The notes under the pieces are model-generated. The model searched no databases, had not been told where the DNA came from, and was given only the letters and a program-made list of their open reading frames with translations. A program made the translations under genes and the position numbers. A stretch of 64,000 nt of DNA from Nocardia sp. NBC_00403. GTDB lineage: Bacteria > Actinomycetota > Actinomycetes > Mycobacteriales > Mycobacteriaceae. The first letter of the stretch is position 1. Each line of letters opens with the position of its first letter. Below, in pieces: positions 1-64,000 of this stretch. Location: assembly GCF_036046055.1 (NCBI RefSeq), contig NZ_CP107939.1:5332001-5396000 (forward strand), given 5' to 3'.

Positions 1-1
1 G

Positions 2-187
2 ATCTACACCTGCCCACGCCGCACGACCCGGGCGATCTCGGCCTTGCTCGTGATCGCCCGGGTCGTGCGGCTGTACACCGAGGGACAGTCGCTGGATGCT
101 GTAGCTCGGGCGTTGGGCAAGACCAAGGGCAGCATTTGGAACGCGCTACGGCGTCGAGGAGTAGTGATGCGCCCGTCTAGTCGATAG
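2..187 (+). CDS. C-terminal part of a helix-turn-helix protein (5' end outside window)
   Basis: An open frame enters from the left edge and stops at TAG 185-187, giving about 61 residues. The last 40 (from LYTEGQSLDAVARALG through KGSIWNALRRRG) have the pattern of a short helix-turn-helix, as in the C-terminal DNA-binding tail of resolvases or small phage/plasmid regulators. The family cannot be fixed because the start lies outside the window. No neighbour gives context: the next gene is a short minus-strand lipoprotein. Confidence 0.4.
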   Translation: MYTCPRRTTRAISALLVIARVVRLYTEGQSLDAVARALGKTKGSIWNALRRRGVVMRPSSR

Positions 188-316
188 TGGTGGTGCACCG
201 AGTTCGGTCGACGCGCGAGCGCAGTGATAACCCTGGTGGGTCGCGTCAAGACTGGATGTCTCGGGCCACGGAGCCTTGCGCGGGATGAGAACCTTCGAAA
301 GCTGACAGGCTCTGAT

Positions 317-544
317 TCAGCTGCCGCTACCGCCATTGGATCCGCCACCGAGACCACCGCGCTCCGTGGTTGTCGGGGGTTTGGTCGCCGTCGGCGGCTG
401 CGGGAGTGTCGTGCGCGGCGGCGACTGGGTGGTGACCGGCGCTGTCGGCTCGGGCGCTTTCCGGGGTTCGGCGGATCCGCATCCCGTGGCGAGCAGCGAT
501 GCGGCCACCGCGGCTGGCAGCGCACACGCCACTCGCCGCGGCAT
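317..544 (-). CDS. small Pro/Thr-rich putative lipoprotein
   Basis: From ATG at 544 the product is 75 residues. It opens with a basic n-region (MPRR), a hydrophobic stretch (VACALPAAVAASLLATGC) and a lipobox LATGC, so Cys at about residue 20 could be lipidated. The mature part is a low-complexity Pro/Thr linker ending in a Gly/Ser run, with no recognisable domain. A longer frame starts upstream at 589, but the signal peptide favours 544. It could be a real cell-wall lipoprotein of unknown function or a chance frame; the lipobox is the main support. Confidence 0.4.
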   Translation of the reverse strand: MPRRVACALPAAVAASLLATGCGSAEPRKAPEPTAPVTTQSPPRTTLPQPPTATKPPTTTERGGLGGGSNGGSGS

Positions 545-720
545 TCGCCGTCCGCCGGCACCGAAATTCCCAGATGACCTGCCGCGCAAAGACTTCCCCC
601 TCGTTACCGATCGAACGGACCGATCTTAACGGCACGCGAATCGAGGGCGAGGCGTGGGCGACCATGGCCGCCCAGTCGGAGCAGTTGCGGGCCTGGCTGG
701 ACGAGGGCGTGCCGCCGAGG

Positions 721-2577
<1,857 letters not shown>

Positions 2578-2606
2578 TCACCAGGGATGCCGGGTGGGCG
2601 CCGCTG

Positions 2607-3242
2607 CTAACGCAGTGCGGTGGCGAGGTGGTCTTGCAACTCGCACACCGTGTCTTCCAACGGCGTGGTAGGGCGCTCGACGCGGCACAACGCGATGGCG
2701 CCCTCGACTGCGGCGATGGTGAGGGTGGCCAGGCGGCCTGCGTGGTCGGCGGCAAGGCCGTGGCGCACGAGCAGCTCGGTGAGCGCGCGGTGCCAGCGGG
2801 TGAAGACCGCGGCGGCGTGCGCGAATTCCGGTGCGCCGTCGTTGGTTTCGACGGCGACGGCTAATGTCGGGCAGCCGGCGCGGAAGTCGCTGTCGAGCAG
2901 GGTGTGCCGCCAGAGGCCGACGAATTCGTCGAGTGCGGCGATCGGGTCGTTGTCGCGGGTGGTGCTTTCGATGAATTCCGACATCAGGACACCGGCCGCG
3001 GTGACCGCGTCGGTGATCAGCTGGGTGCGCCCGCCGGGGAAATGGTGGTAGACCGAGCCGCGGGGGGCGCCGGTGGCGGCCGGCACCCGATCAACGCTGG
3101 TGGCGCTCGCTCCGTGAATGCGCAGCGATTCGATCGCGCCGTCGATCATGCGCCGCCGCGCGTTCGAGGTACGCGGGCGGGCGGAGGGTTCGCTGCCTGT
3201 TCGGCGTGCCGCTGCCACCCGCCATCCTATGAGGGAGTCCAT
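2607..3242 (-). CDS. TetR/AcrR family transcriptional regulator
   Basis: The protein is 211 residues. The N-terminal helix-turn-helix (residues about 30-75) contains VDRVPAATGAPRGSVYHHFP, the recognition-helix signature of TetR repressors. The C-terminal ligand domain (GLWRHTLLDSDFRAGCP region) resembles the YxaF/LmrA-like branch. The helix-turn-helix has Pro in VPAATGAP where most relatives have a gly/ala-rich helix, but the SVYHHF core is intact. It lies 17 bp downstream of the alpha/beta hydrolase gene on the same strand, so it probably autoregulates that two-gene unit. The ligand is unknown. Confidence 0.85.
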   Translation of the reverse strand: MDSLIGWRVAAARRTGSEPSARPRTSNARRRMIDGAIESLRIHGASATSVDRVPAATGAPRGSVYHHFPGGRTQLITDAVTAAGVLMSEFIESTTRDNDPIAALDEFVGLWRHTLLDSDFRAGCPTLAVAVETNDGAPEFAHAAAVFTRWHRALTELLVRHGLAADHAGRLATLTIAAVEGAIALCRVERPTTPLEDTVCELQDHLATALR

Positions 3243-3259
3243 AATGGCGGGTGGCGGCG

Positions 3260-4150
3260 TTATTCCACGCGCGTGCTGTGGAAGTCGAGGACGGCGGCGA
3301 GGGTGTCGTCGGGGGCTTCCAGCTGCGGGTAGTGACCGACTTCGGGCAGTTCGACGACATCGGGGTCGGGGACGAGTTCGCGGTAGCGCGCCACCATGTG
3401 CGCGCCGGAGACCGGGTCGCGCAGGCCGTCGATCAGTCGCAGTGGCACCGTGGTTTCCTGTAGTGCACCGACCCAGCGGGCCCGGTTCGCCCTGCGTTCG
3501 CTCATGTAGCGAATGAGCTTGTGGCCGTTGCGTTTACCGTGCTTGCTGCACCACAGTAGCCAGAACTGGCGCATCTGCTCCTCGCTGGGTTTGGTGCGGG
3601 GCCCGAAGACGGCCGCGAGGCTGCGCGCGAAGGTGCGCTCGGTGCCGAGAATGCCGATCAGCGGGCCGAGCGGACCGGCCAGCAGTCGCTGGATCAGGCG
3701 GGCTCGATGGGTTTCCGGGAACAGGCCGCCGTTGAGCAGGCACACCGATTCGATCACCAGCGAGTCGTCGCCCTCGGCGCGGCGGCGAATGTCGCGGGCC
3801 AGCAACTCCTGGGCGACGGTGTCGCCGTAGTCGTGGGCGAGGATGTGGACTCGCCCGATGCCCTGCTCGCGCAGCAGGTTCTCGTGCAGGTCGGCCTGAT
3901 CGGCGATCGCGTAGCGGTAGTTGAGCGGTTTCGCCGACCAGCCGAATCCGATCATGTCCGGTGCGATCACGCGCGCGAATCGCGCGCACAGACCCGGCCA
4001 CACCGCGTGCCAATCCCAGGATGCGGTGGGAAATCCGTGAATACACAGCAGTGCGCCGTCTGTACCTGCTCCGCCGTCGCGCCAGAAGATCTGGTGACCG
4101 CGGTGGGTGTGGCGCCGTCCGCTGGCTCGCCAGAGCGCAAACTCCTCCAT
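3260..4150 (-). CDS. alpha/beta-fold hydrolase (haloalkane dehalogenase/epoxide hydrolase-like)
   Basis: The 296-residue protein has the oxyanion HGFPTASWDWH motif, a nucleophile elbow HDYGDT with Asp rather than Ser, and a C-terminal EVGHYPQLE with the catalytic His. An Asp nucleophile places it with epoxide hydrolases and haloalkane dehalogenases rather than esterases. The true substrate is not evident. The start at ATG 4150 is chosen because GGAGGAGG lies just upstream; an upstream frame to 4222 lacks such a site. It is followed by a tetR gene and is divergent from the antiporter gene at 4291. Confidence 0.8.
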   Translation of the reverse strand: MEEFALWRASGRRHTHRGHQIFWRDGGAGTDGALLCIHGFPTASWDWHAVWPGLCARFARVIAPDMIGFGWSAKPLNYRYAIADQADLHENLLREQGIGRVHILAHDYGDTVAQELLARDIRRRAEGDDSLVIESVCLLNGGLFPETHRARLIQRLLAGPLGPLIGILGTERTFARSLAAVFGPRTKPSEEQMRQFWLLWCSKHGKRNGHKLIRYMSERRANRARWVGALQETTVPLRLIDGLRDPVSGAHMVARYRELVPDPDVVELPEVGHYPQLEAPDDTLAAVLDFHSTRVE

Positions 4151-4290
4151 ATCAACCTCCTCCATTTGTGTCGACAAGCATTGCGCGCGAACGCGGGCGC
4201 CACAGCGATTCCGCCGAACCACCCTCAGAGTTCATGTCATGTACTGTGCGGTCGGTTCGCGCCGGTCGTTTGCTCTGCGAGAATGCCACA

Positions 4291-6150
4291 GTGGATGTCG
4301 CGTTCGGCCTCGTTGTTCTCGTTGCGTCGGCGGTGTCGCTGGCAGCGTTGGCGCGGCGGTTCGGAATCTCCGAACCGCTGGTGTTGACGCTGGCCGGGGT
4401 CGCGGCGTCGTATCTGCCGTTCGTCCCGGAGGTGCATCCGCATCCGGAGATCATTTTGCTGGGGTTGCTGCCGCCGCTGCTGTACACCGCGGCGATTCGG
4501 ACCTCACTGATAGATTTCCGGGCCAACGCGCGCACCATCACATCGCTGTCGGTGGGTTTGGTGCTGTTCAGCACCTTCATGGTGGCCGCGGTGGTGTGGT
4601 GGCTGTTGCCGGTGCCCTTCGCGGTCGCGGTGGCCCTGGGGGCGGTGGTGGCGCCACCGGATGCGGTCGCGGCGACCGCGGTGGCGCGCCGGATCGGGAT
4701 GCCGCGGCGGATCGTGACCGTCCTCGAGGACGAATCGATGTTCAACGACGCGACCGCGCTGGTGGCGGTGCGCACCGCGATCGCGGCGTCGGCGGGAACG
4801 GTGACGGTATGGAAGGCGGGCGGCGACTTTTTGCTCGCCGCGGGCGGTGGTGCCGCGGTGGGGATCGCGGTGGCGTATCTGCTGGCGATGCTGCGCCGCC
4901 GGATCACCGATCCCGTGCTGGACACCTCGTTGTCGTTTCTCGCGCCGTTCATCGCGTATCTGCCGGCCGAGGGCATCCACGCTTCGGGGGTGATCGCGGT
5001 GGTCACCTGCGGGATGATCCTCGGGCATGGTGCGCCGGTGTGGCAGAGCGCGGCCTCGCGCATCGCCGAGCGCACCAATTGGCGGACCATCCAGTTCATT
5101 CTGGAGAGCTCGGTGTTCCTGATCGTGGGCCTGCAGATGCGGGCGATCCTCGAGGGCGCGTGGAGCAGTGGGCTCGACCACAGCCAGTTGATCATCGCCG
5201 CGGCGGCGGTGCTGGCGGCGGCGATGCTGGCGCGGCCGTTGTGGATCTATCCGTGGGCGCTGCTGTTCCATCGGATCAAACGCGCCGGATCGGATGTGCC
5301 GCTCAGTTATGCGACGGTGGTGTCGTGGGCGGGGATGCGGGGTGTGGTCACCCTCGCGGCGGTGTTGTTGCTCCCCGAGGACACTCCGCAGCTGCCGGTG
5401 TTGAAACTGTTGGCGGTTATCGTAGTCGCAGGCACGCTGCTGGTGCAGGGCACCTCGTTGCCGTTGCTGGTGCGGTGGCTGCATCTGCGTGGACCCAGTC
5501 GCGCGGAGGACGCCTTGCAGAAGGCGAACCTGTTGCAGCAGGCCACCGCGGCGGGTTTGGCGGAGCTCGAACGCCGGATCACCCCCGACACCCCGCCCGG
5601 GGTGGTCGAGTCGTTGCGTGATCGGGTCGCCTGGAAGACCAATGCGGCGTGGGAGCGGCTGGGGCGCGCGGAATCCGAGCAGGCGACACCGACCGCGGAG
5701 TACCGGCGGCTGCGGCTGGAGATGTTGCGCGCGGAACGGGAAACGGTGCTGCGGGTGCGGGATTCGGGCGCCCTGGACTACGCGATCCTGCAGCATGTGC
5801 TGGCCAGGCTCGATTTGGAAGAGTCGATCATCGACCGATACGACGAAACCGAGGAAGAAAACGTCGAACCTCTCGCCCTGCCCGGCGCGGCCGACAATTG
5901 CGAGCACCTGCGCGACGCGCCGCTGGTTCTCGAACCCGGTGCCCCCGACGAATGTCAGGAATGTCTGGCCGAGGGCCTCACGTGGGTGCATCTGCGGATG
6001 TGTCTGGCGTGCGGGCACATCGCGTGCTGTGATTCCTCGGTCGGCAACCACGCCAGCAAGCATTACGCGGCGACCGCGCATCCGGTGATGCGCAGTGTGG
6101 AGCCGGGTGAGGCGTGGCGCTGGTGCTATGTGGACGAGTTACTGGGCTGA
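4291..6150 (+). CDS. CPA1-type Na+/H+ antiporter with C-terminal UBP zinc finger
   Basis: Starting at GTG 4291 (VDVAFGLVVL), the product is 619 residues. Residues 1 to about 400 form about a dozen hydrophobic segments of a monovalent cation/proton antiporter, with the FNDATALV motif and the EDESMFND segment carrying the acidic ion-binding residues. A cytoplasmic helical linker (about 410-530) precedes a C-terminal Cys/His module, CLACGHIACCDSSVGNHASK, matching the UBP-type (ZnF_UBP) zinc finger. This antiporter plus zinc finger fusion is known in actinobacteria. Its likely role is Na+ or K+ extrusion and pH homeostasis; the finger is presumably regulatory. The 140-bp gap to the divergent hydrolase must carry both promoters. 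Confidence 0.85.
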   Translation: MDVAFGLVVLVASAVSLAALARRFGISEPLVLTLAGVAASYLPFVPEVHPHPEIILLGLLPPLLYTAAIRTSLIDFRANARTITSLSVGLVLFSTFMVAAVVWWLLPVPFAVAVALGAVVAPPDAVAATAVARRIGMPRRIVTVLEDESMFNDATALVAVRTAIAASAGTVTVWKAGGDFLLAAGGGAAVGIAVAYLLAMLRRRITDPVLDTSLSFLAPFIAYLPAEGIHASGVIAVVTCGMILGHGAPVWQSAASRIAERTNWRTIQFILESSVFLIVGLQMRAILEGAWSSGLDHSQLIIAAAAVLAAAMLARPLWIYPWALLFHRIKRAGSDVPLSYATVVSWAGMRGVVTLAAVLLLPEDTPQLPVLKLLAVIVVAGTLLVQGTSLPLLVRWLHLRGPSRAEDALQKANLLQQATAAGLAELERRITPDTPPGVVESLRDRVAWKTNAAWERLGRAESEQATPTAEYRRLRLEMLRAERETVLRVRDSGALDYAILQHVLARLDLEESIIDRYDETEEENVEPLALPGAADNCEHLRDAPLVLEPGAPDECQECLAEGLTWVHLRMCLACGHIACCDSSVGNHASKHYAATAHPVMRSVEPGEAWRWCYVDELLG

Positions 6151-6154
6151 GTGG

Positions 6155-6703
6155 TCAGCGGCGGGCGTGGGAGTAGATCAGCCGAGCATATTCGGTGAGC
6201 AGCTTGTCCAGTGAGACGTCCTCGCCGCTGGCGGCGATCTGCTGGTAGCCGATCAGCATCGCCATGCCCAGCGAGGTGACCACCGCGGCAGTGTCTTCGG
6301 CGCCGACTACGCCTTTGATGGCCTTGTGCACGGTGCGGCGGCGCGACTCGTCGACCCGCTTGAGCGCGAGGTTGACCGATTCGTCGTTGGCCGCCCAGGC
6401 GCGGATCGCGGCCTCGGCGGCATGGTGCAGGCCCGAGGCGAGGTCGGACATGGCGCGGATGTCGTCGTCGGGGTTGCCCTGGTTGAAATTCAGTGTGCGC
6501 AGGATCAGCACCTGACGGTTCTCCCAGTGCTCGAGTAGCGCGTCGACGAAGCCTTGCCAGCTGCCGAAGTGGTGGTAGAACGAGCCACTGGTGACTCCGA
6601 GGCGGCGGCACAACACGCCGATGTTGAGGCCTTTGAATCCGAGTTCGGCGAGCACCTCCAGAGCGGTGTCGAAATACTGCTCCTTGGTGACCACTCGTGA
6701 CAT
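6155..6703 (-). CDS. TetR/AcrR family transcriptional regulator
   Basis: The protein is 182 residues from ATG 6703 (MSRVVTKEQY), or 191 from 6730. The N-terminal helix-turn-helix contains LNIGVLCRRLGVTSGSFYHH FG, a typical TetR recognition helix. It is convergent with the antiporter gene, with only 4 bp between the stops, and divergent from a second tetR gene at 6942. The inverted repeat at 6906-6933 lies nearer the second tetR, but the shared 240-bp spacer could serve both. The effector is unknown. Confidence 0.85.
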   Translation of the reverse strand: MSRVVTKEQYFDTALEVLAELGFKGLNIGVLCRRLGVTSGSFYHHFGSWQGFVDALLEHWENRQVLILRTLNFNQGNPDDDIRAMSDLASGLHHAAEAAIRAWAANDESVNLALKRVDESRRRTVHKAIKGVVGAEDTAAVVTSLGMAMLIGYQQIAASGEDVSLDKLLTEYARLIYSHARR

Positions 6704-6905
6704 CGGTGTGCCGTTCTGTCGTTCGGGCAAGGCGGGGGGAGGACCGAACAGTACCGCATTGTATTGCCGGCCCGTGCGAGCGTAACGAACCTACGATGCG
6801 GGGCTCCCATCGCCGGAAAGTATCCGTGACCGACCGAAACGTGAAGTGGCAGTGCGCAACAGGGGTTTCGATGCAGGGAGTCGACGCCGGAGGATTCGTG
6901 CAGAT

Positions 6906-6933
6906 CGATAACAGAGCAGTTGCTCTGTTATCG
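6906..6933. promoter_or_regulatory. perfect 13-bp inverted repeat, probable TetR operator
   Basis: Arms CGATAACAGAGCA and TGCTCTGTTATCG are exact reverse complements separated by GT. The site ends 8 bp before the ATG of the tetR gene at 6942. Its size and symmetry fit a TetR dimer site, so autoregulation of the tetR-crotonase-crotonase operon is the simplest reading. It overlaps the expected ribosome-binding region, so binding could block transcription start or early elongation. Confidence 0.75.
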
Positions 6934-6941
6934 TGGTCGGT

Positions 6942-7547
6942 ATGCCTCGCCCACGGACCCACGACCCCGACGCCGTGCTCGATGCCGCACAGTTGCTGGC
7001 GGTGCAATCGGGCCCGGCGGCGGTCACCATCCGCGCGGTCGCCGCGGCGACCGGGGTGTCCAACGGCGCGATCTATCACACCTTCGGCTCGCGCGCGGAA
7101 CTGCTCGGGCGCAGCTGGTTACGCGCCGCGCGCCGGTTTCTGGCCATGCAGACCGAACTGGTCGACACCCACCTCGCCGCGACCCAGCCCGCGGCGATCG
7201 AAGCGGTGCTCGCCGCGGCCGAGACCCCGGTGCTCTTTGCCGAGCAGTTCCCCGAATCCGCGAGGCTGCTGCACCTGGTGTCCCGCGACGAACTGCTCGG
7301 CGACGAGGTACCCGAAGCGCTCGCCGCGGAACTGGCAGGTACCGACCGGACCCTGGTGGAGTTGATGATCCGCCTCGCACGCGCCCTGTGGGATCGCGGC
7401 GACGCCCGCGCGGTCGAGGTGATCACCACCTGCCTCGTCGACCTGCCCACCGCCATCCTGTTGCGCCGTGACCAGCTCACCGATCCCCGTGCCCGCCACC
7501 AGTTGCGCGCCGCGGTGCGCGCGGTCCTGGATGTCGGCCCGCGCTGA
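6942..7547 (+). CDS. TetR/AcrR family regulator of the crotonase operon
   Basis: The product is 201 residues from ATG 6942; an in-frame codon at 6933 lies inside the operator and is disfavoured. The N-terminus carries VTIRAVAAATGVSNGAIYHT and the FGSRAELL helix turn typical of TetR proteins. The C-terminal domain has no recognised ligand signature. It is first in a same-strand series with two enoyl-CoA hydratase-family genes (33-bp and 45-bp gaps). The perfect inverted repeat immediately upstream suggests autorepression released by an acyl-CoA-type effector; that effector is inferred from neighbours only. Confidence 0.88.
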   Translation: MPRPRTHDPDAVLDAAQLLAVQSGPAAVTIRAVAAATGVSNGAIYHTFGSRAELLGRSWLRAARRFLAMQTELVDTHLAATQPAAIEAVLAAAETPVLFAEQFPESARLLHLVSRDELLGDEVPEALAAELAGTDRTLVELMIRLARALWDRGDARAVEVITTCLVDLPTAILLRRDQLTDPRARHQLRAAVRAVLDVGPR

Positions 7548-7580
7548 CCCGTTTCCCGAAGCCCCTCGAAAGGAATCACC

Positions 7581-8261
7581 ATGCCCACCCTCGACTACCA
7601 CGACAAGATCGCCGTCCTCGACCTCGGCGGCGACGAGAACCGCTTCTCCCCCGACTTCCTCGATGCCGTCGAGGCCCACCTCGACACCGTGCTGGCCGAG
7701 GGCGCACATGGTCTGGTGACCACCGCCGGCGGCAAGTTCTACTCCAACGGCCTGGATCTGGACTGGCTGATCGCCAACGGTGAACGCACCCAGTGGTATG
7801 TCGGGCGGGTGCAGGCGCTGTTCGCGCGCGTGCTCACCCTGCCCATCCCGACCGCTGCCGCGCTGCCCGGACACGCCTTCGGTGCCGGCGCCATGCTGGC
7901 CATCGCCCACGACTACCGCGTGATGCGCGCCGACCACGGCTTCTTCTGCTTCCCCGAGGTCGACATCCGCATCCCGTTCACCCCCGGCATGGCCGCGCTC
8001 ATCCAGGCCAAGCTCGCCCCGAAGTCGGCCATCGCCTCGATGACCACCGGTCGCCGCTTCGGCGGTGCGGACGCCCTGACCCACGACATCGTCGATGCGA
8101 CCGCTGCCGAGGGCGCGGTGACTGCCGCCGCGCTGGAACTGCTGGCCCCCTTGGGCGGCAAGGACTCCGGGACCCTCGGCGCCATCAAGAACACCATGTT
8201 CGCCGGCGCCCTCGCCGCGCTCACCACCGAGTCGCCCTCGACGATTCCATTGTCGGAGTAG
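7581..8261 (+). CDS. enoyl-CoA hydratase/isomerase family protein
   Basis: The 226-residue protein is a short crotonase-fold member. The oxyanion-hole segments are visible as TTAGGKFYSNGLDLDWL (first) and LPGHAFGAGAMLAIAHDYR (second), and FPEVDIRIPFTPGM follows, as in short delta3-enoyl-CoA isomerases. The canonical hydratase Glu pair is not obvious, so isomerase or another acyl-CoA reaction is possible. AAAGGA upstream of ATG 7581 is a fair ribosome-binding site. It sits in the tetR operon, before a second and longer crotonase. Confidence 0.85.
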   Translation: MPTLDYHDKIAVLDLGGDENRFSPDFLDAVEAHLDTVLAEGAHGLVTTAGGKFYSNGLDLDWLIANGERTQWYVGRVQALFARVLTLPIPTAAALPGHAFGAGAMLAIAHDYRVMRADHGFFCFPEVDIRIPFTPGMAALIQAKLAPKSAIASMTTGRRFGGADALTHDIVDATAAEGAVTAAALELLAPLGGKDSGTLGAIKNTMFAGALAALTTESPSTIPLSE

Positions 8262-8306
8262 GTTTTCCCTCAGCTGATCCAGCGCGCACCATTCGAGGAG
8301 ACCGTC

Positions 8307-9089
8307 TTGAGCGAGGCCGCCACCCTGCAACGCCAGGGGCACATCGCCGTCATCACCCTGAACAGACCCGAGGCGATGAACGCGGTCAATGCCGCACTAT
8401 CGGTTGCCGTCGGCGCGGCCCTCGAGGAACTGGCCACCGACCCGCAGTTGCGGGCTGGCATCGTCACCGGCGCGGGCCGGGCGTTCTGCGCGGGCGCGGA
8501 TCTCAAAGAACTCTCCCGCGGCAACGGCATCGGCGACCCCGAGCACCCCGAATACGGATTCGCCGGCCTCGTCCAGCATTTCATCGATAAACCACTCATC
8601 GCCGCCGTCAACGGCTTTGCCCTCGGCGGCGGCACCGAGATCGTGCTGGCCAGCGACCTGGCTGTGATGAGTCGGGACGCCACCCTCGGACTGCCCGAGG
8701 TCAAGCGCGGCCTCATCGCCGCCGCCGGTGGACTATTGCGGCTGCCGCGCCAGATCCCACCCAAGATCGCGCTGGAAATGGCGCTGACCGGCACCCCCAT
8801 CGACGCCGCCGCGGCCGCTACCTGGGGCTTGGTCAACCGTGTCGTCCCCGCCGACCAGGTGCTGCCCACCGCCATCGCACTCGCCGAGACCATCGCCGCC
8901 AACGCGCCACTGGCGGTGCGTGCTTCGAAACGAATCATCCACCGCGTCAACGACTTCGGCTCCGAGTGGGAAACCCCCATCTGGGAGATGAGCATGCAGG
9001 AGGCGATGGGGGTGTTCCTCAGCAAGGACGCCCAGGAGGGACCTCGCGCCTTCGCCGAAAAGCGCGCACCGCAGTGGCACGGCGAATGA
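8307..9089 (+). CDS. enoyl-CoA hydratase (crotonase family)
   Basis: The 260-residue protein has full crotonase architecture. ITLNRPEAMNAVN opens the fold, AFCAGADLKEL forms the first oxyanion loop, and AAVNGFALGGGTEIVLASDL forms the second, followed by LGLPEVKRGLIAAAGG with Glu in the usual catalytic neighbourhood. It should hydrate 2-enoyl-CoA or act on a similar thioester in beta-oxidation. The start is TTG 8307, supported by GAGGAG 6 bp upstream. It is the last gene of the tetR-crotonase-crotonase unit. Confidence 0.9.
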   Translation: MSEAATLQRQGHIAVITLNRPEAMNAVNAALSVAVGAALEELATDPQLRAGIVTGAGRAFCAGADLKELSRGNGIGDPEHPEYGFAGLVQHFIDKPLIAAVNGFALGGGTEIVLASDLAVMSRDATLGLPEVKRGLIAAAGGLLRLPRQIPPKIALEMALTGTPIDAAAAATWGLVNRVVPADQVLPTAIALAETIAANAPLAVRASKRIIHRVNDFGSEWETPIWEMSMQEAMGVFLSKDAQEGPRAFAEKRAPQWHGE

Positions 9090-9264
9090 TGCCGTCCCGC
9101 TGCGGGCGGGTCCCTGTCCGATCGTGGTGGCGAGCTCTGGGCGGCGCGAACCGATTCGATGGGACCACTTACTGAGGTCGGGTTCGCACGGCATCGGCCG
9201 ACCAGCCGCAGCGCAGGTGACGATCGGCGACCGAGATCCGAGTGCGGGTGCGCGTGGACTCCGC

Positions 9265-9396
9265 TCACCCGGTGCCGTATTGCTTCGGTGCTCGCTGGCG
9301 GTCGTAATCGCGGGCAACCGCGACCGAACGAGACCGCTCGACCACTTCCTTGGCCGCCGCCTCCCGAAACTCGGGTGAATACCGCGAATTCTTCTA
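9265..9396 (-). pseudogene. relic of an IS3-type transposase OrfA
   Basis: One minus-strand frame reads KNSRYSPEFREAAAKEVVER then SRSVAVARDY before a stop at 9265. This is the N-terminal pattern of IS3-family OrfA (RYSPEFRE and following). There is no start codon, an in-frame TAG precedes it, and the rest of the element is missing. The 9090-9483 interval otherwise holds no gene I can support. Confidence 0.5.
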
Positions 9397-9483
9397 CGCC
9401 ACAACAACTCCTGTCAGTGAACCCCAATCCTACGTTGGGCAACTGTCCGAGAGCCTTCCGGCACCTCAACTTCAATAGCGTGG

Positions 9484-9556
9484 TCAATCTTCATTCGGTT
9501 GGGAGATCGCGAAGCCCAGGACGTCATCGGCGAGCAGCGCAGCCTGGGTTCGACTA
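9484..9556 (-). pseudogene. 3' fragment of the IS-interrupted NarL-type response regulator
   Basis: On the minus strand this stretch encodes RTQAALLADDVLGFAISQPN followed by Glu-Asp and TGA. It is the last helix and tail of the LuxR/GerE DNA-binding domain whose first part lies at 10744-11302. Removing the IS and one TA copy restores one frame, ...KLQVASRTQAALLADD..., directly joining the two pieces. Confidence 0.88.
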
Positions 9557-10743
9557 GTGCCGCGTCAAGCAACCTTCGGTAGGTAATCCGGCAGCCGGAT
9601 CTTGGAGTTGACGGCGAACTCGCGCTTGGGCTGGGCGTGTTGGTTGTGCCAGCGGAGGTAGGCGCCGATCGCGGCGTCCTGTTCGCCGTGGCTGCAATGG
9701 TCGGTGCCGTTGAGAGCGAAGTAGCGCAACGCCGCGAATTCGGACTCGATCCAGTTCAACCACGACGAATAGGTCGGCAGGAACACCAGTTCCACGTCGT
9801 TGGCTGCGGCCCAGTCCCGGACCTCGGCTCGCTTGTGCGGGGAGAAGTTGTCGGCGATGACGTAGAGCTTGTCCCCGGGCCAGCGCTCCCGCAGCGACTT
9901 CAACAACGCCAGAAACTCCTGCCACCGCTTACGATCCCGGATCCGATAGTGGATCTTCCCGGTAGCCAGATCCAGAGCACCGAGTAGGTGCCGCACACCC
10001 TGGGTGCGGTGATAGGTCGCCCGCAACCGTTTCGGGCTTCGTCGCGGAAACCAGCCACGACCAGTGCGGGGTTGCAGGTTGAGCGGCCCGAACTCGTCCA
10101 CGCAAACCACCCGCCCATCGGCCGGCGGATGATCGTAGAGGTCGAGGACGCGGTTCATCTTGGCAGTGAACTCCGGATCGGTACCGGCTTTCCAGGTCTT
10201 GGTGGTCTGCCACGACACCCCCTCGGCTTTGAGGATCTTGCGCAGAGTCTCGCGGCTGATATCGGCGATCTCGTTGGTGACCAGTACTTCTCGCAGTTTC
10301 GACAGACTCCACACCGAGAACGGCCAGCCCAGGTCCCGCGGACAGCACCGAGCGATGCAAGCGATGCGTTCACGCGCCGCCCGATCCACCTTCTTCGGCC
10401 TGCCCGCGCTCCATTTTGGGTCCAGAGCCTCGAACCCCCGTTCGTTGAACTCGTGGATCACTTGCCGCACATAAGCTTCGCTGACCTGCATCAACCTCGC
10501 GATCGCGGGGACCGGCTGCCGCTGCGCCGAGGCCATCACCACGATCGCACGTCGCGTCCTGATCGGTTGTCTGCTCGTCTTCGTGATCTTCTGCAACCGG
10601 CGCCCCTCTTCCGGGGTCACCGCTCGCACAAACACTTCCGGCCTCCGGGCCACCGGCACCACCTCCACCGGCAGCATCACCGGCCACGTGCCCACGATCA
10701 ACTCGACACCCGGTTACCGGGGCAACCTACTTAGACGAGGCAC
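9557..10743 (-). mobile_element. IS630-family insertion sequence, complete copy
   Basis: The element is 1187 bp. The left end begins GTGCCGCGTCAAG; the right end, read inward on the other strand, begins GTGCCTCGTCTAAG, giving imperfect terminal inverted repeats. A TA dinucleotide flanks each end (9555-9556 and 10744-10745), the target duplication expected for IS630/Tc1-mariner elements. It carries one transposase gene and interrupts a response regulator gene. A second copy starts at 63839, and the two match base for base over the 162 bp visible. Confidence 0.92.
9565..10701 (-). CDS. IS630-family transposase
   Basis: The 378-residue protein contains an N-terminal winged/helix-turn-helix segment (IARLMQVSEAYVRQVIHEFN) and a DDE catalytic core. 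The first Asp is in VVCVDEFGPL, the second in VIADNFSPHK, and the Glu in WLNWIESEF, the classic IS630 arrangement. It spans nearly the whole element and is intact. The true start may be a little downstream, as the first 25 residues are not typical of the family. Confidence 0.92.
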   Translation of the reverse strand: MIVGTWPVMLPVEVVPVARRPEVFVRAVTPEEGRRLQKITKTSRQPIRTRRAIVVMASAQRQPVPAIARLMQVSEAYVRQVIHEFNERGFEALDPKWSAGRPKKVDRAARERIACIARCCPRDLGWPFSVWSLSKLREVLVTNEIADISRETLRKILKAEGVSWQTTKTWKAGTDPEFTAKMNRVLDLYDHPPADGRVVCVDEFGPLNLQPRTGRGWFPRRSPKRLRATYHRTQGVRHLLGALDLATGKIHYRIRDRKRWQEFLALLKSLRERWPGDKLYVIADNFSPHKRAEVRDWAAANDVELVFLPTYSSWLNWIESEFAALRYFALNGTDHCSHGEQDAAIGAYLRWHNQHAQPKREFAVNSKIRLPDYLPKVA

Positions 10744-11302
10744 TAGCCACCTGCAGCTTGGCCAACAGATTGCTGACGTGCACCTTCACTGTGCGTTCGG
10801 CCAGCCCCAGACTCGCACCGACATCACGATTGGATAGGCCGCGGCCAAGCAACATCAGTACATCTCGCTCTCGCGGGGTAAGTGCCGCTTCCGCCCGAAA
10901 ACTCAGCACGCGGGTCAGCGACGAACTCATCACCATGACACCCTGGTGGACGGCGCGAACCGCAGCTGCCAGGTCTGCACCGCTCATGTCCTTCAAGACA
11001 AATCCATCGGCGCCCGCGGCAAGAGCCCTGCGCACCTCCTGCGGCCGACCTATGGTCGTCAACATCAGAACTTTCGGCTGTTTTCCCGGCTTACCCCGGA
11101 GCCTGCGCAGCACTTCGATACCGTCCATGACCGGAAGGTAAAGATCCAACAATACGACGTCACTCAGCACAGCCGATTCGGCCAGCAACTCTTGCCCATC
11201 GGCGTGGTCGCCGATCACATGGATGTCATGTTGCGCGTCGAGAATCAATGCCAAGCCCTCACGGACCAGAGCGTGGTCGTCAACGACTGATACATGGATC
11301 AC
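10744..11302 (-). pseudogene. NarL/FixJ-type response regulator, 3' end removed by IS insertion
   Basis: The receiver domain begins MIHVSVVDDHALVREGLALI, with phospho-acceptor Asp in VVLLDLYLPVMDG and Lys in GFVLKDMSG. The LuxR-type domain begins LTPRERDVLMLLGRGLSNRD. The frame runs into the IS after KLQVAS and ends at 10727 inside it, replacing the last 20 or so residues with Ser-Lys. The lost part includes the final helix of the GerE fold, used in dimerisation. The gene is divergent from the histidine kinase gene at 11325, its evident partner. Residual function is possible but unlikely. Confidence 0.88.
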
Positions 11303-11324
11303 TGTCGGGGCCTACATTTGTGTC

Positions 11325-12458
11325 GTGACAAAACTGCTCCAAAATCGGTCGCTGACTGACGTCGCGATGGTTGTCCTGATCACAGTGCTTTTCTGGGTGA
11401 GCAGAGTGTGGTCGCCCGACCATGCGTCGATCGGACTGATACTCAGTATCTGCCAGATCTTCCCGTTGTTGTTCCGTCGGTACTTCCCAGGCTGGGTACT
11501 GGGAATAGCCACGGGCGCGACAGTGGCCCACCTGTGGGCAGGCTTGCCATACAACATCGGCTACATGCCGGTACTGGTAGCCCTCCACGCCGCGGCCAGC
11601 TCCCGTGCCTACGCGGTCCACTGGTGCCTGTGCGGGCTGGCGACCGCCGCGGTCGGAATCGCAATAGTAGCGGCGAAGGGGCCCGTCGACGGAGCGCTGC
11701 TCGCCACGGCCGCGTGCTGGGTGGCGTGGATGTCGGGAATGGACCGACGACGACACGCCGCCGAAGGAGCAGACCGCGCAGCTCAACGAACGCGCTACCA
11801 TCTCGCCAAGCTGACCGCCGAGCGCCGTGAGCGAACTGCAAGGCAGCTGCACGACACTCTCGGACGCTCCACCACGGTGATGCTCATTCAGGCCGAGGCA
11901 TTACGGACTGTCGGCAATCTCGTCCAGGACGATCGGAAACGCGTGGACATATTGCTCGCCGCAGGACGGGACGCCCTCACGCAAGTTCGCCACGCCATCG
12001 ACGATCTTCACATCGATGGCACAACCGACCCGACGCCGAGGCTGACCGATGTGTTGGCGCAACTCTCGGACGCTGGATTAGTCCTGGAACACGTTCCGGA
12101 GCTCAACGACGTTCCTGCGTACGCCGGCGGCATCGTTGATCGTGTCATCATGGAATCGGCGACCAATGCTCTACGACACAACGGCCCGGGTGTCCGGCTC
12201 GTAATCCACGCCGTAGTGCAACACGACCACATCCGGATCACAGCCCGCAACCATCGGCTGACCGATCGCCCGACCTGTATCGGTTACGGCTTGGCCAGCC
12301 TGCGAAAGCAGGTGGTAGCAACCGGTGGTTCGTTCGAATTCGGTCTCATCGAGAACAATGACTGGAAAGTCACTGCCGTCATCGGCCTTACTCCCCTGCG
12401 CATTCGACAACTGCGAGGTGGTGTCCAACCGTCAAACGCGATCGATCGGTCGGCATGA
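11325..12458 (+). CDS. sensor histidine kinase (NarL-partner, HisKA_3 type)
   Basis: From GTG 11325 (VTKLLQNRSL) the product is 377 residues. The first 140 contain about four to five hydrophobic segments, a membrane sensor of the DUF-type found in actinobacterial kinases. The HisKA_3 dimerisation segment follows with the phospho-acceptor His in RQLHDTLGRSTTV. The ATPase domain has the N box VIMESATNALRHNGPG and a G box GYGLASLRKQV. It is divergent from the response regulator gene (22-bp gap). Because the regulator is IS-disrupted, signalling output from this kinase is probably lost or redirected. Confidence 0.85.
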   Translation: MTKLLQNRSLTDVAMVVLITVLFWVSRVWSPDHASIGLILSICQIFPLLFRRYFPGWVLGIATGATVAHLWAGLPYNIGYMPVLVALHAAASSRAYAVHWCLCGLATAAVGIAIVAAKGPVDGALLATAACWVAWMSGMDRRRHAAEGADRAAQRTRYHLAKLTAERRERTARQLHDTLGRSTTVMLIQAEALRTVGNLVQDDRKRVDILLAAGRDALTQVRHAIDDLHIDGTTDPTPRLTDVLAQLSDAGLVLEHVPELNDVPAYAGGIVDRVIMESATNALRHNGPGVRLVIHAVVQHDHIRITARNHRLTDRPTCIGYGLASLRKQVVATGGSFEFGLIENNDWKVTAVIGLTPLRIRQLRGGVQPSNAIDRSA

Positions 12459-12740
12459 ATCATCGACCGACTCCGCTTCGATGCAACCGAGACGGCAGGG
12501 CTGACGCCGAGTGCCAGAGATTCCGGTCGGATTGCCCTGTGCGGATGTCCCGGCACGAGCCCCGCTGACGCAGGTCCCGATGCGCGTGGCAAGACCGCAC
12601 ATCGCCACCAGGCCCAGACGTCAATCCGCGTAGAGCGGTTCGCAGGACAACTCCGATGTGCGGCGCGCGACCGCCTCGGATACTTCGCCCGCTCAGGACA
12701 GCGCGGCCAGGTTCTCGCGTCCGCGATGACCAAGGCGCAT

Positions 12741-13568
12741 TCACGCGCGCATACGTTCGAGAAACAGTCGCCGGGCGTCGCGCGACAGAACCAACGGAAT
12801 CTGGGGCGCGGTCAGGCCCGCCTCCACCATCTTTTCCGGCGTCTTCCGCGACTCGTGGTCTTTCGGCACACTCTCGTCTTCCTTGAAACCGACGCGCCGA
12901 TGCGCCGCCTCGGCCACGGTGCCCTCGGTTGTGCCGGAGTAGGTGTCGACGTCACCCAGGAACTCGAGTGCGGTACGCATCAGGTGACTGCCGATCTTGT
13001 GACCGTGGAACTCCGGCAGCACATGCCATGCGATCAGCTCGTCCGAACGGTGCGATGCCCAGATGAAACCGGCGAACTCACCGTCCTGTCTTGCGACGAA
13101 AATGCCTGGGCTGCCGTCGGCCAGGCGCTCCCGATACCGCGGGCGCCAGCGCAATGCCATATCTGCCACGAGACGCTCCACCCCTCCGGTTTCGGCACCA
13201 GGGAGATCTTTGTAGGCGATTCCGGCGCCGGCCAGCAGCGCGCGGACGATGTCATCGGCATCCGTGACGGTGGCCGGAAGAATATCGGGCGGGCGCATTG
13301 CCACGGTCGGAGCGCTCGTAGCGAGCGGAAGATCGACGGGCATCGACCGAGCGGCGCCGTCTCGGCCGTTGTGTGGCCGCAATCCAGCGCCGACTTTAGT
13401 GATTTCACCTTGGTTATCGACATCGACCACCGCACTGCGCCGCGCTATTTCACGCAGCCCGCCACTGTCGTTCGTATAACGGTGGTGGACCAAACCGGCA
13501 GCCTCCTCGGCCGAATCGACCACACGTTTGGCTCCTATGGAGAGCGTTCGACCAATATCAAAGACCAC
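12741..13568 (-). CDS. GNAT-family N-acetyltransferase
   Basis: The 275-residue protein has an N-terminal region of about 95 residues without a recognised domain. A GNAT fold follows at about 95-225: VTDADDIVRALLAGAG, GIFVARQDGEFAGFIWA, WHVLPEFHGHKIGSHLM (the acetyl-CoA pyrophosphate loop, G-H-K-I-G in place of Q/R-x-x-G-x-G/A) and HRRVGFKEDE. The substrate is unknown. The loop departs from consensus, so activity is not certain. The start could be later, because residues 1-95 may derive from an upstream frame. The preceding 12459-12740 stretch holds no gene I can support. Confidence 0.65.
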   Translation of the reverse strand: MVFDIGRTLSIGAKRVVDSAEEAAGLVHHRYTNDSGGLREIARRSAVVDVDNQGEITKVGAGLRPHNGRDGAARSMPVDLPLATSAPTVAMRPPDILPATVTDADDIVRALLAGAGIAYKDLPGAETGGVERLVADMALRWRPRYRERLADGSPGIFVARQDGEFAGFIWASHRSDELIAWHVLPEFHGHKIGSHLMRTALEFLGDVDTYSGTTEGTVAEAAHRRVGFKEDESVPKDHESRKTPEKMVEAGLTAPQIPLVLSRDARRLFLERMRA

Positions 13569-13742
13569 AAATGAACCTTCCTCGAGAGGTTCGGGAGTTC
13601 ATGCCACGAAAAAGCGGGAACCGTCGCTGAGCAGCACAGCAGAAACCATCGCTACGCAAATATCCATTTGCGGGAATGGCGGGAGATATTACGACGAGAC
13701 CCGCACCCGAGCATGCTGGAGCGCGCCTTCTCACGGAAGCGG

Positions 13743-13762
13743 CGTAGGTACTAGTACCTACG
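13743..13762. promoter_or_regulatory. 20-bp perfect palindrome (orphan operator-like site)
   Basis: CGTAGGTACTAGTACCTACG equals its own reverse complement. It shares GTAGGTACT with the operator-like repeat at 55798-55824 upstream of the HxlR gene. No intact gene begins within 200 bp, and the surrounding 13569-14198 stretch otherwise holds only decayed fragments. It may be the operator of a regulator gene since lost. Confidence 0.45.
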
Positions 13763-13858
13763 TACTACTATTGATCATTCATGGGGTAATTCGATTCGCG
13801 TGAAGATCTCGCCAAACAATTCACATGGGCAAATGCGAGTTGTCTCCGCGTCTCGGGA

Positions 13859-13930
13859 TCAATCCGTTCGGGAGAACTCGATGCCGAGGATGTCGTCGGC
13901 GAGCAATGCGGCCCGGGTCCGGCTGTCGAC
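13859..13930 (-). pseudogene. relic resembling the C-terminus of a LuxR-type response regulator
   Basis: A minus-strand fragment reads VDSRTRAALLADDILGIEFS before a stop at 13859-13861. It closely parallels the severed tail of the regulator at 9484-9556 (ASRTQAALLADDVLGFAIS). No receiver domain is upstream; the frame soon meets stops. It looks like a leftover from a second two-component regulator or a duplication. Confidence 0.4.
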
Positions 13931-14198
13931 CCTTTGGAAGTCACCGAAGCCACTCGTATCGACGGAAGCAGCAGGGTAGATCCAGGAGAGGGCGACGCTC
14001 GCGACTTTGGCCAGGTCAGCCGACGGTCATCGCCGTGTTGCCGACCTGGAGGTTGTCGAGCGGCGCAGTAGCGCGGCGTCGAGCTTCGTCATGGCGCAAT
14101 CGCGCGGCGGCCTTCTGGTGCGAGGAGTTGTCAGCACACAGCATCGCTGGAATCGGTTGTGTCCAAACCTGCTTGACCGCCAACGCCTGACTCAGCGG

Positions 14199-14666
14199 AT
14201 GACCACCACAACCGAGAACCTGTCCGACAGCGCCAGACTCATCGACGTGGCGCTCGAACTACTCGAAAATCCCCAACAATAGTATCGCCGATGCAACGAC
14301 AAACAACGCCAGATGTTCAACCAGACCATCTTCCACGCCCTCTACATCGACGACGAGCAGATCACCGACCACAACTTCCGCGAACCATTCGGTCGTCTCC
14401 ACTCCGTCCAGCGCACAGAGTATTCCAACCGCCCCGCCCCCGTTGGCGGGGCTGCAGACGCCGGGGCCGCCGACACCAAGAACGCCACCGCTCCCCATGG
14501 AAGCGATGGCGTTAGCGTCTTGCTGCACGGCGTTAATTTTGCGCCGTGTTCTAGTAAGCCCCCCAAGGTGGGCCTAACGCTCCACAACGCGAACACCCTG
14601 GTGGCGGTCGGGCCGCAGATCCGGGTCCAACCGGTCGGCACCCGCACGGCGAGCGCGGTTCGATAG
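14199..14666 (+). pseudogene. decayed C-terminal part of a large serine recombinase
   Basis: The frame reads SARLIDVALELLENPQQ, then TAG at 14280-14282, then continues in the same frame as RRCNDKQRQMFNQTIFHALY and YIDDEQITDHNFREPFGRL. This matches the C-terminal region of actinobacterial site-specific serine recombinases (R-x-x-x-N-Q-x-x-F and EPF motifs). The catalytic Ser domain is missing. It is an integrase relic of a lost element, in keeping with the tRNA-Ala 3' stub at 16032. Confidence 0.6.
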
Positions 14667-14805
14667 CGGCAAGCCGTCGAGCGGCAGGCCACTGTCGTGC
14701 GACTGTGGACCGCCCGCTTAGCGGCATGAGCGGATGTGTCAAAATTCGTTCGCCCCAAGATATTTCGGGCCTGGACAGTCGCTCCTCGTCCGATACCCTC
14801 GTTGG

Positions 14806-15696
14806 ATGTCTCTCGACATCACCCTGGCGAACGTGTTGGCCCACTGCGGCGGCGATCCCGAACAGGCCGCCCGCCACCTGTCTCGCGCGATCGCAACCGC
14901 GCCGTCCGACCCCGCGGCTTACACGGCCGCGGTCGAGCTACTGCCCGCACTCGGCGAGTTGTCCGCCGACGACCTGAGCGTCGCGCCGATCCTGGCATTC
15001 CGCCACTTCCTCGACGGCCGGATGGACGATGCCGCGCTCACGCTCGGTGCGCTCAGCGGCGTCAGCCCGCGGATCGCATGGGCTGACGCTCCCTGGTTCT
15101 CCGAGGCGTCTTTCCTTTCCGGGGTGAGCACCGAGGCCCTGCGCGAGGCGGTATACCGACTCTTCGACCACACGGCGGTGCCTGCCGACGCCGCCGCCCG
15201 GCCCTGGCTGCGGGCGGTCGAGACGGTCAGGTCTCGGGCGGGTCTGGGCCCCGAAGACTTAGCCGGAATGGCGATCTCGCTCCGCCTCTTGGGCCGAACC
15301 GACGAGTCGCTGGCTCTGTGCGACCGCGCCGACGCCGTGGGCCGAACCGTGCTGGCGGAGGTCGTTCGAGCCGGAACCTGGCGGCTGCTAGGGAACCACG
15401 ACGAAACGGCCGCCGCATTCCGTCGTGCACTCACTCTGGAACCGGACAACTGGTCACTCCATCTCGACCTGTCCGACCTGTACGCAGAGCAGGGCGACCA
15501 TCCCGCCGCTCTCGCCGCTGCCCAAGCGGGCCTGAGCCACGCCCCGAACGAACCCAAGTTGCTCGCCGCTCGCGCAGCCCACCATGCTCGTCTTGCCCGC
15601 ACCGCCGAAGCACTTCGTGAATTCGAGCGCCTGGCCTCCGACATCGATCCTGCCTACTGCCAATGGCTCCGCGAACAGGCCACAGGCGCAGCCTGA
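14806..15696 (+). CDS. tetratricopeptide-repeat protein
   Basis: From ATG 14806 (MSLDITLANVLAH) the product is 296 residues of alpha-helical Ala/Leu-rich sequence. The C-terminal half shows TPR-like units, for example LLGNHDETAAAFRRALTLEP and LYAEQGDHPAALAAAQAGL. There is no signal peptide or catalytic motif, so it is a likely cytosolic scaffold of unknown partner. An in-frame ATG at 14734 would add a low-quality extension and is not preferred. Confidence 0.7.
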   Translation: MSLDITLANVLAHCGGDPEQAARHLSRAIATAPSDPAAYTAAVELLPALGELSADDLSVAPILAFRHFLDGRMDDAALTLGALSGVSPRIAWADAPWFSEASFLSGVSTEALREAVYRLFDHTAVPADAAARPWLRAVETVRSRAGLGPEDLAGMAISLRLLGRTDESLALCDRADAVGRTVLAEVVRAGTWRLLGNHDETAAAFRRALTLEPDNWSLHLDLSDLYAEQGDHPAALAAAQAGLSHAPNEPKLLAARAAHHARLARTAEALREFERLASDIDPAYCQWLREQATGAA

Positions 15697-15745
15697 GAAC
15701 ACCGCCAGCACAGAGCCCAGCTCCGCGTCTGCAACATCGACCCGT

Positions 15746-15901
15746 TCGTCGCTCGTCGATTCCCAAACACGACCCGACGCCGATGAGGCACTCTTCGTCA
15801 TCGCCCGCACCATCGGCTGGATTGCGCATACCCTCGAGGAATACAACGAGCCGCCACTACGATTCCGGCCCACCAGCCACACACCCGAACCAATCGGATG
15901 A
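15746..15901 (+). pseudogene. 3' relic of a citrate/2-methylcitrate synthase gene
   Basis: A frame ending at 15901 reads DADEALFVIARTIGWIAHTL then EEYNEPPLRFRPTS. This is the C-terminal helix pattern of citrate synthases (ARxxGWxAHxxEE and PxRFRP). The remaining 300-odd residues of the enzyme are absent upstream, where the TPR gene ends at 15696. Confidence 0.6.
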
Positions 15902-16031
15902 ATGCACTCAATTCGGCATGAGCGGATGTCGGCGCACGCTGGGGGACACACTGAGATAGGGGATGCAAGCCTCGCCGGATCGACGGAGCCGGCGGGGCTG
16001 CTTGATCGGGTGTTCGCGCAATGCGGGCTTG

Positions 16032-16059
16032 TGGAGCTAAGGGGACTCGAACCCCTGAC
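16032..16059 (-). other. isolated 3' end of a tRNA-Ala (candidate attachment-site scar)
   Basis: On the minus strand these 28 nt form an exact T arm plus 3' acceptor strand: GTC, AGGGG, TTCGAGT, CCCCT, TAGCTCCA. This is the ending of bacterial tRNA-Ala. Upstream sequence on that strand does not continue into anticodon or D arms, so it is not a functional tRNA. Such stubs are left at the far end of elements integrated into tRNA genes. Confidence 0.6.
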
Positions 16060-16272
16060 AGCAACCCATCAAACGACCAGGTCAGCGAATTGACCCCTGC
16101 GCAACGCCGCCGCTCAACTGCCGTTTCACGACGTGTCACTACATTTCACGACAGAAGATACCACTCTGCTGATGGCACGGTCATCACGCGGTCAGCGCAT
16201 GGATCGGGATGCCGGGTGATGACGGCGTCATCACCCCAGATCCCGGTCCAACGTACTCAAATTTTACGGCTA

Positions 16273-16456
16273 GCCAGAGCAGCACGAACGGTTCATCGAC
16301 GCCCCAGCTGAAGCGTTCAAACACCTCGTCGATGAGTACGTCACGGTCGCGCTCAACCGCAATTCCGGACTGTTCGGACCGGGCAAGTCGTTGACCGACT
16401 GTCTTCGACGGGATGGCGCCGAGCTGTCGGAGGCAATGTCCTCACGACTCCGCTGA
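16273..16456 (+). other. short unidentified coding-like fragment
   Basis: A stop-bounded frame reads HERFIDAPAEAFKHLVDEYV then TVALNRNSGLFGPGKSLTDC and ends at 16454-16456. The composition is that of a real helical protein, but there is no start codon and I do not recognise the family. It lies among relics and is probably the 3' end of a lost gene. The rest of 16060-16717 shows nothing I can support. Confidence 0.25.
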
Positions 16457-16717
16457 GATGAACCGCGCGGTGGACACGCCTTCCTGGGGTTCCGGTAGTA
16501 ATCGCCGAAAAAACAACGGATATGGCATAGCCCTGGTCAGGAGTGGTCCGTCGTTTTGGGCTATGGGGCAGTGTGTTTGGTGCTTGGCTTGGCTGCCGAT
16601 GATGATGGTCGGCGCGGTGGAGGTCGTGGTTCGTGGCGCCGGGGTGTATACAGCACCAACACGAAAACCGGCTTGTACCAGCGCGCTACGCCATATCCGC
16701 CCAAAATTCGGCCGATA

Positions 16718-17356
16718 CTACGGCGACCCCTCGTAGCCGAGGCCGGTGACGCGCAACAGTGGCTCGACCGGGAGAACATTGGCGAAGCCGTGCGTGGTGC
16801 CGGGGTAGGACTTGATGTCGTGTTCGACGCCGAGTTCGGTCAGTGCGCGGTCGAGTTCGGCGGGTGCGCCGATCAGTGACGGGTCGAGTGCCACGTAGCT
16901 GGCCACCACCGGGCACGAGCCCTCCAGCCGGGCGCGATAGTCGCCGTAGAGGCCCGGATAGAACGGCGCTGCCGCGTCGAATCCCCGGGGAGCGGTGAGC
17001 AACGCGAAACCATCGCCCATGCAGAAGCCGACGACCGCGATTTTGCGTGTGCAGTCGGCGTCGACCAGCAGGCGGTCACGCGCGGCGAGGATGTCGCGCA
17101 CCGGCGGGCCGTCGCCGGTGACCAACAATGCGCGGAAGACCGAGCGAATGCAGCGAACTCGGCCGCGAGAGAACAGATTCGGGGCGATCGTGAGGTAGCC
17201 GTAGTCGGCCAGCATCTCGACATTGCTGCGCAGATCGGCGCTGAAACCCACTTCGTCGTGCAGCACCACAGTGCCCGGCCAACGCCCCGCGCCGGTGGGG
17301 CGGGCCAGGATCGCCTCGATGGTGCCGTCGGGCGCGTCGAGCTCGATGGTCTTCAT
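16718..17356 (-). CDS. dienelactone hydrolase family protein
   Basis: The 212-residue alpha/beta hydrolase has a Cys nucleophile elbow GFCMGDGF. The His appears in PGTTHGFAN and the acid probably in YVALDPS. Family members hydrolyse dienelactones or related esters in aromatic breakdown. It is slightly shorter than the usual 230-240 residues. It is divergent from the secreted lipase gene at 17571. The substrate is not determined. Confidence 0.85.
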   Translation of the reverse strand: MKTIELDAPDGTIEAILARPTGAGRWPGTVVLHDEVGFSADLRSNVEMLADYGYLTIAPNLFSRGRVRCIRSVFRALLVTGDGPPVRDILAARDRLLVDADCTRKIAVVGFCMGDGFALLTAPRGFDAAAPFYPGLYGDYRARLEGSCPVVASYVALDPSLIGAPAELDRALTELGVEHDIKSYPGTTHGFANVLPVEPLLRVTGLGYEGSP

Positions 17357-17570
17357 GCCTAGCGAATCTAGGGCACTGTCTCAGACGTGTGCAGCACCGC
17401 GTCGGCAAATATCTCCGATCGCACACGACCATCGAAATCACCGAACTTCGCACTTCGGTCGGCTAACGTCTGCGCGGAAGGAGTCCGGAGCGGTACCCGA
17501 TCGACAGCGCGCAGCAAGCCTTGCGTGGTGGGCGGAGCTCCGGTGGTGCAGCTTTCGACAGAAAGGCAAC

Positions 17571-18743
17571 GTGGTCAAACTCCGGCCGCCATGGCGCGCG
17601 ATTTTCGTCGCAATTGCTTTGGCCTTCACCGTGTTCACGACATCGACCCTTGTCGCGGCCCAATCTGTCGACGCGTCGAGTTTCGACCCCGATCCCACTG
17701 GTGACGCCTATCTCGATCAGCATTTCGCCACCGACGGATTACCCAACGGGGCGATCCTGTCGAGCCGCTCGGTGCGGATCCTGCCGCCGCTGGCCGTGAC
17801 TTCGAGCTTCGACGCGTGGCAGGTGTGGTTCAAGACGACCGCCGCCGACGGTGCGGCGATCGCCACGTTGACCACGATCATGAAACCGAAGGCGTGGAAC
17901 GGCAGGGTTGTCGGCAACAACTACGCGATCGACAGTGTCGGCCTGAAATGTAACCCGTCCTATCAACTGACCCATGCGGTGTCCATCGAGACGCCCGATA
18001 TCACCCGCCAATTGCTGTCGAGCGGTTACGCGGTCGTGATGACCGACTATCAAGGCCCCCGGATGGCCTACGCACACGGGCCCACTCAGGGCCGGGAGGT
18101 GCTCGACGGGCTCCGTGCCGCGCTCGCCTTCCCGTCCGCTGGGCTGGCGGGCAGTCCGACCGCGATGATCGGCTACAGCGGTGGCGCGATCGCGACGGTG
18201 TGGGCCGCGCAAATGCAGCCCACCTACGCACCCGAGCTGAGAATGCTGGGGGCCGCGGCGGGTGGCACGCCCGCGGATCTGAGCTTGCTGCGCAAGACCA
18301 TGGACGGCAAACCGCCGGCCTCGGTGCTGTACCTGATGGCGGCACTCGGCGTGGCCCGCGTGACACCCGGCGCCTTCGACCTGCTCAACGATGTCGGCGT
18401 GTCGACTGCGCAGCAGAACAAGAACCTCTGCACGAGTGCCGCGGTGCTCGGTGTCGCGCCGGTGCCGTTGCGCTCGCTGACGGAGGTCGACCCCTACGAC
18501 ACCGATCTCGTGCGCCGCGTCTACCGCGAGACGAAAGCCGGTGGCGCGACACCGACCATGCCGATCTACCTGTGGCACGGCCTGCTCGATGCGTGGATTC
18601 CGGTCGCGGGCGCGCGGGCGCTGCAGCAGACCTGGCAGAACGCGGGGGCCGACGTGTCGCTCACGGTGCTGCCGTGTGATCACATCACCTGCGCATACAC
18701 TCCTGGTGCGCTGGAACGGATCGACAGCTGGATGGGCCGGTAG
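17571..18743 (+). CDS. secreted lipase (LIP family)
   Basis: From GTG 17571 the product is 390 residues, with a basic N-terminus (VVKLRPPWR) and a hydrophobic stretch ending near LVAAQS, a probable Sec signal peptide. The mature protein carries the nucleophile elbow GYSGGAIATVWA and the acid/His region WHGLLDAWIP and CDHITCAY of secretory lipases (LIP, PF03583). It likely hydrolyses lipids outside the cell. AAAGG just upstream of the GTG supports the start. Confidence 0.85.
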   Translation: MVKLRPPWRAIFVAIALAFTVFTTSTLVAAQSVDASSFDPDPTGDAYLDQHFATDGLPNGAILSSRSVRILPPLAVTSSFDAWQVWFKTTAADGAAIATLTTIMKPKAWNGRVVGNNYAIDSVGLKCNPSYQLTHAVSIETPDITRQLLSSGYAVVMTDYQGPRMAYAHGPTQGREVLDGLRAALAFPSAGLAGSPTAMIGYSGGAIATVWAAQMQPTYAPELRMLGAAAGGTPADLSLLRKTMDGKPPASVLYLMAALGVARVTPGAFDLLNDVGVSTAQQNKNLCTSAAVLGVAPVPLRSLTEVDPYDTDLVRRVYRETKAGGATPTMPIYLWHGLLDAWIPVAGARALQQTWQNAGADVSLTVLPCDHITCAYTPGALERIDSWMGR

Positions 18744-19351
18744 CAGGGTTGCAGCTCGGCGGACGGCGTGGTGGCGGGTTCGGTATGTACTGTCGAGTCA
18801 CCGGCCACCTCCAGTTCGGCAGTGGCACAGCATGACTCGCCACGATGCCGTAAGTGCGAACCTGCAGTTCCGGGCGCGACGGTGTAGCCGGGTCGGTTCC
18901 AGCGTCTGTCTCATCATGCACGGCAAGCTACACCCGCGGCGGGCAGCACCGGGCAGTGTTACGACGCTTCATGTACCCGATGACCGATGACACGATTCTT
19001 GCCGGCACCCCATGATCGCCGAGGTGAGGTCTCGAGATCGGAGCCGTACCTGCACGCCTGGTCCGGAATCAATCCTCGTTCGACCTATGATCACCGGTCG
19101 GCAGTGTGAGGCTGGTCCGGAGGAGTTGATTCTGATGTCCGAGAAGATTTCGTCACAGAACGGGATGTTGACAGATGCGTTCGGTCGAACACGGGGCCAG
19201 GCTCGGCCTCGCTGTAGTGGCGATTCGTGCCCGATCACCGGCCGTAGCCGGCCCGGCGAATGCGGTAGCGACCCCGGCGCTCACCGAGGTCGATTTCACC
19301 ACGCTCGACCTCGCCGCCTGACAGCTCGATAACAGGCGACAGGAAACCTCG
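18744..19351. other. 608-bp gap without a convincing gene
   Basis: Nothing firm is visible. A 48-codon frame from ATG 19174 to TGA 19318-19320 has a hydrophobic N-terminal stretch and ends TEVDFTTLDLAA; it could be the fossil of a secreted protein. Local base composition is less GC-rich near the downstream Fic-like gene. Confidence 0.4.
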
Positions 19352-20725
19352 ATGGGCGATAGTGCGATCATCGCGAAAATGGTGCAGGCAGCCGAACGCA
19401 TCGCCGACACGCTTGTTTACAAAGCCTCCATACGAATCAGTGAAACACACCACGAATTCCCGCACGAGATACGGAATACCCTCGGACGAATTCGGCACGA
19501 AGGCGAGCACATCGCATCCGAGATCCACAAGATCAAAATTGGCCCGGCTGCACACACGGACCGCGATGCCGCCACTGAACACCCAGAATCCGGCGCAAGT
19601 ATGCGGGGACCGGTCCACGGGCCGGACCCGACCGCTGAGGACGGGTTTCTGGACTTGCCGATCGAGGAGCAGATACGCCGACTCGAGGAAGCACACGGCA
19701 TCCACACCGACGCTGAGCGGGCACTCGAAATCAGCCTGTTCATGGAGGACAAGTTCCGCGACATCGCCTACATTTCCGGTCAGGCACGACCAGAAACGGT
19801 GTTCGATGGGCCCGAGGGGTGGGCGAGCTGGCTTGATGCCCGACTGTTCGCGCGGCGGAACCTCGATCGCGAGATGTCGGTGGACCTCATGCAGAAAATA
19901 CACTACAGACTGATAATCCGAAGCAATCCGGTGCGGGCCGGGCAACTCGGGCCCGGCGGAAAAGGAGTGGGTAAATTACGTCAGACGTTGTCTCGGAACG
20001 AGCAGACTGCCATCGAGGCAAATCCGCTACTCACCCATGTTCCAGGTCCCTTCCGCAGTGAACCCTATGGCGTCGTGCTGTATCCCGAGGTTGAGGGTCA
20101 GCCCGGGCGCGCGGCTCGTTGGCTGACCGAACCACCCCGTGACGAGGAACTGGCTGCGATCAGAGACGACCCATTTCTCTCGTACATGAGGCCGGGTTGG
20201 GTCGATCCGAATAATCAAGGCATTATCATTTACCCGAACTTCGGCAGCGTAGATAATTCGCATGCATTCCATGAGTCGCTGTGCGACTGGTACAACGATG
20301 CGACGAGACGACCCGGGTTCAACCCGTATCAGTCTGCGGCCAGCTTTCAGAGGCAATTCATTTCTGCGCACGCATGGATCGGCGATTCCCATGGCAGGCA
20401 TTCGCGGATCCTGATGAATCATTTATTGGAGCGGGCGGGCAAGCCGCCTGCCGCAGTCGCCGAGTTCGACAACGATATGCTCACTCCTCCATCACAGTGG
20501 GCTGATGCGGTCGAGGCCGGAAGCGGCCGCTATGAGCATTGGCAGGACAAAATCGAACGGTCGGGTGGAGACATCGAACCGGTGGACCTGTTCGATCTGG
20601 GACCGATGCAGCAGCTATATCAACAAATGGGGGGTGAGCCTTCTCCATTCACACCGGGAGAGAAACACGACGTTGCTAAATATAGCGAGCTGCACAGGCA
20701 ACTTCGCCTCGCGTCTGGGGAGTAG
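19352..20725 (+). CDS. Fic/Fido-like protein with a divergent catalytic motif
   Basis: The 457-residue protein has a helical N-terminus (about 1-90), a middle region of unknown type, and a C-terminal Fic-like core. The motif HAWIGDSHGRHSR (His340 to Arg352), followed by ILMNHLLERAGKPPA, mirrors the Fic active site H-P-F-x-D/E-G-N-G-R-x-x-R. It has one extra residue and His in place of Asn. Canonical Fic enzymes transfer AMP or similar groups to target proteins; activity here is unproven. Codon use is foreign-looking: it includes rare TTA leucines and many A/T-ending codons. No antitoxin-like partner is evident next to it. Confidence 0.6.
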   Translation: MGDSAIIAKMVQAAERIADTLVYKASIRISETHHEFPHEIRNTLGRIRHEGEHIASEIHKIKIGPAAHTDRDAATEHPESGASMRGPVHGPDPTAEDGFLDLPIEEQIRRLEEAHGIHTDAERALEISLFMEDKFRDIAYISGQARPETVFDGPEGWASWLDARLFARRNLDREMSVDLMQKIHYRLIIRSNPVRAGQLGPGGKGVGKLRQTLSRNEQTAIEANPLLTHVPGPFRSEPYGVVLYPEVEGQPGRAARWLTEPPRDEELAAIRDDPFLSYMRPGWVDPNNQGIIIYPNFGSVDNSHAFHESLCDWYNDATRRPGFNPYQSAASFQRQFISAHAWIGDSHGRHSRILMNHLLERAGKPPAAVAEFDNDMLTPPSQWADAVEAGSGRYEHWQDKIERSGGDIEPVDLFDLGPMQQLYQQMGGEPSPFTPGEKHDVAKYSELHRQLRLASGE

Positions 20726-21036
20726 ACATCGGTCTACTTTCGTTTGCCCCCATCCTCGTCAACTCGATCGCACCGGATTTCCGCTCGGTGATCTCGAGCC
20801 ACTCACACTTCGGAAGCACCGCGAACCGATAGCCAGCCACAACGCCGCGGATCCGAGTACCGAGGGCGCGAACACGGCCAGCATCAGCCGGTGCAGGTTG
20901 CTCACGATCAGGAGCACACCTAGCATCCGCGACAGCCCGGCACGAACTTCGTTGTTTTCTGCGCTGTTACTACAGGGACCCCCTGGCGTATCGGCGAATG
21001 TCGCATGCTCGCGTGACACACAGGTGGCGCTCGCCG
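20726..21036. other. 311-bp gap, no convincing gene
   Basis: A minus-strand frame at 20759-21019 has a hydrophobic stretch (MLGVLLIVSNLHRLMLAV), which could be the remnant of a small membrane protein. It lacks support from a ribosome-binding site or neighbours, so I do not call it. Confidence 0.35.
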
Positions 21037-22002
21037 TCAGGTGGCACTCGATGCGGTGACCAGTGGGTTCGCGTCGGGTGAGTTCGCCGATCGGGAGGTC
21101 CGCACTTCGGCGAGGGCGGAAAGACGCTGCATGGTCCGATCCGCAGCGCCCGGCCCGGCAGGGAGCAGGGGCAGCCGGACGTCAGGAGTGGGGATTCGGC
21201 CCTGGGCGTGCAGGACCGCCTTGATCACCGTCGGGTTGGGTTCGCTGAAGGCAGCGGCCGACATTTTCGCCAGTGCGGCTCCCAACGCGCGGGCGTGTGC
21301 ATGGTTTCCGTTGCGCCAGGCGGAGATCAGGGCGACGAAGGGTGCGGTGGTCAATTGCGCGGAGGCGAGGATGCCGCCGGTGGCGCCGAGGGCGATCAGG
21401 GGGAACAGGAACTCGTCGTCGCCTGCGAGGACCGCGAAGTCCTCCGGCGGATCGCCGAGTAGGTCGACGGTATCGGCGTCGATGCCACCGGTCGCGTATT
21501 TCACCGCGACGATGCCGGGCAGGCGCCCCAATTCGCGCAGAGTGTCGGCGCTGACGGATCGGGCTGTGCGGTAAGGGATGTGGTAAATGATCACGGGGAT
21601 CGGGCTGGCCGCCGCGAGCTGGGTGAAGTGTGCGCGGACACCGGCTTCCGACGGGCGCGTGTAGTAGGGCACCGGGACCAGGGCCGCGGTGATTTCGGGA
21701 TGGGATTCGAGAGCCTCGAGCGCGGCGGTGCTGGCGCGGGTGTTGTTGTCGCCGGTACCGAGGATCAGTGGTGCGTTGCGGGTGCGGCAGACCTCGGCGC
21801 ACACCGCAAGGACAGTGTGCTTTTCGTCGGCGTCGAGGGTGGCGGGTTCGCCGGTGGTGCCGAGCGCGACCAGTCCGGTCGCGCCCTCGTCGAGGACACG
21901 GTGAGCCAAGGATTCCAGGGCCTCCACCGCGACTTCTCCCATGGCGGTGAACGGGGTGACGAGCGGGACGAATATCCCCTGCGGAGGTTCGTGCTGAGCC
22001 AT
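21037..22002 (-). CDS. dihydrodipicolinate synthase (DapA) family aldolase
   Basis: The 321-residue TIM-barrel lyase has the LGTTGEPATL phosphate/substrate loop, the catalytic Tyr in VIIYHIPYRT, and the Schiff-base Lys in GIVAVKYATGG. DapA proper, or a paralog such as N-acetylneuraminate or 4-hydroxy-2-oxo-acid aldolase, would fit. It is divergent from a LysR gene 70 bp away, which suggests an inducible catabolic enzyme and not the housekeeping lysine enzyme, normally found with dapB or ribonuclease J. This is inference. Confidence 0.85.
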   Translation of the reverse strand: MAQHEPPQGIFVPLVTPFTAMGEVAVEALESLAHRVLDEGATGLVALGTTGEPATLDADEKHTVLAVCAEVCRTRNAPLILGTGDNNTRASTAALEALESHPEITAALVPVPYYTRPSEAGVRAHFTQLAAASPIPVIIYHIPYRTARSVSADTLRELGRLPGIVAVKYATGGIDADTVDLLGDPPEDFAVLAGDDEFLFPLIALGATGGILASAQLTTAPFVALISAWRNGNHAHARALGAALAKMSAAAFSEPNPTVIKAVLHAQGRIPTPDVRLPLLPAGPGAADRTMQRLSALAEVRTSRSANSPDANPLVTASSAT

Positions 22003-22072
22003 ACGTCCAGCTTGTCCGGCGGATAACCGCAGGTCTAGTTCGCATTTGTGGCTTCGAGCGTAAGCTCAGCTG

Positions 22073-22957
22073 ATGCTCGATGTTCGACGCCTGCGACTGC
22101 TGCGGGAACTGGCGCGGCGTGGGACGATCGCGGCCGTCGCCGAAGCCATGGCCTTCACACCCTCCGCGGTCTCACAGCAACTGAGCGCGCTGGAGCGGGA
22201 AGCGGGCGTGGCGTTATTGCAGCGCACAGGTCGACGGGTGACCCTCACCCCGGCCGGTCACACCCTCGTCGGGCACACCGAAGCCGTGCTGGCCCGGCTC
22301 GAAGAGGCCGAAGCCGATCTGGCCAACACTGAGGCGGGGCTGACCGGTCCACTGCGGATCGGTGCTTTCCCTTCCGCTACACAGGGTTTCATCCCCGCGG
22401 CCCTGAACACGCTGGCCGCGGACCATCCCGGCCTCGAACCCCAGGTGGCAGAGCTCGATCCGGCGCTGGTTTCGGACGCGCTGCGCGCCGGCGAGCTGGA
22501 TGTGGCACTCGTGCACGACTACGACCTGGTGCCGTTCCCGCCCGAAACCGGAGTTCGCACCCAGCCCCTCTATCGCGAGACAATGTTCCTCGCCTCGACC
22601 ACGCCCCGCGCCGCCACTCCCGGCGGGATGCTCGCCACCTGCCGCGACGAGCCGTGGATCGTGGCCACCACCGGCACCCGCTGCCACACCATGACCATCC
22701 GCGCCTGCCGAGCCGCGGGCTTTCTCCCGCACATTCGCCACCAGATCGACGAATTCGCCACGGCGCTGGCCTTTGTCGCCGCCGGACAGGGCGTCGCACT
22801 GGTTCCCGAACTGAGTGCCGCACACCCGCCGGCCGAAGTGATCCTCACCGAACTCCCGATCGCACGCCATACCAGAATCGCCTTCCGCGTAGGCGCTGAC
22901 CGCCATCCGGCTATCGTCGCCTTCACCCGCGCCATGAACGCGACAGTGTCTGCTTGA
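22073..22957 (+). CDS. LysR-family transcriptional regulator
   Basis: The 294-residue protein has an N-terminal helix-turn-helix beginning MLDVRRLRLLRELARRGTIA with AFTPSAVSQQLSALE as recognition helix. A periplasmic-binding-like effector domain follows (LRIGAFPSATQGFIPAAL). It is divergent from the DapA-family gene at 22002, the layout expected when a LysR protein activates its neighbour. The shared 70-bp spacer should carry the binding site. Confidence 0.9.
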   Translation: MLDVRRLRLLRELARRGTIAAVAEAMAFTPSAVSQQLSALEREAGVALLQRTGRRVTLTPAGHTLVGHTEAVLARLEEAEADLANTEAGLTGPLRIGAFPSATQGFIPAALNTLAADHPGLEPQVAELDPALVSDALRAGELDVALVHDYDLVPFPPETGVRTQPLYRETMFLASTTPRAATPGGMLATCRDEPWIVATTGTRCHTMTIRACRAAGFLPHIRHQIDEFATALAFVAAGQGVALVPELSAAHPPAEVILTELPIARHTRIAFRVGADRHPAIVAFTRAMNATVSA

Positions 22958-23304
22958 GCTCGGGCAGGGCGATCCTCGCCGAACCCGCCCGGCGCCACGG
23001 CATTTCAGGCCTCCAGCAGCGGCCCTACCGCTCGTCGATCGCGACGCCGGCAGCCGCTGCCGGCTCTTGTCCCGGACCCCGACCTCCGACACCCCGCGCG
23101 GTGTGGGAGTCTTGTGGGGTATCTCAGTGGAAGGGCTTCTCGTGACGCTCGGCATGGTCCTCGGCGACTCCTTCGCTCGCGCTTCGACGCAGGACCGCTA
23201 GCCTTCCCCGTTCCGACCCCACCTCACGGGTCCGACACCGGCTGCTCTCTCCTGGTCGAAGTGCTCTCCGTGCCCATGCACGTTCGATCACGAGGAGCAC
23301 CCCC
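22958..23304. other. 347-bp gap without a gene
   Basis: No supported frame. A short GC-rich inverted repeat (ACACC...GGTGT around CCGCGC near 23090) could form a weak hairpin after the LysR gene, without a T tract. Confidence 0.35.
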
Positions 23305-24420
23305 GTGCCCACCATGCACTGGACCGAAGCTGACACCGACCGCAGCGCGCGCTGGCATTCCGAGAGCGCAGCACCGATGCCGCGACACGTCGTCGTCGCC
23401 GACGACACCTTGCGTGCCGACACCGCCTACCGGCTGGCGTGTGAAGGCACCGCGCTGTTGTGGCGGGGCGATTTTCAGCAAGCGCGCCAGTTGTTGCAGG
23501 CACTGCGCCGCCGCATCGACCGCATCACGCTGCCACGGGGCGACAGCGTTGCGGAATCGTTTCACCTGTACCGCAGGGCCCGCGGCCATCGCGCGCGGGT
23601 GCTGGGGAAACTGGTCGTCGAGCTGTCCGCGGACCACACCCTCGAGTTGCGTCGAGCGCCCGATCTGCGGCGGGTGTGCGCCGAAACCTATGGGTCGCCC
23701 GGCGAACCGATGGTCGTCGCGTTCACCGAGTTGCTCGGCGCCATCGGTGCGCAGCAGTGGCGGGCCAAGGGCGTAGAGGTGCCTGCGCTGGGTGCGCGCA
23801 TCCACCCGCACTACGGGGTTTTCTCTCCCGTCCGTGGCGAATACGTCGATCTCGTTGCGCGGGCGCCACTGTCGGGCGGCGGTGACCGCACCGCGTTCGA
23901 CCTCGGCACCGGAACCGGGGTGCTGGCAGCGGTGCTGGCCCGTCGCGGCATCGGGCGGGTTGTGGCCACCGACATCAACCCGCGCGCACTGGTCTGCGCT
24001 CGCGACAACATCGACCGGCTCGAGCTCGCCGGTCGTGTCGAGGTGATCGGGCCCGACCTGTTCCCGCACGGTCGTGCCGACCTGATCGTATGCAACCCGC
24101 CGTGGCTGCCGGCGCGGCCCACCGCCGCCGTCGAACAGGGCGTCTACGATCCCGACAGCGCCATGCTGCACGGATTTCTCGACGGGCTCACCACCCATCT
24201 GGCGCCCGGCGGCGAAGGCTGGCTGATCCTGTCGGACCTGGCCGAGCACCTCGGACTGAGGACCCGCAACGACCTGACCGACGCCATCGCCGCGGCGGGC
24301 CTGCGGGTCCTCGACCGCCTCGACACCCGGCCGCGCCACACCCGGCCGCTGGAGCCCACCGATCCCCTGCATACCGCTCGCGTGGCGGAGATCACCTCGC
24401 TGTGGCGTCTGAGCAGCTAA
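23305..24420 (+). CDS. class I SAM-dependent methyltransferase (HemK/RlmG-like N5/N6 type)
   Basis: The 371-residue protein has a central SAM-binding fold, with motif I FDLGTGTGVLAAVLARRG, motif II VVATDINPRAL, and motif IV VCNPPWLPARP. NPPW is typical of enzymes methylating glutamine amides or adenine N6. An N-terminal domain of about 180 residues (QQARQLLQALRRRIDRI) may bind the substrate, as in RlmG/RsmC- or HemK-like enzymes. The start is GTG 23305 with AGGAG upstream, or ATG 23314. The target is unknown. Confidence 0.82.
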   Translation: MPTMHWTEADTDRSARWHSESAAPMPRHVVVADDTLRADTAYRLACEGTALLWRGDFQQARQLLQALRRRIDRITLPRGDSVAESFHLYRRARGHRARVLGKLVVELSADHTLELRRAPDLRRVCAETYGSPGEPMVVAFTELLGAIGAQQWRAKGVEVPALGARIHPHYGVFSPVRGEYVDLVARAPLSGGGDRTAFDLGTGTGVLAAVLARRGIGRVVATDINPRALVCARDNIDRLELAGRVEVIGPDLFPHGRADLIVCNPPWLPARPTAAVEQGVYDPDSAMLHGFLDGLTTHLAPGGEGWLILSDLAEHLGLRTRNDLTDAIAAAGLRVLDRLDTRPRHTRPLEPTDPLHTARVAEITSLWRLSS

Positions 24421-24503
24421 ATAGCGCGAAACGTCCCACGCCGCTCGGCTCGCACCCTAACGTCGTGAACAGCAAAGCCGGGCGACGTGATTGAGATTGT
24501 GGG

Positions 24504-26321
24504 ATGAATCAACCGAACACTACGTGTGCTGCGTTCCAGCGCATCGCCGCGATCGACCCCGAGGCGGTCGCGGTTCGCTCCATCGGAGGCGGACAGAGCC
24601 TGACCTGGCGTGAATACGCCGATCAGGTCAGGCACATCGCCGCCGGGCTCAACGCCCTCGGGATCGGCCGTGGCGACACCGTCGCGCTGATGATGGCCAA
24701 CCGGGTCGAGTTCTATCCGCTGGAAGTGGGCGCCCAGCACATCGGCGCGACATCGTTCTCGGTGTACAACACCCTGGCTCCCGAGCAGTTGAACTATGTG
24801 TTCACCAATGCCGAGAACCGGGTGGTGATCTGCGAGGAACAGTACGTCGACCGGGTGCGGTCGTGCGGGGTGCCGATCGAGACCATCGTGTGCGTCGATG
24901 CAGAGCATGCGGGAACCATCAGCGTCGCCGAACTCAAAGCCAAGGGCCGCACCGATTTCGACTTCGAAGCGACTTGGCAGGCCGTGCAGCCCGAGGATGT
25001 CGCGACATTGGTCTACACCTCCGGTACCACCGGAAACCCCAAGGGCGTCGAGATCACCCACGCGAACCTGCATGCCGAGGCGCACGCCTTCAACGCGGTG
25101 CTGCCGGTCGAATTCGGCGACCGCCAAACCTCCTTCCTGCCCAGCGCACACATGGCCGACCGGATGACCGCGCTGTATTTGCAGGAGTACTTCGGAACCC
25201 AGATCACCGTCGTGCCGGACCGGGCGTTGCTGCCCGCCGCATTATTGGACGTACATCCGACAATCTGGGGTGCGGTGCCGCGAGTGTGGGAAAAGCTCAA
25301 GGCCGCGGTCGAATTCTCGGTCGCCAACGAACCCGACGACGCCACCCGCGCCGCTTTGCGGTGGGCACTGGAGGTGGCAGCGCGCAAGGCGGCCGCACAG
25401 CTGGACGGACGACCGGTCGAGGCGGAGCTGGCGGCGGAATGGGCGAAGGCCGATGCAGCAGTGCTGTCGAAGCTGCGCGCGAAACTCGGTCTGGACCAGG
25501 TGAAGTGGGCGATTTCGGGTGCGGCGCCGATCCCGCCGGAGACCCTCGGGTTCTTCGCAGGCCTCGGCATCCCCATCTCCGAGATCTGGGGCATGTCCGA
25601 GCTGACGTGCGTGGCCAGCGCCAGCCCGCCGGCGCAGGCGCGCCTCGGCACGGTCGGTCGGTTGCTGCCCGGCATGGAGTCCACTATCGCTGAGGACGGC
25701 GAATTCCTGATCCGCGGTCCCCTGGTGATGCGTCGTTATCGCAAGGAGCCGGAGAAGACCACGGAAGCCATCGACGCCGACGGCTGGCTGCACACCGGTG
25801 ACATCCTCACCATCGACGCCGACGGATACCTGCGGGTGGTGGACCGTAAGAAGGAACTGATCATCAACTCCGCGGGAAAGAACATGTCCCCGGCCAACAT
25901 CGAGAACGCGATCAAAGCCGCCACACCACTGGTCGGTGCTCTCGCCACCATCGGCGACGCGCGACCGTTCAACACCGCACTGATCGTGCTGGACGCCGAA
26001 TCCGCCCAACCGTATGCCGCGCAGCACGGACTGCCCGACGCCTCCCCCGCCACACTCGCCGCCGATCCCGGCGTGATCGCCGAGATTGCGCGCGGCGTCG
26101 CCGCGGGCAACGCGCAGCTGTCGCGCGTCGAACAGATCAAACGCTTCACCATCCTGCCAACATTCTGGGAACCCGGCGGCGACGAGGTCACCCTGACGAT
26201 GAAGTTGCGCCGCAAGCCGATCGCCACGAAATACGCGGCGGCCATCGAGCAGCTCTATGCCGCCGAGCCCGAGGCGACGGTGCGCGAGCCCGCCGAGTCG
26301 GTGGAACTGTCTGCGGGATAG
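24504..26321 (+). CDS. AMP-dependent acyl-CoA synthetase/long-chain fatty acid CoA ligase (FadD type)
   Basis: The 605-residue adenylate-forming enzyme carries the P-loop-like VYTSGTTGNPKGVEITH, the adenine-binding WGMSELTC, GWLHTGDILTIDADGYLR and the C-terminal hinge DRKKELIINSAGKN. Length and motifs fit bacterial very-long-chain acyl-CoA synthetases (FadD15-like), which activate fatty acids as acyl-AMP and then acyl-CoA. It is monocistronic or weakly linked to the methyltransferase 84 bp upstream. Chain-length specificity cannot be read from sequence. Confidence 0.9.
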   Translation: MNQPNTTCAAFQRIAAIDPEAVAVRSIGGGQSLTWREYADQVRHIAAGLNALGIGRGDTVALMMANRVEFYPLEVGAQHIGATSFSVYNTLAPEQLNYVFTNAENRVVICEEQYVDRVRSCGVPIETIVCVDAEHAGTISVAELKAKGRTDFDFEATWQAVQPEDVATLVYTSGTTGNPKGVEITHANLHAEAHAFNAVLPVEFGDRQTSFLPSAHMADRMTALYLQEYFGTQITVVPDRALLPAALLDVHPTIWGAVPRVWEKLKAAVEFSVANEPDDATRAALRWALEVAARKAAAQLDGRPVEAELAAEWAKADAAVLSKLRAKLGLDQVKWAISGAAPIPPETLGFFAGLGIPISEIWGMSELTCVASASPPAQARLGTVGRLLPGMESTIAEDGEFLIRGPLVMRRYRKEPEKTTEAIDADGWLHTGDILTIDADGYLRVVDRKKELIINSAGKNMSPANIENAIKAATPLVGALATIGDARPFNTALIVLDAESAQPYAAQHGLPDASPATLAADPGVIAEIARGVAAGNAQLSRVEQIKRFTILPTFWEPGGDEVTLTMKLRRKPIATKYAAAIEQLYAAEPEATVREPAESVELSAG

Positions 26322-26748
26322 CGGGTTTGGTGGTCGCCGACCAGCAGCGCAGGTCTACCCGCGCGGTCGCGAGAGCCTCTCAACTGTGAAACACCCTGTG
26401 CTGCACCATGTTCAGCGATCCCTCGGATCACCTCGGTGTCATTGTGAACAGGCGCGGTGGTGTGTGGGTGGTTTCGCGGGCGCGCAGCTGCGAGCAGGAT
26501 CACCATCCGCCTGCACCCGGCCCACGCATCCAGCGGGCGGATTGTTACTGGCCGACTGAGACGCTACGGACCTGGGTATGGACAACGTCTATTGCCGGCG
26601 GGGTCGAATTCGTGCACTTTGTCTCGGCTACTCACACGGGAAATCCCAGGTCGAGACGCACGTCGACAACATCGACCTGTTGCCCTCTCGGTGATTGCCG
26701 CAGTCATGTCCTGCTCGGCAGCACCGATTCGGTCGGGGCGGGAAAGGT
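26322..26748. other. 427-bp gap without a convincing gene
   Basis: Several short frames overlap but none has a start signal, family motif or codon pattern that persuades me. A 38-codon frame at 26578-26694 is coding-like (ends HVDNIDLLPSR), but too short to name. Confidence 0.35.
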
Positions 26749-27849
26749 CTACAGCGAGAATGTCAGTCGCTGCGGGCTGAGGTAGTCGGCCGGGTCGTGC
26801 ATGGTGCGCAATTCCGGGCGCCGTGCGGGGGTGAGGCGGGCCAGTTCCGTGCGCAGTGAGGTGTCGTAGCGGGCGGCGGGGCTGGTTAAACCAGGGAGCC
26901 AGTTGTCGTGGTGGCTGGGGACGAAGAGGTTCGGGCCGAGGGATTCGATGTAGCGGCGGGGGTCCCGTAGGCCGTTGGTGATCTGGTTGTAGCCCTGGAC
27001 GGCACCGATCTGGACGTCGGTGGGGGCAAGGCCGGCCAGAACGTCGAACACGTGCGGGGCTTTCTCGGTGAGCGGGCCCGCTGAGTCGTGCCAGGTGAGT
27101 GTGAATCCGGGAACCCGGAACTGGTAGAGCAGGACACCGCCTTCGGGATCGCGCAGTCGCGGCAGGTTCTGCAGGACGCCATCGAGCGTCGGTGGGTGCC
27201 GCATGATCGGGCGTATATCCGGTGCCGGGAAGAACGGTGACGCCGGATCGCTGCGGTCCGGGGCGGTCGGGGCCGAATGCAGGTGACGGACGGCAGTCAC
27301 CGCAACGTCGCCGACAGTGAATTCGTGACGTGCACCGATCAGGGTCTCGGCATCGCCGAGTTCGGAGGTAGGGAACGACGGGTCCGACACTTGCGCGCGA
27401 ATAGCCGCACAGTGCTCGGCGGTGCCGTGTACGACCGCGCCGCAAGCCTGCGCGATCCGGCCCGCGTCACCCGCGTGATCGAAATGTCCGTGCCCGATGA
27501 AGATCGCCTCGGGGCGCAGGTCGGCCAGGTCCTGCGCAGTGGCGGGCACATACCCCGAACTGGTGAACCGAGGAACCCACGCGTCGAGCAGGAACACCGA
27601 TCCGCCGATTGCCAGCGCGAAAGTTGTGCATCCCACCCACGACAGCACCACGCGGTCGGCGCGCACCGCTGCGGTTTGCGCGTCGACGATGTCGGCGCCG
27701 AAGAAACGCCTGCGCGCCACGACCGTTCGTTCGCCGTCCCGCTCGGTGGATGCTTCCAAACGACCGGCCTCGATCTGCGCGAGGGCATCGAAGGCGCCAC
27801 CGAGCGCGGTGTGCCGACCGATCAGAACGCGCGGATGAATGTTGCACAC
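26749..27849 (-). CDS. MBL-fold metallo-hydrolase
   Basis: The 366-residue protein contains the metallo-beta-lactamase signature GHGHFDHAGD (H-x-H-x-D-H) with further ligands in AVRHLHSAPTAP and the C-terminal VPSHHDNWLPG. The fold hydrolyses thioesters, phosphodiesters, lactones or similar; no subgroup is obvious. The start GTG 27849 gives a plausible N-terminus but may be downstream. It is convergent with the FadD gene. The next 271 bp (27850-28120) holds no gene I can support. Confidence 0.82.
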   Translation of the reverse strand: MCNIHPRVLIGRHTALGGAFDALAQIEAGRLEASTERDGERTVVARRRFFGADIVDAQTAAVRADRVVLSWVGCTTFALAIGGSVFLLDAWVPRFTSSGYVPATAQDLADLRPEAIFIGHGHFDHAGDAGRIAQACGAVVHGTAEHCAAIRAQVSDPSFPTSELGDAETLIGARHEFTVGDVAVTAVRHLHSAPTAPDRSDPASPFFPAPDIRPIMRHPPTLDGVLQNLPRLRDPEGGVLLYQFRVPGFTLTWHDSAGPLTEKAPHVFDVLAGLAPTDVQIGAVQGYNQITNGLRDPRRYIESLGPNLFVPSHHDNWLPGLTSPAARYDTSLRTELARLTPARRPELRTMHDPADYLSPQRLTFSL

Positions 27850-28120
27850 GTATGTACCAGATCACGGAATCGCAGCGCGGGCAAGGGAGACCACTGGCTC
27901 AGCGCCCGCCGCCCTGCTCACCGAGCAGCCTGCCGCCGCCGACATGCGTGGACAACACCGAACCCGGTCGCAGTGCGGGATTCCGGCGGTGGTGGGCCGG
28001 TCGACGGTCTTCGGAGAACATCCGGGGCCGACCTCCGAAGTCCGTCGACGGCGAGAGGCAGACCACCACTGCGCACTAGCTGTTACCACTCGTCAGAAAA
28101 CGGGCGGGTGGCACGAGGCT

Positions 28121-29359
28121 TTAGAGCTGCACGCCCAGCAACGCATCGACCGCGGTCGCGACGAGGGCCGGGACGTCGCGGTCCGCGCCGCCGTAATCGA
28201 GGGCCTGGTCGGCCCAGTTGTCCACGGCAGCCAAGGCTTTCGGGGTATCGAGATCATCGGCGAGGTGCTGGCGCAGGCGGGCGATGGTGTCCTCGGCGGC
28301 GGGGCCGGCGGCCAGCGATGTTGCGCGCCGCCACCGGTCCAAGCGCTGGGAGGCCTCCGCGAGGACGGTGTCGGTCCACATGCGATCCTGGCGGTAGTGA
28401 CCGGCGAGCAGGCCGAGGCGGATCGCGGCGGGGTCGGTGCCCGCGCGGCGCAGCTTGGATACCAGGACGAGGTTGCCCTTGGACTTGGACATCTTCTCAC
28501 CGTCGAGGCCGATCAGACCGGCGTGCACGTAGTGGCGGGCAAAGCGGCGGCCTGCAATGAGGGCTTCGGCGTGCGCGGCGGAATACTCGTGGTGGGGGTA
28601 GATGAGGTCGCTGCCGCCGCCCTGGACGTCGAACTCGGGTCCGACGCGGTTGAGCGCGATCGCTGCGCACTCGATGTGCCAGCCGGGACGACCCGCGCCG
28701 AAGGGGGCGGGCCAGGACGGTTCATCAGGGCGCGCGGCGCGCCACAGCAGTGCGTCGATGGTGTCACGCTTGCCCGGTCGGTCGGGGTCGCCGCCGCGCT
28801 CGGCGAACAGTCGCTCCATGGTGGCGCGGTCGTAGCCGGATTCGTAGCCGAACTGCTCGGTGGTGTCGGCGCGGAAGTAGATGTCGGGGAATTCGGCATC
28901 GTCGACGACATACGCCGCACCCGAGGCCAGCAGTTTCTGCACCAGTTCCACGACCTCGTCGACGGACTCGATGGCGCCGATGTAGTCGCGTGGCGGCACG
29001 ATCCGCAGCGCGGACATGTCCGCACGGAACAACTCGATCTCGCGGGTGCCCAGCGCTCGCCAGTCCAAGCCGTCGCGGGCGGCGCGCTCGAACAGCGGGT
29101 CGTCGACATCGGTCACATTCTGCACGTAGTGCACGGTGTGGCCCGCGTCCCGCCACAATCGGTTCACCAGGTCGAAGGTGAGGTAGGTGGCCGCGTGCCC
29201 GAGGTGGGTGGCGTCGTAAGGGGTGATCCCACAGACGTACATGGTGGCGGTGGGGCCGGGGGTGACCGGCCGGACCTGTCGGTCGGCGGTGTCGAACAAC
29301 CGCAACGGTGGCCCTGCGCCGGGGATGGTGGGAAGGGCGGTATCGGACCAGGACTGCAT
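28121..29359 (-). CDS. mshC: cysteine--1-D-myo-inosityl-2-amino-2-deoxy-glucopyranoside ligase
   Basis: MshC joins cysteine to GlcN-inositol in an ATP-dependent step of mycothiol synthesis, in the cytosol. The 412-residue protein begins [10 protein letters not shown] like known MshC. It has the class I synthetase HIGH-like [17 protein letters not shown], Zn-binding residues around [10 protein letters not shown] and [10 protein letters not shown], and the KMSKS loop [10 protein letters not shown]. Mycothiol is restricted to actinobacteria. In M. tuberculosis the gene is near the SCO1664-like, DUF3090 and phosphatase genes, as here. Confidence 0.95.
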
Positions 29360-29634
29360 GGTTCGAGGGTAAAGGTGTGGTCGAGATCATCGGCCTTCGC
29401 CCCGCCTGATTGGCGACGTAGCACACCCTTATGGCGGGTTTCGACCTGCGCAAATGTCGTGACCGGCGGATGTCAACATTTACGGTCTCGCTGGTTCGAT
29501 GCGATGCGGTGTCGAATTGCGATGTCGGCGAACCGGGCGAATCGCGATCTCGCAGTCACCGATAGGGCCGCGCGGCCCGATGATCGCGGGCCGGATCCAG
29601 CGCATCTGTCGGTGCTCGGGGATACCGTGGCCGG

Positions 29635-30501
29635 ATGACTGTTCTCGGTGCCGTAGCGCTCCCCCGGATTCCTCCGGAACATCTTGCCGCAGTCAGCAAT
29701 GCCGCGGAAGAGAGCGGGCTGGACGAACTCTGGTTGTGGGAGGACTGCTTCTGGGGCGGTGGTGTCGCGGCGGCCGCGACCGTGCTGGCGCGGACCGAGC
29801 GGGTGCGCGTCGGGATCGGGGTGATGCCGGTGCCGTTGCGCAATGTCGCACTGACCGCCATGGAGGTCGCTTCGTTGCTGCGGCTGCACCCCGGGCGGTT
29901 CCTGCCCGGATTCGGGCACGGTGTGCAGGAATGGATGGCGCAGGTCGGTGCCGGCGTCGAATCACCGATGACCTTGCTGCGTGAACAGCTCGGCGCGTTG
30001 CGCGGATTGCTTTCCGGTCGAACCGTCACCACCGCGGGGCGCTATGTGCAGCTGGACGAGGTCGCGCTGGACTGGCCGCCGACTGTGCCTGCACCGATAC
30101 TGGCCGCCGCGAGTGGCCCGCGGACGCTGCGCCTGTCCGGCGAGCTCGCCGATGGCACCATCCTCACCTCGCGCACCGCTCCCGACGGTGTGCGCGCGGC
30201 GCGGGCGCTGATCGATGAGGGACGCGCCGAAGCCGGGCGAACCGAACCGCATCGGGTGATCGTGTACCTGGCCGCGGCCACCGGACCCGACGCAGACCGT
30301 CGTCTGGCGGCAAAGGCCGAGCAGAACGGATTCCAAGAGGGTGCGGGCATCGCCGGCGACCCCGATTCCATCGCCGACACGGTGCGCCGGTACGCGGCCG
30401 CAGGCGCGGACACCGTCGTGCTCGAACCCGCCGACGACGACCCGAACCCGGTCGAGTTCGTTCGATTCGTCGGCGAGAAGGTGCGCCCGCTGTTGGGTTG
30501 A
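29635..30501 (+). CDS. LLM-class flavin-dependent (F420 or FMN) oxidoreductase
   Basis: The 288-residue TIM-barrel protein has the luciferase-like features LDELWLWEDCFWGGG, VRVGIGVMPVPLRN, and RLHPGRFLPGFGHG. Members use FMN or F420 and act as monooxygenases or dehydrogenases. It lies between mshC and the backbone SCO1664-like gene, where M. tuberculosis has cysQ, so it is probably an insertion. The preceding 275-bp gap has no gene. The substrate is unknown. Confidence 0.85.
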   Translation: MTVLGAVALPRIPPEHLAAVSNAAEESGLDELWLWEDCFWGGGVAAAATVLARTERVRVGIGVMPVPLRNVALTAMEVASLLRLHPGRFLPGFGHGVQEWMAQVGAGVESPMTLLREQLGALRGLLSGRTVTTAGRYVQLDEVALDWPPTVPAPILAAASGPRTLRLSGELADGTILTSRTAPDGVRAARALIDEGRAEAGRTEPHRVIVYLAAATGPDADRRLAAKAEQNGFQEGAGIAGDPDSIADTVRRYAAAGADTVVLEPADDDPNPVEFVRFVGEKVRPLLG

Positions 30502-30537
30502 GCTGTTCGGGCAGTGACAGCCACAGAGCCCGCCGCA

Positions 30538-30699
30538 CTAGCCCTCGGTGCCGTCACCGGCCGGTGTGCCCACGCTGATTGGTTCGAGCACGAAGACCGG
30601 AATCCGGCGATCGGTCTTGCGCTGGTAGTCGGCGTAGTCCGGGTACGCGTCCACCGCCCGGCGCCACCAGAGGGCCTTTTCGTCCCCGAATGTGGCTCG
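30538..30699 (-). pseudogene. 3' relic of a deazaflavin-dependent nitroreductase-like gene
   Basis: The minus frame reads [20 protein letters not shown] then [15 protein letters not shown] and ends at TAG 30538-30540. This is the C-terminal pattern of F420/deazaflavin-dependent (Ddn-type) reductases. Upstream the frame runs directly into an aldo/keto reductase relic, so a deletion has joined two genes. Confidence 0.6.
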
Positions 30700-31217
30700 C
30701 AGTCGGCGATGAAATCTCCGGGGAACCCGAGCTGGAACGGAGCCGCGGCCTCCAGCCGTCGCACCGCGTCGTCGGTCAGCGTGAGCTGCACCGCGCCCAC
30801 ATTGTCGGAGAGCTGGGCCACACTACTGACGCCGATGATCGGCACGACCGCCGCCAACTTGTGTCGAAGCCAAGCCAGCGCCACCTGCGCGGGACGCACG
30901 CCCAACTCGGCGGCGACCTCCGCGACGGCTTGGGCCGCGGCACGGTCGCGGGCAGTGAGTTCGGCCGCCGAGACCCGGCGGCCGTTCGCGCCCGCGTGTA
31001 CTCGGTGCCGAGGACGAAACGGTCGCGGCGTTGGATCACCGCACCGAGCTGGCTCTCTCCTTCGCCGAAGGCCCGATGCGGTGTCCAGGACATTGCCACC
31101 CGCGTCGGCATCAGCGTCGATGATGCGTCGACTTTCCTCGGCGTGATCGAAACCCATTGTGCCCAAGACGAGTTCAGAGATTCGTAAGCCGGTCGAGCCG
31201 AAGAGTCGGTAGCGCAT
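30700..31217 (-). pseudogene. decayed aldo/keto reductase, internally deleted
   Basis: It starts MRYRLFGSTGLRISELVLGT and has DAGGNVLDTAS, the N-terminal AKR pattern. The end matches the C-terminal AKR region ([37 protein letters not shown]). About 130-190 central residues, with the rest of the barrel, are missing, and frames change near 31050-31090 (FGEGESQLGAVIQRRDRF is in another frame). It is fused downstream to the Ddn relic. Confidence 0.7.
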
Positions 31218-31279
31218 GCGCCCAGTCCGGTACACGACGCGACACCGGAGGGAGGCCCTGCCAGGGGGCACCCTGCCGA

Positions 31280-32080
31280 TCAGAACGCGGGCCAGGGAAT
31301 CGGGCGGGCGGTGCGCGGCACCGGCATCACCGGGTCGTCCAGCAGATCCTGGGTCCGATCGGCGAGTGCCCCGATCTCGGCGTCGGTGAGGTGCGGGGCG
31401 AGAGCGTCGGCGAGCTGACCGGGCAGCGCCTTCGCGAACGCGGTGATGTCGTCGAGCAGATCCTGGCCGACGCCGCGGCCTGCCCATCCCCACAGCACGG
31501 TACGGAGTTTGTGATCGCTGTGCAGGCAGATGCCGTGGTCGACCCCGTAGACCTGACCGTCGCTGCCTTCGAGTGCGTGCCCGCCCTTGCGGTCGGCGTT
31601 GTTGAGCAATAGGTCCAGCACCGCCATCCGCTGCAGGCGCGGATCGTCGGCATGGATCAGCGACACCTCGTTACCTGCCGGGTCGAGGGCGCGCAGCACT
31701 TCACAGAAGCCGTCGGGGACCGCGCCCGCGGGCACCAGGTCGATCAGGTCGAGCCGGTTGCCCTGCGCGGTGTGATTGTCCACGGCCTCCACCCAGCGCT
31801 GCACCATGCCGGGACCGTAGGGGCCCTCACGCAAGATGGTTTCCGGGATGACACCCCAGCCGAGCGCATCCGATATCAGGTACGAGGCCACCTCGCGGCC
31901 CGCGAGGGTGCCGTCGGGGAAGTCCCACAGCGGTTGCTCACCGCGCACGGGCTTGTACACCACCCGCAGTGGCGCGCCGTCGGGATCCGTGCTCGCGGGC
32001 ACGTCACAGACGAGGGTGACATTGCTTGCGACGGTTACCCGGCCGATCACCGTCAGCTCGGCGGTGTGCCACGCGGCCAC
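31280..32080 (-). CDS. SCO1664-family protein (PI3/4-kinase-like fold)
   Basis: The 266-residue protein belongs to a family defined by S. coelicolor SCO1664 and M. tuberculosis Rv2133c. Kinase-like features are YKPVRGEQPLWDFPDGTLAG (Lys), LDLLLNNADRKGGH and VDHGICLHSD, where Asp/Asn resemble catalytic and metal-binding residues of PI3/4-kinases. Function is unknown. GTG 32080 overlaps the end of the DUF3090 gene by a 3-bp gap, suggesting coupling. The order phosphatase, DUF3090, SCO1664-like is widely conserved in actinobacteria. Confidence 0.85.
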   Translation of the reverse strand: MAAWHTAELTVIGRVTVASNVTLVCDVPASTDPDGAPLRVVYKPVRGEQPLWDFPDGTLAGREVASYLISDALGWGVIPETILREGPYGPGMVQRWVEAVDNHTAQGNRLDLIDLVPAGAVPDGFCEVLRALDPAGNEVSLIHADDPRLQRMAVLDLLLNNADRKGGHALEGSDGQVYGVDHGICLHSDHKLRTVLWGWAGRGVGQDLLDDITAFAKALPGQLADALAPHLTDAEIGALADRTQDLLDDPVMPVPRTARPIPWPAF

Positions 32081-32083
32081 CGG

Positions 32084-32668
32084 CTACTCCTCCAGCTCGG
32101 CGGCGCCGAAAATGTCCCCGCGCTTGTATCCGTTGGTTCGCACACACATGTGCCCGCGCGCCGAGAGTGGTTCGCCGCACAGCGGGCACGGCGGCCGCCC
32201 CGCGGCGATGACACGGGTCGAGCGCAGCGCGAATTCGCGCGCCTGGATCGGGGTCAGGAACACCCGTACCGCGTCCGGACCCTCCTCGGTGTCATCGAGC
32301 ACCACCGACTCGTCCACTTCGGTCTCGGTGATCGCCAGCAGCTCCACCACCACCGCTCCCGCGTCGGCGTCCCAGCCCAAGCCCATGGTGCCGACCCGGA
32401 ATTCGGCGTCGACCGGCGTCACCAGCGGATCCACATCGGCCACGTCGTCGGCTTGCGGCGGCACCTCGGCGCCGAAGCGCCGCGCGACCTCGTCCAACAG
32501 CAGACCCATGCGGTCGGCGAGCACCTTCACCTGCTGCTTCTCCAGCAGCACGCTGACGACGCGCGGTTCCTGCACGGCCTGCAAATAGAACGAACGATCG
32601 CCCGGCTCACCGACAGTCCCGGCGACGAAACGATCGGGGGTGCGGAATACATGGATTGCGCGTGACAC
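32084..32668 (-). CDS. DUF3090 domain-containing protein
   Basis: The 194-residue protein (VSRAIHVFRTPDRFVAGTVG) is a homolog of Rv2134c. A C-terminal Cys pair pattern, PPCPLCGEPL then GHMCVRTNGY, looks like a zinc ribbon. GTG 32668 is preferred over GTG 32674 because AGGAGG ends 5 bp before it. Function is unknown. It lies between the phosphatase and the SCO1664-like gene in the conserved operon near mshC. Confidence 0.9.
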   Translation of the reverse strand: MSRAIHVFRTPDRFVAGTVGEPGDRSFYLQAVQEPRVVSVLLEKQQVKVLADRMGLLLDEVARRFGAEVPPQADDVADVDPLVTPVDAEFRVGTMGLGWDADAGAVVVELLAITETEVDESVVLDDTEEGPDAVRVFLTPIQAREFALRSTRVIAAGRPPCPLCGEPLSARGHMCVRTNGYKRGDIFGAAELEE

Positions 32669-32739
32669 ATGCACCTCCTGATACGTGACCCTGATCGACT
32701 ACCCGCGGCGCACAGACATTCAACACGCCGACTACTCGT

Positions 32740-33510
32740 TTACAAGGAATCTCGACGCTCCGCATTCCCATTATCCGCACTTCCGGTATCGCCTACCTCC
32801 CCGCCAGGAACGGGACCGGAGGTGTCAACCGGTTCGCCGTCCTGCGTGGCGCGGGAATCGGCCACCGGGCGTGGCATATTGGACGCCGCCAGCGCGGAAA
32901 GGTCGGTCCCGGTGTCGTTGACACGCCAGACATACGGTGCCGTCGGGGTGTAGCGGACGACACTGATCGACGCGGGCTCCACCACGATGCGTTGAAATCC
33001 GTCCAAATGGATGCCGAACGCGTCGGCGAGCACCGACTTGATGACATCACCGTGCGAGCACGCCACCCACAGCACGTCGTGGCCGTGCTGCTCGGCGAAT
33101 CTCCGGTCGAGTTCGCGGATCGCGGCCACCGCGCGGGCCTGCACCTGCGCGAGCCCTTCGCCCCCCGGGAACACCGCGCCGGAGGCGTGCTGTTGCACGA
33201 CCTTCCACAGTGGTTCGGTGAGCAGGTCGGCCAACGGCTTGCCGGTCCAGTCGCCGTAGTCGACCTCGATCAGCCGGTCGTCATATTCCGGTTCCAGGTC
33301 GAGTTTGTCCGCCAGCGGCGCGACCGTGCGCTGGCAGCGCAGTAGCGGTGAGTGCACGATGTGCTCGATGGGCAGTGCGGCGAGGCGGACGGCGAGCGCC
33401 CTGGCCTGTTCGTTGCCGCGCTCGGTCAGATCGACGCCTTGGCTGCGGCCCGCGAGTGTGCGGGCGGTGTTCGAAGTCGACACACCGTGTCGCAGCAGGA
33501 TTACCGTCAT
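32740..33510 (-). CDS. histidine phosphatase family protein (MSMEG_4193/Rv2135c type)
   Basis: The 256-residue protein begins MTVILLRHGVSTSNTARTLA, the RHG phosphate pocket with the catalytic His. The second His is in WVACSHGDVIKSVL. The tail beyond about residue 205 is Pro/Gly/Glu-rich and variable. Members are phosphoglycerate mutase-like phosphatases; the substrate in this subfamily is not settled. It is 13 bp downstream of uppP and precedes DUF3090. Confidence 0.88.
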   Translation of the reverse strand: MTVILLRHGVSTSNTARTLAGRSQGVDLTERGNEQARALAVRLAALPIEHIVHSPLLRCQRTVAPLADKLDLEPEYDDRLIEVDYGDWTGKPLADLLTEPLWKVVQQHASGAVFPGGEGLAQVQARAVAAIRELDRRFAEQHGHDVLWVACSHGDVIKSVLADAFGIHLDGFQRIVVEPASISVVRYTPTAPYVWRVNDTGTDLSALAASNMPRPVADSRATQDGEPVDTSGPVPGGEVGDTGSADNGNAERRDSL

Positions 33511-33523
33511 GCGGTCAGCCTAA

Positions 33524-34468
33524 TCATGTCGCCGACACCACCCCGCCCGCCAGCAGGCCCATCATGGTCAGCCCGAGCACGATACGGTAGCCGACGAACC
33601 AGTCCAGCGAGTGCTTGGCGACGAACTTGAGCAGCCACGCCACCGAGGCGTAGCCGACACCGAACGCCACGATCGTGGCGACGAGCAGCTGTGGGCCGCT
33701 GGCATTGAGTCCCTCTCCTGCCGGTTCGAACGCATCGGGCAGGCTGAACAGGCCGGACGCGGTCACCGCGGGAATGGCGAGCAGGAACGAGAACCGCACC
33801 GCGGCCTCGCGCTCGAGCCCGAGGAACAGACCGGCCGTGGCGGTGGCACCGGAGCGCGACACACCCGGGATCAACGCGAGGCACTGAGCGAAACCCATGA
33901 CGAGCCCGTCGCGGGTGGTCAGCTGCTCGATCGGGCGGATCTTGCGACCGTAGTACTCACCGGCGGCGATGACCAGTGCGAACGCGATCAGCATGAACGA
34001 CACCAGCCACAGGTTCCGGGCTCCCGTGCGGATCTGGTCTTTGAGCAGGAAGCCGAGCAGGCCGATGGGGATGGTCGCGATGATCACATACCAGCCGATG
34101 CGGTAGTCGAGTTCGCGCTGCGCGTCCTCGTCGAGAAGCGGGGGCTCGCCGGGTCGCATGACGGGAAGCTTGGTGGTGACCTGGTCGGTGAGCGGCACGG
34201 TTTGCCTGGCGGGCCTGGACACCTTGCGCACCAGGGTGCTGAACCAGGCGCGCACGATGCGCCAGATGTCCTTGGCGAAGTACACCAGCACGGCGGCCTC
34301 GGTGCCCAGCTGGGTCACCGCGGTGAACGAGGCGCCCGCGTCGTCGCCGAAGAACACCGCCGACACGATGCGCAGGTGCGCCGAGGAGGAAATCGGCAGA
34401 AACTCGGTGAGCCCCTGCACCAGACCGAGTATCAGCGCTTGCACCCAGGTCATGGACTCGCCGACCAT
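33524..34468 (-). CDS. uppP: undecaprenyl-diphosphate phosphatase
   Basis: UppP (BacA) dephosphorylates undecaprenyl diphosphate so the lipid carrier of cell wall synthesis can be reused. The 314-residue membrane protein has the signatures [16 protein letters not shown] and [19 protein letters not shown]. It has about 8 hydrophobic segments. ATG 34468 is chosen because GGAGGA lies upstream; the frame extends to 34666 without such support. It is the promoter-proximal gene of the conserved operon (Rv2136c equivalent). Confidence 0.95.
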
Positions 34469-34747
34469 GTACCGTCCTCCGCTTCTGCCCGAAATATCCG
34501 TTCCGGCTGGGCAATTGGTCCACAGGCGGGTCGCACTGACATGATCACCGCCGCAATCACGCAGCGACAGTACAGTGTCGAAGCGAGGACCGGGTGTCGG
34601 GGCGGTGACCAGCGCTGCGGTCCGTCGCGGGTCCGTCGCGCCCGCGACACGCGGTGACAGCGGCAATGCGACGCACAGTGCACGTGACCGCCCGCATCCG
34701 CTCGCACGCTCTAGGCTTGGCGCCGTGACGAAATCGTGGACACGGTG

Positions 34748-35722
34748 ATGGAACAGCGTACGGTCGGTCGCAGTGGCCTACGGGTGTCCCGGATAGGTTT
34801 GGCGACCCACACCTGGGGTTCGCATACGGATTCCGACGAAGCGGCCGTGCAGCTGGTGGCGTTCACCGATGCCGGTGGCACGCTGGTGGACACCTCCCCC
34901 GCCTACGGCGGCGGTGCGGCGCAACGGATCCTGGCCGAGCTGCTCGGTGACCTGGTCTCGCGTGACGATCTGGTGCTCAGTGGTTGTGCCGGTGTGCTGC
35001 CGAGGATTTCGCCTGCGCCCGCAGGTCCGTCGGTGCCCGAGCCGGAACCGGCCCGCCCGACGGTGGACACCTCGCGGCGCACCCTGCTGCGTCAACTCGA
35101 CCGGACGCTGCTCGAGCTCGGCACCGACTACCTCGACATCTGGAACGTCGCCGCCTGGGATCCGCGGACCCCACTCGACGAAGTCGCGGCGACCCTCGAA
35201 TTCGCGGTGCGCTCGGGGCGGGTCCGGTACGCGGGCGTGCGCGGGTTCGGCGCCTGGCAGTTGGCCAGTCTCGCCGCCATTGCGCCGATCTCCGTCGCGC
35301 AGGCGCCGTATTCGCTGCTAGCGCGCGGCTCCGAGGGTTCTTTCCTGCCTGCGGCCGATCACCACGGCGTCGGACTGATCGCGTCCGCCCCGTTGGCGGG
35401 CGGCATCCTCACCGGTAAATACCGTGACGGTGTGCCCGCCGATTCGCGGGGCGCGGACGAGGCGACCGCTGCCGAGATCCGCCACCGGCTCGACGAGCGC
35501 GCAACCCGGGTCGTGGACGCATTGGTCACCGCCGCCGACGGCCTGGCCACCTCGCCGCTCGCGGTGGCGCTTGCGTGGATTCGGGATCGCCCCGGCGTCG
35601 CGAGCATGATCGTCGGCGCCCGCGACATCGGGCAGCTCACCGGTGTGCTCGCCGCGGAGGCTCTCGAACTGCCGCGTGCCATCGCGGCCGCTCTGGACGA
35701 CGTCAGCGCACGCACGGAATGA
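34748..35722 (+). CDS. aldo/keto reductase
   Basis: The 324-residue TIM-barrel NADPH reductase begins [20 protein letters not shown]. The catalytic Asp/Tyr region is [16 protein letters not shown], the His/Lys region is less canonical, and cofactor binding is seen in [13 protein letters not shown] and [13 protein letters not shown]. Substrate is unknown. A GTG at 34736 could add four residues; ATG 34748 is preferred. Its stop overlaps the left edge of the iron-box-like site for hmuT. Confidence 0.85.
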
Positions 35723-35723
35723 C

Positions 35724-35742
35724 GCAAGTTAGCCTTGCCTGC
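35724..35742. promoter_or_regulatory. DtxR/IdeR-like iron box upstream of hmuT
   Basis: GCAAGTTAGCCTTGCCTGC matches 12 of 19 positions of the IdeR/DtxR consensus TTAGGTTAGSCTAACCTAA, including the TTAGCCT core. It sits directly before the hmuT start and after the aldo/keto reductase stop. Iron-loaded IdeR binding would repress heme/iron uptake when iron is plentiful. The half-site match is imperfect, so this is only moderately supported. Confidence 0.5.
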
Positions 35743-36849
35743 ATGAGGTGTGTGACGTCGAGGCATTCAGCTTCTCCGGCGTGCTTGTCCGCAGCCGCGC
35801 CCGTCCAGGCGCGACCGATCGGCGGCGTCCGAAGTGGATGGGAGCGTGCGGTCTATGCCGTCCTCGCGCTGACCATCCTCGTCGGGGTCGCCGCGTGCGG
35901 CACCGGCAGCGATGCCACGACCTCCGGGCGTCAGGGACAGAGCACTGCCACGCTGGCGAATCTCGACCCCACGCCGATCGGGCCGGAACCGACCCCGACC
36001 CTGCCTGCGACGGTGCGGTCGTTCGACGGCTCCGAGGTCACCGTCACCAGCGCGAGCCGCATTATCGCCGCCGACCGCTACGGCACCCTCGCGCAGATCG
36101 TGTGGGCGTTGGGCCTGGGTCCCAAAATCGTCGGCCGCAGCACCGCTGCCTCGTTCCCCGCGGTGCAGAACGTGCCCAACGTGACCGGCGGCAGCGGTTC
36201 GCTGAACGTGGAATCCATTCTGGCGCTGCGTCCTTCGGTGTTCCTCACCGACAGCACCAGCGCCGCGCCCGCAGTGCGCGAGCAGTTGCGCGCGGCAGGT
36301 GTCACCGTCGTGTACTTCGACCCGCAACGCACGATGGACGGTGTGGTGCCCCAGATCGAGGCCGTCGCAGGCGCCCTCGGCGTTCCCGACAGCGGGCAGG
36401 CTCTCGCCCAGCGCACCCGCGACGAGATCGCCGCTGCGAGCGCCGCCGTCCCGAGGCAGGACAAGCCCCTCACCATCGCCTTCCTCTACCTGCGCAGCAC
36501 CGCCATCACCATGCTCGCTGGCCCCGGCTCCGGCGCGGATGCACTCATCGCCGCATTGGGTGCCAAGGACGCGGGCGCCGTGGCAGGACTGAAGGAACCC
36601 TTCGTCGCGATCACCAGCGAGGCCATGATCGGCGCCGCCCCCGACGTGCTGCTCGTCATGACCGACGGCCTGCATTCGGTCGGCGGCGTCGACGGATTGG
36701 AGAAGGTCCCCGGCATCGCGCAAACTCCCGCAGGCCGCAACCGACGTGTGGTCGACATGTCCGACGCGGTCCTGCTGAGCTTCGGCCCGAACACCGGCCG
36801 CGTCATCGCAGCCCTGAGCGAGGCCGTGTACGGCACCCGACCGGCATGA
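35743..36849 (+). CDS. hmuT: heme/iron ABC transporter substrate-binding lipoprotein
   Basis: The 368-residue protein is a periplasmic-binding-protein type heme receptor. The N-terminus holds a hydrophobic stretch ending VGVAACGTG, a lipobox with Cys lipidation. The HmuT-like core reads IVWALGLGPKIVGRST, SLNVESILALRPSVFLTD and VVYFDPQRTMDGVVPQIEAV. It should deliver heme (or ferric chelate) to HmuU. The start at ATG 35743 gives a long n-region; a later start is possible. The downstream ORF overlaps its stop by 4 bp. Confidence 0.85.
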   Translation: MRCVTSRHSASPACLSAAAPVQARPIGGVRSGWERAVYAVLALTILVGVAACGTGSDATTSGRQGQSTATLANLDPTPIGPEPTPTLPATVRSFDGSEVTVTSASRIIAADRYGTLAQIVWALGLGPKIVGRSTAASFPAVQNVPNVTGGSGSLNVESILALRPSVFLTDSTSAAPAVREQLRAAGVTVVYFDPQRTMDGVVPQIEAVAGALGVPDSGQALAQRTRDEIAAASAAVPRQDKPLTIAFLYLRSTAITMLAGPGSGADALIAALGAKDAGAVAGLKEPFVAITSEAMIGAAPDVLLVMTDGLHSVGGVDGLEKVPGIAQTPAGRNRRVVDMSDAVLLSFGPNTGRVIAALSEAVYGTRPA

Positions 36850-37169
36850 GCACGGGCGGTGAGCAAGTAGTCGATGGAACGGACTCGGGTCCGTTCGAAG
36901 CAGCTTCTGGTGTATTCGGCATCGAAGCCGGTCTATTCGGCACGAGTTCGAGCCTCATCGGAACGACCGCCCCGGCGGTCCGGGCAACCGACCCGTTCGG
37001 CACGAACCTGTTCGGGGCGGTGTCGGGTCGAAGAGCCACCGCCCGCGACCGCAATGGCATGTCCCAGGCGGTGCAGACCGGCACAGATTCCGGCCGGATC
37101 GCCGCAGAGTCTCGAAGGAACGGAAGCCCGAGGCCGGTGGCAGCACGCACAGGCGAGGTGCTGTGGTGA
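36846..37169 (+). CDS. small Gly/Phe-repeat ORF wedged between hmuT and hmuU
   Basis: The 107-codon frame begins at ATG overlapping the hmuT stop (ATGA) and ends at TGA overlapping the hmuU GTG (GTGA). The N-terminal half contains loose repeats: SGVFGIEAGLFGTSSSLIGT and TDPFGTNLFGAVSG. There is no known domain or signal. The exact 4-bp overlaps on both sides suggest translation coupling of the operon. It may instead be a non-functional inserted spacer. Low complexity limits confidence. Confidence 0.45.
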   Translation: MSTGGEQVVDGTDSGPFEAASGVFGIEAGLFGTSSSLIGTTAPAVRATDPFGTNLFGAVSGRRATARDRNGMSQAVQTGTDSGRIAAESRRNGSPRPVAARTGEVLW

Positions 37170-38281
37170 GTGGAGCGACGTCGGGGAGCACCTCGATCGA
37201 TCGGTCGATGCCGCACAGCCCGCAGCCGACTGCTCCGAAATCCCGTGGCCGTTCGCGCACCGCGATCGTCTTCGTTGTCGCGGTGGCCGTGCTGGTTCTG
37301 CTCGCACTGGCTTCCGCTGCGATCGGGCAGGTGCCGACCACGCCCGCCGAGGTGGCGGGCAGTGTGGTGCATCGGATCGGCCTGGACTGGGGGCCGATGC
37401 CCGCCCATCCTGCCGGTGAGGTGACGTTGTGGCAGGTCCGTTTCCCGCGGGTGGTGCTGGCGATGCTGGTGGGCGCGGCATTGGCGACAGCGGGTGCATT
37501 GTTGCAGGGCGTGTTCGCCAATCCGCTCGCCGAGCCCGGTGTGATCGGAGTGTCGGCGGGTGCCGCAGTCGGTGCGGGGACCGTGATCGTGTTCGGCGGC
37601 GCGTTCGTCGCCGCGTGGTCGGTCGCGGCGGCGGCGTTCGTGGCGGGTCTGGCAACCACCCTGCTCGTGTATGTGCTTGCCCGATCCAATGGGCGCACCG
37701 AGGTGGTCACCCTGGTGCTCACCGGCGTCGCGATCAATGCCTTCGCAGGCGGCCTCATCGCCTTCCTGCTGTTCGTCGCTTCTCCCGCCGCCCGCGATCA
37801 GATCGTGTTCTGGCAACTGGGCAGCCTCAACGGCGCCACCTGGGCCTCGGTGCGCGTGGTCGCGCCACTCACCGCTGTCGGCGTGCTCGCCGCGATCTTC
37901 ATCGCACCGCGCCTGGACCTGCTGGCCCTCGGCGAGTCCGCCGCCCGCCATCTGGGTGTCGACGTAGAACGCTTGCGCCGCAACGTCATCCTGGTCGTCG
38001 CGATCCTGGCCACCGCGGGCGTCGCCTTCACCGGCATCATCCTGTTCGTCGGCTTGATCGTCCCGCACCTGGTCCGCATGCTCGTCGGCCCCGCGCACCG
38101 CGTCCTGATCCCCTTGAGCGCCATCATCGGCGCGGTGGTCCTGCTCGCCGCCGACGTGGGCGCCCGCTCCCTCGTCGACAACGCTGACCTCCCCCTCGGC
38201 ATGCTCACCTCCCTCATCGGCGGCCCCTTTTTCTTCTGGCTGCTGCGCCGAACACGCGCCCGCGCGGGAGGATGGGCATGA
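37166..38281 (+). CDS. hmuU: heme/iron ABC transporter permease (FecCD type)
   Basis: The 371-residue permease has about 9-10 hydrophobic segments. The family motifs LWQVRFPRVVLAMLVGAALA, LLQGVFANPLAEPGVIGVSA and FIGLIVPHLVR-like FVGLIVPHLVRMLVGPAHR are present. It translocates heme or iron chelate with HmuT and HmuV. GTG 37166 overlaps the stop of the preceding small ORF. GTG 37163 in the same frame is an alternative. Confidence 0.9.
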   Translation: MSGATSGSTSIDRSMPHSPQPTAPKSRGRSRTAIVFVVAVAVLVLLALASAAIGQVPTTPAEVAGSVVHRIGLDWGPMPAHPAGEVTLWQVRFPRVVLAMLVGAALATAGALLQGVFANPLAEPGVIGVSAGAAVGAGTVIVFGGAFVAAWSVAAAAFVAGLATTLLVYVLARSNGRTEVVTLVLTGVAINAFAGGLIAFLLFVASPAARDQIVFWQLGSLNGATWASVRVVAPLTAVGVLAAIFIAPRLDLLALGESAARHLGVDVERLRRNVILVVAILATAGVAFTGIILFVGLIVPHLVRMLVGPAHRVLIPLSAIIGAVVLLAADVGARSLVDNADLPLGMLTSLIGGPFFFWLLRRTRARAGGWA

Positions 38282-38676
38282 CCGGCTCATCGACGCGTTT
38301 CCCGCGTACCTCGGCCACGGCTTCTGCGCCGGTAAACGGCTGGTGGTCGTTTCGTGGCGGCTGCCGCCAGAGCACTGACCGGAGTTTCGATGGCGCGGCA
38401 CGGTCGGAACAGTCCCGACAGGCTCTGCTGCTTGCTGCGGACTCGAACATGTCCTCCCGCACTGAGCGGCGCGACCGCGCCGTCCCGGGACGTCCCCGCA
38501 AGTTCGGTCCGCACAGCGCGCAATCAAACCAGTCATCCAGCACTGGGCGACGTGGCGACCGGAGTCACCGTGTGACAGGCATGCCCTGCGGTCTCGATGG
38601 GGTCCTTGCCTGGACGGACGAATCGCCTGCGACAACCGGCCGCGTGGCCGAGTTGGTCATTGGGGGCGACACATGA
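38278..38676 (+). CDS. hypothetical ORF wedged between hmuU and hmuV
   Basis: The 132-codon frame starts with ATG overlapping the hmuU stop (ATGA) and ends with TGA overlapping the hmuV ATG (ATGA). The sequence is Ser/Arg/Gly-rich with no domain, signal or membrane segment. As with the ORF at 36846, both borders show perfect 4-bp overlaps, which maintains coupling. It could be real or a spacer whose reading frame was preserved by chance. Confidence 0.4.
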   Translation: MTGSSTRFPRTSATASAPVNGWWSFRGGCRQSTDRSFDGAARSEQSRQALLLAADSNMSSRTERRDRAVPGRPRKFGPHSAQSNQSSSTGRRGDRSHRVTGMPCGLDGVLAWTDESPATTGRVAELVIGGDT

Positions 38677-39536
38677 GCGGCATGCGGCACGGGCTCGGCG
38701 GGGTTTTTGCGCGGACGCACGAGCTGCCGGTAGCGCACGAACGGGATTCGGTCACGCTGCGCGCTGTCGGTGTGAGCATCGATCGACGTGATGCCACCGG
38801 ATCGGGAAGTCGTCGTGTGCTCGAGGCGGTGAACTTCGAGGTCGTTGCCGGGCAGGTCGTCGCATTGGTGGGCCCGAACGGTGCCGGCAAGTCCACGTTG
38901 CTTGCCGCCCTTGCGGGCGAGCTCGCCCCGGCCGAAGGGGCGGTCGAACTCGACGGGCGGTCGTTGGCCCACTGGTCTGCGCTCGATATGGCGCGCCGGC
39001 GCGCCGTACTCCCGCAGAGCCACACCGTCGGGTTCCCGTTCACCGCGCGCGAAGTTGTCGCCATGGGACGTGCGCCGTGGGTGCGCACCCGACTTCGTGC
39101 GCTCGATAACGAGAAGATCGCCGCCGCCATGGCCGCCACCGACGTGGAACACCTTGCGGCCCGGTCATTTCCGACACTGTCGGGCGGCGAACGCGCGCGC
39201 GTCGCGCTGGCCCGCGTCCTCGCCCAGGACACCGCAACCCTGCTTCTGGACGAGCCCACCGCCGCCCTGGACCTCGGCCATCAGGAGGCCGTGCTGAACC
39301 TCGCAACCACCCGTGCCGATGAAGGCGCGGCCGTTGTCGTCGTCCTGCACGACCTCGGCATCGCCGCCGCCTACGCCGATCGTGTCGCCGTTCTGGAATC
39401 CGGCCGTGTCGCTGCCGATGGCCCGCCTCGCGCCGTCCTCACCACCGAACTGCTCAGTCGCGTTTACCAACACCCCGTCGAGGTACTCGACCACCCGGTA
39501 ACCGGCGCCCAACTCGTCCTGCCGGTCCGCCGCTGA
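38673..39536 (+). CDS. hmuV: heme/iron ABC transporter ATP-binding protein
   Basis: The 287-residue ATPase has Walker A VGPNGAGKSTLLAA, signature LSGGERARVALAR, Walker B TLLLDEPTAALD and a H-loop HDLGIAAAYADR. It energises HmuU. An N-terminal extension of about 25 residues is unusual for the family. It closes the hmuTUV operon; the following 235 bp holds no gene I can support. Confidence 0.92.
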   Translation: MSGMRHGLGGVFARTHELPVAHERDSVTLRAVGVSIDRRDATGSGSRRVLEAVNFEVVAGQVVALVGPNGAGKSTLLAALAGELAPAEGAVELDGRSLAHWSALDMARRRAVLPQSHTVGFPFTAREVVAMGRAPWVRTRLRALDNEKIAAAMAATDVEHLAARSFPTLSGGERARVALARVLAQDTATLLLDEPTAALDLGHQEAVLNLATTRADEGAAVVVVLHDLGIAAAYADRVAVLESGRVAADGPPRAVLTTELLSRVYQHPVEVLDHPVTGAQLVLPVRR

Positions 39537-39771
39537 GCCGTACAGTCCTCCGGTCGAAGCTGTCATGACGTGGGTCGGGGAGTAAAAGAACCGACGAGCG
39601 TGGTTGCCGCGAGCACTGAAGCAACGCTCGGCCACGGACTTGGACGCCGTGCGTACGCACCGGCGCCCGGATGTTGTCCTGCCGAGAGGCAGTATGAATC
39701 GGGCCCTCGTGATCGGCGTCGGAGGATGGCTATTGTGACCTACCGTGTGATTGGCCGGCAGCGGCACGGAT

Positions 39772-40170
39772 CTAGCGGCGGTCACGCGCTGTCGGGAAGA
39801 CTTCCGCCTGCCCGATATCGACAATCAATCCACCCTGCGCACCGGCGCGCACCGCGGCCGTGATCGCCCACATCGCGAAGAATCCGGCACCGGCGATCGG
39901 TCCGGCCACCTGACACCAGGCGAGCGCGCCACCGCCGAACCACAACAATTCGAGGGCCAGACGCCATCCGCCGTACAGCTGAAATCTCGCGGTCGTCCCG
40001 GCACCGAACAGCGCCCACATGAGGGTGAACAGTGCGGGCGCGCCCAGACCCGCGACGATCCGGGTTGCAGTGCCTGAAGGCAGGGTGAACCCCCAGATTC
40101 CCACCCCCACAAGCACCCCCAGCTCCAGCAGGAACACCACAACCAGATTCGCACCCTTGATCGCACGCAC
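39772..40170 (-). CDS. YrdB-family (DUF2568) membrane protein
   Basis: The 132-residue protein has four hydrophobic segments, with family patterns LVVVFLLELGVLVGVGIWGF and LALELLWFGGGALAW. Function is unknown. It is 17 bp downstream of the MMPL gene on the same strand and is likely the last gene of that operon. Confidence 0.8.
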   Translation of the reverse strand: MRAIKGANLVVVFLLELGVLVGVGIWGFTLPSGTATRIVAGLGAPALFTLMWALFGAGTTARFQLYGGWRLALELLWFGGGALAWCQVAGPIAGAGFFAMWAITAAVRAGAQGGLIVDIGQAEVFPTARDRR

Positions 40171-40187
40171 GATCGCTCTCCTTCGGC

Positions 40188-42281
40188 TCAGCGCCAGATC
40201 AGTTTCAGCACCGCGGGCGTCAACAACATGCGGATCACTGTCGCGTCGATGATCAGCGCGGCGATCATGCCGTAGGCGATGTACTTCATCAGCACCAGGT
40301 CGGAGAAGCCGAACGCGCCGGTCACCACGATGAGGATCGCCGCGGCGGAAGTGATGACGCCGCCGGTGTGGGCAATGCCGTAGCGGATCGCCTCGGGTGG
40401 GTCGGCGCCGCCCGCGCGGGCCTCGGCCATGCGCGAGAGCAGGAAGACTTCGTAGTCGGTGGACAGTCCGAAGATGACCGTCACGATCAGCGCCAGCACC
40501 GCGAACATCAGTGGCCCCGGGGTGAAATGGAAGATCCCCGCGCCGTGGCCTTGCACGAAAATCCAGGTGAGGATGCCCAGCGTGGAGCCTAGACTCAGTG
40601 CACTCATGAGGACGGCCTTGAGCGCGAGGACGAAGGATCGGAACGCGGCGTACATCAGTCCCAGCGCGGCGACCACCAGGATCGCGGCCAGTACCGGTAG
40701 CCCGTCGAGCAGTCCGTTGATGCTGTCGCGCTCCAGCGCAGGCACACCCGCGACCATGACCTCGACGCCGGGTGGTTCGGGGATGGCGCGCAGTGCGGCG
40801 ATCACCGCGTCGGCGTCACGCTTGTCGGCGAGGCCCGCGTTCAACACATTGATGCCGTCTTTGGTCGGCGCGCCGGGTTCGAAGCGCCCGGTGAGCCCGG
40901 GAACCTGGTTGGCCTCGAACCGGATGTCACTGAGCTGCTGCGGATTCGCGCCGATCACCACCAGTTTCAGCGGTTCGGTGCGGAAGCTCGGGAAAAGCTC
41001 GTCGAAGCGTTCCTGCGCCACCCTGGCCGCGTTGTCCTCAGCGAGATAGCGCTCGCTCAGCCCGCCGAACTCGATGTGGCGGAACGGGATACTCAGCGCC
41101 AGCAGCACCAGCACGATCGGCGCTGCGACCAGCCACGGCCGCCGCATCGCCGTGGTGGCGAGCCGCGAGAAGAATCCAGCATCTATCTGGGCTTCGGTTT
41201 TGCTATGGGAGAAGCGATGCCAGCCCCACAGATCGATGCGCCGCCCGACGATGCTGAGCACCGCGGGCAGTGCGGTGACCGACAGCAGCGCGGCAAGCAA
41301 TACCGAACTGATGCCGCCGTAAGGAACCGAGCGCAGCACACCGATGGGGAAGATGAACAACGCGCCCAGGCTGATCGCGATGATCGCCGCCGAGAACAAC
41401 ACCGTGCGCCCCGCGGTGGCGACGGTGCGCGCGGTCGCCTCCTCCACCGTGTGACCGGAGGCCAACTCCTCCCGGAACCTCGTCACAGTGAACAACCCGT
41501 AATCGATGGCGAGCCCGAGACTGACCAAAGTCACTACCGCGCTGGCGAATACGTTGACATTGATGTGGTCGGTGAGCACGCGCATGGTGCCCTGCGTGCC
41601 GAGCACCGTCATCCCGCCGATGAGCACGGGAAGCAGTGCGCCGATCACCCCGCCGAAGACGAAGTACAGCAGGATCGCCACGATCGGCAGTGCGATCATT
41701 TCGGCGCGTTTGATGTCGTGCTGCATGCCCTGGTTGATGCCCTCGACGACCGGCTGCAACCCGGCAAGCTGCACCGTCGTGTCGCCGGGCCCGCTACCGG
41801 CCGGTCCGGCGCCGAGCTCGTCCTTGACCGCGGCGTAGTTCTCCACGGTGGCGGTGCCTGCACCGCGCAGTCCGATGCTGGCGAAGGCGTGGGTGTGGGA
41901 GGCGTCGGTGGCCTGCGAGGCGAATGGGCTGTCCCAATAGCTGTCGATCTTCTGGACCCGGTCGGGGTGCCGGGCAAGCACCTGATTCAGTGCGGTCGTC
42001 ACCGCGGCACGCACCGCCGGATCGTCGACCGTGCTGCCCTCGGGCGCGGTGTAGACGGCGATGATGTCGCTGTCGGTATCGCGTCCGAAGGTGTCGTCGG
42101 CGATCTTGGAGGCGGCCACCGATTCGCTGCTCTCGTCGAACCAGCCCTCTTGGGTCAGCCTGCCCGACAGATCACGGCCGTACCAGCCGGAGGCGACAAC
42201 GGCCAGCGCGAACACCGCGAGCACGAGATACCGGTGGCGATGGACGACATGGCCCCACCGTGCCAGGCCGGTATCCAGCAC
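40188..42281 (-). CDS. MMPL-family RND transporter
   Basis: The 697-residue protein has two repeats of an extracytoplasmic loop followed by a six-helix membrane domain. MMPL motifs appear in LGLAIDYGLFTVTRFREEL and FGLSTDYEVFLLSRMAEAR, with acidic residues in the proton relay. In mycolate bacteria MMPL proteins export lipids and other envelope components. The start GTG 42281 is chosen because it overlaps by one base the stop of the upstream lipoprotein. Cargo is unknown. Confidence 0.88.
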   Translation of the reverse strand: MLDTGLARWGHVVHRHRYLVLAVFALAVVASGWYGRDLSGRLTQEGWFDESSESVAASKIADDTFGRDTDSDIIAVYTAPEGSTVDDPAVRAAVTTALNQVLARHPDRVQKIDSYWDSPFASQATDASHTHAFASIGLRGAGTATVENYAAVKDELGAGPAGSGPGDTTVQLAGLQPVVEGINQGMQHDIKRAEMIALPIVAILLYFVFGGVIGALLPVLIGGMTVLGTQGTMRVLTDHINVNVFASAVVTLVSLGLAIDYGLFTVTRFREELASGHTVEEATARTVATAGRTVLFSAAIIAISLGALFIFPIGVLRSVPYGGISSVLLAALLSVTALPAVLSIVGRRIDLWGWHRFSHSKTEAQIDAGFFSRLATTAMRRPWLVAAPIVLVLLALSIPFRHIEFGGLSERYLAEDNAARVAQERFDELFPSFRTEPLKLVVIGANPQQLSDIRFEANQVPGLTGRFEPGAPTKDGINVLNAGLADKRDADAVIAALRAIPEPPGVEVMVAGVPALERDSINGLLDGLPVLAAILVVAALGLMYAAFRSFVLALKAVLMSALSLGSTLGILTWIFVQGHGAGIFHFTPGPLMFAVLALIVTVIFGLSTDYEVFLLSRMAEARAGGADPPEAIRYGIAHTGGVITSAAAILIVVTGAFGFSDLVLMKYIAYGMIAALIIDATVIRMLLTPAVLKLIWR

Positions 42282-42820
42282 TAGCCGCAGGCCGGGGTGC
42301 GGTAATCGGCCGAGCGCAGGATGCCACACAGATCGGTGCGGGAGATCTTCCACTTGCCGTCGATGAGCACGAAATGCACCACGGTGGTGCGCACGGCGGA
42401 ACCGGTTCCGTCTTTGTCCAGGCGCATGGTCGCGGTCAAGGTGCCGTCGCGATTGTCGAAGATCGGGTCGGTGACCCCGTACACGGCGCGCGGATTGTCC
42501 TGCAGCGCCTTGTACATGTCCGGGATGGCGTCCTTGAACACCTCGCCGTCTTCGATGAGATCGGTGCGTTCGCTGTCGGGCAGCGCCGGGTCGAGTGCGC
42601 GTTTGATCTGCGCGTCCAGTTCGGCGGCGGTCGGCAGCGGCCGGTGCGCGGCGCTCGAGGAGGCGGCGACCGATGAGGACAGCGAGGCGTTGGCCGAGGA
42701 GCGCGCGGCATCGACGGCCGCTTCGTCCGGTCCCGAGTTGCATGCCGCGGCCGAGGCCAGCGTGATGAGGGCCGCTGCGGTCAGCGCGGTACGGGCGAAT
42801 CGTGTGGTTGGCATCACCAT
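42281..42820 (-). CDS. Mtb12/CFP-2-like lipoprotein
   Basis: The 179-residue protein has a signal peptide and lipobox ASAAACNSG. The mature domain (LPTAAELDAQIKRALDPAL and VHFVLIDGKWKISRTDLCGI) matches the low-molecular-weight antigen MTB12 family, a cystatin-like secreted fold of mycolate bacteria. It sits one base from the MMPL gene, which suggests an accessory role in envelope transport. The start is ATG 42820, or ATG 42814. Confidence 0.82.
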   Translation of the reverse strand: MVMPTTRFARTALTAAALITLASAAACNSGPDEAAVDAARSSANASLSSSVAASSSAAHRPLPTAAELDAQIKRALDPALPDSERTDLIEDGEVFKDAIPDMYKALQDNPRAVYGVTDPIFDNRDGTLTATMRLDKDGTGSAVRTTVVHFVLIDGKWKISRTDLCGILRSADYRTPACG

Positions 42821-43177
42821 CTACATACCATCGATGACGGAACTGATTCGTCCGAGCAGCGCCCGCACCGTCGTCATGTCACGCTCGGCGGCCGCTTCGA
42901 CCGGCGCCGCGTCCGGAATCATGTCCCGCACCAGCGCCACCACACTGCGTTCATCGTCGAGATCGATGTCGGTGACGCGGGCCTGGGCGATCGCGACGAC
43001 GTCCTCGGGGCCTGGCACGTCGCTGTCGAGGTCGGCACGGTAGATCTCCAGCGTGACGGTCGAGCGGACCGTACGGAAGGCGTAGGGCCTGCCGTCGGCG
43101 GTGGTGCCGAATCCGTGAGCAAACGGGCCAACGGTTATGTCATCGATGGCAAATCCCGATGGGTGGTCGGCTTTCAA
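42821..43177 (-). CDS. conserved hypothetical protein (Rv2137c-position)
   Basis: The 118-residue protein has a beta-rich N-terminal half (TVRSTVTLEIYRADLDSDVP) and an acidic helix-rich C-terminus. I recognise no domain. It occupies the place of Rv2137c in the M. tuberculosis gene order, upstream of an lppL-like gene. Its stop directly abuts the Mtb12-like gene, so it heads the lipoprotein-MMPL-YrdB operon. Confidence 0.65.
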   Translation of the reverse strand: MKADHPSGFAIDDITVGPFAHGFGTTADGRPYAFRTVRSTVTLEIYRADLDSDVPGPEDVVAIAQARVTDIDLDDERSVVALVRDMIPDAAPVEAAAERDMTTVRALLGRISSVIDGM

Positions 43178-43342
43178 CCAGATCTCCCTGAGTTGGACAC
43201 TGTTTCAACCTAACCGTAACCCCGAACACCGACATTCTCCTCGAGCCGCCACCCCGGTCGGCCGCGCCGGTGCGCCATCATGGTCAGATGGTGATGTTGT
43301 GGATGATCGGTCGGTAGTACGTCGGTAGAAGGAGTTCGGTGG

Positions 43343-44365
43343 ATGCGCCCTCGCGGCTCGGTCCCCTCGACCATTGTGGGTGTCGCGGTGTTGGTGCTGC
43401 TGGCCGGATGCTCCTCCGACACCGACGGTAAAGACCTGCCGACCAGACCACCGGCCACCGCCGCGGTCTCCTCGGATACGACCGCCGCACCGGCCGATCA
43501 AGTTCTGTCGGTCACCACACAGATCACCGACCTGCTCGTCGTCACCGGAACCGGTCTGCTCGCAGCGCTCGACAGCAGCGCGACGGCGCTGCTGCTCATG
43601 GACCCGGCCACCACCCCGCCTGTGGTGCGCGCGGTCGCGCTGCCCGCGAAGGCCGCTGCCCTCGCCTCGGGACAGGACGGCGAAGTTCTTGTCGCCCTGC
43701 CGAATCGGGTGCTGCGCGTCGACTCCGCGGCATCGACAACCACTGCGGTGACCGTCGACGGTGACGTGCACGCGGTGCAAGAACGCGGCGACGGCGCACT
43801 CGTCGTCGGCACGGCTGACGGCAAGGTGCGCGTCCTGTCTCCCGCAGGCGAGGTCCTCGACACCGTGTCCGGGCTCGCTTCGGCCGACGCGTTGGCCCTC
43901 ACCGGCGATCGGGTGAGCGTGCTCGACCGCCGTCAGACCTCGCTCACCGAACTCGACCTGGGCAAAGATCAGCTCGGGTTGGCTCTGCGCGCCGGGGACG
44001 GCGCCACCAACCTGATCACCGACCACTTCGGCCGCATCGTCGTCACCGACACTGCAGGTAACGAACTGTTGGTCTACACGGCCGGACCGCTCGTCCTGCG
44101 GCAGCGTTTCCCGGTAGGATCGTCGCCTTACGCGCTTGCCTACGACCAACGGTCCGAGACCGTGTGGGTGACGTGCACGCAGACCAACGAAGTCGTCGGA
44201 TTCGATCTGTCGACGGGTATACCGAAGGAAGTGGGCCGATTTCCGACGGTCCGGCAGCCGAATTCGGTCGCCATCGACGAGCGCACCGGCGATCTGTTCG
44301 TCGGATCCGCGACCGGGAACGGTCTGCAGCGAATCCGGGCGGACCAGCGGAAGGGAGGGCAGTGA
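43343..44365 (+). CDS. LppL-like lipoprotein with beta-propeller
   Basis: The 340-residue protein has a signal peptide and lipobox VLLAGCSSD. The mature part shows repeated beta-propeller (YncE/NHL-like) blades, for example ALAYDQRSETVWVTCTQTNE and NSVAIDERTGDLFVGSATGN. It corresponds to Rv2138 (LppL) by position and type. AAGGAG upstream of ATG 43343 supports the start. Function is unknown; it is on the outer face of the cytoplasmic membrane. Confidence 0.88.
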   Translation: MRPRGSVPSTIVGVAVLVLLAGCSSDTDGKDLPTRPPATAAVSSDTTAAPADQVLSVTTQITDLLVVTGTGLLAALDSSATALLLMDPATTPPVVRAVALPAKAAALASGQDGEVLVALPNRVLRVDSAASTTTAVTVDGDVHAVQERGDGALVVGTADGKVRVLSPAGEVLDTVSGLASADALALTGDRVSVLDRRQTSLTELDLGKDQLGLALRAGDGATNLITDHFGRIVVTDTAGNELLVYTAGPLVLRQRFPVGSSPYALAYDQRSETVWVTCTQTNEVVGFDLSTGIPKEVGRFPTVRQPNSVAIDERTGDLFVGSATGNGLQRIRADQRKGGQ

Positions 44366-44646
44366 TGGCGCCGAAGGATGACCAACCACCACAGCACCGA
44401 AGGACCCGCAGCCATCGCGCGGCGCTCCCCGCGAGCTGGGAAACCACCAGTGACGACTACGAATACGTGCCACTGCGACTACCGCCGGAGGTGAATCGGG
44501 TGACCGCGTCCATGCGGCTGGCCATTCAAGCCGAATTCGGCGGCTGGGAACTCTCTCGCGTGCGCGCCTATACAGACGGCAGCCGCCGAGTGCTGCTGCG
44601 CCGCCGAAAAACCGCGCTGCTACCCCAGCCCGAACCGGGGATGTGA
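44365..44646 (+). CDS. DUF5703 family small protein
   Basis: The 93-residue protein has [20 protein letters not shown] and [20 protein letters not shown], the conserved core of the DUF5703 family seen next to pyrD in actinobacteria. A basic, Gln/His-rich N-terminus precedes it. ATG 44365 overlaps the lppL stop (TGATG). Function is unknown. Confidence 0.8.
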
Positions 44647-44650
44647 ACCG

Positions 44651-45727
44651 ATGTACGCACTGCTATTGCGCTTGATGTTCCTGCTACCGCCGGAACGCAT
44701 CCACCATCTGGTCTTTGCCGCAATGAAACTGGCCGACCGCTTCCCGCCCTCGCGCTGGGCAATGTCGAAGGTCCTGGTTTCCGACGATCCCATTCTGCGC
44801 AACACCGCCTTCGGCGTCGAGTTCCCTGCGCCGCTCGGCTTGGCCGCCGGCTTCGACAAGAATGCCGACGGCGTCGACGCGTGGGCACCGCTCGGTTTCG
44901 GTTTCGCCGAGATCGGCACAGTGACCGCCCGGGCCCAGCCGGGCAATCCCGCCCCGCGACTGTTCCGGCTGCCCGCCGATCATGCCCTCATCAACCGGAT
45001 GGGCTTCAACAATCACGGCGCGGCCGCCGCGGCCGAGCAGCTGCGTGGCCGCCGCGGCGGAGTCCCGGTCGGCGCGAACATCGGCAAAACGAAGATCGTC
45101 GAACCGGAGGGCGCCGCAGCCGATTACGCGATCAGCGCGGCGCTGCTCGGTCCACTCGCCGATTTCGTCGTTGTCAACGTGAGCTCTCCCAATACCCCCG
45201 GCCTGCGTGACCTGCAGGCCGTCGAATCGCTGCGCCCGGTGCTGCAGGCCGTGCTCGACAGCGTGCAGGTTCCGGTGCTGGTGAAGATCGCCCCCGATCT
45301 TTCCGACGAGGACATCGACGCGGTGGCAGACCTCGCGGTCGAACTGCGCCTGGCCGGCATCGTTGCCACCAATACCACCATCCGCCGCGACGGTCTGCAC
45401 ACTCCTGTCGCCGAGGTCGAAGCCATGGGCGCGGGCGGCCTGTCCGGTGCTCCCGTCGCCGAGCGCTCCCTCGATGTCCTGCGCCGCCTCTACCGCCGCG
45501 TCGGCGACCGCCTTGTCCTCATCTCCGTCGGCGGCATCGAAACCCCCGACCAGGCCTGGGAGCGGATCCTCGCGGGCGCTACCCTGCTGCAGGGCTACAC
45601 CGGCTTCATCTACGGCGGCCCTTTCTGGACTCGCAACATCCATCGCGGCATCGCCGCCCGGCTGCGCGACAACGGGTACAAATCGATCGCCGACGCGATC
45701 GGCGCCGAGCACGGCGATCGCTCCTGA
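44651..45727 (+). CDS. pyrD: dihydroorotate dehydrogenase (quinone)
   Basis: PyrD class 2 oxidises dihydroorotate to orotate with FMN and a quinone, at the inner membrane face, in pyrimidine synthesis. The 358-residue protein has the N-terminal amphipathic helix region ([20 protein letters not shown]), FMN-binding [26 protein letters not shown], catalytic Ser in [15 protein letters not shown] and TNTTIRR, and [15 protein letters not shown]. It is 4 bp downstream of DUF5703. Confidence 0.95.
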
Positions 45728-45773
45728 CACCTGCGGCGGCATTCGGTGCAGCCGTGCATGGTGTGCCGCGCTG

Positions 45774-46190
45774 CTATCCGAGCACGCGAGGCGGCCCACT
45801 GCGATGCATCGAAATGCGGCGTGAGCGGAAGGTGCGCCCAGTCGTGACCGGTGCACCGGCCGCGGCACCCTCAGGTTCCGGCATCTCGCCCACATGCTGA
45901 TGCATACGCGCCAGGATCCGCTTGGACAGCAGGATCACCGCCTGCTCCCAGCGGATGCCGATGGTGTCCGCTCGCTTGGTCGCTTCGAAGTGCGCATCCC
46001 GGTCATGCACGCCACTCGGATCGCTGAGGATCTCGTCGAGTTCCATGCCGGCCAACGCCTGTCCCCTGGTCAGCAACTGGTCGGGCAGCCAGCTCAACGA
46101 CCACACTGCCGCCCCCGATCCGGTGGTCTTGTACGCAGATTCGGGGGTTATGTCACTGATCATCGTCCATTCGGTCATATGCACGTTCAT
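45774..46190 (-). CDS. small hypothetical protein, tandem paralog A
   Basis: The 138-residue protein shares with its downstream-neighbour gene (46245) the segment SWLPDQLLTRGQALAGMELD and a following ILSDP, then the helix IGIRWEQAVILLSKRIL. It adds a basic C-terminal tail. The start is supported by GGAGG 5 bp before ATG 46190. I do not know a function. It is convergent with pyrD, 46 bp away. Confidence 0.6.
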   Translation of the reverse strand: MNVHMTEWTMISDITPESAYKTTGSGAAVWSLSWLPDQLLTRGQALAGMELDEILSDPSGVHDRDAHFEATKRADTIGIRWEQAVILLSKRILARMHQHVGEMPEPEGAAAGAPVTTGRTFRSRRISMHRSGPPRVLG

Positions 46191-46244
46191 GGGTGCCTCC
46201 GGTGCAACAGCTCGAGCCTGGTGAGCTCTGGGGGTACAACATGG

Positions 46245-46535
46245 TCACGAATGACTCCGGTCGAGCATCCGTTGATGCAACAGGCCGATGGCTTGCCGCA
46301 CGGTGATTCCGAGTCGATCGGCCAGCGCCTGCGCGGCGGGGTCCGATGCCAGGTCCGGATGGCTGAGGATCTCCTGCAGTTCCATGCCGGCCAGTGCCTG
46401 TTCGCGGGTCAGTGGCTGGGGCAACCAGCTCAGTCGCCACGCCGGTTCCTCGGGGCCTGCTCGCCATGCCCATTCGGGCGTGACGCTGCTGGTCATCGAC
46501 CGGCTGCTTTCGTAGATCGTCACGGCTGTCTCCAT
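46245..46535 (-). CDS. small hypothetical protein, tandem paralog B
   Basis: The 96-residue product from ATG 46535 contains RLSWLPQPLTREQALAGMEL and QEILSHP, then LGITVRQAIGLLHQRML. It aligns along its length with paralog A, so the two arose by duplication. The start is uncertain: 46535, GTG 46553 and ATG 46496 are all in frame, and none has a clear ribosome-binding site. Function is unknown; conserved Trp/Leu/Pro and Met/Glu/Leu suggest one structural unit. Confidence 0.6.
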   Translation of the reverse strand: METAVTIYESSRSMTSSVTPEWAWRAGPEEPAWRLSWLPQPLTREQALAGMELQEILSHPDLASDPAAQALADRLGITVRQAIGLLHQRMLDRSHS

Positions 46536-46553
46536 GGGCGGAGGAATCGTCAC

Positions 46554-46978
46554 CGATGCTGCGGCCGGGGAGCGTGGGCCCCGGTGGATCCGAGTAACTC
46601 GTATCGATCGGGTCTTGCTGCCATCGGAAGAAGCGGAGCGACGACGGTGGCTGATTTCTGTCGGATGTCCGGGTGAACGCGAACCGTTCGCCTAGACCGT
46701 GGCGCGGTTGGTCTCCTGCTCGGTTTCGGAGTCGCCGACGCGGTGTTGTCCGCGCCGCCGAGCATGTCGCATCAGGAGCAGCACCCTCATCACCAAACCC
46801 TCCCGAGTCGTCTGGTGGGCGATCAGATCGCCGAAACCAGTGTGGCATTTGCCCTTCATGATGGTCAATTGCCGGAGTAAGTTGGGGATTGCCGGATCGT
46901 GTTCGCGCTAAACCCCGATCGTCCGGTAGTTCGCCGGCAGAGCACAACGAATCGACAGCACCCAGGGAGGGGCGGATC
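46554..46978. other. 425-bp gap without a convincing gene
   Basis: No frame here has a family motif. The far right (AGGGAGGGG before TTG 46979) is the ribosome-binding site of the PfkB-fold gene, and the divergent promoters of paralog B and that gene must lie here. Confidence 0.4.
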
Positions 46979-48475
46979 TTGCAGAACCTTCCGCAGGACT
47001 CTCGCATGGTCGCGATACGCAATATCCTCACGCGGCTGTGCAAGTACTCCGGCCTGAGCTCGGATCGCTTGCGCAACACCGAGATCGATGTCGAGCCCTT
47101 GCTCGACCTGGTGGTCGTCCGGCAGCGCGCGCTGCGGACGGGCCGGTCACCGGAGGAATCCATGCTGCCCGTCGTCAGCGACATGGCACGCCGCTTGCAG
47201 CCGACCGACCGCTTGATCGCCGATGCGGCACTCTCGCTCGGGTTGTTTCGTGAAAGCCCCCCGGACGGAATCGATCTCGATCGCCTCTACGCCGAGAACC
47301 TCGGGCAGCGGCGGGAGTATCTGGCCGAGATGTGGCAGCGGTTGCACGAGACGCTGCGGGCCGAGGCCACTCCCGAGGCACCGACGGTGAAGCGGCTGCG
47401 CACCTCCTCGGAGCACGACGCGTTCACCGCGCTGGCCGGCCTGCTCGCAGGCGAATCCAGCTACACCATCCCGCAGATGGCCCCCACACCGAAAATCGTA
47501 GTGACGCTGCCGAACTCGCAGCCCCGACCGGGCATGGTGACGGTGGTCGGTGACGCGGTCATGGACCACCTCTTCCGTGTCGACCGCATCCCCGCGGTGG
47601 ACGCGCCCGCTCGTGGCAACGGCTACAGCGAGCATCCCGGCGGCAAAGGGCTCAACCGGGCGGTGGCGGCCGCGCGCCTCGGACTCCAGGTCCGCATCGT
47701 CTCCGCGCTCGGGGACGATGAAAACGGCCGTCGCATCAGGGCATACCTCGACACGGCCGGTGTCAGGACCGAGCTGATCAAGACCGCCACCCGCGCACCC
47801 TCACCGATCACCGCGGTCATCATGACCTCGAGCGGCGACATGGCGTTGATCGGTGTGCAGGACGATCGGGTCCGCTTGGAAGGAGCGGATCTCGATGGTC
47901 CGAATGTGCGTGCGGCGCTCAGCGCCTCGGATGTGGTGCTGCTGACATTCGAACACCCGATCGGCATCATCGGACAGGTGCTGGCCATGGTCGCGAGCAT
48001 GCGACCCAAACCGCGGTTGATCGTCTGTCCGACCCCGAGTCTGCGGGTACCACAGGATCTCTATCGCTATCTCGACGCGGTCGACTACCTGGTGGGTTCC
48101 GCGGACGAGCTCGACAAAATGCTCCCGGCCGTGACCACCGCGTCGAGCGACGATGTCGCGCAGCGGCTGCGCGGGCTCGGGGTCGGCGCAGTGTGCACGG
48201 TCGGCGAATTCCAGTGTGCGATGCGATCGGATCGGCTCAACGTCGACGTCACGCATTTTCCGCGGGCACTCAAGAACGCGCCGGGTGCGGCGGCCGCCTT
48301 CTCCGCGGCCCTCGCCTACCGGGTGGTCGTTTCGGAGGGGTCGCTCGGCCGGGAAGACCTCGACTGGGCGACCGCGGCCATGCTGTTGACGCAGAAGCTC
48401 GGTGACGTGCCGAGCGCCATGCCGCTGACCGGCGATATCGACCAGATCGTCGAGCGTTATGCCGCGAACCGGTGA
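46979..48475 (+). CDS. PfkB-fold protein with N-terminal helical domain; catalytic Asp missing
   Basis: From TTG 46979 (GGAGG upstream) the product is 498 residues. Residues 1 to about 170 form a helical domain without a name I know (KYSGLSSDRLRNTEIDVEPL). A ribokinase/PfkB fold follows: MVTVVGDAVMDHLFRVDRIP, HPGGKGLNRAVAAARLG, and the last motif NAPGAAAAFSAALAY. Active PfkB kinases have G-A-G-D here; Ala439 stands where the catalytic Asp should be. The protein is therefore probably a pseudokinase, perhaps binding a nucleoside or sugar to regulate. It is 137 bp upstream of tandem GTP cyclohydrolase II genes. Confidence 0.78.
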   Translation: MQNLPQDSRMVAIRNILTRLCKYSGLSSDRLRNTEIDVEPLLDLVVVRQRALRTGRSPEESMLPVVSDMARRLQPTDRLIADAALSLGLFRESPPDGIDLDRLYAENLGQRREYLAEMWQRLHETLRAEATPEAPTVKRLRTSSEHDAFTALAGLLAGESSYTIPQMAPTPKIVVTLPNSQPRPGMVTVVGDAVMDHLFRVDRIPAVDAPARGNGYSEHPGGKGLNRAVAAARLGLQVRIVSALGDDENGRRIRAYLDTAGVRTELIKTATRAPSPITAVIMTSSGDMALIGVQDDRVRLEGADLDGPNVRAALSASDVVLLTFEHPIGIIGQVLAMVASMRPKPRLIVCPTPSLRVPQDLYRYLDAVDYLVGSADELDKMLPAVTTASSDDVAQRLRGLGVGAVCTVGEFQCAMRSDRLNVDVTHFPRALKNAPGAAAAFSAALAYRVVVSEGSLGREDLDWATAAMLLTQKLGDVPSAMPLTGDIDQIVERYAANR

Positions 48476-48612
48476 GCATCGCATCATCGTGAACGGCGAC
48501 TTTTTACCACCATGCCTCGCACTTCATCTGCACGACACCACACATCCGCTACAGTCCCCGTCGTGACCACGCACATCCAACGGCGTCGCTCCAGCTCGGG
48601 TCCGGGGCAGCA

Positions 48613-49527
48613 TTGATCACAGCCGGGTCCCTACTCGGTGCGACCACTCATCGGTTCGCCCGCAAGGGACGCGAAATACAGGTTTCTGTCATGGAAGTCG
48701 CCGGTGGCGCCGAGTACGGATATGTACTGGTCTTCGGTGAGCTCACCGACGGGTGCCTGGTGCGGGTGCATTCCCGGTGTCTCTACGGTGATGCGCTCGG
48801 CTCCGACGACTGTGACTGCGGGCCCGAACTCGACAAGGCACTCGACCTCATCCAGGCGGCAGGCGCGGGCGTCCTGGTGTATCTGGAGCAGGAGGGCCGC
48901 GGCGTCGGGCTGATCGCCAAGGCGCGCGGCTATCAGCAGAGTGAGCGCACCGGCAGCGACACCTTCGCCAGCTACGAAGCACTCGGCTACCCGGCGGATG
49001 CCCGCACCTACAACCACGCGGCCAAGAGTCTGGTGCAACTCGGGCTGCGATCGGTGCAGCTGCTGACCAACAACCCGGCCAAGGCCGAGGATTTTCGGTT
49101 GGCCGGCCTTACGGTGACCGTCATTCCGCTGCGCACCCGTCCACTGAGCGCACGCGCCGCCGCGTATCTGGAGGCCAAACGTCGACGTCGACGTCATTGG
49201 ATTCCGACCGACGACGCGCCATGGGCGCCCGCAGACTGGGAATCGGATGCTTTGGGCACTTTCCCGGCCGTGCAGCGTCCACGCCGCAGTCGTCGACTCA
49301 GGGGCGTCCGCAAGAGTCGTCTGGTGTTCTGGCGGCGAACCTCCGCTGCCGCGGCGGAAGAGCCGAGCCACGATCCCGCCCCGCTGCCCGGGGCGATGCC
49401 GAGCGAAGCCGTCGCATACCTGCCTGCCGAACCGGGCCTGTCGGCCCCCGCCACGCAGCCCGCTGTCGACAATGCCGCGCAGCACATCGGTTACGAAGTC
49501 CCCCAGCGAGCCGCCGTCCCCGCGTAG
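48613..49527 (+). CDS. GTP cyclohydrolase II (active-site Tyr retained) with C-terminal extension
   Basis: GTP cyclohydrolase II opens GTP to the diaminopyrimidine that starts riboflavin synthesis. The 304-residue protein has Zn ligands in HSRCLYGDALGSDDCDCGPE, YLEQEGRGVGL, catalytic-position Tyr107 in KARGYQQSE, Asp/Arg in ADARTYNHA and LLTNNPAK. No DHBP synthase domain is attached, unlike most RibBA. About 100 C-terminal residues are basic and then Pro/Ala-rich. The TTG start is supported because the following gene, aligned, begins at the same point. Confidence 0.88.
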   Translation: MITAGSLLGATTHRFARKGREIQVSVMEVAGGAEYGYVLVFGELTDGCLVRVHSRCLYGDALGSDDCDCGPELDKALDLIQAAGAGVLVYLEQEGRGVGLIAKARGYQQSERTGSDTFASYEALGYPADARTYNHAAKSLVQLGLRSVQLLTNNPAKAEDFRLAGLTVTVIPLRTRPLSARAAAYLEAKRRRRRHWIPTDDAPWAPADWESDALGTFPAVQRPRRSRRLRGVRKSRLVFWRRTSAAAAEEPSHDPAPLPGAMPSEAVAYLPAEPGLSAPATQPAVDNAAQHIGYEVPQRAAVPA

Positions 49528-49622
49528 CAGTGCCATGGGAACTGACCTCCGGCTACCATGGATTCATTGTGCGACTGGCAATTTCACAGTTCGTGCACCG
49601 CTTCACTATGCATCGGAGGAGC

Positions 49623-50351
49623 ATGGCCAAAGCGGCACCGGGCCTCTCCGCCACCGGACATCGGCTGACTCGTAAGGGGCGTGAGCTCCGCGTCCGGGTC
49701 ATGCCGATTCCCGGTGGCGAAGACGGCGGTCATGCGCTCGTCTTCGGCGAGATCACCGACGGTTGTCTGGTCCGAATCCATTCCCGCTGTCTCTATGGCG
49801 ACGCCCTGCAATCCGAGGACTGCGATTGCGGTCCCGAACTGGACAAATCGATGGACCTCATCCAGAACGCCGGGTGCGGTGTGCTTGTGTATCTGGAGCA
49901 GGAAGGGCGCGGCGCCGGTCTGGTCAACAAGGCGCGCGGCCTGCGCACCAGTGAGCGTCTGGGAGTCGACACGTTCGACAGCTACGAGCGCCTCGGACTG
50001 CGTGCGGATATGCGGTGCTACCGACTCGCCGCCGAGGCGCTGACGGCACTGGAGCTGCGCTCGGTGCGGCTGTTGACCAACAATCCGGACAAGGTGCGTG
50101 CGGTGCGGGATCAGGGCATCGCCGTCACGGTGGTGCCTTTGGGGACGCGGCCGCGCAGCGACAAGGCGCGCAAGTATCTCGAGGCCAAGCGGGAACGTCG
50201 CGGGCACATGATCCCGCTCGAGGATGTGGGCTGGTCGTCGAGGTTTCGGCGGTCACATGGGCCGTGGTGGTGTCCGCCGGTGTCCTGGTGCATGCGGCGA
50301 TTCGCTCTCGCGGTGCGAACCGTCACGATCCCCGACGTCCGGTTACGATGA
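49623..50351 (+). CDS. GTP cyclohydrolase II paralog with Leu at the active-site Tyr position
   Basis: The 242-residue protein aligns throughout with its upstream neighbour (HRLTRKGRELRVRV, HSRCLYGDALQSEDCDCGPE, YLEQEGRGAGL, ADMRCYRLA, LLTNNPDK). Zn Cys residues, Asp/Arg and the Thr-Asn-Asn-Pro loop are retained. The Tyr of ordinary enzymes (E. coli Tyr105) is Leu107 here (KARGLRTSE). A Met at this position in one S. coelicolor paralog is known to stop the reaction at a formamidopyrimidine. ATG 49623 follows GGAGGA closely; GTG 49569 is an alternative. Confidence 0.85.
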   Translation: MAKAAPGLSATGHRLTRKGRELRVRVMPIPGGEDGGHALVFGEITDGCLVRIHSRCLYGDALQSEDCDCGPELDKSMDLIQNAGCGVLVYLEQEGRGAGLVNKARGLRTSERLGVDTFDSYERLGLRADMRCYRLAAEALTALELRSVRLLTNNPDKVRAVRDQGIAVTVVPLGTRPRSDKARKYLEAKRERRGHMIPLEDVGWSSRFRRSHGPWWCPPVSWCMRRFALAVRTVTIPDVRLR

Positions 50352-50420
50352 TTGTCTATCGAAATCGTTGTGGCCCTGAGCATCTGGCGGATTCTGGGGG
50401 TCGTTGCGACACGCTGTTGG

Positions 50421-50518
50421 TCAACTGGTTTCGGCCAGGAGCTCAGTCAGACGCTCGGCTGTGGTTTCCCAGCCGAGCGTTTTGCGTGGACGGGAGTTGA
50501 GTTCCGCGGCAGGGATAG
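50421..50518 (-). pseudogene. 3' fragment of an IS30-family transposase
   Basis: The minus frame ends with AAELNSRPRKTLGWETTAER then LTELLAE before TAG. This is the C-terminal signature of IS30-type transposases (LN-RPRKTLGW-TPAE). Its 5' partner may be the fragment at 52930-53206 on the same strand, now about 2.4 kb away. Confidence 0.7.
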
Positions 50519-50586
50519 TCGCCCGAGATCCGGCGCCGAGGAGTTCCGGCACACCGTCGAACCGACACAACCCGGGCGAGAACCCT

Positions 50587-50789
50587 CGCGGTTGACCCAC
50601 GCTGCGGAGAAGGGCGCGTCCACGCCGGTGCTGATGAAGCTGTCCGGGCATACGTCGGTTCGCGGCCTCGCGAAGTACGCGCGGGTGTCCGATGTAGGTC
50701 TCCTGAACTTCCAGGCCGACACCGATCCCGCCGCGCGTCGCCATGGCCAGCGGTCAGGCGAATTGTCTGTGGCCGGGGCAGGAACATGA
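50587..50789 (+). pseudogene. C-terminal relic of a tyrosine recombinase
   Basis: The frame reads RLTHAAEKGASTPVLMKLSG, HTSVRGLAKYARVSD and on to TGA 50787-50789. GHTS and YAR(V) are the last catalytic segment (His/Trp region and Tyr) of phage-type integrases. No upstream catalytic Arg domain remains. It is another fossil of a lost mobile element. Confidence 0.7.
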
Positions 50790-51002
50790 TGAGTATTGAG
50801 ACATCTATCCCGTTGCACGGCGCGGCATTCTTATGCCCTGTGCTCATGGAGTTGGCCCGCTGCCGACGCTGTGACCTGGGGTGGGCCGTCCTCGATGGCA
50901 GAACGAGCGTGTGACTTCACCGGTGCAGGTGGTCCGTTCGACTTTCCCGTTGTGCGAATCGGCATTTTATGGCTTCTGCGGCGCGCCGATACCGTCGGAT
51001 TC

Positions 51003-52454
51003 ATGGAATGGAATCTTCAGTCGGCAGAAGAACTGTTGGCGGCGTTGCGGGCCGGTGAGGTGACCTCGGTGGAACTGACCGAGGAGGCGATCGCTCGTAT
51101 CGAGCGGGACGACAAGGTGATCAACGCGATCTGTGTGCCGGACTTCGACCGTGCGCGGGCCGCCGCACGCGATGCCGACCAGGCGCGCGCCCGCGGCGAG
51201 GATCGGCCGCTGCTCGGCATTCCGGTGACGGTCAAGGAGTCCTACAACATGGCCGGGCTGCCCACGACCTGGGGCATACCGCAGCACGCGAACTATGTGC
51301 CGGCCGAGGACGCGGTGCAGGTGTCGCGGTTGAAGGCGGCCGGCGCGGTTCTGCTCGGTAAGACCAATGTGCCGTTGATGCTGCGAGATATCCAGAGCTT
51401 CAACGAGATCTACGGCACCACCAACAATCCATGGGATCACGGCCGCACGTCGGGTGGGTCGTCCGGCGGTTCGGCGGCGGCCCTGGCGTCCGGATTCGGT
51501 GCGCTGTCCATCGGCTCCGACCTCGCCGGTTCGCTGCGCACCCCCGCGCATTTCTGCGGTGTCTACGCGCACAAGCCGACACTCGGGCTGGTGGCGGCCC
51601 GCGGCATGGTCGCGCCGCCCGCGCCGGCCTTGCCGATCGACCTCGACCTCGCCGTCGTCGGCCCGATGGCGCGCACCGCCCGCGACCTCGCGCTGCTGCT
51701 CGACGTGATGGCCGGACCGGACCCGCTGACCCACGGCGTCGCCTACGACGTCGCACTGCCGCCCGCGCGCCACGAGCGGCTGTCGGACTTCCGTGTCCTG
51801 ATCATCGAGGACCATCCGCTCATTCCGACCGGATCGGCGGTGCGGGCGGGCGTGAACCGGGTCGCCGAGGCGCTCGTCGACGAGGGCGCCCGCGTCGAAC
51901 GGCGCAGTCCGCTGCTGCCCGATCCGACCGAAGCGGCGACGCTCTACATGCTGCTGATGCTGTCGAACGCCGCCGCAGGTATTTCCGTCGACGTGTACGA
52001 ACAGCTGCAGACCCACGCCGCCGCCCTGAGCGCGGACGACCGGAGTCTCGATGCGGCGCGGCTGCGCGGGATGGTGCTCAGCCACCGCAACTGGGTCGAG
52101 GCGAACAACCGTCGCGAACTCCACCGCCACGGCTGGCGGCAGCTCTTCGCCGAGCTCGATGCCGTGGTGTGCCCCATCACGCCCACCCCCGCCTTCCCGC
52201 ACGACCACAACGGAGGTCTGGAGAACCGGCACATCGACATCGACGGCGTCGAGTACCCGTACTTCGACCAGCTCGTCTGGGCCGGTGTGGCCACCATGCC
52301 CGGCCTGCCTGCCACCGCCATACCAGCGGGCCGGTCTCCCGAGGGTCTGCCGGTGGGAGTGCAACTCATCGGTCCGATGTTCGAGGACCGCACCCCGCTG
52401 CGGCTGGCCGAACTGCTCGAGCAGAAGATCGGCGGCTTCCAGGCACCGAAGTAG
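51003..52454 (+). CDS. amidase (amidase signature family)
   Basis: The 483-residue protein has the Ser-cisSer-Lys triad of the amidase signature family: Lys in IPVTVKESYN, the Gly/Ser-rich GRTSGGSSGGSAAALASG, and SIGSDLAGSLRTPAHFCG with the nucleophile Ser. It hydrolyses a carboxamide; the substrate is unknown. ATG 51003 (MEWNLQSAEE) starts the conserved region. The gene lies between IS30 fragments and beside a Tn3 relic, which suggests acquisition or local rearrangement. The 157 bp after it has no gene. Confidence 0.88.
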   Translation: MEWNLQSAEELLAALRAGEVTSVELTEEAIARIERDDKVINAICVPDFDRARAAARDADQARARGEDRPLLGIPVTVKESYNMAGLPTTWGIPQHANYVPAEDAVQVSRLKAAGAVLLGKTNVPLMLRDIQSFNEIYGTTNNPWDHGRTSGGSSGGSAAALASGFGALSIGSDLAGSLRTPAHFCGVYAHKPTLGLVAARGMVAPPAPALPIDLDLAVVGPMARTARDLALLLDVMAGPDPLTHGVAYDVALPPARHERLSDFRVLIIEDHPLIPTGSAVRAGVNRVAEALVDEGARVERRSPLLPDPTEAATLYMLLMLSNAAAGISVDVYEQLQTHAAALSADDRSLDAARLRGMVLSHRNWVEANNRRELHRHGWRQLFAELDAVVCPITPTPAFPHDHNGGLENRHIDIDGVEYPYFDQLVWAGVATMPGLPATAIPAGRSPEGLPVGVQLIGPMFEDRTPLRLAELLEQKIGGFQAPK

Positions 52455-52611
52455 GGCGTATTACCGGGTGTCCGTCGAGGACGAGGTGCGGATTACGAAT
52501 GACAAGCTGGTCGCGCAGAGCACGGTCGATGACCTCGACCGGTAACCAGCACGACCGACGGCGGCAAGACCGTGACGATCCTGCGGCTGTCGGGACGGTT
52601 GGCCCGATGAG

Positions 52612-52925
52612 TCAGTCGTCGGCGGCGCTGTCCGGGTCGCGCAGCGGCCGATGATTCCGCTCAGATCGGGCAGGTGGAAGGCGTAGTGCCCGTCGATGCC
52701 GATGTGGTCCCGGATGAACGCCGAGAGCCGGGCGACATCGGCGTTGAGCACCGGATAGTCCTGGGCACTGAGGTGGTTCACTGCCCGATCCATGTAGGCG
52801 GTGTTCCCACAGTACGTACGACACAGTTCAAGACGAGCCCGAGGGCGGAGAGTTGGTCTTCCACCCCTTCGTAATTAGTTGCGGGTGATCTCGCCTTTCT
52901 TGCCGTGGAAGATTCGCCGTCCGAG
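52612..52925 (-). pseudogene. 3' relic of a Tn3-family transposase, frameshifted
   Basis: Pieces in different minus frames match Tn3 transposase: RRIFHGKKGEITRN, EDQLSALGLVLNCVV, MDRAVNHLSAQDYPV, and DHIGIDGHYAFHLPDLSG, then RPLRDPDSAADD before the stop. At least two frame changes and a missing N-terminus show that it is inactive. Confidence 0.72.
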
Positions 52926-52929
52926 GTCG

Positions 52930-53206
52930 TGCCGGTATGGATACGGTCGCCCTCGGACAAGTAGCGACCTGGCACTGACGGCAAAGGCGGCACCACCGCA
53001 TTGCTCGGTGGTGCCGCCTTGAATCGGCTACATGCGTTGGGTCCGTTCGCCCATCGCCTGCCGGTCCTCGCGTTGATCCCGACGATCCGGCAGGCTTCCT
53101 CGTTGCTCAGCCTCTCGCGGACGAGCTGCAAGTATGCAGCTCGCTCGCGGACCAACCGTCTGAAACCTTGCGACTTATCACGGTCGGCCCGAATCTCGAA
53201 GTCCAC
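52930..53206 (-). pseudogene. 5' fragment of an IS30-family transposase
   Basis: It starts MDFEIRADRDKSQGFRRLVR, then ACRIVGINARTGRRWANG and GRYLSEGDRIH, the N-terminal helix-turn-helix pattern of IS30 transposases. After about residue 92 it joins Tn3 sequence. The C-terminal IS30 part is absent here. Confidence 0.75.
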
Positions 53207-53280
53207 AACACCCCTTCACAGGAATGTTGCAACAACCACTGGAACCCAAGTCTCGCTCAGGGCCACAAAGGTTTTCGAGA

Positions 53281-53808
53281 CTACTTCACCTCATAGGTGG
53301 CGACCACGGTCGCGCGGGCGAGGGTGTGGAAGAACAGGTTGAATCCGAGGAACGCCGGTGTCGCGTCTTCGGGGACCTCCAGGCTCTCCACATCAACAGC
53401 GTGCACCACCACGAAGTACCGATGCGGTCCGTGGCCCGCGGGTGGCGCGGCGCCGACGAAGCCGGGGAACGACGCGTCGTTACGCAGGTTGATCGCACCC
53501 TCGGGCAGTGTGCCGCCCTTGCTCCCCGCGCCCGCAGGCAGCGAGGTGGTCGTCGCCGGGATGTTCACGACGGCCCAGTGCCAGAAGCCCGCCGCGGTCG
53601 GTGCGTCCGGATCGTACACCGTAACCGCGAAACTCTTTGTCTCCTCCGGGAATCCGGACCACGACAACTGCGGCGAGATGTCCTTGCCGCCGACACCGAA
53701 GAACTCGCTCACCTGATCGTTGCGCAGCGACTCGCCTGGGGTGATGTCTTCCGAGGTCACCGTGAAGGTGGGCACCTGCGGGAGCGCGTCGTAGGGGTTG
53801 TAGGTCAT
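53281..53808 (-). CDS. YbhB/YbcL-family PEBP-like protein (Rv2140c/TB18.6 type)
   Basis: The 175-residue protein has the phosphatidylethanolamine-binding fold: [33 protein letters not shown] and the first-strand [14 protein letters not shown] upstream of ATG 53808 supports the start. It matches Rv2140c by position, next to the Rv2141c-like peptidase gene. Ligand and role are uncertain. Confidence 0.9.
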
Positions 53809-53828
53809 AGGGTCCTCTCCGGATTGAT

Positions 53829-55190
53829 TCAGCTGTGCAACAAGAAATGTTCCAATACCTGGGTGCCGAACTCGAGCGCGTCCACCGGAACGCGTTCGTC
53901 GACGCCATGGAAGAGCGCCGTGAAGTCCAGTTCCGGCGGCAGCTGCAGCGGTGCAAAGCCGAAGCAGCGAATGCCCAAGCGTGCAAACGCCTTTGCGTCG
54001 GTGCCGCCCGAAAGCATGTATGGCACGGTGCGGCCCTGCGGGTCGTGGGCGAGGATGGCGTCGTTCATAGCGTCGACGAGATGCCCGTCGAAGGTCGTTT
54101 CGTAGGAATCGAGCTTGGTGATCCACTCCCGTTCGACGTCCGGGCCGATCAGTTCGTCCACCTCACGCTCGAATGCCTCCTGCCGCCCGGGCACCACGCG
54201 GCAGTCCACGACCGCCTCCGCGGTCTGTGGGATGACGTTGGCCTTGTAACCGGCCTGCAGCATGGTCGGATTCGCAGTGTCACGCAACGTCGCGCCGATA
54301 ATGCGGGAAATGGTGCCGAGTTTCGCGAGTTGGCCCTCGATGTCGGGGCTCGCCGGATCGAATTGCAGGCCCGTCTCCTCCGATACCGCGGCCAGGAATT
54401 CGGCGACAGAATCCGAAAGCACCAGTGGGAAGGTGTGTTTGCCGAGTCGAGCGACCGCGTCGGCCAAGATGGTGACGGCATTGTCCTCGTGCAGGAACGA
54501 GCCGTGGCCCGCACGGGCCTTGGCGCGCAACCGCATCCAGCCCAGCCCCTTCTCCGCTGTCTCCACCAGGTAAAGCCTGCGTTCGGTGCCGTCGGGGCGC
54601 GGGACCGTCAGCGAGAACCCGCCGACCTCCCCCACTGCCTCGGTGATCCCGGCGAACAGATCGGGCCGGTTGTCCACCAGCCATTGTGATCCCCACTTGC
54701 CGCCGTTCTCTTCATCGGCGAGGAAGGCGAACACGATATCGCGCGGCGGCACCGTCCCCTCGATCTTGAACTGGCGCGCGATCGCCAGCATCATGCCGAC
54801 CATGTCCTTCATATCGATCGCGCCACGCCCCCACACATAACCGTCACGAACCGCGCCGGAGAAAGGGTGCACACTCCAGTCGGCGGCCTCGGCCGGCACC
54901 ACATCCAGGTGACCGTGCATCATCAGCGCGCCCCGGCTGGAATCGGCGCCCTTCAACCGCGCGAACACATTTCCGCGTCCCGGCGCACCCGACTCCACGT
55001 ACTCGGTGGTGTAACCCGCCTGATGCAACTGATCGGCCACCCACTGCGCACACTCGCGCTCCCCCTTGGTGGTCGCCAGATCGCCGGTGTTGGAGGTGTC
55101 GAACCGGATCAGCGCACTGACCAGCTCCACCACCTCCGACACCGCACGACTGCTGCTTTTCGGGCCGGATCCTTCGCCACTTGCTGACAC
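53829..55190 (-). CDS. M20-family peptidase (DapE/ArgE-like, Rv2141c type)
   Basis: The 453-residue zinc hydrolase has metal sites [18 protein letters not shown] and [11 protein letters not shown] with a dimerisation domain between. It likely cleaves N-acyl amino acids or dipeptides; the family includes DapE, ArgE and carboxypeptidases. GTG 55190 with GAAAGG upstream is chosen. PEBP is 20 bp downstream, and the two are probably co-transcribed as in M. tuberculosis. Confidence 0.92.
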
Positions 55191-55404
55191 GTACCCTTTC
55201 CTACCATCTACCCGCCGGGATCCCGTGCTGCGCCTCCCGCCGCGCCGGGTGAAGGACGCCCGCACAGCACCGCTTGTGGTGGGCAATCCTACGGACGCCC
55301 GCGGCCAACATCAGCCTGAGCGGAAAACCGCCCGGGTGATCGCCGACGAGTGGCACATGGCTTGGGCGAAACGCGAGATCGGGCCACCACGATGTGGCAC
55401 TCGA

Positions 55405-55761
55405 TCACGCGGACGAGTGGACTTTGGCCGCTCCGATGCGATCTATGCGGGCGCGGCCCCAAGCGCCGAGCGGTTCGAGTGCGGCGTTGAGCGCCGTGCC
55501 CAGCTCGGTCAGGCGGTATTCGACCCGCGGCGGGACCTCGCGATAGATCTCGCGGTCCACGATGCCGTCCTGCTCGAGCTCGCGCAGCTGCTGGATGAGC
55601 ATCTTCTCCGACACCCCCGGCAGGCCGCGGCGCAGTTCACCGAAGCGGCGCACACCGTGGTTCTCCAGCTCCCAGAGGATCAGCACCTTCCACTTCCCGC
55701 CGACGACATCCATCGCCGCGTCGATGCCGCAGAAGTATGGTCCGGATCTCTTTTCGCCCAT
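55405..55761 (-). CDS. HxlR-family transcriptional regulator
   Basis: The 118-residue winged helix protein has the family core MDVVGGKWKVLILWELENHG, RRFGELRRGLPGVSEKML and LTELGTALNAALEPLGAW. A Cys at position 11 (YFCGIDA) is the usual HxlR redox/ligand Cys. It is divergent from a decayed NAD(P)-binding gene at 55902. An inverted repeat lies between. Confidence 0.9.
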   Translation of the reverse strand: MGEKRSGPYFCGIDAAMDVVGGKWKVLILWELENHGVRRFGELRRGLPGVSEKMLIQQLRELEQDGIVDREIYREVPPRVEYRLTELGTALNAALEPLGAWGRARIDRIGAAKVHSSA

Positions 55762-55797
55762 GGTCCGACCTCGCTACCTGTTCACAAGCCGAGTGGT

Positions 55798-55824
55798 AAG
55801 TACCCGACCGAATAGTAGGTACTT
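55798..55824. promoter_or_regulatory. AAGTACC-n13-GGTACTT inverted repeat, probable HxlR operator
   Basis: Arms AAGTACC and GGTACTT are exact complements spaced by 13 bp, centred between the HxlR gene and the divergent relic. HxlR-type regulators often bind GTAC-centred repeats near their own gene. It shares GTAGGTACT with the 13743-13762 palindrome. Confidence 0.6.
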
Positions 55825-55901
55825 GTCGGTCCGTTGGGCAAAGAGCAACCTTGGTTCCAGCGCGCTGACCACCACATTCACCGACCAAGGGACGACCCGC
55901 A

Positions 55902-56062
55902 ATGGCGGAAACCCAGCACCCTCCGGTGACAGTCCTCGGACTCGGCGCGATGGGCAAGGCGACAGCCGCGACGCCGGCGTAGCCCTCGACATCTCGCCCC
56001 CATCAAAAACCTCATCGACCGCCAAATCGCCGACGGCAACTCTGCTGCCCCGGCTACGGCGC
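55902..56062 (+). pseudogene. NAD(P)-binding oxidoreductase relic, internally deleted
   Basis: From ATG 55902 it reads MAETQHPPVTVLGLGAMGKA, a Rossmann start (GLGAMG) as in hydroxyisobutyrate dehydrogenase or imine reductase-like enzymes, and stops at TAG 55980-55982. The following bases in another frame read IKNLIDRQIADGNS, a plausible far C-terminal piece. Most of the enzyme is gone. Confidence 0.6.
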
Positions 56063-56183
56063 CGTGCGTTCGCCACCTCCTCCGTGAACGCATGGCCTCC
56101 CGGCCACATCCCCGAGAATTGCCAGGTAGACGCGCGATTTGGTTCCACGCACTCACATCCGATAACCTTGCTGAGCACCACCG

Positions 56184-56268
56184 GTCCGGGTGGCGGAATG
56201 GCAGACGCGCTAGCTTGAGGTGCTAGTGCCCTTTAACGGGCGTGGGGGTTCAAGTCCCCCTCCGGACA
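56184..56268 (+). tRNA. tRNA-Leu (GAG)
   Basis: The 85-nt sequence folds with acceptor GTCCGGG/TCCGGAC, D arm, anticodon stem CTAGC/GCTAG around loop TTGAGGT (anticodon GAG at 56217-56219), long variable arm, and T arm GGGGG TTCAAGT CCCCC. A long variable arm and CTN-reading anticodon make it tRNA-Leu. The 3' CCA is not encoded. It marks the left border of the mobile-like gene block that follows. Confidence 0.95.
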
Positions 56269-56353
56269 CAAAATTGTGGCAAATATGCCTCAGGAAAGGT
56301 GTCCAGGCTCAGCCTGGACACCCATCATCGGATTTCTCTCGCGACCTGCGGTT

Positions 56354-56372
56354 TCACCCCCTCTGGGGGTGA
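56354..56372. repeat. 7-bp inverted repeat before the AbrB-like gene
   Basis: TCACCCC-CTCTG-GGGGTGA is a perfect hairpin of 7-bp arms that overlaps the likely start region of the following gene. It could be an operator or an RNA hairpin hiding the start. Confidence 0.5.
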
Positions 56373-56377
56373 TTCGT

Positions 56378-56836
56378 GTGAGTCATGACACACTCGCGCC
56401 GGTCCTTCCGTCGTTCTCTGCGCTCACCGCCACCGATGGCCTTGCTGCGATTCCCGGTGCGCCGGGGTTGCCGCTGGGCAACGTCGAGCTACCGCCGAAG
56501 TCCTCGGCGGTACACAGCATCCGTCCGGTCGATACCAACGGGCGCGTGATCGATAAGGCCGTCCTGACCGCGTTGGATTGGCGTCCCGGGGATCTGCTGT
56601 CGTGGCGGATCAACGGCGGGTTGATCGTGATCACCCGCCCCGGCTACGGCCGCCGCGGCGTCACCAAGCACGGACACCTGTCCCTGCCCGCGGCCGTACG
56701 CCGCGGCGCATACATCGGCATCCACGACCGTGTTCTGTTGGCCGCCGACCCCGAACAGTCTCTGCTGGTGGTGTACCCGGCCCACGTGCTCGATGAGATC
56801 CTCGCGCGCCGCTTCGCCGAAGGAGCCGAGGCATGA
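56378..56836 (+). CDS. SpoVT/AbrB-like DNA-binding protein
   Basis: The 152-residue protein from GTG 56378 has swapped-hairpin-like repeats: RVIDKAVLTALDWRPGDLLS and LSLPAAVRRGAYIGIHDRVL resemble AbrB/SpoVT half-domains. It is probably a regulator of the integrated element. GTG 56369 is an alternative start. A 14-codon minicistron (56833-56874) links its stop to the integrase start by ATGA overlaps. Confidence 0.55.
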   Translation: MSHDTLAPVLPSFSALTATDGLAAIPGAPGLPLGNVELPPKSSAVHSIRPVDTNGRVIDKAVLTALDWRPGDLLSWRINGGLIVITRPGYGRRGVTKHGHLSLPAAVRRGAYIGIHDRVLLAADPEQSLLVVYPAHVLDEILARRFAEGAEA

Positions 56837-56864
56837 GCACGCGCACAGACTCCGACATCGCCGC

Positions 56865-57950
56865 ATGCAGATGATGATGAAAAGTCTCGGGCTCACCCTC
56901 GCCGATCTGGCATCAGGGCCCGAAACCGTTCGTGCGGTGCCGACTTTCGCTGAGCACATCCCGAAGGTGCTGGCATCGATGCCGCAGGGGCGCACCCGCG
57001 ATCACTACCAGACCTATTGGGACAAGATCCTCGCCCAGCCCGGGTGGGCCCAGCGGCGTCTGGACGAGCCGACGACCGCCGATTTTCAGGTGTTGTGTGA
57101 GGCGATCCGTGCACAGCGGGTGATCCGGCGCAGCGACCGCGGAGGCAACGATGTGGTGCGCCACGTCACTGACGCGTTGCGACGGCTGTACAGGCACGCC
57201 GAGGACAATCGGACGATCGATCCGCGTGACAACCCCGTCGCCGGGCTGAGGAAACCCAAACGCACCCGTTCCAACCGGCGCGCGCTGCCGGCGAATCTGC
57301 TCGCGCAGATCGTGCATGTTGCCTCGACCACGGGCAACGACCCCGAGCTCGACACCCTGCTGCTGCGGCTTCACACCGAGTCCGGTTGCCGCCGTGGCGG
57401 GGCGCTGAGCTTGCGTCCGCAGGACTTGGACCCGGTACAGTCGCTGATCCTGCTGCGGGAGAAGGGTGGCACCGAACTCTGGCAGCCGGTCTCTCCGACC
57501 CTGATGCGCGCGTTGTGCCGCCACGGCGAGGAGCGCGATGCGCTGCCGAACGAACAGCTACTGCGTGCGCGCGACGGCAAGCCCATCACCCGCCGACGCT
57601 ACAGCGCGCTGTTCGAACGCCTCGGCCGCCACCTGCCGTGCGTGCAGACGCACGGCATCTCCATCCACTGGCTGCGCCACACCACCACCACATGGATCGA
57701 ACGCCACTACAACCACGCCGTGGCCAGCGAGTTCGCCCGACACAGCCAGGCCAGCCGCGGCACCACCGGCATCTACACCACCGCCACCCTGAACGAAGTC
57801 GCCACCGCTATCGCTCACCTCACCGGTGAACCCCACCCCTTGGCCACGACAGAACCCAGCCTCGACCACGCCGGGAGCCGCGCAGCGATTTCCGGATCTC
57901 CGCCGAGCCTGCCGCCGCCGCGCGCTGGCATGTCGGGCCGAAACATCTGA
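56865..57950 (+). CDS. tyrosine-type site-specific recombinase (integrase)
   Basis: The 361-residue protein has a SAM-like N-terminal domain (TRDHYQTYWDKILAQPGW) and the catalytic domain with Arg in ESGCRRGGALSLRPQDL, HWLRHTTTTWIERHY (His-x-x-Arg), and Tyr in GTTGIYTTATLNEVA. The domain order fits phage/AICE integrases. It is encoded 600 bp from tRNA-Leu, the probable attachment site. The start is ATG 56865 or ATG 56871, which overlaps the minicistron stop. Confidence 0.88.
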   Translation: MQMMMKSLGLTLADLASGPETVRAVPTFAEHIPKVLASMPQGRTRDHYQTYWDKILAQPGWAQRRLDEPTTADFQVLCEAIRAQRVIRRSDRGGNDVVRHVTDALRRLYRHAEDNRTIDPRDNPVAGLRKPKRTRSNRRALPANLLAQIVHVASTTGNDPELDTLLLRLHTESGCRRGGALSLRPQDLDPVQSLILLREKGGTELWQPVSPTLMRALCRHGEERDALPNEQLLRARDGKPITRRRYSALFERLGRHLPCVQTHGISIHWLRHTTTTWIERHYNHAVASEFARHSQASRGTTGIYTTATLNEVATAIAHLTGEPHPLATTEPSLDHAGSRAAISGSPPSLPPPRAGMSGRNI

Positions 57951-57963
57951 GGGAGATCAGCTC

Positions 57964-58164
57964 ATGACAACCTCCGCGATGGACGAACAATCCACCCACG
58001 CTGGCGAATTCAGATCCGACTCCGCTCCCGCGTTCACCGGCGAAGGAGTCGTCGAAGTGCTCGTCGCGCTCACCGGCGAGCTGCACCCGCTGTTGTCAGA
58101 TGACGATCCCACCTGGGCCCATGCCGGTCTGAGCCCGTTCCGCTGGAAGGACCCCACCCGATGA
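57964..58164 (+). CDS. small hypothetical protein of the integrated element
   Basis: The 66-residue acidic protein (FTGEGVVEVLVALTGELHPL) has no known domain. GAGGGAG upstream of ATG 57964 is a strong ribosome-binding site, and its stop overlaps the next ATG (ATGA). Cotranslation with the membrane protein gene suggests a role in the same element. Confidence 0.55.
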   Translation: MTTSAMDEQSTHAGEFRSDSAPAFTGEGVVEVLVALTGELHPLLSDDDPTWAHAGLSPFRWKDPTR

Positions 58165-59528
58165 CCGCACCACCCCGCGACCGGGCATCACACGTCGACG
58201 ATTCGGCCGACATACCAGCAACCTCCACCGCGCCGACACCCGAACCCGCTGCCATCCGGCGACCGTGGACACGGCTGTGGTGGGGGCTGATTCGCCGCAG
58301 CGGCCCGGGTTCTCGCCCGCTGCGACAGTGGCTGGACTATGCCTACGACACAGTCACGATCCAGGATGATCCGCTGCTGTATCGCGCGATGACCGAAGAC
58401 GAGATCGCGGCCGAATACCGGCTCCATGTCCGGCTGCGCCGTCAGAAGCGACGTCAGCGTGCACGTATCGCCGCGCTGGACGGTGCCGACGTCTACCGCG
58501 ACCACAAGCAAGTGGCTAAGGATCGTCGGGCCGTTGCCAGCGAGCGTCGTTGGCACGAGCGGGCATTGGCGGCGCGGCGGCGCGAAACCAGCCCGGACAC
58601 ACAGGTGGGCATGCTCTACCGGCGCACTACGGGTATGTCGACCCGACTGCGCGTCGCGATAGTCGGTGCGCTGTTGTGGTCAGCGATCAACGTAGGCATG
58701 AATTTTGCGCCGGACCACGCCGACCCAACGGGGCCGGTGCTGGTGCTGTGGATTTTGTCTTTCGGTCTAGAGGCTCTGATCTCTATCCCGATCCTCGAGA
58801 TCATGGCTCAGGCGACCATCGCGGCCCGGCTGGGCAGGCTTGTCGATCGCTCGCGCATTGTGCTTTTCGAAGCGGCGTTGCTGCTCGCCACCGTCTCGCT
58901 GAACGCCGGACCGCACTTGGCGGCCGCGAACTTCGGGCGCGCCGCACAGTACAGTGTCGCGCCGACGATGGTCGTGGTCCTCATGTGGCTGCATGCCTGG
59001 CTGGCTGCACGCTACGCCAAGATGATCGACGAAGTGTCGGCAACGTTGGCAGCTCACGACACCGACGACAGCCCATCTGAGACCGCTGAGTTACCCCAAG
59101 CCGCGCCGGTCCCTGCGCCGTCGCCGATCACCCTTGTCCCGGCCTACGGTTCCACTGTCTTCCCCAGCACGGCCTCGCCCAGATCGGGGGCCACCGTTGC
59201 CGAGGTGACCTCACCTCCGACCTCCGAAGTGGTGCAGGCGGCCACTACTGTCGCCGGGATCTCAGAGAACGACGCGGACATCATCGTCCACATCGCACGG
59301 CACATGAGGAGCCGTAGGCAGACCCCGATGCCTGAGCAGCACCTGATCTCGGTGCTCGAGAAAGCCGCGCGTGGCCTGGCCCATCAATTCATCGCGAACG
59401 AGATGGCAGAAGAAACCGGTGAGCGCTTCCACGCATCCACCATCGGTCGCATCGTGTATCGAGCACAATCCCTCGGCCTGCCGATCAGCCAGCCGCAGGA
59501 GGTGAGAACTCCGATCCGAACAGCCTGA
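58161..59528 (+). CDS. DUF2637/Spd-like membrane protein of the integrated element
   Basis: The 455-residue protein has a basic N-terminal region with coiled-coil-like RLHVRLRRQKRRQRARIAA, four hydrophobic segments at about 160-290 (LRVAIVGALLWSAINVGM), and a C-terminal helical domain that ends in a helix-turn-helix-like ERFHASTIGRIVYRAQSLGL. The layout recalls Spd/DUF2637 proteins of conjugative actinomycete plasmids and AICEs. Spread or transfer is the likely role, by analogy. Confidence 0.6.
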   Translation: MTAPPRDRASHVDDSADIPATSTAPTPEPAAIRRPWTRLWWGLIRRSGPGSRPLRQWLDYAYDTVTIQDDPLLYRAMTEDEIAAEYRLHVRLRRQKRRQRARIAALDGADVYRDHKQVAKDRRAVASERRWHERALAARRRETSPDTQVGMLYRRTTGMSTRLRVAIVGALLWSAINVGMNFAPDHADPTGPVLVLWILSFGLEALISIPILEIMAQATIAARLGRLVDRSRIVLFEAALLLATVSLNAGPHLAAANFGRAAQYSVAPTMVVVLMWLHAWLAARYAKMIDEVSATLAAHDTDDSPSETAELPQAAPVPAPSPITLVPAYGSTVFPSTASPRSGATVAEVTSPPTSEVVQAATTVAGISENDADIIVHIARHMRSRRQTPMPEQHLISVLEKAARGLAHQFIANEMAEETGERFHASTIGRIVYRAQSLGLPISQPQEVRTPIRTA

Positions 59529-59620
59529 TGCGGTGAGTAAGCGGGTGAACCTACCTGCAACACAAGAAAAGACGACCGCGCACCATCGCTTCACCTGATC
59601 ACAACTCCAGATATAGCAAA

Positions 59621-59644
59621 GGCCCCCAGCTGGAACTGAGGGCC
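59621..59644. terminator. GC-rich hairpin between element genes
   Basis: GGCCCCCAG and CTGAGGGCC form a near-perfect stem around CTGGAA, preceded by AAA on the plus strand. On the minus strand it is followed by CCTTTG. A factor-independent terminator is possible, but there is no long T tract. It sits between the membrane protein gene and the primase gene. Confidence 0.4.
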
Positions 59645-59670
59645 CGCTCCACAACCTGAAGGTCGCGCTA

Positions 59671-61401
59671 ATGAGGCTCAGCACGTCCCAGGGTAGCTCA
59701 CGCCTGCACGCGCCTGCAACAGCCCTCTTCTCGGGCGACACACCAGCGCGCACAGCCATTCCTGACCTACCTGGGCAACCCCTACTCCCTTGTCCCCCAA
59801 CCCTTTCGAGCTACACTCACACGCAAGCGCAGGCGCTGTTCACCACCCTGGCGCCCCTGCTGGCCGCCCGCCGCTCCATGCGGTTGTGGAGCCCCGAAGA
59901 CGGCGTCTATCGCGCGCATGCCCAGCAGCTGACTCGCCGACTGCCCGCCCATCCCGCGGCGGTGCCACTGTACCTCGGCGGCCGTACGCGGTTGCTCGCA
60001 CTGGATTTCGACGCCAAACATTGTGGCCGCCAGGGCGTCGACAATGATGTTGCGCGGTGTCTGCGCTGGATCGGCGACTGCGGCGGCAAGGCGATCGCCG
60101 ACCGCAGCACCAGCGGTGGCCGCCATGTCCTGATCCCACTGCCGATGGGCATCGCTCTCACCAGAGCTGACCTCGAACCTCTGCTACGGCTGCTCGCCGA
60201 GCAGTTACCCAGCCTTGACATCACCCCGATGCTGAACCCCGCCACCGGCTGCATCACCCCGCCCGGATCTCGCTGTCGTGAAGGCGGATTCCGCGAACTC
60301 GACGGCAGCCTTGACGACGCGGTCCAAGCGCTAACCGTCCGCTCCGACGCAGGGTTTGTTCTCCGCCTGGCCCGACTGTTGGAGATGCACGACCGTGCAC
60401 TGCTCCCGCACTACCCGGCCAGCTCCGCATCGGCTCCGTGCACGGTGCGCACGACCACCGTGCACACATCGCGCGCGACGGGCACCGCCGGAGCCGAGGC
60501 CTCCCCGCTATGGGAGGACAGCGGCGACCGTGCACGACTGCGCACGCAGATCCGGCTCAGGACACCGATGCCGAGCGCGGTGCGCGCATTCGCCATGAAC
60601 GGCTCGGCACCTGCGAACGGTCGCTGGCGCGCGCGGGACGGACGCCTGGACCGCTCCGCTGCCCGCCAGGCCGTCCTCGCCGCCGCCGTGCTGCGCGGGT
60701 ACTGCCTCAGCGACATTCGTGCACAGTTGCCCGCCGCAGGTGGGACCTGGGCCGGATTCGCCGACGCCTACCACCGTTACGGGGCCGGGGGTGACGCCGC
60801 GCTAGGTCGCGACTGGGATGCGGCCTGCCGCTGGGCGAACCGGATCGCACCCGAATTCCGCTCACTCGCGCACAAGTCCAAAGAGCACACAGGGGGGTGG
60901 TGGGGGGACAATTCGCGAACGAAAAAACAAGCTCGCTGGCTCACCGCCGCGACACAGTGGGTCGACGCGCAATGGCCACGATCCCCCCGACGCTGGAGCG
61001 CGCTCGCTGTCCTTCAGGCATTGGCGTACGGCTCGGCCATCGGCGGGACCGTCGTGCGCGGTGTCCCGATCGTGGAGCTGGGCGGCCGGTCGGTATCGCT
61101 CATGGCCGCGGGAATCCCGGAGACCACCGTCTGGCAGGTCCTGCGCGAACTTCGCGAACTCCCCGGCTCTCCTATTCTGAGGACACGACGTGGCGCAGGG
61201 CTCCTCGCCGATGCTTACGCATTGGTCAGACCCGAAGACGACCGTCCGGACTCATCGAATCCGGCAGCGAGCCAAACGGTTCGGGTAGAGCCGGTGCATC
61301 CGGCCTGGAGCATCCTCGGACTGCACTGCCGCCGGCTGTACGAAATCGTGCTCGGCGATCGGGCAGCGACTCCGACAGAAGAATTGCGGCGGCCCGAATG
61401 A
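59671..61401 (+). CDS. AEP-type primase/replication initiator of the integrated element
   Basis: The 576-residue protein contains an archaeo-eukaryotic primase-like core. LLALDFDAKHCG has the paired metal Asp residues (D112, D114), and STSGGRHVLIPL has the nucleotide-binding Ser/His (H152). GCITPPGSRC follows, and a helical C-terminal part (about 290-520) with a PriCT-like segment (AAAVLRGYCLSDIRAQLP). Such proteins initiate replication of AICEs and plasmids. It suggests that the block can replicate when excised. Confidence 0.7.
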   Translation: MRLSTSQGSSRLHAPATALFSGDTPARTAIPDLPGQPLLPCPPTLSSYTHTQAQALFTTLAPLLAARRSMRLWSPEDGVYRAHAQQLTRRLPAHPAAVPLYLGGRTRLLALDFDAKHCGRQGVDNDVARCLRWIGDCGGKAIADRSTSGGRHVLIPLPMGIALTRADLEPLLRLLAEQLPSLDITPMLNPATGCITPPGSRCREGGFRELDGSLDDAVQALTVRSDAGFVLRLARLLEMHDRALLPHYPASSASAPCTVRTTTVHTSRATGTAGAEASPLWEDSGDRARLRTQIRLRTPMPSAVRAFAMNGSAPANGRWRARDGRLDRSAARQAVLAAAVLRGYCLSDIRAQLPAAGGTWAGFADAYHRYGAGGDAALGRDWDAACRWANRIAPEFRSLAHKSKEHTGGWWGDNSRTKKQARWLTAATQWVDAQWPRSPRRWSALAVLQALAYGSAIGGTVVRGVPIVELGGRSVSLMAAGIPETTVWQVLRELRELPGSPILRTRRGAGLLADAYALVRPEDDRPDSSNPAASQTVRVEPVHPAWSILGLHCRRLYEIVLGDRAATPTEELRRPE

Positions 61402-61811
61402 ACCGCAGCAGCGGGTACGCCGCGCTGGCGACCCTTACCATCGCCGGGCTTCTCACCCACACCAAGGGCCGCATCAACGAAGGTCCTACCACTCTCGACG
61501 ACATCGCGACCGCACACGGCCTCCCGCAGCTGCGCCGAGAGCGCATATCCCGCCACCGGCAACAACGTGCACTCTGGCGCGCCTGGCTCGCGACTCGATA
61601 CGAACTACACGAAGCGCAGTCTGAAGACCAAGCCGCAAAACCCTCGCGGTCTCTTGCGCAGCTGGCCACGCGACGCGAGCGACGAACGGTGGCGGACCAC
61701 GATGTCTGTCACCAAGAGCCATACCTGACCTTACGAATCAGATGCCCGGACGAACCGTTTCGGCGTTACGCACCGCAAGGCTTGGTGGATACGCCGCAGT
61801 CACCACCCTGA
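61398..61811 (+). CDS. hypothetical protein downstream of the primase
   Basis: The 137-residue basic protein begins MNRSSGYAALATLTIAGLLT. ATG 61398 overlaps the primase stop (ATGA), which indicates translational coupling. A helical Arg-rich middle section (QLRRERISRHRQQRALWRAW) suggests nucleic-acid binding. No family is recognised. Confidence 0.5.
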   Translation: MNRSSGYAALATLTIAGLLTHTKGRINEGPTTLDDIATAHGLPQLRRERISRHRQQRALWRAWLATRYELHEAQSEDQAAKPSRSLAQLATRRERRTVADHDVCHQEPYLTLRIRCPDEPFRRYAPQGLVDTPQSPP

Positions 61812-61927
61812 CACCCTCGGAAGTTGCGTGGCCGCTGCCGGCCGAACCTCTCCGGGCAGGCCCAGATAGTCTCGGCCGCATTCCCGCGGCCAAGACCAAC
61901 GACTGACCCAACGCGCGATATGCGGCA

Positions 61928-62356
61928 TTATGGGATGTCCGATACCTCGTAATCGCCTCGCTCACCTACGACGTACTGCTTGGAATAGTTGCCTTGGCGA
62001 TGCACCTGTGAAGGATTCCAGTCGTCGGGGCCAGGGTCGAGGTCGAGGACGAACTCGGTCGGTGACGCCGCGACAGCCAAGCCATCGGAGAGCACTCGAT
62101 ACGGGTATCGCCTGCTCTCCAGGAACCGATATTCGCTGACACCGTGGACGGTCAGCCGTACCAGGCACCACTCGGACTTCCGTGCGCCGACCAGGGGGCC
62201 ACGCACTGGCCTTGTGGTGTCCATCGCCTGGATATCCAGCCTTACCGTCGCAAGCTTTCCAAGTGTGGCCCGAATATCCACTCCAACAATGACGCCGTCG
62301 TAGAAGTTGACGAACCTTTGCAGGAAAGCCGAGGAGTGCTCACCTGTGATCTGCAC
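61928..62356 (-). CDS. hypothetical protein, cytosolic
   Basis: From GTG 62356 (VSVQITGEHSSAFLQRFVNF) the product is 142 residues, with a beta-rich body (WCLVRLTVHGVSEYRFLESR) and an acidic C-terminal end (DLDPGPDDWNPSQVHRQGNY). I do not recognise it; the size and composition recall small immunity-type proteins, but nothing proves it. It is convergent with the integrated element's last gene. A longer frame to 62530 has weaker sequence. Confidence 0.5.
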   Translation of the reverse strand: MQITGEHSSAFLQRFVNFYDGVIVGVDIRATLGKLATVRLDIQAMDTTRPVRGPLVGARKSEWCLVRLTVHGVSEYRFLESRRYPYRVLSDGLAVAASPTEFVLDLDPGPDDWNPSQVHRQGNYSKQYVVGERGDYEVSDIP

Positions 62357-62658
62357 CGATACCGCCCTTTTCGTCGAGTTGCCTGATCGGACCCCACATG
62401 ATGGCAGCGGCCGTACGGATGCCGTCCTACCGTGCCGCGATCGACCGTCGGTGTGGCATGTCGGGCTCCGACGAGTCGGTAGCAAGACCGATGAGAACAA
62501 CCGGAATTCGGCATTTTCGGATGTTGGCACCGCTCACTATTCGTTACCCGTATGTTCGAACGCCTCCCGACCATGTCCAGCGGCGAGGACAGCGCGGCTG
62601 GATAGCGCGCCCAGCGGCATAGAAAGACGTTTAGTGCGTCGATTTCGCGGACGTGGGG
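62357..62658. other. 300-bp gap between the hypothetical gene and the IS110 region
   Basis: No supported gene. The left end of the IS110-type element should lie here, but I cannot fix it because the family often lacks clear inverted repeats. Confidence 0.35.
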
Positions 62659-62717
62659 AACGTCCTCCTGATGCGCTTGTCGGGCTTGGTGTCCCATCGC
62701 AAGAGCAGGAGGACGTT
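62659..62717 (+). promoter_or_regulatory. 12-bp inverted repeat sequestering the IS110 transposase ribosome-binding site
   Basis: AACGTCCTCCTG (62659-62670) is the exact complement of CAGGAGGACGTT (62706-62717). The right arm contains AGGAGG, the ribosome-binding site of ATG 62720. In a transcript started upstream, the hairpin would hide it and limit translation. This is a classic way for IS elements to avoid read-through expression. Confidence 0.6.
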
Positions 62718-62719
62718 CC

Positions 62720-63836
62720 ATGAGTAACGGTAGCGGTGTGTCCAGGGGTGATCGCAACCGCAACGCGCGGCTGGCTCGGTTGCGGAGGCTGGTCCCGACC
62801 ACGAATGCGATCGTCGGGATCGATCTGGCCGATCGTAAGCAGATGGTCGTCGTGTGTGACCACGACTCGAAAGTGCTAGCCCGCAAGACGTTCCGCTGCC
62901 GAGCCTGGGACATGGGCGCCGCTTTGGACTGGGCCGCGGCCCGAGCTGCGGCGGCAGGATTTGCCGGGGCGACGGTGGCGTGTGAGCCGACCGGGCATCG
63001 GTGGCGGGTGCTGGGACAGCTGGCCACCGATCGGAACATGTTGTTCGTCTGCGTGCAGCCAGCGATGACCGCCTGGTCACGCCGCGCCGAGGACCTCACC
63101 ACGGACAAAACCGACGAGAAAGACGCGGTGTTGATCGCGCGATTGACGGCGCAACTGCGCTGTTATGCACCCGAGCCTGTCGATGAAACCTGGAGTCGGC
63201 TGCGGCATCTGGGTGCCCGCCGCGAACAACTGCTGGTCGAGATGGTCGCACAGATCCAGCAGATCCGAGCCCTTCTCGAATGCGTGTGGCCGGCTGCGCT
63301 CGAGGCTGCCCAGCAGCCCTTCAAGTCACGGACCTGGATGGCAGCACTGCGAACGATCTGCGGCCGTGACGGCGGCGATTTCGCCCGCACTCGCCGGTTG
63401 GGCCGAGGCCGGCTCGAACGCCTCGTCCGCGGCGAGGTTACCCGTGGCGGCGCGAAGCGGCCGTGCTTTCGGATCACCGGAAAACTTTTTGCGGCACTGG
63501 ACGATCCGGCCGGGGTGCTCGCCCACCGCCGCGGAGCCCTGGAACGGGTGCACCTGTTGCTCGAAGACTGGGCCGAAAGCAAACGGCGCCTGGCCGATAC
63601 AGAGGCCCGAATGACCGGCGTGCTCGACGAGCTTCGGCTCACCGATCTGGTCACCTCGATCGTCGGGTTGTCCGCCGTCGGTGCCGCAGCGATCTTGGCC
63701 GAAACCGGCGACCCCACACGGTTTCCCACCGCCCGAGCGGTAGTCAAACACGCTGGTCTTGCGCCCCGGGAGAAGAAATCCGGTACCTTCACCGGCCGCG
63801 CCCGGCTCACCGGGGCGGGTCGCCCCGGACTGCGGC
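62720..63836 (+). pseudogene. IS110-family transposase, truncated by IS630 insertion
   Basis: About 372 genuine codons remain. The N-terminal DEDD RuvC-like domain has Asp in IVGIDLADRKQMVVVCD, Glu in TVACEPTGHRW and Asp residues in DKTDEKDAVLIARL. The C-terminal Tnp_IS116/IS110/IS902 domain is partly present (LTSIVGLS-like LVTSIVGLSAVGAAAILAE) and stops at GAGRPGLR. There the IS630 copy begins. The frame then runs 10 more codons in the IS to 63868. The Ser-containing end of the domain is lost. Confidence 0.88.
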
Positions 63837-63838
63837 TA

Positions 63839-64000
63839 GTGCCGCGTCAAGCAACCTTCGGTAGGTAATCCGGCAGCCGGATCTTGGAGTTGACGGCGAA
63901 CTCGCGCTTGGGCTGGGCGTGTTGGTTGTGCCAGCGGAGGTAGGCGCCGATCGCGGCGTCCTGTTCGCCGTGGCTGCAATGGTCGGTGCCGTTGAGAGCG
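63839..64000 (-). mobile_element. second copy of the IS630-family element, cut by window end
   Basis: 162 bp here are identical to 9557-9718 of the complete copy, including the GTGCCGCGTCAAG end. A TA dinucleotide precedes it at 63837-63838. The 3' end of the transposase frame is visible on the minus strand (KIRLPDYLPKVA). It interrupts the IS110 transposase gene. Confidence 0.92.

Follow-up and report, generated by a model that had tools for sequence, protein, structure and literature searches.

A pseudokinase and GTP cyclohydrolase II gene set at a conserved chromosomal site next to pyrD in Nocardia

The locus and its gene products

A stretch of 64,000 nt of the Nocardia sp. NBC_00403 genome, referred to as the window, was analyzed for a gene for a PfkB-like protein and two downstream genes for GTP cyclohydrolase II (GCHII), which had been predicted from the sequence alone. 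All three genes were verified by Pfam (PF00294 and PF00925) and are listed in Table 1 together with the surrounding features. The original observation of the genes is borne out and the locus is larger in extent than noted, while the functional interpretation is supported in part. A triple TTGCC repeat and a divergent small-gene family are new additions that had been missed.

Table 1. Features of the locus, with positions in the window
Feature	Position	Strand	Remarks
pyrD (dihydroorotate dehydrogenase)	44651..45727	+	Left flank of the conserved site, outside the module; in 78/78 syntenic loci
c1, small divergent gene, 138 aa	45774..46190	-	Without Pfam family (no match in the Pfam scan)
c2, second member of the c1 small-gene family, 102 aa as called, start uncertain	46245..46553	-	
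Conserved cis-element, putative operator/promoter	46838..46914	.	CAGTGTGG, triple TTGCC, GCTAAACC
PfkB/ribokinase-fold pseudokinase, 498 aa	46979..48475	+	Pfam, alignment, model
GCHII-A	48613..49527	+	Tyr retained at position 105 (E. coli numbering); long C-terminal tail
GCHII-B	49605..50351	+	Leu in place of Tyr at position 105 (E. coli numbering); start ATG 49608 or 49623

The PF00294 match (E 2e-23) covers residues 216-474 of the 528-aa ORF 46889-48475, for which the TTG at 46979 behind GGGAGGGG is the likelier start than the ORF start at 46889. Two domains make up the protein: a helical one at the N-terminus, roughly residues 9-165, and one resembling ribokinase, roughly residues 186-490. 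The helical domain had been postulated before and could be seen in the predicted structure, where 129 of 176 N-terminal residues reach a pLDDT of at least 90. Searches beyond Nocardia revealed this domain in no other genus searched, and the same holds for the pseudokinase itself. In public annotation, parts of the module are named 'carbohydrate kinase' or 'hypothetical protein'.

With ribokinase/PfkB sugar kinases (PF00294) the protein shares the family match and, for the most part, GGKG, Asp16, Asn46 and Glu143, which we take to be the sugar-contact residues of this family. In the window protein all of them are present, and among 92 PfkB sequences the Gly-Gly of GGKG is found in 92, its Lys in 91, Asp16 and Glu143 in 89 each and Asn46 in 73. 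Unlike these kinases, it has the extra N-terminal domain and lacks the catalytic Asp of the GAGD motif, which is missing in all 91 syntenic copies; the single sequence of the 92 with this Asp is a non-syntenic ribokinase (L098). Judged by its residues, an active sugar kinase appears to be ruled out, and the proposal of a pseudokinase is supported for the whole genus. The gene is under purifying selection (omega 0.07-0.19, 9 locus pairs).

PF00925 was the sole Pfam match in GCHII-A (139.9 bits, E 7e-41) and GCHII-B (144.3 bits, E 3e-42; cut-off 23.3 bits), and neither carries a DHBP synthase domain, in agreement with the original prediction. The zinc cysteines (E. coli positions 54, 65 and 67) are found in 93 of 93 cluster GCHIIs and Asp126 and Arg128 in 92 (one gap), in each case including GCHII-A and GCHII-B. 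Position 105 is Tyr in 54 of them, Leu in 36 and Met in one; the alignment confirmed Tyr in GCHII-A and Leu in GCHII-B, and GCHII-A retains Tyr105, the three cysteines, Asp126 and Arg128, as had been claimed for its catalytic residues. The group departs from the usual residues by Gln70 to Glu and Arg90 to Glu, the latter a charge reversal. It is under purifying selection as well (omega 0.12-0.32, 9 locus pairs) and stands apart from the actinobacterial comparison set, in which 8 of 51 sequences have Met (seven) or Leu (one) at position 105.

Conservation of the gene set and the upstream repeat

Of 148 Nocardia genomes, 124 have the PfkB pseudokinase; the list of 126 also included G006 and G012, whose matches are at ribokinase level and which were left out of the count. 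The module occupies one chromosomal site adjoining pyrD. Absence of a conserved neighbourhood in relatives had been named as evidence against the prediction, and the comparison of loci did not refute it: among 78 syntenic loci, a set selected for carrying PfkB, 69 contain a GCHII and nine keep PfkB without it, and in 64 a same-strand GCHII starts not more than 1 kb behind a PfkB. Of the 24 PfkB-less genomes, 22 also lack this GCHII type genome-wide, the type being defined by a threshold of our choice (>50% identity). At 17 pyrD-fadD junctions that were read, PfkB and GCHII are both absent. Where two GCHII genes are present, one Tyr and one Leu enzyme are encoded in 23 of 24 loci. The description of the region as an accessory block does not hold for the three genes, whose site is conserved across the genus, and holds for the DNA following them in the window, where an amidase replaces the fadD-like gene (1 of 78 loci).

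The c family is present in 76 of 78 syntenic loci, and all 136 profile matches lie on the strand opposite PfkB. For c1, a beta sheet and three helices were predicted (mean pLDDT 83.8). Species differ in how many copies of c, PfkB and GCHII they carry. Taken together, the analysis shows a gene set that is genus-wide and selectively maintained.

Upstream of PfkB, CAGTGTGG is followed by TTGCC direct repeats at 46849, 46869 and 46889 (20-bp pitch, span 46849-46893) and by GCTAAACC at 46907-46914. A scan of this genome with the three-repeat pattern returned the cis-element as the sole in-context match. Of the 84 upstream regions, 71 have a repeat score of at least 16/21, against 2 of the 420 shuffled ones, and 49 score at least 18/21, against none of the shuffled ones. 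In 47 nonredundant regions the information content of the motif is 0.91 bit, compared with 0.15-0.16 in the flanks. The repeat goes with PfkB, because repeat scores of 15 to 19 persist at the nine loci that lack GCHII, and three of the four PfkB-less junctions retaining c have lost it. The element is a putative operator or promoter.

Riboflavin context and known systems

In the Pfam scan, none of the 20 ORFs between 38673 and 63868 is a further riboflavin gene, as the original prediction had stated, and this rules out a riboflavin operon. Two RibBA genes (DHBP synthase and GCHII) are located elsewhere in the genome, and a GCHII match, counted irrespective of the DHBP domain, occurs in 148 of 148 Nocardia genomes. 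Since rib genes are missing nearby, the cluster GCHIIs form their own group, one copy has Leu for Tyr and two RibBA are encoded elsewhere, a product other than the riboflavin precursor is plausible.

GCHII paralogues of Streptomyces coelicolor, among them the SCO6655 type with Tyr to Met, were reportedly described by Spoonamore et al. in 2006, a study cited in PMC3509567; this type is said to form a formamidopyrimidine and to stop at the 5-formylamino intermediate. Stand-alone GCHIIs alongside RibBA in an actinobacterium and a replaced active-site Tyr are common to both cases, whereas the Nocardia enzymes have Leu instead of Met, Glu70 and Glu90, a group of their own, the Tyr/Leu pairing and an adjoining PfkB-fold pseudokinase. 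The SCO6655 signature (Tyr105 to Met) is accordingly absent from GCHII-B. In the GCHII tree, the deep nodes that place the group relative to the SCO6655-type clade are poorly supported (0.38-0.60).

An excerpt of PMC9478397 describes a formamidopyrimidine route to riboflavin, with GCHIII/ArfB acting in archaea and the BrbF formamidase in rhizobia. The Nocardia module would have the formylamino-pyrimidine intermediate in common with this route if GCHII-B stops early, but no formamidase was seen among the genes that the Nocardia loci have in common. According to an excerpt of PMC3409070, yeast Gal3p binds its ligand without catalysis and acts on a transcription inhibitor, and plastid FLN1 and FLN2, which are of the PfkB type, belong to a transcription complex, their role being called unknown there. 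Like these proteins, the Nocardia protein is sugar-kinase-like and apparently non-catalytic; the regulatory use reported for them is a candidate use here, in another organism and with other partners.

Candidate function

The reading preferred here, tentatively and with a probability of about 40%, is a self-regulated module for opening the ring of GTP, specific to Nocardia, in which the pseudokinase senses a ribosyl-pyrimidine product. The Tyr-type GCHII would convert GTP to 2,5-diamino-6-ribosylamino-4(3H)-pyrimidinone 5'-phosphate, and the Leu-type enzyme may stop at, or favour, the 5-formylamino intermediate, by analogy with what is reported of the Streptomyces Tyr-to-Met enzyme. The residue pattern of the PfkB-fold protein suggests that no phosphate is transferred and that a ribose-type pocket is kept, and it would therefore bind a ribosyl-pyrimidine or another ribose-containing ligand. 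The helical N-terminal domain, for which a sigma-4- or TetR-like DNA-binding domain was considered as a candidate, would pass on the ligand state at the three TTGCC repeats ahead of the protein's own gene and would set the expression of PfkB and GCHII, perhaps also that of the divergent small genes. A sensor function is compatible with the sugar-site residues that are kept and with the repeat upstream; the chaperone role proposed as its alternative is no more than a candidate. The metabolite would serve a purpose other than the housekeeping supply of flavins, for which the RibBA genes located elsewhere would provide.

The intact metal-binding and most catalytic GCHII positions would also suit spare enzymes that feed the flavin pool under special conditions, modulated by the PfkB-like protein. 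An excerpt of PMC9478397 describes RibBA for flavin secretion and other enzymes for internal needs in Sinorhizobium meliloti, and therefore a divided flavin supply exists. Such an extra riboflavin precursor is nevertheless unlikely given the missing rib neighbours, the two RibBA genes and the ubiquitous GCHII matches, Glu70 and Glu90, and the regular Leu partner. That the GCHII homologues are nucleotide-binding subunits of a PfkB-like regulator and not enzymes would agree with the pseudokinase, the Arg90 charge reversal and Gln70 to Glu, and the nine loci with PfkB only; it is doubtful, as the conservation of zinc cysteines, Asp126 and Arg128 under purifying selection is unusual for a dead enzyme.

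The pyrimidine nucleotide might instead be the starter of a secondary metabolite (a pigment, cofactor or antibiotic), with the enzymes for its synthesis encoded at other loci, and an excerpt of PMC3509567 gives altered activities for three Streptomyces GCHII isogenes. The gene clusters common to many loci around the module contain no tailoring-gene set, which makes this distinctly improbable. The varying copy numbers would be in line with a GTP-depleting stress or anti-phage module triggered via the PfkB sensor, a very improbable reading: no PADLOC model of a known defence system was matched by five proteins (E<=0.01), c1 had no match in a search against phage, the chromosomal site beside pyrD is fixed, and 0 of 15 matching plasmid records cover 80% of the protein, most of the ten matches listed being annotated ribokinases.

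In a further, quite unlikely version of the self-regulated module, the Tyr/Leu pair would set the ratio of deformylated to formylated ribosyl-pyrimidine as a nucleotide signal, to be read by a kinase-derived transcription regulator at its own triple-repeat operator. If true, this would amount to a system for sensing GTP levels, of a kind that none of the titles and abstract openings searched describes.

The genus-wide gene set resembles a branch off GTP metabolism and points to a use of GTP outside vitamin making that is undescribed so far. The Tyr/Leu pair is natural material for studying GCHII product choice, and in the PfkB-fold protein a sugar-kinase fold seems to have been turned into a sensor that has a control element of its own.

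Gene content and taxonomic spread

The host genome consists of a single contig of 8.73 Mb, in which the window covers positions 5,332,001 to 5,396,000. The original prediction of a PfkB-like gene followed by two genes for GTP cyclohydrolase II (GCHII) agrees with the Pfam domains of all three proteins. It also holds for the absence of riboflavin functions at this place, as Pfam and NCBIfam detected no DHBP-synthase domain in any of the three proteins and a Pfam scan of 20 neighbouring ORFs revealed no riboflavin genes. Two RibBA genes with both domains are located elsewhere in the same genome, and a GCHII match was found in all 148 Nocardia genomes searched.

Features of the PfkB/GCHII locus in the window
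Feature	Position	Strand	Basis or structure
Cis-element GGCATTTGCC-N9-GGTCAATTGCC, then a third TTGCC, between gene c and PfkB	repeats start at 46849, 46869 and 46889		20-bp pitch
PfkB-family domain protein	46979-48475	+	Pfam
GCHII-A, one GCHII domain	48613-49527	+	Pfam, NCBIfam
GCHII-B, one GCHII domain	49605-50351	+	Pfam, NCBIfam

The PfkB-like protein was matched in 126 of the 148 genomes, and in 124 after removal of the matches in G006 and G012, which were set aside as ordinary ribokinase-level. Among the 120 relatives listed of 266, all named organisms are Nocardia except one labelled Streptomyces gardneri, and the host itself is assigned to Nocardia. A wider family search in 201 genomes (E <= 1e-25) placed all 13 hits in one genus of 31, the profile of the N-terminal domain matched three of 346 genomes of the phylum, all Nocardia, and the 26 named loci found in the GTDB collection by two peptide patterns only are likewise all Nocardia.

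A conserved chromosomal site and mostly joint loss

Of the matched loci 79 were fetched, two of which, the ribokinase loci L098 and L099, are non-syntenic; the remaining 77 and the window gave 78 syntenic loci from 78 of the 124 PfkB-bearing genomes. All 78 contain pyrD and PfkB, and a fadD-like ligase (73), PEBP (68) and an M20 peptidase (66) are mostly present. The small gene c, which belongs to no Pfam family, is found in 76 loci, on the opposite strand every time. The module has a conserved site with the usual order pyrD - [c] - PfkB - GCHII - fadD - PEBP - M20, realized exactly in 26 loci; the others deviate by extra or missing copies. The conserved neighbourhood whose absence would have refuted the original prediction was recovered in relatives, with GCHII in 69 of the 78 loci picked for PfkB (one copy in 45, two in 24). 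In 64 loci a GCHII gene starts on the same strand less than 1 kb behind a PfkB gene. One GCHII copy lies on the other strand at L080, L085, L095 and L096, so the pair does not form a single transcription unit at every locus.

The fadD-like ligase was not found in the window, which instead has an amidase gene and an ORF at 50352-52454; this ORF (50352-50789) resembles by eye the end of a tyrosine recombinase and has no Pfam match. A phage-integrase-family gene (56730-57950) and an IS110-type transposase (62720-63868) mark the right-hand part of the window as accessory DNA. A distant relative of c was observed between glnD-like and ffh (SRP54) genes (L193:5620-6024), and gene sizes suggest a similar arrangement at L188 and L194.

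For the 24 genomes lacking this type of PfkB, pyrD was located and 20 loci from 19 genomes were read. In 17 of these, pyrD and fadD form a junction without PfkB and GCHII, with c kept in four; the other three comprise a second pyrD copy of G006 and one locus each from G091 and G081. A genome-wide search for GCHII of this type, defined by our threshold of >50% identity to GCHII-B (remaining matches 49% or less), was positive in two of the 24 genomes. In G081 it is accompanied by a remnant of PfkB. The second genome, G091, is a genuine exception to joint loss: one intact and one broken GCHII (L251:9815-10902) lie at a rearranged site with no PfkB found beside them. PfkB and GCHII were mostly lost together. 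Fisher's test (69/78 vs. 0/17) gives p ~1e-12, a descriptive value only, as it ignores shared ancestry, omits G081 and G091 and uses loci picked for PfkB.

The three-repeat element tracks PfkB

A two-box score of at least 16/21 was reached by 71 of 84 upstream regions, compared with 2 of 420 after block shuffling. Counted by locus, this score is attained in 69 of 78, and the other nine stand at 14 or 15, which is chance level. In 47 nonredundant regions the mean information content is 0.91 bit in the motif, partly due to anchoring on it, vs. 0.15-0.16 in the flanks; conservation also extends to the leading CAGTGT, to the third repeat and to the downstream AAACC, none of which served for anchoring. 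A whole-genome scan with the three-repeat pattern yielded three hits vs. one for the reversed control, and only the hit upstream of PfkB lies in this gene context. The repeat is locus-specific. It follows PfkB better than GCHII or c, since the nine loci without GCHII score 16-19 (L058, L062, L063, L077, L105, L108, L109) or 15 (L076, L107), and three of the four c-keeping junctions without PfkB have lost it (L199 retains it).

Residues, phylogeny and a possible function

GCHII positions are numbered on an E. coli GCHII sequence, and the residue roles in GCHII and PfkB are assumed ones. We read 92 PfkB proteins, of which 91 are syntenic and one is the ribokinase L098. Only L098 has the catalytic Asp at the aligned position of the GAGD motif; all 91 syntenic copies lack it. 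By residue, the protein is thus a predicted pseudokinase, as originally proposed. Other positions are largely kept among the 92: two Gly (92), Lys (91), the ribose-contact Asp (89), Glu (89) and Asn (73). Short second copies without the N-terminal domain also lack the catalytic Asp (L041, L042, L046, L050, L051, L052, L053).

In the 93 cluster GCHII proteins, the zinc cysteines are always kept and Asp126 and Arg128 in 92 (one gap); the metal and Asp/Arg positions are intact. Position 105 holds Tyr in 54, Leu in 36, Met in one, Lys in one and a gap in one. The predicted pairing of a Tyr copy with a Tyr-to-Leu copy recurs in 23 of the 24 two-copy loci, and the last has two Leu. As the two copies mostly fall into separate groups, much of this pairing is inherited from an old duplication. 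The Leu proteins form one clade in 32 of 36 cases (support 0.93) with four elsewhere; either Leu would have more than one origin or the tree is imprecise.

The comparison set of 51 GCHIIs was drawn from 30 loci found by a search, L001 being one of these, from L002 and from 20 others picked by hand. Gln70 and Arg/Lys90 are kept in all 51, whereas the cluster GCHIIs, the window pair and its relatives, mostly carry Glu at position 70 (84/93) and at position 90 (86/93). The partial L071 protein was omitted before tree building. With the comparison set, the cluster GCHIIs are grouped at support 0.999 with E. coli GCHII inside the group; a second tree, which left out E. coli and used six chosen outgroup proteins, places them in a single group on a long branch (support 0.81). 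They thus stand apart from the actinobacterial comparison set. PfkB and GCHII are under purifying selection (dN/dS in nine locus pairs 0.07-0.19 and 0.12-0.32; neighbouring pyrD 0.03-0.18).

The cluster GCHIIs would act on GTP. A Streptomyces GCHII with Tyr replaced by Met reportedly releases a formyl product, and by analogy the Leu-type copy may do the same. The PfkB-like pseudokinase would sense a ligand. Kinase-like proteins serving regulation have a precedent in Gal3p (PMC3409070), and a formylamino-pyrimidine with a dedicated formamidase has one in rhizobia (PMC9478397). We assign a probability of roughly 40% to the complete chain, in which the Nocardia module would act on GTP, form a formyl product by its Leu copy, sense a ligand and be autoregulated.
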